From Neelides folsomi (lineage: Eukaryota; Arthropoda; Collembola; Neelipleona; Neelidae), in contig JAQGBZ010000010.1 in assembly GCA_034687125.1 (NCBI GenBank), forward strand, positions 372,001-436,000: a DNA stretch of 64,000 bases, in the 5' to 3' direction. The position numbers and the translations under genes were made by a program. This document shows, one piece after another, positions 1 through 64,000 of this stretch. The number at the start of each line of letters is the position of its first letter. The first letter of the stretch is position 1. The notes under the pieces are model-generated. The model saw nothing but the letters and a program-made list of their open reading frames with translations. It was not told where the DNA came from and searched no databases.

Positions 1-59
1 GGAAATGATGGCGAGGTTTATTGGAATGAATGAAAGTAAATGGTTGATCGACTTCTTAC

Positions 60-2542
60 CGCATTTTCATCTCTCGAATCTTGGGATTGAAGGAGAATCG
101 AGTGTTTCTTCCTCATCGCTAAAAGATCTTTCATGTGATGGGGAACAGTCGTTGGGGCATAAATTCCTCTCACTGTTATATGAAGAGATTTGGCCACAAT
201 CTTAATTCTTTTTCCATGTTCCCACATTTGAAATACCTTCAAACGGAAAATCAATAATATTGTTTATTCATGTAGATCACATTTAAGCTAATTAATTAAC
301 TCTTAAAGTAATTTTTAATAATCAACTTTTGGAAAATATTTAGTATTTACTTCAGGAGCTGCTGGAATAAAAATCTTCTTTTTAGGAATTTTCTCAGGTT
401 TGTAAAGTTGAAGACGAAGTTTTTGATCCACATTCAAAATTCCATTTTTCCCAACAAGTTTTAAAAATGCCCATGCAGCTTTATACCATCCATTCTCATT
501 TCCTAATATAGAAGTTAAAGTTTTTTTAATGGACCAATTAATATTTAGTTTTATATAGAGTAATTAGCAAATCATTTTTATTACTTATAATAATTAATTA
601 ATAAACTGACCATGATATCCTTTTACTTTAAAATTCGTTCTCTTCATCGGGAGAAAATCCATAATTTCGAAAAATAAGATTGCTTTAGAATGCGGCGTTA
701 AGAATCTCACCATCTTCTCGTTAAATAAAATCAATTCACTCCATTTTGGAGCAAAGAGCGGAGCGTTATCTCTAGGAACGGCGGGTTGGGTCATGGCAGG
801 CAAAATGTAACTAACCCTTTCCTTTGATACCTTTGATTCAGATGATGAAGAATCGGAACTTTTCATTTTTTCCTTTTTCTTTTTCATCTTCTTTTCATAT
901 TTTCTTTTGGGGATGAAAGAACCGTCTTGATTCATCAAAGTGACTCTCACTAACGGATGGAACATATGAGCGTCAACTGGAAGAAGATCAACTTTGTAAA
1001 TTGTCACTCCAAGAAGTTTTTTCTTGTCTTCTTCACTCATGTACTGAACATCGGAGAGCCAAAGTTGACTTGATTTCCCATTTTCATATCCCATTCGATC
1101 CTTCGTTTCAGATCCTGATGATGAAGAAGAAGAATCGTCGCTTTCTTCATCACTGCTGATGTCAGAAGAATCAGATGAAGTATCTGATGAAGAAGACCCA
1201 GATGAAGCAGAGGAAGACGATGAAGCTGAAGTTGGCTCAACTTTACTAATTTCTGTTTCTTTCTCTTTGAATTTGTCCGTTTTTTTAAACGCCTTTTCGC
1301 GTTCTTTCACTGGTGATAGAACTTCGAAGCTTTTTCTTGATTTTGACTTTTTTTCGATCTTTTCTTCCAATTTCTCTTTGTCTTCCTCTTTCAAACATTC
1401 TTCTTCCTCATTTGAGTCACGTTGGATTGATGTATCTGACTTTTGACTCGTTTTCTCTTTTGACTTATCCTTTGATTTTTTCGACTTTCGACTCTTACCA
1501 CTTTTCCCTGGGTCTTCTTCTTTAGTTTTTGGTGTTGGAGCAGAGGATTTTAAAAACGACTTGGCTAAGTTTTTAAATTTACTTACAAATCTACTCCCCT
1601 GCTTTGGCTTTTTATCCTTTTCTTCCATTTCCTCATCTTCGTTTTGCATTGTGATGGATAAATATTCATCGTCTTTTGGGTTTTCTATTTGGTCCTTTTC
1701 TGTTTTGGCTTTCATTTCTTTAAGCCTTCTACTCATCTTTTCTACTTCGTCTTCGTCAATATTTTCATTGTCGCTATTTGATATAGAATTTTGTATTTCG
1801 AACATATTTGACCTTTTCTTTGGCTTTGGTTTTCTCGTTTCGTCAAGTATTTCAACTTTCGATTCTGTTTTACTCTATTAACAATACTATGAGAATTATT
1901 TTGAATTTTAAAAATTGAATAAAATCTAATGTATTATTTATTTACGAATTTACGATAAGTTATTTTAAATAAACGATAAATAGAAATACCCTTTTTGATG
2001 ATTTTTTCTTTGATTTAATTGAAGCATTGCTATCATTCTCAGAAATATCTGATTTGTCCATTCTGCCAAGTTGGTAAACTTCAACTTTCTCAACAATTTT
2101 CTCTCTTTTTCCATAACCTCTTCCTTTCGGAACGTCTTCATGTTCTGTGTCAGAGGACAAAAAATCTCTTGGCTTCGTTTTCATGAAAGCTCCCTTTTTA
2201 TGCGACTCTTCTTGGTCTGGACTGAAAGAGACGTTGTCCACACCATCACTGAGATTAGGAGAAAGCTCTCTTACAATTCCCTTCTCTACGTCTACGTCTT
2301 TCGCTTTTGAAGATCTTCCTCTTGGCTTTGGCACTGGTTGTGGATCTCGTCTTTTGACTCCTAAAATTTGCTAATGATTAAATACATAACGCAAAACTAA
2401 AATATCAATTTATAAATTAAAATTTATATTGAATGTGTTAATTGATAAAACACGATTTACGAGGCTTGGGTTTGGAGAAATCTCTTTCTGGAACGACTTG
2501 ATGGCCAAGTTCTTCCATTTCTAATAAATTACCCAAACTCAT
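60..2542 (-). CDS. Ahi1: Jouberin (AHI1) homologue, N-terminal 682 residues, 3' end off the window
   Basis: Seen: five exons join in frame on the minus strand: 2542-2461, 2360-1990, 1874-611, 502-351 and 236-60, all with GT donors and AG acceptors, ending at a GTAAGA donor near the left edge. The start is the ATG at 2542-2540 (MSLGNLLEMEELG). Residues 1 to about 420 are charged and low-complexity, with a long Ser/Asp/Glu run encoded around 1100-1230. The conserved part follows: YILPAMTQP, then ILFFEIMDFLP, then AAWAFLKLVGKNG, LRLQLYKPE and SLHITVRG. These match, in order, the human Jouberin segment before the WD40 repeats (YILPIMTQP, ILFFEILDFL, AWAFLKLLG, LRLQLY, LYVTVRG, from memory). Known: Jouberin is a ciliary transition-zone protein with WD40 repeats, and an SH3 domain in vertebrates. 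Inferred: the WD40 part lies left of base 1. An additional 5' UTR exon is possible. Family call is strong; the exact start is less certain. Confidence 0.9.
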
Positions 2543-3334
2543 TTTGAATAGAGTACAGAACACAGAAGATAGTTAAAACAAAATACAACAAGGGTTGATG
2601 AAGGTTCTGTGTCAAAAATGTGACTGGGGAGGCGAATACCAAACGTTGAACAACTTGGTGGTTTCCATTTGGTCCTTTCTGTTTGCGTGTGTTGCTGAGC
2701 CGACGATCGATCATGTCAATCCCCAATCGTTTGTTGTATAACAAGCACACGAAGCCCAATATGTATAAAAGCTCTAACCGATTCTTCAACTGCTACAATA
2801 ATAATGATAGTTAACTAAATGTAATTAACTAATAAAATTAATTAGATGAAAGAAGAAGAAAGAACAAAGAGAAAGCGGATTTATCACACGTGTGATAAGA
2901 TGAGTTTTAAGGCAAAGTGAGACATTGTGAAACTTGAACACGAATAAACAGAGCTTGTTGTGTTGTGAGTTCTCCTTTTGTTCTATCTGGATCATGAATT
3001 GCACGAAGACTTTTTGAGAGCAAATTTGCACATTCTAATTAAGAGACCATAGGGTTGTCAGACATGCTTTAAGAAAGAATAATCATGTAGAAAAAATTCA
3101 TGTCTTGACAAGACATCACATTATTTATTTATTTATTTTTAACATGATTGACTTTCACGATACTCCTTCTCTTTACTCCTTCGATTCTCCCTATTTTTAT
3201 AAATTAGTTGTTAGAGCTAGAGTGATTTTTCGTCAAAAGCGACCATTGACCTTTGTAATTAGTTTGAATAGTCTTCCGACCAAAGGATTTTAAATATTGA
3301 AGCATATAGAAGGTAGAATAATCAGAAGCTGACC
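2543..3334. promoter_or_regulatory. Divergent intergenic region between AHI1 and the dsRBD gene
   Basis: These 792 bp separate the inferred start codons of two genes transcribed away from each other, so both promoters and 5' UTRs should lie here. I see no clear TATA box that decides a start. Two minus-strand open frames (2789-2529 and 3031-2825) cross the region. They lack recognisable domains and end near or before the AHI1 start, so they are treated as chance frames or 5' UTR. Confidence 0.5.
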
Positions 3335-5839
3335 ATGGACATCGATGACTCTTTTTATCATGCTGATCGTGATGTAAGTGAATTTAATTGTAACACTTTG
3401 TATTCTAAACTTAATTGCCGAATTTTTGTAAGCATAATTGCCGTTAATTTAATTCTACTATCTGTGTATTCAAATCCATTTTTGTATATTTGAAACTCTA
3501 ATCAATAATCACCATTTTTATAATTTGATTTTAGGATGATTTCGGATCATCCGACGACGAAGTTCCAACTTGGAATCGGAATAGACATAGAGCATTCTCA
3601 CCATCAGAGACCGTGTCGACAGAGCCAATGCCGGAAGAATTTCAAATGAAAAATTTCGATACTGAAATTGATGAGGGTCACATTGAAGAATTTCAAATAG
3701 AGACTTTAGACACTGAAATTGATGAGACACACATTGAAGAATTAAACAATGTTGTTTTAAGAGACGACAACGAGATTGGAATTGCTCTCAAAAGCTTTCA
3801 TATCGAATCAGAAAGCTCAGACAACGAAGATCCAGAAGTGATAAAAAAGACTTACGACACAATGACATTAATGGATAATGAAGAATTAAACATTAGAGAT
3901 GATTTTAAAGACGGCTACGATTCTGACGATGAACTCTGCAAGGAAGTACCAACTGTTTTCGAAAATTTAGAACGACTTTTTAATACTAGAAGAGCTGAGC
4001 TTTTGGTTCCGGACAAGAATCCTCATTCGAAGGATAAATATTGGATAAGAACACCTGTTTACGCTCTGAGGGAAATGATCATTGCTTTTAATCAAACAAT
4101 TATAACAAAGAAAATTATATATCTTTTGCCGGATGCCGAAAGCAATTTTTACAAAAAGACTTATCTTGTCATTATGAATGTTGGAGCTTTCGAAGGTTCT
4201 TAAAATGTTTCTAATTTTTATTTACAATTTATTTGTTCCAATCTTCCAATATTTAATTTATATATATATTCTCTTCATAGGTCGGGGCCAAAGTTCATTA
4301 GAATTTCTTGCCGAGAATGCCGCAGCTGCTGATATTCTTGAAAAGATGAAAGAATACCAGGAACAACCCATTGGAGCATATGGAATTTGTCCAGGGTCGA
4401 GGATCCCGAGAGAAATTATGGGAGATTTGAAGGATTTATGCTGCATGTACAAATTGACGATGCCTGCTTACGAATTAGTCATTTCTAATCGTCCAGTTGA
4501 AGAAACTCCACAGTTTAAAATGATATGTAAAGTTGGGGAAATGAAGCTCGAAGGTTTGTTAAATATTAAATTACGAATAGGTATACGACATATTACATAT
4601 TTTCTATTCACTACAAATATTTACAAAATGAAGTTACCTAATCATAAATATTTCTATTGGTATTAGCGAGGAGCGATTTGGTCAGCGTGGCTAAGAAAAT
4701 TGTGACAAAATTAATGTTTGAAAAATTGACTTCTGAGCCATACCCTGACACTCCCGTTCTTATCGGGGATGAATGTTTGACTTCTGAATCTTTGCCAGTT
4801 TATCTCAATTACAAAGAAAAATCCGAACACTTTGTATGTATTCAATTTCAATTATATTTACCTAATCGATTACTTTACTTTTTTAAACGTTATGTATTAT
4901 TAGACAATTTATATCAAAAACTGTTATAATTAACTTTATTGGTTATTTTAATATTTTGATATTTATATACCTAATTGATATAAAAATTACTTTTTTGGTT
5001 ATTAGATAGAAAATTTAATTCAAGCTGAATATCACAAGGCCACAGGAACGGAAGAAAATTTGCCTCCAAAGAAAGCAAAACTAAGTCCAGAAGTAGTCAA
5101 ACCAATTAAATATCCACCATCTACAGTTAAGCGGGCTTACGAAAACTTCGATATCGCTCTAACGAATCTTCCGATACAAGAAACTTCAAATCAACCCGAA
5201 AATAGTAATTTTACATTGAATGGCAACGAAAGGCCTTCATATCGAAAGAGAACAGTTACAGCTCCTAATCCGAGTAAGAAAAAAGTCTATGCGGATTGTG
5301 CTACTCCTCAAATTCCAATTGTTCCACCTCATAATCTCAAGAGTCTTCCAATTACGAATAATTTACAAACGCAACCTGTCAATGACACGATTAAAAAAGC
5401 TCGTTTACCATATACGCTTCCACATGAGAATTACAATCAAAATGATCCAAGAAACAAAGGATATGATCCAAGAAACAGAGGAAATCCTTCCATACCACAA
5501 CTACCACCTTCAATCAGCCAACACGACCCAAGATTGAAGAATCGAATCGCATCAAATACCAACCAAATAACGCAGAATGCTCTTAATGGAATTAATAGCC
5601 TTAATGGGGTTCAAAATAATTTTGTAAGGTCAATTGGAGAAGCCCCTACGTCAGTTTTGAAAAATGCAGCAGAAAGGGCTATGCAGAATGGTTCGTCCCT
5701 GAGTGGGGGGGATTTTCCGAGAGTCAATTTGAGAAAAAGAATGAACACAATGTCTGTTATGTTGAAACTTGGACCAAATATAAGGGAGCCGCAGAATATT
5801 CCCGATGATGGTGCTCAAATGGAAGAAAGACGCTTTTAA
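3335..5839 (+). CDS. Protein with two double-stranded-RNA-binding domains, 657 residues
   Basis: Seen: exons 3335-3373, 3535-4195, 4281-4553, 4667-4833 and 5006-5839 join in frame through GT-AG introns (84-172 nt) to a TAA at 5837-5839. Residues 1-180 are very acidic (MDIDDSFYHADRDDDFGSSD) and include a 17-residue tandem repeat. Residues about 184-258 fit a dsRBD: TPVYALREM, then a beta region, GAFEGRGQSS and an Ala-rich last helix (AENAAAADILEKM). Residues about 277-345 look like a second one: IMGDLKDLCC, MPAYELVI, FKMICKVGEM and VAKKIVTKL. The second has lost most of the canonical basic Lys patch before the last helix. Residues 400-657 are Asn/Pro/Arg-rich and probably disordered. Known: paired dsRBDs occur in TARBP2/Loquacious/R2D2, Staufen, ILF3 and Pasha/DGCR8 proteins. 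I cannot assign this one to any of them. Possible polyadenylation signals AATAAA lie at 6016-6021 and 6290-6295. Confidence 0.8.
3628..3738 (+). repeat. In-frame 51-bp tandem duplication inside the dsRBD gene
   Basis: Two adjacent 17-codon units, read as EEFQMKNFDTEIDEGHI and EEFQIETLDTEIDETHI, are followed by the start of a third (EEL). The DNA copies differ at several positions, so the duplication is not very recent. It lies in the acidic N-terminal region before the first dsRBD. Confidence 0.75.
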
Positions 5840-6301
5840 ATATTTATTTATTAGAGGATTATTATATTTTTTGTATATTATACTTTTATAAACAATGATG
5901 TCAAATCTCTCTAGTGGTTATTTAATTATTTTGATTTAGAGGTAAATAGTTGAGACAGCTGTATTTAAATATATTATTCATACTCCATGGGCAAGAAAGA
6001 GAATGGAAAGAGTAAAATAAAGAAAAATAAACGGAAACGCAAACCAAAAGATTTTCCATTTTATTTCTTGCTCATTGTTAGTGAGAATGATCTACTTATA
6101 CCTAATATGAATGTTAATAATATATAAATTGTGTAAAATATAGTACATTTTATTTGTCAAATGTACGACATAATACTACATAGCTCAATGTTTGAAATGA
6201 ATAATGATTTAATTATTTGATTGTCCATTCATTCCAAATATTTATATTTTATTGTAAATTCTTGGTTGTGATTATAATATTTGTGCATTAATAAAAATAC
6301 A
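5840..6301. other. 3' UTR and intergenic sequence of the dsRBD gene
   Basis: AT-rich sequence after the dsRBD stop codon. Candidate AATAAA signals occur at 6016-6021 and 6290-6295. No other gene is visible. Confidence 0.5.
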
Positions 6302-6451
6302 TACTCTCGCGTCGTTTAAGCTCTTGACATCCCGCGTTTTAGGAACAGCATTTAGATTGACATAACTTTAATTACTATAGATTGTAAAATATGTTAATCT
6401 AAATGCTGTTCTAAAACGCGGGATGTCAAGAGTTCGAACGACGCGAGAGTA
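6302..6451. mobile_element. 150-bp palindromic foldback element, MITE-like
   Basis: Seen: the left arm 6302-6363 (starting TACTCTCGCGTCG) is the near-perfect reverse complement of the right arm 6391-6451 (ending CGACGCGAGAGTA). Over about 61 bp there are roughly four substitutions and one one-base indel. The spacer of about 27 bp is AT-rich. The arms are far more GC-rich than their surroundings. Taking TA as the target duplication, the element would be 6304-6449 with ends CTCTCGCG...CGCGAGAG. Inferred: a non-autonomous DNA transposon (MITE), possibly of the TA-targeting Tc1/mariner type. It has no coding capacity. It sits between the convergent dsRBD and membrane-protein genes. Alternatives are a transcribed hairpin used as a small-RNA source. 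Confidence 0.75.
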
Positions 6452-6875
6452 CTTACAATATCTTCATTTTCACTACTTGCTTTATTTATTTCGGGTGTTT
6501 TTATTATTTTTAATATTAAATAAGTTTATGGATGGAGACTAATCATAAAATAAATATTAATAATAAATTCCATATTGAAGATTTTAGTTTAATTTATTAT
6601 TATTCCACTAGACCGGCTCTTTAGGATAAGTATCTTTAGGATAATCATCTTTTACATTATTAATATCTCTTCCATAAACAGGTTTAACTGGGGCCTATTT
6701 ACGTGATTATGGATTTCGTTAAATTGTTGATTGTGTTGATTTTCTAATGGCTTTTTATTTGGATCATAATTGAAAGTATAATGCTTGGACAGCAGAAAAG
6801 GAATGTTTCTATTTTAAGGGGTTTTCCCGTCGTTTCCCTTCTTGCATTTATTGTATCTGAATCTGAATTCCTCAA

Positions 6876-7444
6876 TCAAATAATGCTTTTAGTGCCAGTC
6901 TGTTCAGTGTCATGTAGAGTGCATAAAAGTCCGTTTTGAATGACTCCTATGGTTAAAATCACAGTGAACAAAAAGGCAATCGTACAGACATTGCAAGAAG
7001 TCCAATTTCGAAATTTAATGTTCTATTAAATGAATATAAGTATTAATACAAATTATTAACCATATACTCTATGTATATTTTGTACATCTTAAAGGCAATA
7101 AGTCAATTAAATAATATTCTTTCTCACCTCATAGTAGAGAACGCAAGTGCAGATGCATTTCATAAAGATTGTTATCAGTAGAGTTATGAACAAAAAGGTT
7201 AAAAAATATAATTTTGATGGCGAATATTTTCCAATCTTCAGTATAAACTCCACATATCCTCCAGCGCATATCGCGGAACAGAATATAATAGAAATGTTCA
7301 AGATCTAAATGGAAACAATATAGGTAATAGTCATTTATTCATCAAAAATCGATCGCTCAAAATCTTTAAAGATTGCAAAACAAAGTTTAATTTAGAACTT
7401 ACTATAAAAATGAAAAGACAACAGCAAAAATTTACGCAGGCCAT
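6876..7444 (-). CDS. Small cysteine-rich multi-pass membrane protein, 121 residues
   Basis: Seen: three minus-strand exons join in frame: 7444-7403 (MACVNFCCCLFIFI), 7304-7128 and 7022-6876 with a TGA stop. Donors are GTAAGT and GTGAGA; acceptors are AG. An AATAAA lies 24 bp after the stop (6852-6847). Three hydrophobic segments are clear, at residues about 3-30 (possibly a hairpin of two), 43-68 and 86-108. Cysteines are frequent near the membrane edges (FCCCLF, MKCICTC, SCNVC). Inferred: a three- or four-pass membrane protein. MARVEL/CMTM-like and other small tetraspan families have this size, but I recognise no diagnostic motif. Spacing to the CadN 3' end is about 2.5 kb. Further 5' exons cannot be excluded. 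Confidence 0.6.
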
Positions 7445-9983
7445 TTTAGATAATGGAAAATTATATCTAGTTTTTCTAAACTTTTAATTTAAAAAAAACC
7501 AGGCATGTTAGAAACTATAGGGTTGAAGTTGAATGTAAAGATATAAGCATTTTACTAATTTTGTAAATGCATCATGGAATAAAAGTCATTGGTTGTATGT
7601 AGTAAATCATTATATTTATTAAAATTGTAAGTTCTAAAAAGTACAGATGGTTTTATATATATATATATATATATATAAATATTAATAGTAATAGTATTAA
7701 GATTATACAAAAAGAAGTGCTAAAACAATATAACAATTGAACTAAAAAAGAGGAGTTTAAGTAAAGGTTTGTAAAATACCTCATAAATACAAGTCAATTG
7801 ACACAAATGAAAATGATCACAGTATAAATAAGATAAAACAAAGTGAACAACGTATTTCCTCTTCTCCATATTGTTACAATTACTCCCTGTACAAAACTAA
7901 TTGATAAATAACAGGAGAGAAATCAATTTTATAAGTTAATTAATAATATTATAATAAATACTCATTATAGGCATGATGAATCTTTGCTTACACTGTGTAA
8001 AGTGAACAAATATTTATTTTTGTAATTAAACTCAATAAATTACTTATATAAAATGAATATAAAATGAATATGGACAGTCCTTATGTAAATATCATTAATT
8101 TGCATTTAATTCACTAATCATCTAAAGAAGCTTAATTATTCTAATTTAACCTTCTCTTACACTTTACATTAATATAGACTTCATAGAGCATTAGTAGTTT
8201 ATTCAAAGAGAAGTGTGAATTTAATCAATTTAATGCCACAAACCCCAATTACAAAGTTGCCGAAAGATTTCACATACGATTTTTCGTATAAATACATAGT
8301 ATTGAGATTCAATTCAATAGTCAAAATGAAGATAAATTTAATTAGCCAACTAGTAAATAATGAATCCTATTTAGTCTAAAAGGGCAAAAATTTAAAATTT
8401 TTACATCTAGGTATATGAAGGCTTTGTCAAGGAATTGGGTTTCAATTCCCCAATTACGATATGATAAAGTCTCTTCATATTCTGAGATTCTGAGCTCTGT
8501 TTCGCATGTTGAGTATGAATATTGCTGAGAGATTTATTACTCGTTAGCTCCATTGAATTCATCTAGCAACTCACTAGATTCATACTCAAGTTACTTTATA
8601 ATATAACACCTTAACTTACACTTACTTAAAGTTAATAATGAAGGTGAAATTGATATAAAACCCTGAGTATAGAAATTAATTAATGTTTTATATAAAGAAT
8701 TTATTATAGAATTATATATTTTACATTAATTTACAATATTACCTACGTTTGCCCTTGCTCGAGTAGAAAAGTGTTTACAAGCATCATCAACTTTTAATTA
8801 GTTACACTTTGCCTATACCAAGCCTAACTACCTTTTTTAATATGGTGAGTACATGACAAGAAATACGAATTGTGTAATTCCTTAAAATATTTACGCGTAC
8901 TAAATTACACATACATTTTTGTTTTAATTTTTTTTACTTATTTAGGAAGTACATAATAGATGTTCGATCCTTTAATGAGATTCCTAGGAACATTTTTGGA
9001 ATGTGAATATGAGAAATTACAATTCCAAATGATTCAAGAGGTATTTGAAGTTAAGTACTAAAATGAACATTTTTCCTTATGACTTTTTCAATTGATGATT
9101 GCAACTTTTCTTCTAATTGATTGTGTCTAATTTAACTTACAATTTACGAGTCTTGCTTGGGAAAAGTCCCATTGTATTTCTTGTTCAATTGTTATAGTAG
9201 ATTTCAAGCGAGCCAGTCAAATAGACTCTCTAGGCATTAATGCTTTAAAACTTTTAGTGGGTAAATAAAAAAATGGAATGTGAGGTTAGAACCCTTTATG
9301 TATAAAATTATTAAAGGCCTTAAAATAAAATTGATAAAAAATTGGTAGGATTGAGCGATTTACATCTATAGATATTTCATATTATTCTATTGAACCTCTA
9401 AAGGCTTATTATTTTACCTCTTTTTAAACCTATACAATAAGTTCTACAATATCTCATTGAACAGACACAAGTTTACCATTCACTCTTTTTTAAATAAACA
9501 AGTTCTCATTCATCCTATCAGTATTACAAAATCTTAACCTTAATTATTATTTAAATATCATTTGTGAACAAAATAATAAACAATTGTGTAAATAAATATA
9601 AACTTAATGATGAGATCATTGGAATACCTTCGAGCTGAAGCTCAAATTAATTAAACTGAAGTTATTAACTGGCAGAGATTAAAACTTTACGTCACATCAA
9701 ACAAATTATAAGCCATTGACGCCTTATAGACTACTTAAAAGTATAGTAATTCATCTTTGGCAATGAGTTGATAAATAATATATAATTTCCTTAATAAAAA
9801 GAGAGATCCATTTCGTGGGTTACTTCGAGGGTTTCATCTTAAATGATCCTTTTTCATGTTCCTTCTCTTCCGAGATCTAATATAAACTGTATGAGATAGA
9901 GATGAGCATTGACGAGTGTTGGTGACCGTAAATGTACATTTTGTATATGGCACATGGAATAAATATGGTTTGATTGGAGCTGT
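7445..9983. other. Intergenic region including the CadN 3' UTR
   Basis: AT-rich tract between the membrane-protein gene and the CadN stop codon. It holds a TA microsatellite at about 7654-7677 and, at 8434-8456, a short inverted repeat with AATTGGG/CCCAATT arms. No open frame or RNA gene is convincing. The CadN 3' UTR must start at 9983, but no obvious AATAAA close downstream fixes its end. Confidence 0.5.
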
Positions 9984-10670
9984 CTATTCGTCTTCGTCAC
10001 TCTCACCATGACCATACATATCCGCCAGCTTTTGGAAACGAGGTCCCCAACCATTTAAGTAATCAAAGTCTTGCTCGTTGTCATCAGTCCCTAAAGTAAA
10101 TCAATCATTAGAACACTTGCTACATAAATAGTTCTTTTTATTATAATTGTTGTTTAAAATGGATTTTAAAAGTCACCTGAGGCAAGTGAAGAAAGAGATC
10201 CTGCTGTGCTACCGCCGCCTTCATAAGCGTAATTTCTGAGGTCATCAAAAGGCGGGGCATTTGGATCATGATCAGCTCGTCGTTTGTGGTCGTCAATGAA
10301 TATTCCGACGTTCGGCTCGCCGCTCATCATCGCTTGAGGATCGGGCATTTTCATCATATCTGTGATAAGAAAAAAAGTTAGATACGTAAAATAAAATAAA
10401 AATACTTAATTATTTATAGAGGTTCTTATATAATGTTGACATGTTTTGATTTAAATTTATTCTTACATGGCATTTTTGAAACCATCATTTCGTGACCAGG
10501 AGCTCCAATAGGAATTTGAAGAGGTGTGATGTCAAATGCAGTCATGTCATCTTCACCACCACCTTCATCGTCGTAATTAATGATGTTTTCCCTAACGTCA
10601 TCGTCAGGGCCAGGATATTTAATTTGCGCCTCACGCCGTCGATTGTAAACGACGAAGACAAGGACCAGAA
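9984..10670 (-). CDS. CadN: CadN cytoplasmic tail: catenin-binding region and stop
   Basis: Exons 10670-10467, 10359-10177 and 10090-9984. After the membrane helix comes [18 protein letters not shown], then the juxtamembrane acidic motif [16 protein letters not shown], which in classic cadherins binds p120-catenin. The distal part carries [29 protein letters not shown] and [13 protein letters not shown], the beta-catenin/Armadillo-binding region. The protein ends GHGESDEDE at a TAG (9986-9984), shorter than the fly tail that I recall. Confidence 0.97.
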
Positions 10671-13600
10671 CTATTCGTATAGCATAAATATTAATAATCT
10701 TGTATATTTTAACAAATTAACTTTAACACCGTCAGTTTTACTTTGAATGTATGATACATCCACTGCCTCCGCAAATATAATTATGCTGTGTATGCTTTCG
10801 AATAAAAAGATAATTTATCTGCAATATTGAGAATATGAATAATAATTCTTCTATAAAAAGTATTTACATTGGTTCTTTATGTGCATTTGAGCAATAATGG
10901 CTTTGAGACGAAACATAAACGATATTTACAGAAAGGAGAAATAGCGACTCAGGTATAAATTAAATAATTAAGAGGTAAAAAGCAGGCGGGTTTTTGAATA
11001 CTTACTGAGTAGGACGAGAATACAAACAATAAGTGCAATGATGAAATCGGCAGAAGTAGTAATAATCCCCGACGGCAACACCACCAACTCACAGTCTTGA
11101 CCAGAATAAGCTCTCGGACAAACGCAGGTATAAAGGCGTTCATCTTCATGGTTGTAACAAGAACCGCCGTTTTGGCACGGTTTCTCATCCTCACACTCGT
11201 TGATGTCTTGACACTCCAAGAGAACTGCTCGAGAACCCTTACGACATCTAAACCATTCAGGCCATTGCAAAAATAATGCAAAAATTATAAACTCATTCCC
11301 CTTCCATTCATTGCACATGAGGAAAACAAAGAAAGGAAACGGAAAACAATCAAAAAGAAAATACAAACAATAAAGCCCAACTGACAATTAATGACATTAA
11401 AAGCATTTTGAAGCGTAAGCTGTAAGCCAAAAGCATTCCTTCTGACGGTCCACCTCTTCTTTCTAATATTAATTTCCTTACTAAGGATGATAAGTAGGCA
11501 GACAAGAATAGCAGCGAGAGCTCCCATGCTTAAAGTCAGGATTTGTCCCTCTTGGTACAATTCACAATTTTGACCCCAGTAGCCCGGCGGACACTCGCAG
11601 TAATAACGGTAGGGAACTTCTCGATTTGAACATACGCCGCCGTTCAAACAAGGATTCTCGTTGCATTCGTTCTTATCCTCGCAGCGTTTCTCATCTGGGC
11701 TCATTACCGTTCCCTCTCCACAACTTTACACATCAGAAATTAGTTAGTGAACTGCATATTTTCAATTGGACTAAATTATTTAGACAGGACTAACTCAAAA
11801 AGGGCCTGCCAAAAAATATTGTAAAATTAACATTTGGCCATTATGAAAAATTTCAATTAATGATTGGTCAAGTTAAGGCTGATAAAAAGATTCCCATTCT
11901 TGTTATTAACAGTGAACCAAATTCCAAACCAGATAAGATTTCATTAACAGGCTCTCCCTAAGCTAGTCCTGGAACTACTTAAAGAATTAGTAAAGATTCG
12001 AAAGTTTCAAGTTTTAAATATTTTGATTAATCACATCAATCAGTTAAATTTCCAACTAAATAAAGTTGAAAAGCTCAATTTTTGTAATAAAATTAAAAAG
12101 TTTACTTACGCGCACTCGTACTCATTCCAGAGATCAACACATTCAAATGGTGGAGGACAAATCACATTGGCACAAGGTTTATTGGAAATGCAATTCTGAG
12201 CCAAATTCCTCGCCATAGTCGCCTGACCCCATTGCGTTCCATTCAGAGCTGGAGGAAGGGGAAGATGTTTCCCTTCGAGCCGAATATCATCCAAACATCC
12301 TTTACAGACAAAATCATATTATAAGAAGGTATTCTAAATCTTGTGATCTTGACTATGAAAATATTATAACAACCTTTTTGATAATCAGCATAAACTTCAA
12401 ATGATCGATGTCCCGTGTATTCAGCCTTTCCTCCGGCATAAACTCCTTCTTGTTTATCAACCATCATCCATTGATGTCCTTCGAACTTAAACGTCTCATT
12501 GTACTTTCGCCCTTCTCCACCATCAAGTTCCAATATAGCGACTGATCCAAATCTCGAAACCTATAATAAAACCGAAATGCCATTAGATTATTTCAAAATA
12601 TTATTTCAACAAGAGCATGTAATAATATCAATCTCATTGATTGTTTACCTTCGCAGAATGCCATTGGCCATCATCAACTGGAACATAAGAAAGCCATAAA
12701 TTCTGCTCTTCTGTCTTCATGCTGTTAAGGTTAAAACGGAAGCGAAGTCTGCTATCTTTAATCTCAAGTATTCCATATTCTCTGTTATGTTGGTCAGAAA
12801 TTCTGAAGAGCTCTCCATGAACTTCCCTTGTTCTAAATCGTATTTGAATGAGTGTGGTGAATCGATCCGGTTCGAATGAAAGTGCGTATTTGACGTAGCT
12901 TTGTTGTTTGAAAGAAGTTGGGACAGTTGGTACTGTGCAGCTAAGTCCCATCCATCCAGGCTTGCACTCGCACCTCGGCTCATTGTAACTTCCAACACAC
13001 ATTCCATGTTCAGAACACGAACGGAGAAGATTATTTCCAAGACAGAGATCTTCAATGGGAAGACAACCGCCTGGACTCTTGAGTCTTGAATGTCCAGGAT
13101 TTGCAAGATCATACAGCTAAAAACAAAATAAATGTTTTTGTATAAATTGCTAATTAGAATTCATAATTAAATACCAAATTAATTCACAATTAAAAATTAT
13201 TTCTCATTTGCATCAAAACAATTTTTTACCTTGCTGTTGTGAATAAGATTTCTGATGCATCCTTCGAAAGATTTCGTAGTGGGCATGTATCTCCATAAGA
13301 AGAGACTAGGATCGAATTGTTCAATGTACATTCCTCCGATTTGAAGAGGAGTGTTCACATTGAGATATTCATTGAAAGCCGGGATCTCTCCTTTAGCAAT
13401 GCAATATGAACCATCGAAATTACTAGGGCTTCCATCATCCGCCTCGTTCACTCTCCCTGATGTGCAAAGGTCAACGACCATCCGGACATTCTAAAATAAC
13501 ATTTCATTTAGCAATTTCAAACTTCACTCTTATGAGTCAAGTTGAGATAATTATGACAGTGAAGTAACCTGAGTATCCCAGAAGATATCAATTCTGTGCC

Positions 13601-16600
13601 ATTCTCCATTAGCCAAACTTCCGTTCGTCCTTACTCGAAGTTCGAGTGTGCCGGAACCAAAGTCGATGAGAAGTCGCGGCTCGCCTTTCTCAAGTTCCAA
13701 AGAGATGAAATCGGAAATGATTATTTCCTCTGGTTCAGGAGCCACTAAGGGGCCATTGTAGAGCAATAAACCCTCGTCTCGCTTTGTAATAAACTCCATG
13801 CTCAAATGAGATTCTTCACACATTTCGAGTGGTGGATACCAAGCAAAGTCGTTGGATTTGAATGTTCTGCTCGAAATTTGACATCTTGGACCATCATGAC
13901 CCCGGGGACAAGCACACCTTCAAATTCACATTTATTACTTTCAATTCTCCTTATTTCCTGATTTGAGTCTTCAATTACACCTTAAGTGGTAATGTTAGGA
14001 AAGAAATCTATTTATATGTAAAATTGAGGTACTTACATTGGTCCTGATTTGCTTTCAATACAGCGACCGCCATTAAAGCATTCGAACTTCCTGCACGAGT
14101 CTTTTTCCTTGTCTGTGAAGTTTCGAGCTCCACACATACATTCCGCAACCGTTTCAATCCGAACTCCCACCAATGACGTTTTGTTTGCGTTGACCGTGTA
14201 GGGAAGTGTGCTGATATCGAATGAGTTCGTACATGAGCCTTCACAAGCCTTGTTTTCATATAAACATTCGTCGATTCCAACCATTGTGATATTGATGCCA
14301 ACGTCTCTTTCGATCTGAAATGAATCAATATTTTTAATTGACATAAAAAATATATAAAAACTATTAATAATGTTGTCCTAATATTTAACGCTAACTAATT
14401 TTGTGTTTTTTTTTGTTATAATTAGAATTCTAGACATTTGAATCACCACCAACTAAAACCGCAGTCTCCGGTCGACCATATCAAGTATCCAATTAAAGCA
14501 AAAACATTTGAATAGTGAGGTGTTTTACCTACATAGCTATTTTTGTTTGTATTTTTTGATGCTTAATCAGAATTATACAAGGTAATCAGAAATAGTGAGG
14601 AAACGAAAGTTAACTAGTTATAAATAAAAATTAGTCTGAGTTGTAAATCAAAAAAATGAACATAGTAATGTTGATTTTTCTTTGGTTAATATTCACATTA
14701 AAGGTAAAATCGATTTCAGGACATAATAATGAAGAGACCTTTGAAGAAATTCGTAAGTGTTATTTTAAATTAATTATATTATTAATTATTAAAGTACATT
14801 TTTTCAAATGTAATTCTAGAGGATAAAAGAGAAAATTTAAGATGGGGCAGAAATGTGAATTCTAACGAAATTGATAACGAAATTGGCGATTATGAAGATG
14901 AAGTTGACAATGATATAATCTTATTTAGAAAGCCTGCATTACAACGACCACGTACTCTTATAAGATGGGGAGGTTAAAAACAAATGTGTCAATAATTATA
15001 AACATTCGTGATATGCATGATCAATGATGTACTAGTGTATTTATATTTATAGGATTCTCTGCTATTTGTTAACCAAACATTTTATGTTTTAATGTTTTAT
15101 CTTGAATAAATATTTGCGCACAAACAAATTGAGAAAATATTGATTAATTGTAAGTTAATTACCTCTTCACGGTGCAAAAGGACGATTCCGTTCATCTTCA
15201 CAGCTTTGAAATAGGGAGAATTGTGAGCTGCGAAACGAACATCGGTAATTGGTGGTCTTCTCTGTTTGGTTTGTACACTGAAGATGTCAACTTTTGACTC
15301 GTCTATTCCAAGAATCATGGAAAGCTTTGTACGGAACTTTTGAGCTTTACTTTTTACTACTGACTGAGTCTGCAAATTGAATAAACTAATTAGCTTTGAC
15401 GCTCCTTCATAAAGATTGTAAATAAAATAGCGCAATATCACTAATAAATATACCCGGTAGTCCCATATTCTTATAAAGTCCTCGTCTGAAATTCCATGAA
15501 TTCGGATCGAGCCAGAGTTAATAACAGCATCATGAGGAATTTCCTTCACAATTACTGTCACGTTCGCGGCAATTCCAAGTTGAGTGTGATATCGGTCGAA
15601 AACTTTAAACTCCAACTCGTATCTGAATTTAAGAAGGAAATGATGATAAATTGGGTGAAAACGTAAACTTTTCTTACTAAACATTTACTCTATAAAGATT
15701 CAACATTTACTCCATAAAGATTCTTTAAAGAACTGTGGGAAATGTGCAACCCAACACATTCTCATCAAATGAAGGAGAATGAGCATAAAAAGTAATATGG
15801 TTTGATATTATTAAGATATGGTGAACTTACATTCCAGAGCTCGTGTCTGCCTTCATTGTAATCATGCCCGACTCTTCATCGAGAGCAAATCTGGAATTCG
15901 GCTGGTCAGGATTTCCCCAGTAGAACTTTTTATCAGGCAAGTCCCAGTCGTCGAGATCGTACACATAAACTCGCCCAATCTCCACGTCCGGGTTCGATCC
16001 CTGTGAGAGAAATCCTATTTAAGTACCGTGGAATAATTTCCCCATAAAAGAAGGCTCTCGGTCTATAACACCCGCGTCGGCTGAAGAGCTTCACCAACTC
16101 CTTACCATGTAATTATAAACGAGTATCTCCTTCGATCCCGGCTGCATTTTGTTGTCATTAATATCCCCAATGATGACGGTGAGAGTGGATGTGCCAGACA
16201 TTGCAGGATTTCCTGAGTCCTTGATCACAATGGGGACTAAAAACTCCTTCCTTTGTTCTCGATCAAACATTCGGAGTGAGGAGACGATCGCCATCCCATC
16301 GCCGTTTGCTCCCTCTGAAAATGCAGAAAAAGAATTGAAGAAAACACAAGAGCCTTTTTTAACTTTATGTGCAATCTACTTCCTTCCATTTAAGCCCTTT
16401 CCTATTTTCCCTCCCCAGCCTCTTTAAACATTAATTTTAGTCAAGGGGGCCTCGTGAGGAAATGCGGCCTTTATGAAAAGATAGGAAATCTCATTAATTT
16501 AACGAAGGAAAGAAGATTATAAAAGGAGTTCAAACATTGGAAACCCATTTGCCTCCTTCAGCTATTTTCCAAGAATAAAAAAATGAAGAGCTTGGCTCTT

Positions 16601-19600
16601 AACAAAAAGGATATTAATATAATAAAAGACATACTCGGATCGTGTTCAACTTTGAAAGATGCCTTGATTTCATCAGCAGCATTAGGATCCATTCGGAAAG
16701 TAAAAGGAGGTCCATTGCCCTTCGACCTGTCATCATCATCAGTAGCAAGAACTTCTACTACTTTTTTAGGTGGTTGATGTTCGGGAAGAACGGGTCGATA
16801 ATCCTTTAGGAAGATCGGAGCGTTGTCGTTTATATCTTGGACAATAACCGTTAAAGTCGCCGTCGCGGTCTTCGACGGTGTTCCATCATCAACGGCAAGG
16901 ATTTTAACCTGAAAAGTTCACACCATTAACTTTTATTTTACTGCATGTTGAATGGGAGAACAGAGGTACTCTGTCCCCCGCAAAAAGAAGAGAGACGGAA
17001 GTGGGAAAAGGAAATGATAGGAATTTTCCCAAAAATTTCATTGAAAACTACAGAAATGGAAATAAAGAAAGGAAATTTTCATTTGCCCGCACATCACAAT
17101 CGATGTCATCTGCACTTATGAGTTATAAGATCATTGGGATCCTCCTTGGGTTATGAGGGAAAACTTACTTGATGCCTTGGAGTGTCTTCCCGGTCGAGAG
17201 CTCGTTGAATGCTTACAGTTCCATCCTCCGAGATTGAAAACTGTCTTTTACGATCTGACATCCGTTCAATTGAATAAGAAACTTTGCTCCTCCCACCCTG
17301 ATCTGGATCCGTTGCTTTGAATGTCTCCAGGCTCTTCCCAACTTCAGCATTTTCGTAAACTGAGACTTCAATATTCGGCTTCTCAAACTGCGGCTTGTTG
17401 TCGTTGATGTCCCGAAGCGACACTTTGACCCAAGCATAGTCCACATGGTATTTGTCATTGTCGTTGTCATCTCCTTTGTCGTTAACTTGAATTCGAAATC
17501 GAAAGCCTTGGCTTTGAAGCGGATCCTCAAAGTCGAGTTGCTGGACAATCTTCAAAGAACCTGTCCCGTCATTGTTCCTCACCATTGTAAACTTGTCAGC
17601 TCCATATCCGCTATTCTCAAGTACCTACACGTAATCAATGGAATTTCTATTAAACCCCAAGTCCATCAATTTCTTTTTGTGTTTTTTACCCAAATTGATT
17701 CTTTCCCATTTGCTCCAAATCAATTTGATTAACAACTCAGAAGATGAATGAGGCTAATAAGATAAAAAAAGTCCCTTACTTTATAATGGAACTTATTCGT
17801 CTCATCTTCATCATGGACGGTAACAGTGAGGATGGGCGTATCAGGTAGCTGAGTTCCATCCGTCTCATCCACTTCAGTGAACCATTCGTCCTTTGTGAAA
17901 TGCGGCGGCATATCATTGATATCTTTCACTCGTATCGATGCCGTTCCCGTTCCTACAACATTACAACATACCTATTCATTTGAAGCTCTTCTATTAAAGT
18001 CAAGAGATATGGTGATTAGGAGAGTAAAAGGGGAGATTTTCCATATAAATTCTATCTTAACGGACTATCTCATCCTATTAAGTAAAAAGGAAAGTTACAA
18101 ATAGGCTCATCTTCCCCTCTTGGACGGCGAAGAAACAACTTTATGAATATTGGAGTTCATAAGGAAGAGAAAAATGGAAAAAGTGTCCTATTTTGAAATG
18201 TAATTTGTTTGGGTTCATTGCCTTTGAGTCCTCCACCATCCATGGCCACAACTTGTATGGAATAGTCAGGCGTCTTCTCTCGATCGAGGCAACAAACGGC
18301 CGTTTTGATCACTCCGGTGTCTGGCTCAATTTCAAAAATCGGCCTCCCCTGTTCCTCGTCGATTACATTCTTCTCGATCGAGTACGTCAATTTGGCATTC
18401 GTTCCCTCGTTTGGATCGTCGTAGTCGACGGCTGTCATCGTCATCACAACCATACCTAAAGCCAACCACCATTTGATAAGGTCATCAATTAGGTTTATTG
18501 AGGTTAAATGGCTATATTGGAGAAGGCTAATAAAGGCCGACCTGAAGTTCCGTTCTCAGTCACGTTCCCCACATAAACTCCTTGAGGAAAGATCGGGGCG
18601 TTGTCGTTGATGTCCTTGAGATTCACTTGAACATCGGAGTATCCAACCAAACCCTCTCCGCCTTCATCTTGTGCAAAGACAGTGAATCGCCATTGGGCTC
18701 GTCCATTCGGCTGATCTCGGTCAAGAGGCTAGAAAAAACGGTACTTATGTATCACTCAGATAAATCAACGAGGTTGGTCGCCTCTGTCATGGGAGAGGAA
18801 GGAAAGGAAAGTTCTTTTATTTTCTTTCCCGTCACTCTTTCACCATTTACAAGACACACCGCAGGGTTTGTCACACTAGAAGGAAAATCTATTGTAATAA
18901 ATTGGCTTCATACCTTGAGTACATAAATTTCTCCAGTCGTCCGATTGATGTCAAACTTGCTATTGGCTGGATTATCAGGATCGATTCCTTGACCAGTCAA
19001 GAAGTAGACGATGTTTTGAGGACGATCCCGATCTCCATCATTTGCCGTTACCTTTTTCATACAAATAAAAGAAGTTTAGCCATAAAACCTCTTTTGAGGG
19101 CGGATGTGAGGGAAAGGAGAAAAGCGTATTTTCTGTTTATGACTCTCTTCCCAAATGCGTGGGAGTAAAGGGAAAACACTTTGGATCCTTTAAAATAAGT
19201 TAAAACCTTCATCTTCCACCATATTGAAAGAAAGGAATAAAAGGACAGAGTCAAATCAACTTCATAAATCTTCTCCAATAAAACCGTATCAACTTGGAGA
19301 ACTTTCGCAATAAAATTTCTATGCTTGAATAAAATTTTTATTCATTGCTCTTATGAAAAGTAAATAATGATTCAAGCTTTAAGAGGAGATTTGAAAAAAG
19401 CCCATCGAAAAGAAAGTGAAATATAAATGGGCTCGTGGATCCATTCGTTTCACATTGTGGAATGCGATACTCTCTCAAAGACTCACTTAAAAGAGAAAAT
19501 TTAGTCAGAAGAATTCGTAACCTTTAAATCACACTGGGAAGAGTCCACAAATCAGTAAAAGCAGCGAAGTCTCAAAATATCAATTTTAAGCCAAACTAAT

Positions 19601-22600
19601 GTACTTTGTGTTATATGTAAAAATCAGTTCATTTGCAGTAAAACACTTCATGCGTAAAATAATGCACAAAAATCATGAAGCTCGTGAACAAAATAAAATA
19701 AAAAATTGTATTAAAATAAGATCATCATAAAATTAGAAATAGGGAAATGTGAAAAATATCAAACTTTTCTGTAGTCGGAGTCAAATATGACTTAATATTC
19801 ATTCATTGGGTAAATATTAATCACGTTGTTAGTTGATTGATACAGATTTTGAAGATAGGAAATTAATGAAAATACCTTTAACAACTTAAGAGGCAACGTT
19901 CCAGAATATTCTTCAGCAATTTCAGCGGTGTAAATAGACTGACTAAAAACAGGTGGCAAGTCGTTCACATCATTGATGCGAATCACAACTGTGGTTTCAT
20001 TCTCATTCAAACTGTCCGATGCAACCAACGTCAAATCATACTGAAATCAACAAGGGTAAAAACAAAAAGATAAAGTGCAGGAAAATAAAATAAAGCCATG
20101 CTTCGAATAAATCATAGAATTTCATACGAGTACCAACTCTCTTATGAAATGTAATAAACAAAACTCTTAAATATTATCCAATAAAACTAATAATAAAATA
20201 TGTTATGATACACTTTACTATTACCTACTAATATATCATAAATTCGTCATTTCGTTTTGTGATAAAATAATAACATTAAATTAAATCTAAAATAAAGTTG
20301 AGTATCCTTATAAAATATCTACAATTAAGTACAAGTAAATTAAAATTTTCATGGACTATAACAAGAATATAAAAGTTTAATGCCAACAAGTAAGATAAAA
20401 GTTGATCATCTCCTCTTCCCACAAAACTCATTATTCAGCCCAAAAAGCACTTCATTAAATTAACCGCCCGTACAAATACACGTAGAACCGTCAAGGATTA
20501 ATGAGCGGAATGAGTTAATGACAAATACTCACTATTTAAATCTTAATCTTAACAGTTTTCAAACAATGGACTCCGGCCCATTTAATACCATTGAGTAAGG
20601 AAGGAACGATTGAAAAAACTCATTGAGAATATTAAGGGAATAATGTGGGAGTGATAAAGGAAATGTAAAGCTCCTTAACTCAAGTGGTCGAGAATAAGTT
20701 GGCAATTTAAAAGATTGAAATTGTCCCATTCTACCTTCCGGCCCCTTCATTCTGCATTAGCTGAAGTGAGGGAAGACGTATAAGGATAAAATAAACCTTC
20801 ATTAGCATCAAATGATACAAAGCTCCCTTCAAGATTAAAACCAGGAACCAAAAAGAAATAAAACTGTTGAAGCTGAAGTGGCTTCTTTGAGCATCATCTT
20901 TATATCTCCATTTCAATTATTTCCTCCTTTTCTCTCCTTTAAAATGGGAAGGAAGGAGCCATTTTGGAATCTCTTCAAACTTCAAGAACAATCCGCATTA
21001 AAGGAGAAACATAAATTGAGAAAAGTTTGGTAAAGTGAGGTCATCCTATCTAATACCCATATAAAAGAATATTATTGAGAAAGTTTGCCCATAAAGATAA
21101 GTTAGTTCATTTAACATGATAATTCCATGTTAGAGATAAGAAAAGGTTAATTCAAGATATTGACCATATTGAGCCCTAAAATATCACCAGAGAATAATAA
21201 AAAAGGAAAAAGATAAGATTAATGAGATGAGGTGCAGAGTGAAAGCAGCATGCAAACAATCTTATAGTGGTAGCATTTCCAATATAAAGGTAAGTGTGGA
21301 GTAAGTACGAGTGAATGTAGAGAAACGATGCTGAAAATGGTGCGATTTAAAAGGAAAATAAAGTGTAAGTTTTCCACTCAAAAGCAAGCATGGGATTGAG
21401 GAGGAATTGTTATTTTGGGAGACTCAAGAACTTTCTTTGTCTTGAGGAAGTAAAGTAACCTGAAGAACTCGTTTTGGAAGATTCCTATCGTCCTCCTCTG
21501 TTATCTGGGTCTCATATGTTGGGCGGTCGAAGACGGGCGGATTGTCGTTCACGTCTTTCACGTGAATGACGACCGTTGTCGAATTCTCATTCTTGTTGTC
21601 GGATGCAGAGAGGCGAAGCTCGTACTGAACAAGAACTTATTACTAATTCGAATATTACCAGACTCGATAAATCCCAAATCCCGCTTGTCCCGATATCCGG
21701 TGAAACTATCTTAGGATAGTTTTACATAAATTATTCGAATATTCGAATGGGCAGACATTTTATATTCTTGACTTTCTGAATAATAACGATAAATACAAAG
21801 TGCACCTTTTTAACTTTCTCCGTCTGACCGATAGAACTCAAAGTGTCTAAGAATTTTCACATTTCTTGGAATGAGAAATATCAATTTTGTTGAAGAAACT
21901 CTTTTACATTTTTTGAAGAAAATGTAAAAAAAATCTTAAAAGCACTTTGGAAAGTAGTAACTAAAAATTTGTAAGTAGTCAGAGAACTTTTCAATAAAAT
22001 ATTTTGAAAATATATGAGAATAAACGCCCCGCTCTTGAAAAAACATTTCGCAAAACATTAATATGGTATTACACAGATAATATTGATTTTCCCGAAGGTT
22101 TTTATACGTTCTCGTACTAATATAAAAATTATCAATCTAACAAGAAGAAGTTAGACACTAACAGAGGAAGTTAATGTTAATGAAAAAGGCTGTCTATTTT
22201 TAAAATGTGTGCGTAGAATATAATACCCAGTGCATTATGTAATATTAGACTTGCTACACACAATGTCTTTTTCTAACATAGTCGATTAAAGATTCTTAGG
22301 TACACAAATAAAACGTAATATCTTCTGTTATTAATTTCCTCAAAATATGATTAATACTTATGTAGTTATATTGACTGAAAAACTTACGCGTTTTCTCGTC
22401 TCATAATCGAGTGGGCCTGCAACGTAAATTGCTCCTGTCATATTCTTTACAGCAAATGCTCCACCGGTGTTTCCCTTTGTAATCTCGTATCGGATTCTTG
22501 AAGCTAAAACAGAGAAGAAAATAATCAGCTTCAATTAATTTTGTGATTATTTTGTAAGAGGATCTTGTTTAAACTATTTATAGTTCAATCTTATTATTAT

Positions 22601-25600
22601 ATTATATGCATTATATACAAAAGGATTATCCTTGGTTCTCTCGAAGTCGCAAACAACGTTGTCTTGTAAATAATATAAATAAGTGCATAAGGATAAGCCT
22701 CGTCAGTCAGCAACCTACAATATTTACTTTCACTCCAACTTTTAAGCCGCTTCGTTATTGCCAAAAGTTTGTCTTTGAGCTGAAAGGGAATTATGTAGAA
22801 AAATACTAACAATAAGACCCAATTCTCGAATCTTTTACCCTAAGGAGAAAAGGATTTCGGATCGAACATCTTTGCCTGGAAATGATTATGCAATGAAATG
22901 TACGAGTTTCCCCAAATACAGCACAATGAATTGTACAATAATGTATTTCTTTCTTATTCTTTTAAAGTGCATTTTTATGTAAGATGTCAATGTCCGTAAT
23001 AGAAGTTTAGAGATGGGTTTAAAGTAAAATACCAATATCAGTATCTCTGCTTTCAATCCCTTCCATTCAATCGATCAAGTATCAGATCTAATTTAAGCAT
23101 TTATGTAAAAGTTATATTTTATATAACCATATTTTATTAATCTGATAAAATGCTGTTAAAGTGGTTAGTGAACTTATTGACTAACATTAAGAATTAAGAT
23201 CAGAACTTCCGAACCAAACCTAAATGAATCACATGAATGGTAAAATTATGAAACAGGATATTCTCGATAAGTAAAAGCAAATATTTGCACGAGTTTCATA
23301 AAATCTGAGAGAAGCTAAAAATTTGATATTTTTACAAAGGAAATATCACAAGGAAAGTAATTTAAAGATAGGCAAAATTTTCTGAAGTTTAATATACTGA
23401 TAGTTAAAATGACAGATGGGTTTGCTCTTACTCATCTTTCATCATTTGTGAAGTGATTGGAGGAAGGTCGATGGTCCCTTGGTACGTTGGTCAAATTGGA
23501 ATAAGTATATAACATTGTTATGGATGGAAAACTTTGGCAAAAAGTCAAAATGATAGGAAAGGAAAAAATCCGTCCTACCCGACTCTTCATATAAACTAAA
23601 GATTTGATATGAGCTGAATAAGAGAATTCATCTTTTCTTTACCTATAACTCCTAAATATTGATTTTCCAGACGCCTCTTGACTCCCGAACTATGTTCTTT
23701 GCGTAAATGTAATAGAAATTGCCTCAACCAATTCCTCCCTGATTCATCTTTTAATCGCCCAAGGTTCAAGATTTATCAATTTTAGCCTGTACAATCTTAA
23801 CTCTACTATAAATGTAATGCCATTCTTCGGATCGATATGAAATAAAATATATTACTTGGATATAAAATATATTTAAAGGTAAAAATTGATTTGGACAAGT
23901 ATTGATTCTAATAAAAATAAAAATTTAGAAATGTTAAATTTTATACGTCAAGTATTTTCCTCCATTCAATGACTCAACCTACCTAATTCAAATCTGCAGG
24001 ATGGAAAAATTCATGCATAATTTAATAGATTTAGGATAATGTTGGTTTCTAGCCCTAATGGTAAGTTGAACTTTTGAACTCATACGGCGGAACAGAAGGA
24101 GTGAATGAAAGAAAATTATATCTAGGGAGAATATATCCTCAAGTTTCCCCTTTCTTCAACCCTTTTCTTCCTTTTAAACTTTCTGATGATGAATGCACTG
24201 TCGAAATTTTCGAGTGTAATTTAACCAACTCGTCCATTCAATTCCGTTGAGGGAAACCAATTAGGTATTCACGATCCCGAAAGAGAAGAACGTTAAAAAG
24301 CCCTTTCGAATGAGAATGGGAGGGAGGAAGAGCGATAAAAATTTAGGAGAGATTACTGCGGCTCGAAACTAAATTATCGTAATGATTAACTACTCATTTC
24401 ACTCTAATTCTTACTTTCATCATAATTTACCAAAAAGCTTAAGAAACTTCTCAACCCAATTCTAAAGTAAATAGAAAGAAATAAATCCAATTTAATGCTT
24501 CCCAAAAGTTGACAATTTGAAAAGGCAAACGCTACGAGGATTAAAAGTTGAGAAGTTAAACGATGAATAAATAATGAAAAAACTTATTCCATTTGGGTTT
24601 CATTCCATTCTCCAATCATTTGTAGGGAATTGAATATAAATTTAGTTAAATTCAGGCTCATAAATTGGAGGTAAATTAAAAAAAATAAAATATTGCGCAT
24701 GAAAATGAAAACAGACTTTATCAATACGGCCAAAGTTAAGCAAGTTTTGTTTCCACTTAAGCGCTTTCGATTTATTATTTCCTAATCCCTTGTAGGAAAA
24801 TTGTAATTATCATGTTGTCTTTTTGATTAAACTACACTATAAGTCTAGACACTCTTATTCGATTAACGTGCAAATGGGAGTTGAACGAACTTGCGAAATG
24901 TTTCCAAGCTCAGCCAGTCAGCCAGTATGGAGTGTTATGCACAGGGGAAAGCTTTCCCATCCCCCTTCCCGATTAGGCTCAAATCCGGAATTATTTCGGA
25001 TTTGTAAAGTTGAAATAAAGAAGTAGGAGGTGTCAAGCAGAGGGGCTCAAAGGATCCTACGCACTTAAATGTCTTATCTTTTCTTCTACACTCTCGCAGA
25101 AGGGTGACTCCAACTTCGGCTCATGTAATGATTAAAATGAGCTCAAGTAAAGAAATATATCAAGAGTTCTATTAAACGGAACGGAGAGAACAATGATGAG
25201 AGTCGAGGGGCATAAAAAAGAAGAAAAAAAGGAAATGATAAAAGCACTAATCCCGCATCTCTTCTTGTCGTTCATCCAATATTAATAGTTTGCGGGACAC
25301 TCCCTGTGGAATCTCTCATTCTCTTCCTAAACAAGAGAGCAGTGAAACATAAATGGACTTCCTTTTCATCTTTCTCCTTTTCTCAACCATGTAGGTTAGA
25401 AATAGGAAAGTCAAATTCAAACAATACATCATCGCACAAAAGAGATCAATAGTTAGAAGTTCTCCTTACATGGTGAAGAATCAACAAGGACATATAATAT
25501 AGTTATAAAGGAACGGAACAAAGATCTCCTTTCTAATCGCTCCTGATGTGGAGAAGCTTTTAAATTTTTACAACTCTCCCTAACCCTCAACGACCCTTTA

Positions 25601-28600
25601 AAAGAGAAAAGCGAGGAAAGTTTTTGATTAAAAAATTCCATATATTAGATTTCCATTCCGTGAAGAGGGGCGTTTAAATTAAAAAATTTCCACTTTAAAT
25701 CTCCACTTCAATTTTACATTTAATTTCGAATTAAAAAAATTGTCTTAGGACAGAGTTCAACATGGAGACATTTTCCATTTAAATACATTTCCCATCATGA
25801 CTATACAAATGTAAACATAGGATAATGTTATATGGAAACCTTTTCACTCCCTTACAATAGGTCTGTTTGGTGTGAAAGTGATAAGAAGTGATTGAAATGG
25901 AAATTGGATTCCCACGAGAGAGAAAAAATTAAAGTCATGAAGTGAGCTGGCCAAGAAGAAATATTATAGTTTAAGCATCAGTGGGCGAAAAAAACTTTTG
26001 GGGAGGCAGCAAAGATGAGTGAAAGAGATTAAAAGGAATCGTACAATACTTTCATCAAATTCCCGTCGAGAGAAAGAGGCATTTTCAATTTCCACTCCTG
26101 AATGATGAATATTCATCATTATACGCACAAAATGATCCTGTCATACATCCCTAGTCTATATCTATTATTCCAAGCTGTAAACGAATCGTAATCACCCCTT
26201 TCCTCATGTCCAGGCCTTGTCTCTCACTTTCAGTCGCTTTTATTTTTTAAATCCACTCCTTTTCCTTTGACTTTTCCTCTCATTTCCTCTTTACTTGGGA
26301 CAGAATCCCCTAGAAAATCCCCACCTTGAATCTTCCTGGAGCAGGAGAATGTTTTATTCAGTGAGCCAATTCATCCATTCTTCTCCAGCTCGTGAAAAAT
26401 CTACGAATTTGCCTTCTCCCGCACTCTTTTTTTACTCTCACAAATGTGTTTTCCTTGGAATATCCAAATACATACAAAAACTTAGCATATAATATACTTA
26501 GGTATCCCATATTTAAAAGGTAAATATTTTTATGATTCTTGAACCAAGAATAAATGAATTATTTGCCAAAATCGATTAAAGGCATTGCATTGAATTTGAA
26601 TGAATCCTCAGATGATATTTCTTTTAATACCTTTCTTGGCTTCATTGAATATTCCAAGAATGATTGAAAGATTGAGGAGTTTGTAATCTGAGCCAATGGA
26701 GGCATGCGAGAACGCTTTGATATAACGTAGTATGTATAGAACTAATAGCACTACTACTAGGATACATATCTGCATTATATTACATCTCATATATGGTAGA
26801 CTGTGTGTGAAGGATTTCGACTTGTGGGATAAGAAGAAGAGAATTGAATTACAGAGCCAACTGTCTCCTCATGAATCAATCTAAACTCAACTTTCTCTCC
26901 GCTCAGCAGATCATAAAAGTAGTTGGGGTCGAAATTACTTTCTTTCTCTCTGCTCAATTTTCCCCATGATCCACTTTTTGACAGATTAAATAAAACGGTA
27001 ATTTATTTCTTAATTAATTCCCTTTAATTGCGGATATGATGATATATTATTGGCCAACTCCTTGGCATAGAAAAGGAAAAGGAGGACCCAAACCCATACA
27101 TCAATCCCCCCTTTGATCCCTTCCCAATTCAACTATAGATATTTAGAAAATTAAGATCTTCTTCATTCCAAATGAGTTGGAATCAAGTTTTAAAGTTCAA
27201 TTGTCATCAATCTTTCCAAATTCCATTTCGTTGAAATGTGCACGTGACTCTTAAAGACCATACCGACTTTTCTATAAGTATCTGTATAACAGGAAAAGAT
27301 CCATTACCTTATAATTTTATACCATTTAATACTTTGGTATTTTGTATGCACCTGTATTCTACCAGTTACACATACTGAATAAAAAAGGTAGATTTCAAAT
27401 ATTTATTTTTCCTGATTTCTTACGTGAAGAAATAATGTTGTAAAAATTTTAAATTCGAACGCATAAAAGTGGTAGTGAAAGTTTGTGGGATCTAGGAGGA
27501 AAGCGAGGGGAATTCCAAATGTGGGTGACAAATGGATATGAATAAACCAGATAGGTGTAGATTTGGAAGAGAAGGACGAAGGCGATTACTGTTAAAGGTG
27601 CTTTGACTCCAATGGGGGCGGAAGAAGAATATCATACATAATGTTATCTCCATGTTTCAAAGAAATGAAAATATGAAATAAAACATGATTTAAGTTGAAC
27701 AGGAAGAGGAAGTCAGGAGGCTGGTTTACAAATACGAGGCTATAAAATTCTTTTTACACATTTCCTCTACGAATAAATAATGTATGTGAATATACGACTT
27801 CTTTACTGCTTCAAACAACATAGCTGAGGTTTAGGAAATAATTTAAAATTTTGGTCAAAAATAAAAAAACAAAGAAATAGGAAGACTTTCAAAGAGCAAA
27901 ATCAAGACATTTCCATTTTACTTTAGAAAGTACAGGAAAAGTTAAAATTCCGCCTTTGGTAAATCCAAGTAGTTTTATTCATTCTTGTTCAATTTTCATA
28001 CAATAAATCAAGTAGGGCAGAGGTCGGACGAATAAAGGGATTTATTCTCAGCCAGTGGAACAACCAGATTTGAGTACAAATCATTGAGGAGAATTCTTGG
28101 CTCCCACTGTGCATAATTTTCGGAAAGAGCTGAACAATACGAGTGCGGGAGAGAATAGTGAAATAAAAGAGGACCCAAACATTCTCTTAAATCTATTTTC
28201 AAGTGAAAGAAGGATGGGCTACGTGGGTTTTTAGAAACCAACGCATACAATCACTCTACCAAACTATCCCCAAAAAGAAAATAAAAACGGAAAATGGAAA
28301 GTTTCAAATAATGTTACATCTGTTGCTGTTTTCCCTACACGATCTCAACAATTCCTACTTACACTTTATTTTCTCAATCATTTTCTTAACATGAAAATGA
28401 GGAGTCATAAAAAGAGTCCATATGAGGATATGAAGTGGATACTTCCAATTGATTAAATTCACAAGAGCCTTGCGTAAAGGGCAAGACGTCGTTCCTAAAA
28501 GCCTTTTCAAGAAGGATGAAAGGGACTACGTTAAAGTCATAAAATCCCATTCACACTTCTAGTTCGCACATTTCCACTCCGTTTAACTCGTGTAAAATAA

Positions 28601-31600
28601 CTGACTGAGGAAAAGGTTGCGAAATTCCTAATGAATCGAAGAAAGTTAAATAAAGAAAAGTCAGTTTGGCCCAGATTTTCTATTCCCATTGTGTTTAATT
28701 TGGATCTTAAAGCTTCATCTTATCCTTTAGGGAACATGGAAGTTAAGAAGGTGATGAGAAGAGGGAAAAATCTTTTTGAACATTTCCCCGACTTTGCAGA
28801 GTTGAAGTGAAAGTAAAATTTAAGAAAATATATTATAACATTGGATGGGTAAAACCAAATTCTGTCGAGCCTTAAACTCAATAAGAAAGTTATGAACTTT
28901 TTTAACCCCTAAAGTGAATTCTGTCATGTTTGAAGCTCTCCTATATTGGTGCAAATGCAAATGGTGTGATGAAATTCCCAAGACCGGATAAACTTCCTTT
29001 CAACTTTTAAAAAATAATTGAAAAAGTGGACTTACATTCGTCGAGATCTTTGGCAGTAACTGTCAAAACAGTGTGTTGGATATCTTCGTTCTCGTCAACT
29101 TCTGCCTCGTAGAGAGCTTTGTCGAAGTAAGGTGGGTTGTCGTTCTTATCAGCAATCCCGATTCTTATAAACTTCGTGACTGGAAGTAAATTGAATTTTT
29201 ACAAATGAGCCATTTAATCCTTTATTCACTCCTTTCAATTTCCCTTAGAATAAATAAGAATCCGTTCCTCAATTACAATCTCGTTCACCAAATCTCAAGA
29301 GAATAAAAGAAAATGAACACTCAAAAATAAGAGACACATTTGACAGGAAAATGTGGGAATGAAGAAAAAAGTTTTGCGCGGAATATAAAAATTGAAATTC
29401 AATTGTTCTCGCTATTTCTCCCATGTAATCCGAAAAGTACAAGAGTGAACCGGTGGGCTTATTTGATTTGGAAAATAATAGAAAGGCAGGGATTCTAAAG
29501 AAATTTCTTGAATAAAGTATCTAGTGAGAGGGATTTAAAGGGCGAAGAGCCCCTTTCTTTTTTAATATTATCTTTCACTTTTGTAAAGTCAACATCAATT
29601 AAAATAGAATAAAGCTGCAATACTCATTTTGAATAAAAAATATTGTTGCAAATAATTAAAAATGTAATCCTCAATTATATTTTTCTCATCAGTAAAATGG
29701 GATAATTAATTTTAAGAAACAATTTTTTTCTCGAATTTTAACTTACGGAGAATACAAAAGAAAACGAATATTCTCATCAGCCAAGTAGATGTATATAGAA
29801 AATTAATATTTTAATAATAAATTGTTAATTTATTATTTTAATAATTCACGAGATTAACGTCAAAATTGTTGCTTTTAGAAAAAATAACCAATTAAAATAT
29901 ATTTCAATTTTTTTGTATTTCGTATCAATTGAAAACGGGTGAGATATCAAAGCTTAAAAATAGCTTGTTGATGGTTGGATGAAGAGATGTGAACTGGAGA
30001 AAGACAAGAGGCGTCCCTCAATGCTCTCTATTCTCCAGTGAGAAAGGACCCATGCGCGTCTCTTCGAATCCTCAATTCCAAACACATTTCATTTAACCTT
30101 TCTGCTCCAAGACTCCCTTTGCGTCTCTTCCGGTCACGACTAATCTCACATACTCCTCATTCACAATCTAGCATCATTTCATAAAATCTTACTACCCCGT
30201 TTTCTGAATTGTAATCATGCTAGAAATAAACTCCCGTTCTATCGCCTTACATAAATTCTAGTAATGATCATGAGCATATTATTTTTTTTAAATGTTGCAA
30301 TTCCTACATATAATTTAATTCGTCAGAAATTTATTATTAATATTTATTATTAACATGTAGTTACTATTTTCCTTAAAAGTTTAAAATTATAAAATAAACT
30401 ATATTAAAAATTATCATTGGATATATGATATTGAAGTAGAAAATTATATTTAGGTATTATGATTCAAAAAATAAAATGACTCTTTTACCTGTATTAGGTT
30501 GTCCATTGCTGTTTGGGCGTGCTGATGGGGCGGAGTCTCTAGCCTCAATAGCCAAAGCATACGCTCCTTGTTTTTCACGATCAAAGACGTACTTGGTGAA
30601 AATTTCCCCAGTGAACTCATTCACTTCAAAGAAATCTCTTCCTTCGGAATTGACGACGTAGTATTTCACCTGAGGTTCCAAATCTCAGATTAGTGAAACT
30701 TATCCCTATAATCCTCAAAGAAGTAACGTTTAAAGAAAGGGCTTTGAAGAACCCACCAAATTATTCGGCGCAGTTCCATCCTTGTCAATGGCATTCACTT
30801 GGCTCACTCTTGTCCCAACTGGCTCCCCTTCAGCCACCGTTTCCTGCTCTCTTTCAGTAAAAAGAGGAATCTCGTCGTTCACATCTTCCAGAATGATGTA
30901 AATCGTAGCTTCTGAGGCAAGCTGTTGGGCTCCGTTATTCTAAAATGAAGTTCATTCGGATGAGTAATCGAGCAACCAAAATTAAACTTCCAATTTGCAA
31001 TTAAATAATCAAGCCCCAAATTAGGATCACATAATAATGATGAAAAGGGAATGAGATCATTAAGGATTCTCTTTGTTTTGGGAATAGTAAATAAGTTTAA
31101 ATAAGTAAAGGAGGGATGGATAGGATTACAACAAGGGGGAATTAACTTACTTCAACACGAATGGTTAGATTATATTCCTTATTCGTCTCAAAGTCGAGAG
31201 GGTGGTTGACTTTGATGTCAGCCCAGGTGAAGCCATTATCCTGCCTTTGTTGAAGATAGAATGTGTCGTATTTATTCGTCTGAGCAGTCGACCCGCGAAT
31301 AAGGCGATAGAAAACGGTCGGGTTCCCTTCGATTCCCGAGCTTCATAGAGGAAATCTCGTTAGCTTTACAACATTTAATTAATTCTCAATTTACATTCAC
31401 TCTCACGTTCACACTCTAGCGTTCACTCTTATTCTACGAGTAATTAAGTTCTACTCTTCATCTCCGAAAATTCAAGACGAAAACTTCAAATTCTAGTTTC
31501 AAAAACATTCGCTTATAACGCCATCAAAAAATTGAGGCGAAAAAGTTAAAAAAATAGAAAAACTTCGAGATTCGAAATTATAATGAAAAATTACTATAAT

Positions 31601-34600
31601 TCATCTCGTCTATATATCGTATAAAATCTACAAATCAATCATTCACACAAATTCACAACTATCATCTACTAAAAAGTTTAAAAAAGTTGTTAGCAGATAA
31701 AAAGACGTAGAAAACAAAAATGTCATTTTCCAATTTCAAATTGGTCAAAAATCCAAAATCCCATGCACTGTTGTTCAAAAGTTAGGGTGACAAAAAACTC
31801 GATGCTATTTTTTAGTTTCGCCTTTATGGGGTATTTAATAATATAACTAACGTTAAGTAAAATATAGCTAAATGTAAGATTAAGTAAATTACAACTATTT
31901 AATACTAAACGTAATAGCTAACTCTTACCGATGTAAGGTTAAGTAAAAAATATAATTATTCTATATTTTATTATGTAATCGGTATACTTTAAGTGCACTA
32001 CCAGCACTAAAATTGTGTAAAAAATTTCGAATAAAGTAAATTTTCCTTTAAAATTAAATTTTACATGAAGATTTAAGGAGTAAAGTTATTATGTCTTTAC
32101 AGGTAGATTGAAATTATAAAGAAATTGAATAAACTGGTCATATTTACTAATGTTGTATAAATTAAGCTCTTCATCTTCAAGAAGAACTTTCGTCTTTGGA
32201 GTCAATAAAACTAGCAGGGAATAAGATGGGTCCGCGACATTAAGAGTAATTTAACGAAAATAAATGGACGGCAGAAGGGGTTATTTGGCAAGAAGGAAAG
32301 TCCTCTGGATAACATAATCAAATTATACCTTTGCCTTTCTCTTTAATTGCGGGTCGTAAATGGCGAGAAAAGTGGGATCGCTCTTTTATCTACTACATTT
32401 ACTCTTCAAAAGACGCATTACATCATATCCTTCCTATCTCTAAATGTAATCATGTAGTCGCATACAAATTTCCCTTGCCACCCATTCTCATGATGAACTT
32501 TATTTTCATAGCCGTTGGTGGATACTTTATTGGAATAAATTAAAGAGCGTCTTTATCTGCTGATAAGCAGATTATCTCCTTATGCTACTTAAATATACCG
32601 ATTACAATTGTTTTAATCATTAGTTATATCACTATTTAATAATTATTAATTTCTTATGTGGGTAAGTGATTATTTGTTCTAAGCACTATGTCTAAAACTA
32701 CTAAACACTATGTCTAAAATTATAGCTATGTATAGTAAATATTTGTTATATTTTGTAAAATAATTCAAAAGTTATAATGGTACTAAAGTTAAGTTGTGGC
32801 GTTGTGGTCGAAGAATCTCAAAATATCGAGTCAAAATAAAAGACCCAAAAAACAGTTCAAGATCTTTTCAAAAATCGCGAGCCGTACATGTAAAATTGTC
32901 ATGTACGAAAAAGTCAGTAAAATCTCATCTGCACTATTAATACACACTATTACCTATTGTTAAGGCTAATTACAACATGACATGACGAGCAATCACGATC
33001 ACAGCATACAAACTACATTTGTCAATTAATTTCAACTCAGCCATCAACCCTTTTCAAAAATTGATTTTGAAGAGTACAAATGAGGTGAATTCATGACTTG
33101 AATTTTAAATTAAAATTTATAAATTGAAACAGAACATAAATGAATTGTTAAGGTCTCGGCTGAGTTGATTTTGGAGAGATTGGTGAACTCTTTATGAGTC
33201 CAATGTCCTCATCTCCCAAGGATCGTTTGTAAGGTGTTTGACGTGGCGGACCGACCTGGCTTTAACCGACACCACTTTAGCTCCTACAGGCATGTTCTCC
33301 TTCACATGAATCGGCCCATAGACCACTTGGTCCCAGACGGGGGGATTATTCGCTCGATCAACTACATCAATTTGAACTTCGACTGTCCGGGAGAGAGCGG
33401 GGAATCCTTTATCTTGAGCTATGGCCTCCAGCTTGTACGACTCCCGCTAGTAAAGTTAGTCAACCCCCACTTCATTATTATTTTATACCATTTGGTTGTT
33501 GCAATCCTTCAGATACTTTCCCCTTTAGTACGCTTCATTCTACCTCTGTGTATTCTAAACCCCTTAAATTAATCTTTGTAGAAAATACATAAATACATAC
33601 TTAATCCTTCATTCAATTCCCTGATACAACATTTAATATTTAATTAAGCTAATGCTTAATCAACAATTATTGCAAAACATTGAAAGCAATCCGTTTCCTA
33701 TTATTTTTAAATTATATGACACAAATATTTATATCTATTACACAATATGTAATATTTAAAAAGTATGCATCTTATCTTAATTATGTTAGAATTAATAGTA
33801 GTTTCGTAGTTTTCCTAACGGAGAAATATAAATTAAAATGACCATTTAATTCTAATTGTGTACCGTCACCTTTGAAAGTGTGATTTGAAACAGTGCATCG
33901 GCTTGGTTCTTTGTTTATTAATTCGACACTTTCTTTTACCATGAAACGTGTAGCGAAAATGAAACTTTGAAGTAGCAAAGAATAATACGAAGGTGATTAG
34001 AGAGAATATTACGTCTGCAGAATGAGTTGCAGAAGTAGAAGTGATTTATAATGAGAGAAGAAGAGAAACACACAAACCTTGCTTTCACAGAAGTGACAAC
34101 AGTACCAACAGTGACATTTTCGCGGATGAAAATTGGGCCGTAAGTTGCCTGGTCCCAAATTGGCGGTTTGTTGTTTCGATCAACGACGTCAAGTTCAACA
34201 TCCACAATAGCACTCAAGCCCACGAGTCCCTTGTCGGACGCTTTTACTTCCAAGCGATACTTATCCCGCTATGGCAAAATACATTCCTCTCGTACTTTAT
34301 TATATATTTAAAAATCATATTCATCGCAATGCAATTACTCTTCAAATTACTCATCCAAATTAAGTACTTCAAAAATTCTAATTCTATGTAAATCTCGATT
34401 AAAAATTCATTCAGACTAGGGCCCATTGGGCAAAATTGGTTCAAAAATTTGTTTTCTACTACCAACTATTTTCTTTGACATTCTCATTATTCAAAATTGG
34501 CTATCTATCCAAATCTTCATTAATTTAATAGTTATTATCCTAAACTACAAAATGTACCAAAGGATTATCCAAAGATTAAAACCTCCTTATAGTGTCCTTC

Positions 34601-37600
34601 AAAAAATTCCGGACTCGCAAAAAGCAACGATAAATAATTGATTTTTTTGTTCACATGTGTAAAAATGACACTGAAGTTACAATTTAAAACGTCCAATTGC
34701 ATCAAAAAATATGTACAATTGTGATACAAAAGTAGATCAAAAATTTAAGTGGTGATATAAAGTTAAAAGATCATACTTGCTAAATTCTAATGTACAAAAA
34801 ACTTTCAAAAATTGCAATGCTTGCATTTGCATATCTCCAATTTAGTGCCAAATTCATGCAGTGACATGTCTAAAGCGAAGGAGAAAGCTATATAAACGTA
34901 AAACTTACAATGCCACCCTAATCGTGGAAATCAACGAGAAGTCCATGTTTGAGACGAAGTGAAAAAGCGAACGGATCCAATTGACACAGGCAGGAAATTG
35001 CAAAAGAGCAGACAGTCACATCACATGCAAATAAATCACATAAAACTTCTCACATGCATCTCACACAAAAAACTAAAATTAACACAAAAACTAAAACAAT
35101 TAGAGTAAGTTGATTGAACTTTCTAGCTTTAAAAGGAAAAAATTGCAAATTTTGTAAACAAATATGTGCTATTGCAAACTAAATCTATCATTATCGAATG
35201 TGAAATGTGATGGTTGCAAGTTGCAATAAATTTGAAAAAATTGACAATTTCAATTTCCTTTAAATGTCCATTGCCCATTCAGTAAATATTAAATGATTAG
35301 AAGCTAAAGACCATGTCAATAATTTTTGTTTCACCGACACCGAGAGCCATGTGAGGTTAAATGAAAGCATTGGTGTTGATATTGAAGATAGTTTTTATAC
35401 AGCATATTACATAGAAAGCAAGAAATGTTATGATTGGAGCAACAATACCTTTGATTCAATGGAAGTCACCGTGATCGTAAATGATATTTAAATATTCTTC
35501 ATTTCATAAATATGATTTCTAATTCAATCCATCTAATCTTCATTATTACATTTATCATGTAGATAAATAAATTGTAAAATATAAGTAAAAGGAATTAAAC
35601 ATTTGGATTGGACATGAATTGAATTAGAATCAAAGAAGTGATGATGTTATTTCAAAGGACTGCCGAAAGCACGTATTTGAGAATTATTTAGAACTTTTAC
35701 GAGCCATTCTACAATAATTTACCTATCACCAGATAATCATGAGAACTTGAATAAAATCAAGTATACATACTATCATTTTATGCATTATGTATAAAGTAAA
35801 TATAGTGTTCTACAAAGTCCGTTTCGCCAAGTTAATCAATTAATCATTAACCAAATCAATTAACCCAAAACCCAGTTGCGATACAATTGTTAATCTCTAT
35901 ATAATCTATATAATCTCTTGCAACATAACACCATGTTTAATAGTAGTACATAGTATTTCTAAATACTAAACTAAATAAGTATCTATATATGATATAAACT
36001 TTCACTTTAATTTATTATTTTAATAATTTTCTTAAAAATTGATAATTGGAATTTACCTATAACGTATAAATTATTCCTTCAATAAAAACATCTGACTAGA
36101 AATAAATATTTCATATTGTGCATTTTAAAATCCTAAAATTACTCTTAGTCATTTTCTCTATTTGGTAAATTCTATAAATTCTTAATTTTATTTGATGTAG
36201 ACAATGTAGAGTAGATATTGTAACTCTACATATTTATTTTATTTTAATATTTAAGCCTTGTAAAAAGCCTAAAGTAAGATAAATTTTATACACACGTTCA
36301 TAATGAATGAAGGTGACAGATAAAATTCCTGAACTAGAATAATAATTTTTCTTTTCCGAATTCTAAAATGTATTTGGAAATGAATATCCCCAAATAATGT
36401 TAAGAATACTAAGGGGTCTTACGTCGAGAGGCTTCTTAAGAATAATCCATCCCGACTCGGGTTGAATCTCAAAGTATTCGAGATCAGCAGGACTCCCCGG
36501 TGCTGCAAGAGTATATACGATGGCTCCATTGTTATCTGCATCCTCATCTGAAGCGGAGACTCGAAGGATATTAGTTCCAACACTCGTATCTTGCTTCACG
36601 TTCTCAACATATTTCTGTAAACAAGATGAGAAATTCAAAACAATTTCAAGATTCCAACACAAACCACTCAAATATTTATACATCTTTTATCCTTTTCTTC
36701 CATCTTCATCCTTTTTAATTGGCAATATAAAACCTTTTAGTTAATTAAATTGCAAGAACAATATTAACTTATTATCTTGCCAAATAGAATTAATTTTATA
36801 TTCAGTCCAATAAGAACTATGTAAGGTAGTAAAATGGCAATTCATTGAGTAAGTAATAAAAGTAGATAAAAGTAGAGTGATGGAGAGATGGTCTCCCAGA
36901 CTCGTTTCTTTATCTCACCTGACGATCGAAGAGAGGCGGATTATCGTTCACATCTTCAATTTCAACAGTAAACGAGCAAACACCTTCCAGAGCCGGCTCT
37001 CCGTGATCAGTAGCTTTTACAGTGACCGACACAAATTTCCCATCGTCTCCCTCTCGATCGAACACCTGAAAAAAAGTTAAGCGTTTACAAGTTTCTTATC
37101 GAAATTAAAAATCTCAGCATTTAAATAAAGTGAACCTTGTTAGTAATAACATCTCCTGATTCGGGATTGACAGAAAACTTGGCTCCCTTCTGATTTGGTT
37201 GTTGGACAATTGAGTATTTAAGTTGACCATTTACACCTTTATCGTCATCAGTAGCATGAACCTAATGGAACAAAAAGGTTATATAATTTTAATACCAAAA
37301 CAAATGTCAAAATTTAAATTCTTTATTCTAATTTATAATAATAAGAAAGTAATTGTTCTTAATTTTAATTTTTAATCTTGCTTATTCATAATTCATTAGA
37401 TTTATGTAAATTGCTTACTTTAATGACTGGGGTTCCATTGGGTGAGCCTTCTAGTACTTTGGGAGAGTACGAGGAGCATTCCTTGAATTGAGGCTTGTTG
37501 TCATTTACATCCGTGATGAAGACGACAACGACAGCAGTGGAAGTGTGAAGTGAAGCACCTCCGCCCTCACAACAAGAACCATCATCAACAGCTGTCACGT

Positions 37601-40600
37601 TCAGTTCATACTTATCACGGTCCAAATCAATAGCTCCTGCATGAAGTCGGATAACTCCTGTATATTCCTCAATAACGAATTGTCCGGATTTCATTGAAAT
37701 TCCTGTTCCGTTTCCGACGAACCCGAATCTGAATAATTCAATGTGCAATTCAATTACTTAACCTTTCAATCATTATTCAAATTTTATTCGAGCAAAGGGT
37801 AAAAATTTTTTTAGTTCACCTGACGTTGTCACCATCTTTATCAGAAGCAACTACAGTAGTTACAAGAGTGTCAGGACCCGCGTTCTCATCTACGTTCGGT
37901 GTGTAAACTTGCTGAGAGAACTTTGGTTCTTCGTCATTCTTGTTTTTTGTGTAGATACGGACCGTTGCAGAACCCGTCTGTGGAGGATCACCTGCCATTT
38001 CACAAATAATTTACATTACTCATCAATTGAAACTCACGCTAACTCTGTGTAAACTTTCCGAAGAAGATTATCCCAATTAAAGAATTTTTATAGAGGAACA
38101 GAGGTGATAACATGGTTATTTGCATTAAGCTAATATTCATGTTCATGTCCTATACTTAAATCTTAAACAGTAGTAAAGAAGCTAGGATTAAACAACTCTA
38201 CAGTTATGCAACACCTTGTTATTCCTCATTCTGTTTAAACAAATAAACAAGTATACTGATACTTATAGCCAGGTATAGATAATATAAAATAAATATTAGA
38301 TATACTTGGTGAAAACTCAATCTTATTCACACAAGGTGAATGAAAAATGAAAGTAAAAAAACCGTGACATAAGGAAGTTCGTAAGGAATTCCGTTCGTCT
38401 CATTGATAGTATTTATCCATCAAATAGATAACATTTCTTGCAATTTAAGAAAATCGCTCATCCTTGTGGTTTCGAACTTATCTTTTTCCATTCTTCAGAG
38501 AGTCAATTCAAATAAATTTCTCTCTTGTCAATTCCTACTCAAGCATTCCTCCCTTCTTCTCCATTAGACGACTTTATAATCACATTACGTTAAGAGAGAT
38601 AAAGAGGATGGATTATAATGTAGAATGAGCATCTAGCGAATTTGAATATGCCTTCACTTCCTATTCTTATCCTAATTTCCGAGAAGGTCTATTCTCAAAT
38701 GGGAATTGAATATAAAAGATTCCCGAGTTCGTAAATTCATATCTCTCGAAAAATTTCCATACAATGCCCTATCACTTTTCTCAGCTCCTTATTATGTACT
38801 ATAGGAAATTTGAGAGCTCTTGGCTTTATATTATTATAAATAAATTACCTCTTCTTCTTCCCTAATGCTCAAAGCCACCTTTGATTTATATATCCTCAGT
38901 CGAGAGAGCAAACTGACATCATCATTATCGATGGAGAAACCATTAAGGTTCGAACCCATTTTTTCGCTCTTATTATGAGACTCATAATACAGAAGAATGA
39001 AGGTGTAGCTCGAAAAGATTCTTTTGGTGAAAGGAATGGCCACCCGAAGCAATTGAGATGTTTCGTGGAACCATTCACAAATTACACAACTAGCAAAAAA
39101 TGAATTAGGCTTCATACAATGTTCCACCAATTTGAATGGACATTCCGACATTTGCTTAATAAAAGGTCGATGAAGGTGACGAGAGAAATGTCTGGAGACT
39201 TCTAACAAAATCATTCATTCTGACGATGTTAAGGTAAAAGGTTTAATGATACACGTAATTTTTACATCAAAATGATATATTGGTGTAAAAAGGACCTGAG
39301 GGATAAAATCCTAACCTGTTTTTAAATAAGGGAGATAATCTCAAATGTGTATCTTCCCATTTGCATATTAACCGCAATTGAACCATTGAATGAGTTGTTA
39401 AGAAAGAGATTTTCCTTTCTAGTTGATAAATTACCTTTGTCACGAGCAGTGACCACAAATTCATAGTAGGCATTGTTGTTGTCCGCGTCCAATTGCTTGT
39501 TATTCCTGATGACTCCATTTGAGTCAATGGAGAAGTGGTCGTCTGAGACGAGGTATTCAATCTCTGCATTTGACCCCGAGTCAGCGTCCGTAGCCTTCAC
39601 TTTCAATATTGACGTCTCGAGTGGAAGATCCTCGTCAATGTTGTGTGCTTGGTAGTCCGGGAGTTCAAACTGAAATGAACCAATTGATTAGCATGTGAAT
39701 GAAAGCATTTTTTTATATTTCAAATTGATTGAGAATTACCTTTGGAGCGTTGTCATTCACGTCAGTCACTCGGATCGTAAGCTAAAAAGTGAGAAATATA
39801 AAATGATTGATTAAAATGATATAATCATTATTACATAAAGGTCAATAAAAAATTATCGGTGTTGGGAAATGAAATTAAAAAGATTTAAGGCCCAATTTTC
39901 TATCCAATTTAAAATTTAGAGATAAAACTGGGAAATCAGAGGAGAGAATGAAGACTGGAGGGGATGAAAACAGGAAGGATTGAGCTTAAGGACGGCATTG
40001 ATATTTCATTTCCCGAAGGAGCTTCAACTCAATTTTCCCTTCACACGCCCTCACTAATAAATGTTGGAAAAGTAAGGAAGAAAGGGGAGATTTCCAAACT
40101 CTTGGACTTTCTCCCTTCCATACTCCTCCTCGTTGTTTTTTTTGCCATCAAACCATTTCCTTTCACAAGAAAGTAATCAAACTGATTGACACGGAAGAAG
40201 GAAAGCACAATAAACTTCTTTTTATAGCTTTAGAGTTGATAAGGAAGTTTAAGATATTGTTTGTGTCAAGTTGACTGGTGAGGGCCCTTTGAATACTTCC
40301 ACGGGTCACCTCACTTCAATTGTCCTTTAACCTTTAAATCATTCAGACTTATGACATATCTATTTGTGCTTACGCATTTGATGCTCAAATGTAAATTGGG
40401 AGCTTTAGGACATTTCTTAAATGAGCCTGCATTTATGGTTTGTCAATATTATTATACAAAAAAAGATAAGACCGATTCTTCTATTTCGGTTGATATCCAA
40501 TTTCGGATAAATATTTCAAAAGTACAGTAGATTGAACAGCACACAACATGAGTCTAAAAGGCTTTTGTCTTGTACTTAATGGAGGCATCAAGAAAATACA

Positions 40601-43600
40601 AAAAGTAAGGAAATGACAAGTAAAGAAAATTGAAAAGAAATTGAGCCTGTCGATCACCTTTTAAGTAAATATGCAAATAAGGTTGAAGGGCGGAATTAAA
40701 GCTTCGAATCCATTAGAAAAACAAGGTTTAAAATAAATGAAAAAATGGATACCTCGACAGACGTAGAAAAGCCGCCAGAGTCTTCAGTAGCAGTGACAAT
40801 GAGTTGATAGACGTGGGGCTGCCGTAAATCTTCAAAGTCCAATTCCTTTGCAAGCTTCACAATGCCGGTGCTTGGGGCAATGTTGAAGGTTCCAGCTCCT
40901 TGGTGTCCCTGGGCCTTCAACGTGTATCTGATCTCCCGATCCGCAAACGACTTCGCCTTCACGGAGATAATACTGCAGAGAAACGAGTTTTTAATATCAT
41001 TTCATTATCATATCATGCATGCGAGAGATTCGTAAAGCTCTTGAGCAATTAGCCATACCTTCATCTATATTTAAGAAACACCCTTCCCGCAAACACACAC
41101 ACGAATCGATTTGATAATGGATGAGGGTAAAAAGCCATTTAAATACTAAAGTATATTTATGCGTCTGTCGTCCATGTACAAAAGACATAAAGTTAGTGTT
41201 TGCATGTGACATCGCGACTCATACAATCCATTTATACAACCGTCGTAGAAAGGGAGACAAAAAGGAAAAAAATTCCTAATACAATGTCATTCTTTGGGTC
41301 GTGTAGTGCAAGGTAATTAAACTGAAAGGATCCTTTATTGCGCGTGTAAATCAAAGAGATGTAGTAATACTTGCATAGTACAATTTAAAAAAGACCTTTA
41401 AAGGAGCACAAAAAATATCTAGTCACCTGTGACCCCTAATAAGGGAAAAAATATTTGATGCTTTGAAGAAGATATTTCCTCTCATTTTCAAAAGAACGTA
41501 GTACAGAACAGAATATTCTCGACAAAAGATCCCAGTGAAGATAGAACATGGAAGACTCTCGATATTCAAAATTAAAACGAAATCTTTGAAGGCCCAGACA
41601 GTTTTTCTCAGGGAAATTCCCTACTCATTAATTTCTCTTTCCGAAGGTTCATAATTTTGAAGAAGGAGGAACTCGAGAAATGAATAATTTGAGCAAAAAG
41701 TTTTAAAGAGTTTTTAAGAATACAATTTTCTAGATAGACGGTATTGTAATACATATGAGCATATTATAAAGAAATATCAAATGTTTTAGTATAAATACTG
41801 TAGGGAATCCACGCATCATTAGTAAAAGATTATTGTGTGAGAAATAGAATTTAGATTCCTTCTAATATACGAATATTTTCACACACCAGACGAGTTTCAA
41901 TAATAACCTTCAGTTCATTTCTAAATGTTAAATAATGAGAACTCGGGACAGTAAAAATGGGAAAAAACTTGAAATTATGAAGAGATAATGAAATAATGGT
42001 GAGGTGTCTTTCAAAAACTAATTGTTGGTTAAGAAGATGACTCTATTCTTCGTTCGGGATGTCGGAGCCGAAAAGCAGAATGGTTAGTCCAAGCTCATCT
42101 ATCAGACTCACTTTCGACCGAGACCTTTTCCGCCCACTCCCATACGAAATAAAAAACCCTTTAGAATTTACGAACTGTGAGAAGTCACCAATTTACGTCC
42201 AAACATGAAATGAAAGTGGGATTGAAACTGAATATGAAACTTCTAGTGAATGGTTTATATGCAAAAAGTTCAACCATCTATTCTCACTTAAATATTACGG
42301 AGCCTGTTAAGCCATATAATCTAGATGTAAAAATTGTCGTTTTTTCTCAGAGTTGGATTACTCGTAATCACATCAAAACAAAACAAAACGAAAAAATCAT
42401 CTAAAGTTTCTAGAAAAATTCATCTGATAAGGATAATAAAAACAAGAATTAAACTTAATTTTAAACAATTCTCTTTGTATTTGACAAAATAAGTATTTCT
42501 GACTCATTATTTGATTAAAATTTTAATTGTTAATTATGTATTAATTATTAATAATTTAAATCGATTTAACGATTGAAATGAGAACTTAAAATGTTAATAA
42601 CTTTTTTTGAACATGACATTAGCTTTCTAAAGTGATAAAAGAAATGCGAGGAACATTAAAATGTGGTGAAATGAATCTCTCCATTCAATTCATCTGCCCA
42701 AGATGGACTTTAATATAAAATAATAAAAAGAATGAGTCGTTTGTGAAACCCGTCTTCTCCGCCTTGGTCTCCATCGACCCTTTCCTTCTTCCATCTCCAT
42801 AATTCTCTCGCATGTAATAAATGTTCGCTGCTCTTTTATTAATGTGCGGATAAGGGGAGTTGGACAGAAGGCTTGTGGCTCTGACTAACCGCCGCATATA
42901 GAATCGTCGGTAATGTTCCTCCTTCAGAAGGAAAGGCGGCTCAGCCAAGAAGACGACGATGGTGATGATCGGCGAAGGATTTTAGCCAAACAATCATTCA
43001 TTCTTTCATGACGCATCAATAATTTTCTGTCTTGGACAAGAATGCCGTGCCATTCCCTCCAGAGCCAAGTATTCATCCAACTAGCCATTACAACCTTCTC
43101 TTCGGGATGTGTGTGTAGTATTTAATACTCACACGAGCATAAGGTACAGCAATTCCTGAACAATTCCGAGATTCATCCGCCTCCCCATCATAAATGTTAA
43201 GCCTTGACCACGAACTCGCATGTCCTTTCAATGGGGTGGGAATGAAGGGAGGACAATGGGGTTCTGCGGGAGAGGAAATCATGAACCGATCTCTTCTTCA
43301 TCTCGCAGGTCAACTACAATCCAAATCCTTCTCTCCGAGTCCTCGAACCTCCGCGCAGCCAAGAAGAGAAATGGGAAATAAAATGGATGTCCTCAAATGC
43401 CCCACACATAAAATCTTCCGCCCCATGCTATGATCCTGGCTTTTGAACAAAGGGTCGGATGAGGAACTTCCCGTAATTCAACCGCTTTTATAATATACTT
43501 TGTGATATAACGACTCCTCTTTTATAATTTCATTAACTGTCTCTTCTTCCTCCACGAGCTTCCCCGTCGTTTCGCTCAACCGAGACAAATTAAAGTTGGT

Positions 43601-46600
43601 AAAGTCGATAAAAGTGACAATTTCTTTTTCCACAATTTCATTGACACGATATAAAGCGGGTTCCTTCTATTCATATTTTGAATTATTGCCACTCAGGGAT
43701 TCAAATAAGCCGATGGATAAAAAATACCTAAATATCTCATGAAATCAGGCTTGATGGAAGGAGACATAAACATTATACAAGCTCATGTATACAAAAATCC
43801 GTTTTGAAATGAAGTTTGAGAGGGTGGAATGAAGATTTATATGGAAGAGCGACAAAAATATTCTCATCTGATAAACAGCCTTCTTTGAACAGCTCAAATA
43901 AAATGTAAAATAGTGTGGAAAATACGTAACATGAAGTGAGTTGAATGTTTGAGACTCCTTCTCTTACTTCGTAGCTCATTCTTTACTCATAGCCCTATCT
44001 TTTAGCTCAATTCCCTCTTAACTCCTATTGTTCTATGAAATATTTTGTTTGGATTGTCTGAATAGCCAGAGACAACCTCCTTGAGTAGATAATAGGACAC
44101 TACTTTACTTATAAAATAAGCTTCACTTAACTTGGACCACGTCAAGGGGATCCTTACTATACAATATAAAGTAAAGATTTAAGAAAGATATGTTGTGACA
44201 ACGAGACAAGCTACCCAATGTAAGAAATAGCTTATGTCTTTGAGAACCCCGACTTCTAAGAAACGGACTTGAAATGAATAAAATAGGAGTGGTGGCAATA
44301 GAAGAGGAAATAAAGTGAAGCAGAGGGAGAGTAAAAGCTTTAGAAGTTAATGAGTCCAACAAGATCTTTCTCAAGGGTGGCATTCTGATAAACTTTGACT
44401 CTCTTCCTCTCTCTCATCACCTCCTCTTCTCTTAAAGTCAGTTGCCTTTAACAGCAACTCATTCGCGTCTACTTGGAGATGCCCTTTATGGAAAAAATAC
44501 AACTTCCCATCGAATCCTAATTCTCCTTCAACTACAGTCTAAAATTACTCAATTAAGAAACTATAAATTAAAAATCCTTTTAACTTAATTCATTTCCATT
44601 TCCCTTCTGGTTCTACCAACATGCTATTAATTAAATAAATGGAGATTGTTTTTCTCAAATCCATAAGATGGTCTGAGATCTTCCCTTGCATCAAATCCAG
44701 ATGTACAAAGCAAAGAATACCAATGCATCAAGAGTTTCAGCACATATGTTTCTTAAAAATAAACATTCAAACACGAATTCCCCAGGCCTAATGTAATTTC
44801 AAGGAAATGCTGACATTTATATACCTAAATGTCTTGTTTAGTTAAAACGAAGCTTAAATCAAGATATTTTTAAATCAACATTAAAATAAAGGGTAATTAA
44901 ATTGTTACTTACTCAGAATCCTTCTTCCGGTTCTCGGGGATTTCCGCTTCATATTTAGGCATGTAAAACTGCGGCGGTCTCTTTCCTCCAACAATTGAAA
45001 GTCGCTCTTCCGGAGTTGACTGGAAGCGACGATCGTCCAATCGACCATTCTGGTCTTCCGCCTTGACATAGAGCACGTATTCCATATCAAGTTGGAATGA
45101 GTCCGTCCCACGCGTTCGGACCACCCCAGATCTCTCATCAACTTCAAACCGGCCACCGGCTGAAAAAATAATTATGTATCTCACTAATGACTTTCAGAAG
45201 CAGAACACATGTCATCATAACTTCCCGTAGCCAAAAACGCAATATGAAGTATGAAGTGGATGGGAAATTGGATTTTAACTGCAAGTTTGCACGAGTTCCA
45301 GAGATCAACTCTTCGACCAAACTTGGATTATTGAACCACACATGTATTTCATTTTTCTCTTAGGATTAGAGTTTAGAATATTATCAAGGTTTGACAAAGT
45401 TTTCTATGCAATAGCCAAAAAATAAATGATCGATATCATTGAGAAAAAATGTAAAAATTTCTCGGGTTAAATGATTTTGACTCTCACAGCATCGTATTTT
45501 TAACCTTTGGATTCGAGATTTTGGGATAAGGACAAAAAGAATCGTTGAATAGAGCTTTTAGAGTCATTTGTGAAGAATTCTCTGCGGGGATAAAGGTAAA
45601 GTTTAAAAGTTGTTAGATAAGGGCAGGGACAGTCTGGGTGCAATGTTGAGCCAAGGGTGCCATCCTGGTTACATCCAAGATGGATGGATCATGGATGGGT
45701 GAAGAATTCCTTTTTCATATAAAGAAAGAGCCGGGGAGAGAAATACAATGGCTGGGTACTTGAGGGTACCTAAGGTGAAAGACAAGAAGGTGGAGAGTAT
45801 GAAAAAACCGTTAAAAAAATAACATGGGAGATGGGAGAGTAAATATATATTTACTCGGTGGATGATAAGGGAAGAGGAGGTGAAGTCACCACCTGAGCCC
45901 TTGGCCCTGCAGGTATCCAATACTGATAGTAGGGTGAGTATTGTACAAGGAAGATCCCTTTAGGGGTTGTAAACCGATCCCTCTCAAGCCGACAGGGAAG
46001 CTAACAAAGGGTCAGCGTCTTAAAAAGACTTACAATATGGTACTACAATGTATTATGTATGATATTCTCCCTTCTTATTCTTTCAGCCCATCGTGATGAG
46101 AATATGATCTGTCTGTAGAAAATACAAAGAGCATTAACTACCAACAATTCAAATCACTCATCCCTAAACTGAATTTCGGAAAGCGACCTGCTCGCTAATT
46201 TACTTTCACATAATAAATGGTAAAGTGGGATTTCCGATTTTGGTTTCCCTTGTCGGAATCTCTCTTCTAGTCCATTAAATCTTAAGCTCCATTTCGTATG
46301 GAGGCACTGAGATATGAATCTCTTTAAGAAGCTTCCATTCCGGTCTTTCATGATGAAACTTTGGTTCAAAATGGGAAGTTCGATTTTTAAACGTCCATGT
46401 TCCCGTGTGAGTAACGAGGTTAGATAAAGTCTCAAATGTGGTTAGTGGAATGTAAATGTAACCACTGAGTACTCACTTCTGTCACGAACAATGAAATAGT
46501 GAATGCTGTGGTCAGTGTCCGGGTCTCTCGCTTGGAGTGTGAACACGGGCGTGTTGGGCGGGGCGTTGAGTTGGACGACAGCCTGCATCGGAAGTGGTCG

Positions 46601-46668
46601 GTTGATGAAATACGGAGACTCATCGTTCACATCTTTCACGTAAATAATCACACGCTGGTTGTCCGTAT
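9984..46668 (-). CDS. CadN: Neural cadherin CadN, 40 exons (37 positions), 5' end off the window
   Basis: Seen: 37 exon positions join in one frame (7,739 coding bases, 2,578 residues plus TAG at 9986-9984). In transcript order: 46668-46477, 45159-44913, 40972-40753, 39781-39740, 39669-39435, 37991-37820, 37728-37419, 37261-37136, 37065-36919, 36614-36423, [34268-34078 or 33446-33256], 31340-31151, 30939-30757, 30669-30489, 29179-29036, 22503-22388, [21624-21460 or 20040-19876], 19051-18914, 18728-18542, 18455-18222, 17952-17780, 17624-17169, 16908-16635, 16314-16106, 16000-15831, 15622-15454, 15369-15163, 14314-14037, 13917-13569, 13490-13230, 13116-12649, 12560-12374, 12299-12110, [11723-11482 or 11247-11006], 10670-10467, 10359-10177, 10090-9984. 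Closure of the frame over all junctions is the main internal check. Known: CadN mediates homophilic adhesion in axon targeting and epithelia through catenins. The protein follows the Drosophila CadN sequence I remember almost residue by residue. About 500 N-terminal residues with the signal peptide are missing. Confidence 0.97.
11006..11247 (-). CDS. CadN: CadN alternative EGF/transmembrane exon, distal copy (242 bp)
   Basis: Codes for the same unit with a different sequence: [27 protein letters not shown], then a membrane segment [17 protein letters not shown]. All eight cysteines have counterparts in the proximal copy, with small spacing shifts. Length and both splice phases are identical. 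The two copies are only 234 nt apart. Because 242 is not a multiple of three, joining both would shift the frame before the cytoplasmic tail. This is the position of the exon 18 pair in Drosophila CadN. Confidence 0.95.
11482..11723 (-). CDS. CadN: CadN alternative EGF/transmembrane exon, proximal copy (242 bp)
   Basis: Codes for the end of the third EGF, a full EGF with conserved cysteines ([26 protein letters not shown]) and the first part of the transmembrane helix ([17 protein letters not shown]), completed by [12 protein letters not shown] in the next exon (10670). Acceptor AAAG|TTGTGG, donor CTTA|GTAAGG. It starts in phase 2 and ends in phase 1, like the distal copy. It is the closer match to the fly isoform I recall. 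Confidence 0.95.
12110..13917 (-). CDS. CadN: CadN laminin-G domains and EGF2, up to the third EGF
   Basis: Exons 13917-13569 and 13490-13230 finish EGF1 ([12 protein letters not shown]) and code for the first laminin-G domain ([57 protein letters not shown]). Exon 13116-12649 holds EGF2 ([19 protein letters not shown]) and the start of the second laminin-G domain. Exons 12560-12374 and 12299-12110 finish it ([32 protein letters not shown]) and begin the third EGF ([10 protein letters not shown]). The second domain is unusually similar to the fly sequence, suggesting strong constraint. Confidence 0.96.
14037..14314 (-). CDS. CadN: CadN exon for the cysteine-rich (Fcc) box and start of EGF1
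   Basis: A 278-bp exon coding for [54 protein letters not shown] and [14 protein letters not shown]. The dense cysteines and the order of motifs match the box that follows the cadherin repeats in fly CadN. The last codons begin the first EGF-like domain (in-window residues about 1757-1849). The exon forms the near side of the intron that contains the nested plus-strand peptide gene. Confidence 0.95.
14619..14626 (+). promoter_or_regulatory. TATA-like element before the nested peptide gene
   Basis: TATAAATA lies 30-37 bp before the start codon at 14656. If used at the usual distance it would give a very short 5' UTR, so a different upstream start is also possible. In AT-rich DNA such a match can be chance. 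Confidence 0.3.
14656..14977 (+). CDS. Candidate RWamide neuropeptide precursor, 84 residues, nested in a CadN intron
   Basis: Seen: exon 1 14656-14752 (ATG in context AAAAAATGA) and exon 2 14820-14977 (TAA at 14975-14977) join in phase 1 across a 67-nt intron with donor C|GTAAGT and acceptor TTCTAG. Residues 1 to about 22 ([19 protein letters not shown]…) are a typical signal peptide. At 35-43 is KR-ENLRWG-R, that is dibasic cleavage, a five-residue core, glycine amide donor and a basic residue. A long acidic spacer (44-68) follows, then RK at 69-70 and a second segment [14 protein letters not shown] that runs to the stop. An AATAAA follows at 15105-15110. Inferred: a secreted prohormone giving ENLRWamide and possibly an IRWamide. 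It resembles short-neuropeptide-F precursors (fly LRWG-R units) and the cnidarian LRWamides only in the C-terminal motif; the family is unassigned. The second copy's Gly-Gly end is odd. Confidence 0.68.
15105..15110 (+). terminator. AATAAA polyadenylation signal candidate of the nested peptide gene
   Basis: A perfect AATAAA 127 bp after the TAA of the plus-strand peptide gene, still before the CadN exon at 15163. The transcript could therefore end inside the intron. Confidence 0.5.
15163..19051 (-). CDS. CadN: CadN membrane-proximal cadherin repeats and the region before the EGF/LamG part
   Basis: Exons 19051-18914, 18728-18542, 18455-18222, 17952-17780, 17624-17169, 16908-16635, 16314-16106, 16000-15831, 15622-15454 and 15369-15163 code for in-window residues 1018-1756. 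Linkers read DINDNAP, DINDMPP, DINDNKP, DINDNAP and DINDNKM. The last part ([13 protein letters not shown], then VDIFSVQTK and [11 protein letters not shown]) is the non-repeat region that precedes the cysteine-rich box. Exon 18455-18222 ends at a GC donor (see finding). Confidence 0.96.
18220..18222 (-). promoter_or_regulatory. CadN: Probable GC (non-GT) 5' splice site in CadN
   Basis: Exon 18455-18222 ends CTCAAAG and is followed by GCAATG. Joining after AAAG restores the family sequence [16 protein letters not shown] with the next exon (17952, acceptor TGTAG|GAACG) in the correct phase. No GT lies nearby that keeps the frame. GC-AG introns are a known minor class of U2-type introns. Confidence 0.75.
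19052..19875 (-). other. CadN intron after the second alternative pair
   Basis: An 824-nt AT-rich intron between the distal copy of the second pair and exon 19051. No gene or RNA is recognised. Confidence 0.6.
19876..20040 (-). CDS. CadN: CadN alternative exon, second pair, distal copy (165 bp)
   Basis: Codes for [33 protein letters not shown] and [15 protein letters not shown]. It is the same length as 21460-21624, aligns to it end to end, and has the same phase-0 ends. It lies 1.4 kb further along the transcript. This corresponds to the exon 13 pair of Drosophila CadN. Here nothing in the frame prevents both copies being included together. Confidence 0.93.
20041..21459 (-). other. CadN intron between the two copies of the second alternative pair
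   Basis: This 1,419-nt intron must hold signals that decide between the proximal and distal copies. No coding frame is convincing. I could not identify a docking or selector stem by eye. Confidence 0.6.
21460..21624 (-). CDS. CadN: CadN alternative exon, second pair, proximal copy (165 bp)
   Basis: Codes for [34 protein letters not shown] and [15 protein letters not shown]. It closely follows the fly CadN isoform I recall. Donor CAG|GTTACT, acceptor TTCAG|TAC. Its length is a multiple of three and both ends are at codon boundaries. Confidence 0.94.
21625..22387 (-). other. CadN intron before the second alternative pair
   Basis: A 763-nt intron. It holds a short perfect inverted repeat at about 21703-21722 (AAACTATC-TTAG-GATAGTTT) and a doubled ATTCGAAT at about 21732-21748. 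It may carry splicing regulators for the pair, but that is only inferred from position. Confidence 0.45.
22388..22503 (-). CDS. CadN: CadN cadherin-repeat exon flanking the second alternative pair
   Basis: A 116-bp exon coding for [32 protein letters not shown] and TRKR, with donor GTAAGT. It ends at a codon boundary, so the next exon must start with a complete codon. Both candidates (21624 and 20040) do, with TAC GAG and TAT GAT. Confidence 0.95.
22504..29035 (-). other. Large CadN intron, 6.5 kb
   Basis: AT-rich with many short purine runs (GGAAAG, AAAGGA). Open frames on both strands are short and show no domain, signal peptide or splice logic. A small hairpin with AAATCCG/CGGATTT arms lies at about 24981-25003. 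Nothing else is supported. Confidence 0.55.
29036..31340 (-). CDS. CadN: CadN middle cadherin-repeat exons
   Basis: Exons 31340-31151, 30939-30757, 30669-30489 and 29179-29036 code for [45 protein letters not shown] and [17 protein letters not shown]. They continue into 22503-22388 across a 6.5-kb intron. One acceptor (…ATGAAG|CTCGGG at 31341) lacks a good pyrimidine tract but is fixed by the reading frame and by similarity. The donor of 30757 is GTGGGT. Confidence 0.94.
29180..30488 (-). other. CadN intron, 1.3 kb
   Basis: AT-rich intron sequence between exons 30669-30489 and 29179-29036. No feature is seen. Confidence 0.55.
31341..33255 (-). other. CadN intron after the first alternative pair
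   Basis: A 1.9-kb intron. It has diverged TTAAGTAAA-containing repeats at about 31848-31960 and a doubled CACTATGTCTAAAA at about 32683-32722. No gene is seen. Confidence 0.5.
33256..33446 (-). CDS. CadN: CadN alternative exon, first pair, distal copy (191 bp)
   Basis: Codes for [41 protein letters not shown] and SVKA. Acceptor CTAG|CGG and donor AG|GTCGGT give the same phases as the proximal copy, 631 bp upstream in the transcript. This copy is the closer match to the fly sequence I recall ([22 protein letters not shown]). Both copies cover the end of one cadherin repeat, its linker and the start of the next. Confidence 0.92.
33447..34077 (-). other. CadN intron between the copies of the first alternative pair
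   Basis: A 631-nt intron, very AT-rich. Splicing control elements for the pair are expected here, but none is recognisable by eye. Confidence 0.55.
34078..34268 (-). CDS. CadN: CadN alternative exon, first pair, proximal copy (191 bp)
   Basis: Codes for [41 protein letters not shown] and SVKA. The exon begins at a codon boundary and ends after AG of a split codon, with donor AG|GTTTGT. It is homologous along its whole length to 33256-33446 and has the same length and phase, so either copy joins exon 36614-36423 to exon 31340-31151. This is the position of the mutually exclusive exon 7 pair in Drosophila CadN. Because 191 is not a multiple of three, using both or neither would break the frame. 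Confidence 0.93.
34269..36422 (-). other. CadN intron before the first alternative pair
   Basis: A 2.2-kb AT-rich intron without a supported gene. Repeats of TCTATATAATC occur near 35890-35920. Confidence 0.5.
36423..46668 (-). CDS. CadN: CadN exons for the first cadherin repeats in the window
   Basis: Ten exons (46668-46477 to 36614-36423) code for in-window residues 1-627. Calcium-binding linkers are visible as DVNDESP, DVNDNAP, NKNDEEP, DVNDNKP and DVNDNPP. One linker, before [16 protein letters not shown], lacks the D-x-ND pattern and is read GGKRPPQF, as in my recollection of fly CadN. Exon 39781-39740 is only 42 bp (14 codons, [14 protein letters not shown]). The first exon begins in the middle of a codon (phase 1), so at least one coding exon lies upstream. 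Introns here range from 70 nt (37066-37135) to 3.9 kb (40973-44912). Confidence 0.95.
37992..39434 (-). other. CadN intron, 1.4 kb
   Basis: The overlapping minus-strand open frames at 38834-39214 have no cadherin motif or other domain and are not taken as exons. No other feature is seen. Confidence 0.55.
39782..40752 (-). other. CadN intron, 1.0 kb
   Basis: AT-rich intron before the 42-bp exon. A 70-codon plus-strand open frame at 39964-40176 has no recognisable feature. Confidence 0.5.
40973..44912 (-). other. CadN intron, 3.9 kb
   Basis: Intron between exons 45159-44913 and 40972-40753. The part around 42730-43440 is less AT-rich than the rest and has short open frames on both strands, but no protein is recognisable. 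Confidence 0.5.
45160..46476 (-). other. CadN intron, 1.3 kb
   Basis: Intron without a supported gene. A purine-rich stretch with ATGGATGG repeats lies near 45678-45700. Confidence 0.5.
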
Positions 46669-49600
46669 CTGTTAAAAATAAACAATGAATTAAATTACAC
46701 CTTTTCGCGTTAGTTAAATTTACAAACAATGCTCATGCAGCATTCAATTAATGGAAAATTAAATCCTAAATTGCAAAATAATACTTAAAAAATTTCATTC
46801 CAACATAAACTCAAGTGAGGGTACTTAAAAATAAATAAATATCCAATCATTGTCAGCTATTGTCAATTTACAAATACAAATGTAATATATAATAAGGTAT
46901 TTAACTTTAACGATGTCGAGCCTACGAATAATGCATTCGTGTGTTTGCATGCTATAATATAACTTTAAGAAGAGCATTAAACTTTTGAGTATTATAAAAA
47001 AGAATGGTCATTCGGCAAAGTTGTTATATCAAGGGTGTAGGCAAAGCCCATTGAGGAAAGTAAAATGTGACTCTTAAGAGTCTCCTCCTTTAACGACATC
47101 AACACGAAGACAGAAAAACTGAAAGCCCTGTAAGTATTGTAAGTGGATTTTAATGCAAATTGGAATGAATTCATGCAAGTAGATGTAAATTAAGTATAAG
47201 GTTGTAAAAAGTAGACTGGAACATGAGGAGAAAACAATGTTATTGCATCATTAGGACTAATAATTTAACCACGAGGAGATAGGCGGAGATCGAATGAGGT
47301 TTATAGATCGAAATTGAATTTAGGTCCTTAGCAAAGGTGTGTATCAGATAATGGAACAGGAGGGTCATCATCATGGAGAGGAAAAGATGATTATGAGGAA
47401 GAGGAGATGAGTGTAATGAAGAAAAACCCACAAAGGAATTACGTCCCTATGGCAGGAAATGACCGAAGGGGATCTACCTACTCGAACATGGAGAAAACAA
47501 AAAGGCCAACTACCAGGATCACATTAGCCAGAGAACAAAAAGCTCACACGTAGAGAGATAAATTGCCTGATTTTATGCCTTTCTCTCCTCGTCAAGTATG
47601 TTACATTGGACATATGGGAAAAGGTTATCCCTCGTTCTTTCCATCAATCAAAACACAATGATTCAATTTCTATAATTCCATATTTTACGCTACTTATCAA
47701 TCATAAAGAATTCTCCCTACTTACAAATTCAAATTCTTCGTTTACCTAACTATAGAATTATTCTCATCATCACATCTCTCAATTCCTTTATTCAAATAAG
47801 TAAAACATTACTGCATGTGAGTGAATGAATAGAAAATTAGAATTTTTTATATAAAAAATATAAATAACCATAATGGCGTCAAATTCCTTACTTAAATATC
47901 TTGTAATTGCAATATTAAGACGTTAATCGAAAAGTTAGATAAGTTTGAATAAGACTCAATTGAGGTTAGTTGCTAAATGTATAAAATTCCATCTCTGTAA
48001 CTAAATTCCTTTACTGATCCCTATGCTTAAACCTTAAATGGAATAAATATTTCCTAAAGTGGTTCTCGAATTTATTTCTGAATGCATTGGACATAATAGG
48101 ATTTCAAAGAATAGGCTACGAATTATTGGGCAGCATCATTTGTCTGAATCTCATTGTAATAATATGTCACTTTTATCTTGATCAGTCAATAGGTAAAATC
48201 AAAGGATGAGGAATAACAATGGGAAAGGAAACGGAAAAGAAACCTTGTATAGGGCCAACATGCTTTACAGATAATCGCTCTACTTTACATCTCCCATCAA
48301 CTACAACAATAGGATGAGGTAAAAAGGGAAGCGAACGGAGTTTGAAGTTCAAGGCAGAAAAAGTGATAAACTTGATCCATGTGCATGAATACAAGTGTAA
48401 GTATTTATGTACGAGTTCTTGAATCTTAAATTAAAATAACAATAAAGCCATCGAATGCACTTTAAAATATAAAAAACACGAGACACAGCAAACACAAACG
48501 AATGTGAGCGAGAGTTTAAACCGACTTACATTTCACTCCTGATTGACGTTTGCATAAAACAAAAAATAAAAATAACATCCGTTTAGATTTTGTGTTCTTT
48601 AACCTCCTGAGCATTTAAGACGATACACTTCCTCCATTACCAAAAGTCAATGTCACAATTGTAGATCTTTGAAAGAATATCCTTTCATTATTGGAATGTA
48701 TTTTAAGTGTAAAAGCGCTTTAACATATTTATAGCCAATTTATGTAGATCGTTTAAATTTCAACAGCCTTAAACTTGAGTCGACCTTTACCTTTTAACAC
48801 TCTTGTAATCTCCTCACTTGATAATGAATTCTTTCAATTTTATCTTCAATTAATCACTAGAATTTAGAGAAAGGGTAAATTGTATTTACCTTAGTTGGCA
48901 AACGAAGATAATTTTAATAGCTCCATTGGGAAAAGAGAAATAAAGTTGTTATCAGGGAAAACATTTCCCATTTTGGCTAAAGGCCCAATACCAAACCTAA
49001 ATTAAGTTATATACACAGATACACACGTAACAATATAAGTGGTGAATAAATTGCCATTTGACGGTGGTTGAGGATGAAAGTCTTTTCCCAAATCGCCATC
49101 TTTCTTACAAATCGAAACTCCGAGTCCAACTCCTTCACCCCTAAGGACTTGAACGAAGACAATAGAATTGAGAGAATGGCTCTCTCGGAACTTGAAATTA
49201 AATGGCATTAAAAGAAACTAAAGTAATCAGACTCTTTTGATAAATGAGCAAGTCAGAGTGCGAGGAAAGAGTGTGGAAAAGCTTAATTTATTTACTCTTC
49301 TTTGTTGTATGCATTCTTTTTAATAAAAAACCTCTTTTGTAGACAATGAAAAGAAGATAGCAGAATAAATAATGTTTTGATCCTATTAACATATCCTAGA
49401 ATGAGCAATTTCAAAGATCGTACATTTAGGTAATCCATTTACTTCATCCGGCTTCAAAGGACAAAATGTGGGGAAATGAATACAGTTTGGCAAATAAACT
49501 TAAGGTTATAATTAAGAGGACGAATAAAGCTTATATAAGGATGTCTCTGTGAGTGAGGATGTTACGGAAGTTATAAGGAACAGAGAAAGAAAAAATGGAC

Positions 49601-52600
49601 GGTAGAGAATAGTGAGAGTTGAGGCACTTGGCCTGACGGTATCGATTTCTCTCTTGCTCTCCCTCCTCACCGACCTCCGGTTGTCGGAGATATTGTGAGG
49701 AAGTGAGCACGTTGACTCGGTTCTCCCTCCTACACTCATAAGCCAAGAATCGGTTGGTCTCGACATTCATGTAAGTATGTAGCGTGAGAGCATATCCGAG
49801 ATCTCGTGTCCAGGAGAGTTTTGGAGGGAAGTTGAGTCTCGTTGAGCTCAGCCGTCGAAGGAAGAATGCACATATTTGTAATACTTATAGATTGAACCTC
49901 CAGCCAGAGAGCTCCTCGGAGGGAGTGCAAAGGCGAGGAGACGAGTTCACCGGATCCATACTACGGGGGAGGAAGAGCCTCGAGCAGATCCCATCTACCT
50001 CATCCACGTAGTCAATAATACCACTGGCTCTGGAGCCACTGCATTTATATTACTAGGGAAGGAACAACGGGTTGAAAATATCATCCTGATGCGAATCTCT
50101 TACAATCAAGGAGCACACCTTATCTCACGACAATTCAAGACTACTGCAGGCATTTAATATTATTAACTTTCAATTCCCTCCTACACACCGGGACTTCTTT
50201 TATTCCAACTGGCCCTTCAATCATTTGTATTATTTAGTGAGCTTCTTTAATTTTCCAGAGAGAAATTTGAATAGGAAAACGGCCCGAAAAGGAAATTCAA
50301 TTTACAATTGTTATGAACCTGGTAATATGAAAATGATTAATGAATTTGTATGGCATCATGGGTATTTCTTCTGATTTACTTCTGTAGATTTTTTTAAAAA
50401 GACATGGAATTGTTGTAATGTGCGAAGCACATGAAGTGGTATTTTTCTATTAAATTTATACAGAAGGATAAAAGGAGACTTCTTAAGGTTTCCTTAAAAT
50501 TCCTTACTTTAAATTATGCAAGCAATTTCATTTATTTTTCCTTGAGCAATTTTCATCTAAATCTTTCAACGTTTTTCATCTTGAGAAGAATGTCTATTAT
50601 TGAAAGGGAGTGAAAGGATGAATTAAATCAAAACATAGTAGGGAAAATTACAAATGCTAAGAGAAAAGTGCTCCTATTTTTTCCTACCCTTTTCCTTCTA
50701 TCCATTAAATAACATCCATTATTTATGCTTTAAAACGAAAATTAATTTCATTATATATTCATAGAATTTTAAATTCCACTTTTCTTTTCCTTATGAAGTA
50801 CTAAAAACCGAAAAGATCGATCAATCCATCAATGAATAAATGCGTACTTCAATTGGGGTAGCAGGTGCTTTAAATAGTTGTTGCTACGTGTATCGGAACC
50901 ATTTTACTCACAAGTCCTCAGTAAATGTCAAATTATAAATATTACGATATTGAAGGTAAATTTCATGGCTTGTGCTATGAATAGTTAAAAAAGAAACGGG
51001 CCATTTTTCTTTAGATTTATCAGTTCTCAGGTGTCTCTTAGTGGTCATCTGAGGCGAGTCGTAACCGAAGGGGTGTTGGGGATTTAAAGAATGAAAGAAG
51101 AAGTGTGACACGAAAAGAGATAAAGAACCCTTGATGAAAAGGGGACGAGAGTCACGAGGACCACAACAAAGAGTCGGATCATAAACAAAGGTAATAAGGG
51201 GAGACCTTTATTCCTTCTTCCGCGGTGGCCTTCTCAAAGGGGCTCGTATAAACTTCCTCAATATTACTATAAATTGAGGCGACAGAACTGGGGAGAACCA
51301 GGCGTATGCAAACAGTGGAGTTGAGCATATGGATAGTTTAAAATATTTATCTAGATACAATACCATATACATATTAAAATGCATATGAAATCTGCATGGA
51401 TATAACTATCTAAACTAGTTCAAAAAGCCATGTTATTTCAAAAGGGGCTCTTTAAACCCTTTATAACTCTCATTTTCTTTCCCATAAACCCATATGAAAA
51501 AATTCCTTATACAGAGGAAATATAAGCAGATGAAATATGGATGATAATATGAAACCTTTATTTAATGATATACAATTTCTAAAACGAAATGTTCATATAA
51601 ACCTATAAAGTTGAAACACACAATTCGGAATTGGAATGAAACAGAATACTCGTGCTCAAGTGTACAAGTGAATGAGATATAAAAGGGAAGGTATTAGTAC
51701 GAGTGGATAGAAATTCATATTTCCATTCAGGATAGATATAACTTGGAATATATTTTATCACCCTCGTTAAAGGGCACGCGACACATCGATTCATAGAAAG
51801 AGCTCCCACAGAAAAGGACGAGGGGGCAGAAATGAAAAAGAATTTTTTTTCTAAACTTCGTCCTTTCAAATCGAGTACCAGTCGAACGAATTGAGTATCC
51901 AGATTTCTATATAATCATAACGAGAGCTGAACCCCGATTTTTCTCCACCCGGATGAGATGGAAATGAGGCTTGAAAGACAGCTAAGCTATGTTTGAAATA
52001 TCGAGCTCAACCAAACTCACACACGTACTTTCTCCAAGTGTTGAAAAGAAGTAGCGGTCGTGCGAGTTTTCAGTCAAGGGATCGAGGGAGAACATACGTT
52101 TCCATCTGGAAAACTTTGAGTGAGGAACAGATTTTTTATATCTATTATTTCTCTAACATTTCCCACTCTTAGGGAGAGCCTTCAGAATTTGTCAAATAAA
52201 ACCCAAGTTGTGGAGATTGGGAGGCGCGACTGTTAAGGAGGCGAAAGGAAATCCATCTTCATCAAGATCCTAAAGATTGATAGAATAAACGGCCATAGTT
52301 TTTCCCAATATAGACTTGGAAGGGCGAGTGAGGGAGACGATGATTATTATCCTCTACACGAGATTCATCGAAGGGTCCAAGACCCCTCGACACAGAACAC
52401 ACATCCTCACTTAGAGACACATAACCCGAACCCTTGGCCAATGAATCTACGTTGACGAGTTGGATGGGGCAGAGAGAAGGGATGATGTTGGGAATAAAAT
52501 CATTCACATCCTCTGGAACAGTTAAGGGATAGCAGAGATGAGAATCTCCCATCCCCATTTACTCTATCACATCTGTCTCACTCTATAAATACGGAACTCA

Positions 52601-55600
52601 TCCCCGCCCTCCCGAAACGACTTTCGTATCTCTTAAAATCACTCATATGTGTTATATAATACTTATATCTTATAGCATTGAGTAGTTAAGAGGGAAGGAT
52701 AAGAACTTTTACTAAACTATTCCCATTAGGACTAATACTATAAATCATTATTTTTCAAACCATCAGGTCCATTAACAGTATTATGTTACTTCAAAAAAAC
52801 TTGCCCTCTTGTTATACGCAGAGTATTAAAATCGAAAATAAAAATTGTTTGATAAAATTGTAAAATAATTCCTCAGATCAGCCAAAAGCTATAGGATTAA
52901 TGGTGAATTAAAAGAAATAAGGCTCGAACTTCGTTTTATTCCTAAGTATGAAATATTATTAAATCGAAATGGAGTTTTATGACATGAAGGAAGGAAGAGA
53001 ATAATTCAAGAAATTTGAAGGGAAGTATAATGTGAAAAGGAAGGAAAGTAGGAAAGTGGAAGCCAATTTAGGTTCATTTATTATTACACTAACCTAGCAT
53101 TCATCATTCCGACAGATCTCCGAATAACGGAAGAGAACTCAACCCAAATACAGGAGGCAGAACAACCAATTCAGTATCGATCCATCCCTATAATCATAAC
53201 TCTCTGACTGAAGAGTTCCATTGGAAAGGAACTTTCTTCTTATAATCCTACATTAATAATCGTGACGAGAACCTGAGTTTAAATGGTAAAGAAGAGAAAA
53301 TTGTGGAGAAACTACGCGTGCTTTCATTCCAATCGAATTTCAAATTCTTATCCTCATGTCTCTATTTCCATACTATTGGAGTAAAAGCAGTCATAAAATG
53401 TAGTTCATTAGTAGTAAAGAAAATCATGGTGTTATTGCAAACATTTCCTGTCAATTGTGTGGATTTATGTCCAATGCTAAATATATAATACGTAGTAAAA
53501 ATACATATAAGAGTTGCCATATTAAAAGACTATACACCCAATAAAAGTATTAAAAGACTTTAGCCAATGTAGGTCACTAATATCCAACAATATTGAAAAT
53601 AAACAAAGTAATAGAGTGCCTTAAGGTCGATTTTTCGATTACTTTCAAATGTTATTATATGCCCTATTATTGTTAATGCCTTTCTATCTATCTCAATTTT
53701 GACTCTATTTCCCATCAACGACCGGACTAAATAAGTACATTTCACAAATTGAGGAAATGAGAGATTAGAAACTCGACAAGCCTGGAAATAAATAAATATA
53801 GGATAGCAATGAATGAATCCCCTGAGAATCTGCTTTTGTTGTAATATAAAAGTTAAAAATTGTAATCCGTCAAGGGATTGAAATGAAGTCCCGTCCGGTG
53901 AAGAGGCAAGGAAATGTACCTGTATTCATTCTTAATCCCCAAGCCATATAATTTTATATAGGAAACAACCCAAAGATTTAAATGGTTGGTGAGAGAGAGA
54001 GAGACCGAGTAATCCACTTTCATTTTTTCCTTTAAAAAATAAGCATATAATAGAAGGGAGAAGCAGTGTAGCGTAATGTGAGTGAATGTGGCTTCTCCAC
54101 CGGTTGTTTACTCTTTCTCCTTGTTAGTAATGAGGAGTAAAGCAGACAGAGCGAGAGAGTAAGCTCGGGACCTTCTAAATTTCTAACGATGGAAAAAAGG
54201 AATAATGGGGCAATCGAGTAGTTTGAAATTCCAGACAAGAGTCCACATCATCCTCCTCGTCATACTGATATGTACCATCCATGATATGAGAGTATTCTAA
54301 TCGTGATTCGTGACCGATCTTCTCTCTAACTACAATATTCAAAGGGTATTGTTAACCACAGGATGGAAGGGAATTAAGATCAAATTATATTGAGCCATAG
54401 TACAATGAACGTTCGATATCCTCGGACATCACATGAGATTTCAAAGTTATGACCTTCATAAATTAATAAGGGTTGTATGCCTTCAGAGGAAACTAGAAAC
54501 CAATGAGCCTTTGTGCCTTATGAAAATAAGATGCGCGTATCATAAATAATAATAAATGCGATTTAAGCCGTAACTTAACCCATAGGGATGAATACTTTGT
54601 CTTAAAAGTATCAATTCTTCTTTGTAAAGAGCCAGAGACAGTTGATCAAAATTTTAAGGGTTGAAGAATCTCGGCTTTCATCATGGATCAAAGAACTTGT
54701 GGCATGTGTAAAGAGAAATGTGAAAAGATGATCCCTTGATACCTTCTTGGATTTGAAAGGTGCGAACAGGGAAGAGACAAGAAAAAAACTAATCAACATT
54801 GAACCCACATTACTCAACGAAGAGTCAGTGGGACTGGAAGTGAAGGGTTCTTACAAAGGTCTTGATGCCTTCAGCTTTTTATGTGAGACGGTTAAAGGGC
54901 TCTTCTCAGCTCTGATTGCGATGGATATCTTACACAATAGGGCTCATCAATAAGCCGTCATTGAGAGGGGGATGAATCGTCAACTTTTCTCGCCACCAAG
55001 AATGAGATTCCCCGAGAACAAATAATTCCTTGAGCACACAACCGAAGAGATCTCACATGACGCATTCAATCCCTTTCTTTACTCTGATAAACTTTATCAA
55101 TCAATCAACTCTCATTTGAAGGAATTCGAGGAATATTGCCATCCATGCATGATAAAGAAAGTGTTTCGTTTTTTTACTCTAAACGCTCACATTAGTTACT
55201 TAACGAGGTTCTTTAACCTCGCCAAACTAAATTTAACTCCATCTCCATCATTAGGAGGATCTTTGAGGAAAGAGGATCGTAAACAAATCCTGAATTTGAA
55301 TCCTAAACTTTGTCATCATCACTCATCCAGCCCTATTCACTCTGGAATTTGTCAGCAGAGTGAGAATTGATGATCGCACCCTCACCCCACTCATTGTTAA
55401 TTATCTCCAAGATCATGGCAGGAAGTTATTCTCAATATACACAATGCAATATTAGTTAGTTCTAACACATCATCCTTCCCCGCGTGCTTTATTCTTTTCA
55501 CCTTTCAGTCAAAATTCTTCTCGCATTACTTCCTAAATATTAATTAACAAAGTTTTTATCCTAGTGTTATGAGCTATCTAATCTTTGCATACGTTAATAC

Positions 55601-58600
55601 ATTGTTAAGAGAGTGATCATTCCTCATTTGAGTAATAAAAGTAAATTGTTCCTTTCTTTTTTGTGTAATTTACTTTTACTTGCGAGCAAGAGAGAAAAGC
55701 ACCTTTCCCCTCAAACAAAAGTTGAGAATTTAAGAAAGAGACAAAGTTGTGTTACAAGTAACAGCATGCATGGAGGAAAACTACTTTTATTACTTACTTG
55801 AACAGAAGAGATTCTCAACTTGGCTGGGAAAGGATCAAAAGCGTGGTGAAGAGGGAAGAAGTTTTCAAACAAGCAAATCTCATTCCCTTCCCTCATAAAT
55901 ACTAATGTTCCTTTTAGAGAAGAATTCATACTCAAAGTGAACTCTTCCGTCTCTTTCCCCGTTTTATGGAAATAAAGAAATTCCTTATGATGAAAAACTC
56001 TCAGCTCCCCTTAATATGCGTAGGCCCCCATTATAAAAACCATTTGAGTTTTAAATAGGAAAACTCAAACTCTGAATCAATAAAAACTTTCCATTTAAAT
56101 CATCCAACACTTTTGCCTCCATTGTTCCTTTAATTAGAGCCGTTTAAGGAAACAGTGTCATAATTAATGCACTAAAGAGTCGGCTGATAAGATGAGATAT
56201 GCGATTGTTAAATACCGCGTGGATTTTAGTAATTTGAGGAGTATTTCAACTTGTGCTACGATAGTAGGAGTATAGTGAGCGCGAGGGTCTTGAGGCACTG
56301 GAAAGAAGTGACGGTTGGAAGGGCCCAAGGCCAGTCTCTTCCCACCGTTGAGTTGACCCGAGGCAGCAGGTGGCTACCTCAGCCTCGATACCTCTCTCAT
56401 ATATGCATGGAACCTCGGCTACCTCCGACCTCCAATCTTACATGGGAACAGACAAATGAATTATAGGAGGAAACCAATGAACTTCACCCGTACGCAGTCA
56501 AGAAGATTAGCATTCAAATACGTTTCTCAATCCACAACCAAGCATATTTCATCCTTACATCCATTCTTCGTTTATGGACACATCAAAAATTCATTACACT
56601 GTTTCCTCTCACACACTTCATACCCCTTGTCACTACTCCGGAAAGTACAAGGGTCCTAAATATAAAATATACTACTCATTCCAGGTTCTTCTGTAAAGAT
56701 CCTCCATGAGTATTTTTTTAACTTGAAAAAAATTTTGAAATTGAATCCATGTGTTTAGTGAAGGAAATCGAAATTACAATCTTTTCAATTTCTTCATTAA
56801 GTGGATAATATGAAGAATGGAATTTTCCGTTGGCAGCCATCCCAATTGAGCAGACCGAGGAAGAATTGAAGACGGAATTACGAGTCAAGATGAAAGGAGG
56901 GGATTTGAAAATGAATAAGGAGTGTTGGAGAATCCTCGACACTTTATGACCATTCACGACCATAATTTACTTGAAGATTCTTTGTAATTATTGGAATTAG
57001 CAGGCCGTTAAGAGACCCCCTCGCAAAATAAAATATTCAATTCCCCTAAGAAGCGGATAAATCATTTAAGTTCATCAATTACTCTCAGCTCAATCTCTGC
57101 CTTCGTGAAAAGACCATCCTTCCCTCGTACCGTCATACCTGCATCGACGAGTTTGAAGAAGAATGAGTGAAGGGATTTTTGGAGGTGTGCAGGGTCCTTC
57201 AAGTATATGAGCCTTCGAAGATATAAGGAGGAGAATAAAAAAAGAGGCAAGTACAGGTACCTCGGATGAATGCAAAAGGATCGCTTCAACTACCTGTCAA
57301 ACTCTTCATGGTCCTCATCTCTTCTCCGAAGATACCACTATGGGTTCTATGGGCTTGTGGAGAATAAGCTTCCATACTCAAAATAGTTTTATATGAAGCT
57401 CGTAATATAAAATACAAGTACAATGTAAAAGAAAGATATATATGAGGTAGTTAAAAAACCTAAGGGCTCTCAAAAATTCATATACCACAAATAATACAAG
57501 AATGTTCTTTTTTAAAGATTTGTACAAGATAGCTTCAAAAACTACCAACGTGTTCTTCTATGTTCATATACTTACCTACATTTTGCACACATTGAAAAGA
57601 AATGGAGTTATACCTACTAAAATTCTCCATCTTATTTTATATCCCTCTATAACTTAAAATATTCGCAAAAATTCTATTTCTTGCAAAATTCTCGTTTTTT
57701 TAAATGGCTCTCAAACTAAACAATATATTCTATTATGATATCAATTTATGACAAGTATAGTCAAAAAGATGAAAAAAACTTTTGAACAATATGCCGTTGT
57801 ACCTCTCCCCAGGAGAAAAGTGAATGATGGCGTCACAAGATCACCGGGCTTCTCTGGTTAAAAGTGAAGACTTCAACCCTTTGCTGCCACCCAACACCTG
57901 ACTTATTTCATTGAAAAGAGGGGAAGCGACGGAAATTCACGCACAATGTCCAACTGCTCTCGCCGCATTGTATTGAGATATTTAAATGAAAAGAGAACGA
58001 GTATAGTAGATGGAAAAATGCATAAAAGTAACCCAACCGATACATCCTCATCCTTTTCGAACACCGCTTCCCGTCTCTACCGACCACTAAGCACATTTTA
58101 TTTTACTGGATAGTAACAAACAATTTTTTTATTCCACGACTTTTTAAACTTTTTTCTTCAATTTAACTTCATTTCCTTCCCGTTGTTAGATAAGTTTAAA
58201 CCCCCTTTCTAACATTCTAAAATGCTCTCATGCCTCACCTATACAAATACCACTCATATACACCTGAATATTTATTATGGCGCAGATGTGCTGTAAAAAG
58301 TTAAACATGTGGATCATACAAAGATCCAATTTGGTTCAATTTAATACACTGCAAACTTCTCCTCAGAATAAACAATTTTCTGCAAGCCATTTTCATCCCA
58401 TAAATTACGTAGTTCATTATTAATTAAAATGGTTTTCAAACTCGCATCATAAGATATATTACAAGCTAAGTTTGCTTTTGCTTTTCTTACATGCTTACTT
58501 ATACATAATTGCATTTTCTGCCCTAAAGGGAGTGAAGTACCAATGCATAAATTTAATTGGTACATGTTCTTCATGTATTGGGAGTATGATAAGGCTTGCC

Positions 58601-61600
58601 AGTCTACCCGTTCATACATAAACACCATCGAAAAAAGTCAGACAATCGCCAATTACAAGTTTGGATTCTTTTATGAACGCAATCAAGGCAGTACAATGTG
58701 CATAGGGAGGACAATGAGACTGGAACTGTATCGTCGGTCGTTTGCTGGGAAAATTCATGGTTTCAGGAATAAAAGATTGGTGGGTACTTTGAGAAAACAG
58801 AGAAGAGGAAGGACCATCTGTCGTTTGAATTAATCGGGAGTGAGGATGAGTCTGGAGACTTATGTCTTTAACTCCCACCACAATGCACAAGGAAGAAAAG
58901 GCGACCACACTTAATTTGCTCTTCCCATCTTTCCACAACTGTTGGGAAACAATAGAGCTCTCTACCTGGAATCCCTTCAGTATTTCTCAAGTTGGGAAAG
59001 TCTGAGGTTCCCTTTGACTTCCAATTGCCAAGAAAGCTTAATTTCCGTATATGGTATTTACTTTCTCACTCAATCTCGTCCTTTGTTATATGCTCTAATC
59101 TCAGTTACAAAGACCTCGACCCCGCCTCATGGTGCAATTCAAAACAAAAGCATAGGGATATATGGCAAATGAAATAGATTGAGAATAGAATGAAAATGAG
59201 TCAGCTCTGAGACCTCCAGAAGCATGAAAAGTCTCGAGTAGCTAATGTGTTCAGAGGATCTACCTCTGAGCCAATTTAATGGAACAATGAGCTGGGACCT
59301 TTATTGAAAAGGCGACGAGGGTAAGTGAGCCCCAACTCAAAGACTTAATAAAAGACAATCATCATCCTCCCCCTCCTCTGAATGTAAGAGGGCCAGAGTG
59401 GCTGCTTCAATTCAAATACTTGGGCCATTCGCCCTTTCCTTCGTCTCCTTTTAAAATCACTCAACCTGCCAAAAATAAAATGGAGGAACCCATTTTCAAA
59501 AAATACTTCTTTCAAGAAATCAACGTCCGCTTCAATCTTCACGCTCTTCTATTCCATTACGTCGTCGAACCCCCTCAATTATTACGACTCAACAGGAGAT
59601 GGAAAGGAAACGCTCATTCTTATTAAGAATTTACACTCACTCTCTATGGGAAATCTTAAATACGAATATTAGACCCTTATGGATTTATTACTTTGTCCTC
59701 TCAAACCCATTTGTTCATTCATGGGTCAACTTTAAATCCAACTTGGATTAACAATGGGAATTCAAAGACGGAATTTTTCAAATACTCAAAGAAGATTAAA
59801 GAAAAGGTTCAAGTTTAAAGAAAAATTTTAGCCGAATTGACATGTCATGACAGCTCATGTAATAAGTAGAGTAGTAAATTCTTAAATTATTTATCATTCA
59901 CCTTCTAATACTTTCAATTTGTCAAACTTTATTTCTTGCAATATATGGCTTAACTTATATTCTAACACATATTTCATGATCTATCAAATACTTTAACTCT
60001 AATAGCTCCCAGAGCTCCTCATATGTAATACTTTGGAATTTCTCTAACTCGGTTCTCGAATGACTTCACCTCAAGGCACGTGAAATAGCTGAGCAAAAGA
60101 GAGCAACTTGCATATGCATAATTTGTATTCCACCCTGGATATTAATGCGTGAGTGACATATGCAACCCTTGAGCAAGTTTAAGATTTCCATGTGACAGAA
60201 GGAATGAAGCCATAGAGAGCTCGTTGACTCGAACTTCCCTAAGCCCACAGCTTCGACGAAGAATTTCCAGTAAAAGAATCTCCCTCTTTTCTTAAATTTT
60301 GGATGAAATGTTTGTTTATGCTTCTAGTTCCCTTTGGCCTGTCTCTCGTTTAGAGCCCTCAGATGCCATTTGGCCCACAACGTCTTATTTAAATAGGCAT
60401 GAGGTATGAAGTTTAAAATATTCTATATCTCTCGACGCAAAGCAAGATGGAGTTTAATGGCTCTGTCGAAGGCTTATTTAAATTCAGGGAGCGGAAGGCA
60501 CACTACCTTCCTCTCAAACCGTGATTGGAAGAGGATGCGACCGGAAAAGCAAAGAGCCCCAGACTTTTTACTCATATTAAGCCATTAAATAATATTTTTT
60601 CACTTTAACCATTTGAGCCCCAATGGGTTCGTGAAAAGTGGAAATGATAGAAAGAGCTGTCCATTTTTTTTAAAAAAAGGAATACGAGTCAGTGTGTGGA
60701 TTCCATTTGGCGTAATAACAATACACCATTTTCCTCAGGGGAAGAAATGGGTTCTTGGTCTTATGAATAGAAGACACGATTAGTGCAAGGTGGCTTAGTA
60801 ATTAAAATCAGTATTCTTTCCAAGTCCCTCCATTTAGCATGTTGGGAGTTTGACTCTCAAAATTCATCCGATGCTCAACCTTCCCATCATTTCAAACACG
60901 AAGAAGTGAATTGAAATTACACATACATACGAGGGGTCCTTACACGGTCTACTGGACAAAACCAAGGAAGAATTTTTCCTCCTCAAACACACCTTTTAAT
61001 CACGCTGTCGAGATTGACGCCTTATAATAATACATAGGATGCTATTATTTTATCCTTATCCAACCATCTCCCTTCCATGTTACATGTTTCTCCGCTTATC
61101 ATTGGAACTTTAGTGGGACATAAGGAGGAGGAAAGAGGCAATGTCGTCTATCAATGTAATAGAGGCGATGGGGAACTCCGGGGCAGTGAGGGATTCTCAA
61201 ATAATGACCTATTAGTGTCAGGCATCCCCAAGACCCAAATGAAGAAGAGCAACTCCGAGGGAAGGTTAAGTATAAAAAATAGAATAATGAGATTGAGTTC
61301 GGTTAAAATGCACTTTTACTAGATTGGGAAATCGAAGATGCGGATGAAAATATGAAGATTAAGGAACAAGTCACGATGTTAGTACCTAAGAACACTAAGA
61401 AGGTACAACAAATAAGTGTAAAAAATACCCATCGACTACCTTACATTCTAAATAAAATGATACAGTGCGTAATAAGTGGCGATTCAGTCTTGTTAAATAT
61501 TGAAATGAGCCACCCAATTGACTCAATTTAAGGAAGGAAGTTTCACTCATCCTCTTCAGCTGTCTCACTCAGTCAGAATAAATATCTTGGCCTAACTATA

Positions 61601-64000
61601 AACTTGATGTTTCAATTTTCCAGATATGGATGAACTCGTTTTCCAGTAAGATAAATAAAATTTATACGCCGCTCCAACTAAAAAAGAACTCAGCTAATAA
61701 CTCAATATAAAACGAGACGAACCCCGTCAAGTTTATTATTCTGCTTTGGAAGCAATAAAGGGGTCTGATCTTCAAAGTAGAAAATGAGAGTATAAATTGA
61801 ATGAATATGCAAAGAACAGGAGGGTCTGAGAAAGGGAGAATGGGAAATGCAGAGACTCCACTCGTGTGTCTCTCATTCCTCTTTAGAATAAAGTCCTTTG
61901 ACTTTTCAAACTTCACCTTCATTTGCATCCACTTCACCGGCCCTTCCCTCGTCTGTGCGATTTAAGAGCCGATTTAATAAGTTCCAATGGACTCGCTTTT
62001 AAACCTTCTTCCTCCATCCACATTTTCTCAGGTTCAATGAAACATAACATTGTCTCCCGTTGGAAATCAGACCCTTGCCTACTACTATTGCTAACTATAC
62101 ATAAAATCTCATTTACATTTTACAAAGACATGGGAATGCGAGAGAAGAAAGAGCCAAATTGCATCATCTATACTACGATACGGAAAGAGACTAAATTCCT
62201 AAACCAAGACAGTTCTTGGCCCTTCCTATCTCAACATTTTATTTTAAAAGTTTGGAATGATCATAGCTGAGCTCTTCCGACGAAGAAAGTTTGCATACGC
62301 AGTTTACAAGTTTAAAATGTATAATTTAACAATTTTATATTGGGGAATAAATGGGCTGGCTGGACAGAGAAATAAAATGAAACAAGATATTAGCATTTCC
62401 ATTTAGTACTTTTGAATACATTATGATGTGCAACTCGGACCATCCTGCGAGTCAACTGAAGAAATAACGCAATTATTCGCCTCAACTTTGACTCAAGATT
62501 TACGCTATGAGCCATAAATTTATTCACCATCATAATCTTTCTCTTATCTCTTCACAAAACTCACAGAAGGAGAGTGAATGTCGAGGATGGAGAACTCTCA
62601 TTTTCTTCTTATAAGACACCTCACAGTGGGGAATGGAGAGAAAATTCCTTTTACGAGAGTGAATTAAATCAATGCGTCAATGTGTATCTGACATTTATAG
62701 ATAGTAAGATATCCTTAGAAGCCAAGAGCCACTTATGAACAGATAGAATTGAAAATGGGCCAGACCATAAGGTCGTTATGGGGGAAGTTAAGAAGGGTTT
62801 TAACTTCTTGTGGTTCCGGTCTCATCATTATCTTCCTCTTTTTACTCCTTTCCGAGTCTTATGGAAGAAATGCTACCTCAATTCAATTTTAAAATTTTTT
62901 CTGCAATGTTCTGCTAAGCATTCCGTCCTTTTTTGCCATTTACTTTAGTGGATCTATATTCATAATAAGTACGTATCGTAATCCCTATGTATTCTCCTTT
63001 TCATAACTATTGCTTATACTGATTATTGTGATTATACACTTACTACGGTTATTACTCTCATTGTCAAATGTCTAGTAAACATTATGCCATTAAAGAATTG
63101 AAAGCTTCGGGTTGGAGGCAATAAAATTCACGAGCCACTCATAAGTACAATAATAATCTAATGAACCAAATGCGGTCTTAAAATAGTCATAAGAAAAACG
63201 CACGTTATTATTTTTTGTTCCTCACTTTCATTTGCGATTAACAAGGAAATTACTTATTTATGTATGTAGACGGAGAAGACGCTCCCGAGCCCAACAACTT
63301 CTTGTGAATAATCTATGTGCATATTTGGAAGATTCTTTTAAAGTGGAATGTCTTGAAAGATACAGGTGTAACCGCGTTGAGTTCCTGTGTCTCACTCGCT
63401 TATGCCTCCGTGCTTAGCTCAATTGCTAAAAGAGCAATTTAAATTTTTTAACTTTTTCATTTCATCTACCCACACCCTCGTTGTTATTAAATGAGTTACT
63501 CCTCGCATACCAGTCGAATAATTTATTCGTAACATTATCAACTTCGTTCCATCCCTCAGTCTTTTCTCCCTATCCTCTCCTGCTCCCAACGAAGCCAACA
63601 ATTGAGAAAGAGCGATTAATTTAATTTCTCCCTTCTACAGTGTCATGATTCTCACTTTCCTCAAAACCCACCGACCTACCAAAACTTGATGAGTAGCCCA
63701 AGAACAAATAGTTTTCCTCACATCAATGTGCATCAATGTATGCGTGTGTAAAAGTAAATTACATCCTTCTCCCTTCGCATCATCCATCCATCGAGTCCAG
63801 AGGCTCTTAAAAAATAACAGGAACGATTTTTTCTCTCTCCTTGCCATCGTCTTACAAACAATCCAGAGGAATTGGGAACATGCGGGATGAAAGGAAAAAC
63901 ACAATGGCGCCTTTTGTATCTCTTAACCAAAACATCCCCCCTTCTTCAAACATTGCCTCCTTAATTGATTTTACGCTCTCATATCTTAAAAGAGGCCTTT
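46669..64000 (-). other. Inferred 5' intron of CadN, at least 17.3 kb, running off the window
   Basis: The first CadN exon in the window starts in the middle of a codon and in the middle of a cadherin repeat, so coding exons must lie upstream. No minus-strand frame between 46669 and 64000 matches the expected N-terminal part of the protein. Every frame here is short and lacks cadherin motifs. The tract contains a GA microsatellite (53991-54004) and two less AT-rich islands (about 49640-50030 and 56270-56430). It is read as one very long intron; an independent gene nested in it is not excluded. Confidence 0.6.

What the first reader, a model, noticed from the sequence alone, without database searches (positions are those of the whole stretch)
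14656..14977. Nested two-exon gene for a secreted RW-amide-type peptide precursor inside CadN
A complete small gene lies antisense in an 848-nt CadN intron. It has a start codon, a strong signal peptide, a GT-AG intron that keeps the frame, a KR-ENLRWG-R cassette, an acidic spacer, an RK site, a second IRWG motif, a stop and AATAAA. Two peptides with the same R-W-G ending in an 84-residue secreted protein are hard to explain by chance. I know of no arthropod family with exactly this layout. The ending recalls fly sNPF (LRW) and the cnidarian LRWamides, which may be convergence.
Basis: partly seen in the sequence, partly recalled or inferred. Interest (0 to 1): 0.88.

Follow-up and report, generated by a model that had tools for sequence, protein, structure and literature searches.

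The report
Possible peptide-hormone gene inside cadherin intron
A small two-exon gene that probably makes a secreted, neuropeptide-like precursor appears to lie backwards inside an intron of a cell-adhesion gene in a small animal genome, but it has not been shown to be expressed or conserved.

Summary
The anatomy is real. On the plus strand, exon 1 (14656-14752), a 67-nt GTAAGT...TAG intron (14753-14819) and exon 2 (14820-14977) encode 84 residues: a hydrophobic leader, KR-ENLRWG-R, an acidic spacer and a C-terminal TLIRWGG-stop. The frame lies inside an 848-nt intron (14315-15162) of a minus-strand CadN-like cadherin.

Chance is unlikely in this window: 120 Mb of simulated non-coding DNA gave no match with a leader exon. 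My estimate is about 3e-4 per 64 kb, but about 0.4 per genome. Exon 2's codon score exceeds those of 107 of 107 non-coding open segments; the whole frame's does not stand out.

Corrections: the two motifs would not give the same mature ending (-RW-amide versus -RWG-amide), and the RK site is followed by proline. The mitochondrial gene order points to a pancrustacean. The genome has separate sNPF-like and MIP-like genes, so this is probably neither orthologue. It lacks the luqin cysteine pair.

No second copy, family match or printed ENLRW peptide was found in the searches made; expression and relatives could not be examined. Best reading: an orphan amidated-peptide precursor yielding ENLRW-amide (0.58).

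The parts
14656..14752 (+). exon 1: ATG, hydrophobic leader [19 protein letters not shown], start of propeptide
14753..14819 (+). 67-nt intron, GTAAGT...TTCTAG, keeps frame
   Evidence: the sNPF-like exon pair of the same genome is split by a 71-nt GTAAGT...AG intron
14820..14977 (+). exon 2: ...[11 protein letters not shown], acidic spacer, [17 protein letters not shown], stop
   Evidence: +0.117 per codon, above 107 of 107 non-coding stop-free segments of at least 40 codons (max 0.084) and above 4 of 23 CadN exon pieces
14825..14851 (+). KR-ENLRWG-R cassette (expected mature ENLRW-amide)
   Evidence: of 49 true [LF]RWGR frames read genome-wide, the only one reached by a leader exon
14954..14977 (+). 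TLIRWGG-stop, second RWG motif at the C-terminus (expected RWG-amide if processed)
   Evidence: shares the 10-mer TAAGATGGGG with the first motif, its only two plus-strand places in the window
15105..15110 (+). AATAAA, possible polyadenylation signal before the CadN exon at 15163
   Evidence: one of two AATAAA in the intron, uninformative by itself
14315..15162 (-). host CadN-like intron (848 nt, boundaries read by hand)
   Evidence: a crude splice model gave 86-386 nt for the other 16 introns it placed in 10.2-18.7 kb and 785 nt for this one, with a different acceptor

Best explanation
A real, small protein-coding gene nested antisense in a CadN-like intron. It encodes a secreted prepropeptide that is cleaved after KR and at the following Arg, trimmed by carboxypeptidase and amidated to release ENLRW-amide, which would act through a G-protein-coupled receptor in the nervous or endocrine system. 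The C-terminal TLIRWGG may yield a second, RWG-amide peptide by monobasic cleavage after QRPR, or may be an inert tail. Shown: the anatomy and its rarity. Inferred: transcription, secretion, processing, receptor and role.
For: Complete spliced ORF with leader, KR and G-R amidation cassette and acidic spacer. 21 general doublets in 120 Mb of simulated non-coding DNA, 0 with a leader exon; with leader rates of 2.4-2.8% that is about 3e-4 per 64 kb. Exon 2 codon score above 107 of 107 non-coding segments. Plus-strand GC skew of 0.32 over the gene, against 0.07 and -0.15 for the CadN exons on either side (sliding values). Of 49 true [LF]RWGR frames read, only this one has a leader exon. The host intron was the longest of the 17 that a crude model placed in this part.
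Against: No second copy in its own genome at E up to 10 (that search scores only the best candidates), no Pfam or PDB match beyond chance level. Whole-CDS codon score is not distinctive: 13 of 107 non-coding segments equal or exceed it, and exon 1 is negative. The codon controls are largely the same sequences that trained the score. Signal-peptide score borderline, with two lysines at the end of the hydrophobic stretch. RK is followed by Pro, and the second motif has a different expected amidated end. About 0.4 such patterns are expected per genome under the null, so a scan of many windows would sometimes meet one by chance; the pattern was chosen after the fact. No transcript or relative was available.
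Confidence: 0.58

Rival explanations
1. Chance ORF: an A+T-rich CadN intron that happens to contain a hydrophobic ATG frame, a good GTAAGT/TAG pair and two RWG codon runs; not transcribed from the plus strand.
For: About 0.4 such patterns expected per 75 Mb genome under my null; motif chosen post hoc; exon 1 codon score negative and whole CDS undistinguished; no homologue; AATAAA and TATA-like box uninformative.
Against: Only about 3e-4 expected in a 64-kb window; exon 2 codon score above 107 of 107 controls; 1 of 49 RWGR frames read has a leader exon; plus-strand skew.
Confidence: 0.27
2. Real gene for a small secreted protein that is not a neuropeptide precursor (gland, cuticle or defence peptide); RWG motifs incidental.
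For: Leader and small size alone suit many secreted proteins; the second motif and RK-P are poor processing signals (processing rules recalled).
Against: KR-x5-G-R is a standard amidation cassette (recalled); no cysteines and an acidic spacer suit a prepropeptide; repeated RWG.
Confidence: 0.1
3. A highly diverged paralogue of a known RW/RF-amide family, most likely sNPF-type or luqin/RYamide-type.
For: Some sNPF/prolactin-releasing and luqin/RYamide peptides end in RW-amide (PMC7270403 passage; PMC7041311 passages); annelid LFRWamides are linked to the mollusc sNPF gene (PMC6389622 passages). My RYamide patterns gave no clear RYamide gene: 0 places for the strict one; 27 places against 20 for the control for the loose one, of which one was read in context.
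Against: A separate sNPF-like exon pair in the genome. No cysteines in the 84 residues, whereas luqin precursors typically carry a C-terminal pair.
Confidence: 0.05

Closest known systems
Anthozoan LRWamides (Antho-RWamide I/II)
   Same: Short peptide ending LRW-amide (a few IRW or MRW), one per precursor (PMC9545775 passages)
   Different: In 38 of 39 cnidarian precursors the peptide directly follows the signal sequence; here a propeptide and KR come between. No ground for homology.
Short neuropeptide F (arthropod sNPF; RLRW-amide members of flies recalled)
   Same: R-W-amide ending; small precursor with a KR cassette
   Different: This genome has its own exon pair RKSQR-SSSNSLRLRFG-KR (likeness to insect sNPF recalled); candidate lacks LRLR[FWY]
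Annelid LFRWamides, linked to mollusc LFRFamide/sNPF genes (PMC6389622 passages)
   Same: RW-amide ending
   Different: L-F-R-W core instead of N-L-R-W; different phylum; precursors not compared here
Luqin / RYamide family
   Same: RW-amide ending occurs in ambulacrarian luqins (PMC7041311 passages)
   Different: No C-terminal two-cysteine motif in the candidate
MIP / allatostatin-B (Wamides)
   Same: C-terminal tryptophan amide
   Different: No W-x6-W; three W-x6-WGKR copies lie at C34:72000-72323 of the same genome
Kinins (FxxWG-amide, recalled)
   Same: The C-terminal RWGG would also give -WG-amide
   Different: Leu in place of Phe; no downstream basic site

Membership tests
Amidated neuropeptide precursor (general) | Signal peptide | tested here: inconclusive
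   Hydrophobic leader present; recalled weight matrix gives 3.55/3.3, borderline; no SignalP available
Amidated neuropeptide precursor (general) | Peptide bounded by a dibasic site and G-[KR] | tested here: met
   KR-ENLRWG-R
Amidated neuropeptide precursor (general) | Expression and processed peptide | not testable with these tools
   No RNA-seq or peptidomics
sNPF | LRLR[FWY]-amide core (recalled) | tested here: not met
   ENLRW / TLIRW; LRLRFGKR found elsewhere
sNPF | Activates sNPF receptor | not testable with these tools
   none
Luqin/RYamide | C-terminal pair of cysteines, usually ten residues apart | tested here: not met
   0 cysteines in 84 aa; feature is 'typical', from PMC7041311 passages
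MIP/AST-B | W-x6-W-amide (recalled) | tested here: not met
   No upstream Trp at that spacing; such a gene elsewhere
Anthozoan LRWamide | Peptide directly after the signal sequence (38 of 39 precursors) | tested here: not met
   Roughly 14-22 residues, ending in KR, lie between the possible leader ends and ENLRW (comparison)
Kinin | FxxWG-amide (recalled) | tested here: not met
   LIRWGG has Leu at the Phe position

The most novel reading that the evidence does not exclude
A lineage-specific pancrustacean LRW-amide neuropeptide, born or transposed inside a CadN intron, unrelated by descent to cnidarian LRWamides and to sNPF, with its own receptor.
Probability: 0.35. Interest if true: 0.55.

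Novelty: new member of a known kind. Interest (0 to 1): 0.4.

Why it matters
If expressed, it would be an orphan amidated peptide outside the hexapod/crustacean families that I could compare it with, and a signalling gene nested in an adhesion gene. Nesting itself is ordinary: intronic genes are about 6% of Drosophila genes (PMC3786989 abstract). The case also shows that a short precursor can be proposed from raw sequence, and that mature ends must be worked out before two motifs are called the same.

Tried and rejected
Mite and tardigrade origin, first guessed from genome size, were dropped: the mitochondrial contig C742 (15,157 bp) has trnL(TAA) between COX1 and COX2 and, as far as genes were called, the ancestral pancrustacean order (the meaning of the order is recalled; trnN was not called and rRNAs were not looked for). 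Species not identified.

sNPF orthology was the leading idea until a separate sNPF-like exon pair was found. The first pattern (Arg after Gly) gave 4 places against 26 for the reversed control, none reading LRLRFG. The second gave 24 against 31; five of the 24 were read in context. Two of these read LRLRFGK: C180 is the sNPF-like exon; C162 lies in a stop-rich frame and looks like chance. C219:5715 reads RKPGFRLRWGK-stop; no leader exon reaches it within the 601 bases held.

LRWG[R] places: 111 against 78 for the reversed control. 100 were listed; 88 were fetched and read (12 listed not fetched, 11 unlisted). 49 of 88 were true [LF]RWGR frames; four others besides the candidate have a dibasic site within 10 aa, one other (L061) has a second RWG, no other has a leader exon. 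KR..xRWGK (x coded by HTN) gave 4 places against 5 for the control; the one read (C210, KRLLLRWGK) has no leader exon in the 627 bases held.

RYamide patterns: 0 places against 1, and 27 against 20; kinin pattern 13 against 3. Four of these 40 places were read (one RYamide, three kinin) and none convinced me; the kinin excess suggests that a kinin gene may be among the unread ones.

Literature: 'ENLRW' gave 2 papers, neither on neuropeptides by title; 'LRWG' with 'neuropeptide' gave 0; RWamide lists (listings and starts of abstracts) showed no arthropod LRWamide; the main text of PMC4770511 on non-pterygote hexapods holds neither 'LRW' nor 'RWamide'. The library lacks most subscription papers and I saw no supplements. 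Searches on mites, tardigrades and Milnesium did not bear on the result; one on nested genes (10 of 66 listed) led to PMC3786989. PMC8557429 names a nemertean GGRWamide only. Rfam gave 0 matches in the window; the bacterial promoter scan is not informative here; no direct repeats of 12 or more were reported in the host intron.

AlphaFold was not used: the spliced protein is not a contiguous reading of the window.

Full report
Observation. An in-frame TAA at 14644-14646 precedes ATG 14656. Exon 1 ends at 14752, a GTAAGT...TTCTAG intron covers 14753-14819, and exon 2 runs to the TAA at 14975-14977. The 84-residue product is [84 protein letters not shown].

Host. The frame and the AATAAA lie in an 848-nt intron (14315-15162, boundaries read by hand) of a minus-strand cadherin. 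The exons on both sides match Pfam Ig_Shg (DE-cadherin Ig-like domain), at profile positions 26-111 and 100-150. Of the ten window segments scanned, others matched cadherin, EGF and laminin G models, some below the curated cut-off, and two matched nothing. One cadherin segment matched 144 PDB sequences, of which the best 60 were listed, cadherins of many kinds with a Neural-cadherin among them. 'CadN-like' is therefore a fair name, not a proven orthology. A crude splice model placed 17 introns between 10.2 and 18.7 kb; the other 16 measured 86-386 nt and this was the longest, at 785 nt with a different acceptor from mine. Several placements are doubtful, and longer introns seem to lie further upstream in the gene (open frames).

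Organism. The assembly holds 75.1 Mb in 840 contigs. Its mitochondrial contig carries, as far as called, the ancestral pancrustacean order, with trnL(TAA) between COX1 and COX2 (meaning recalled). It is probably an insect, springtail or crustacean; the species is unknown and the 18S search did not complete.

Is it more than chance? I trained a third-order Markov model on about 12 kb of the window's introns and simulated 120 Mb. The general pattern (dibasic, 1-10 residues, xyG, basic, then the same xyG 10-70 residues on, followed by G, a basic residue or stop) occurred 21 times, none reached by a leader-bearing ATG exon; the RWG doublet occurred 0 times; a single dibasic..RWG[KR] occurred 16 times, none with a leader exon. 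The real window, both strands, gave this one place. A leader exon reaches a random open position in 193 of 8000 trials in window introns (all unspliced) and 225 of 8000 in fetched loci (30 spliced). Multiplying gives about 3e-4 per 64-kb window and about 0.4 per genome. The pattern was defined after seeing the finding, so these are optimistic. In the real genome, 88 of 111 LRWG[R] places were read: 49 are true frames; of these, 5 (candidate included) have a dibasic site within 10 residues, 2 (candidate included) a second RWG, and 1, the candidate, a leader exon.

Coding potential. Codon log-odds trained on hand-chosen window coding pieces against introns give exon 2 +0.117 per codon, above 107 of 107 non-coding stop-free segments (maximum 0.084) and above 4 of 23 CadN exon pieces. 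Exon 1 is -0.27, as a leader rich in Ile/Leu/Phe may be, and the whole CDS -0.025, which 13 of 107 non-coding segments equal or exceed. The controls are largely the sequences that trained the score. GC skew on the plus strand is 0.32 over the gene, 0.07 over the CadN exon piece 15163-15374 and -0.15 over 14036-14314; sliding windows give 0.30-0.44 over 14500-14999 but also +0.12 to +0.15 at 15100-15399.

What the peptides would be. KR-ENLRWG-R gives ENLRW-amide by the usual steps (convertase, carboxypeptidase, amidating enzyme; recalled). The second motif ends RWGG-stop; amidation uses one glycine, so its product would end RWG-amide. The RK before it is followed by proline, which disfavours cleavage (recalled); cleavage after QRPR is possible. 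So 'same ending' applies to the precursor, not to the mature products.

Relatives. No other copy was found in the assembly at E up to 10, in a search that scores only the best candidates; Pfam and PDB gave only chance-level matches. The genome has an sNPF-like exon pair...RKSQR-SSSNSLRLRFG-KR..., split by a 71-nt GTAAGT...AG intron, at C180:102642-102748 and 102820-102889 (the start of the first exon is not determined), and W-x6-WGKR copies at C34:72000-72323 that look like a MIP gene. No clear RYamide gene was found by pattern, with one of 27 loose places read; the candidate has no cysteines, whereas luqin precursors typically have a C-terminal pair (PMC7041311 passages). Cnidarian LRWamides follow the signal sequence directly in 38 of 39 precursors (PMC9545775 passages), unlike this one. 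[quoted passage not shown]

Verdict. Probably a real nested precursor gene (about 0.73 as a gene, 0.58 as an amidated-peptide precursor outside known families). Evidence comes from one genome only. Intronic genes are common (PMC3786989 abstract), so the nesting adds little surprise. The finding is a well-formed orphan neuropeptide candidate, not a new kind of system.

Noticed in passing
window 33195-33446 / 33939-34268; 19795-20046 / 21427-21636; 10971-11387 / 11288-11725 (minus): Three pairs of similar neighbouring CadN segments (37 of 64, 31 of 57 and 33 of 68 aligned residues identical) look like mutually exclusive exons; the last pair carries an EGF-like stretch and a hydrophobic segment. 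This recalls the alternative exon sets of fly CadN (recalled).
   Followed up: partly
G000:C180:102642-102889 (L100): sNPF-like exon pair RKSQR-SSSNSLRLRFG-KR with a 71-nt GTAAGT intron.
   Followed up: partly
G000:C34:72000-72323 (L109): MIP/allatostatin-B-like gene with three W-x6-WGKR copies.
   Followed up: partly
G000:C219:5715-5735 (L102): RK-PGFRLRWG-K-stop in an open frame, no leader exon within the bases held; possibly chance.
   Followed up: partly
G000:C210:81080-81106 (L104): KRLLLRWGK in an open frame, no leader exon within the bases held.
   Followed up: partly
G000:C742 (15,157 bp): Mitochondrial contig with, as far as called, the ancestral pancrustacean gene order; trnN not called, rRNAs not looked for.
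   Followed up: partly
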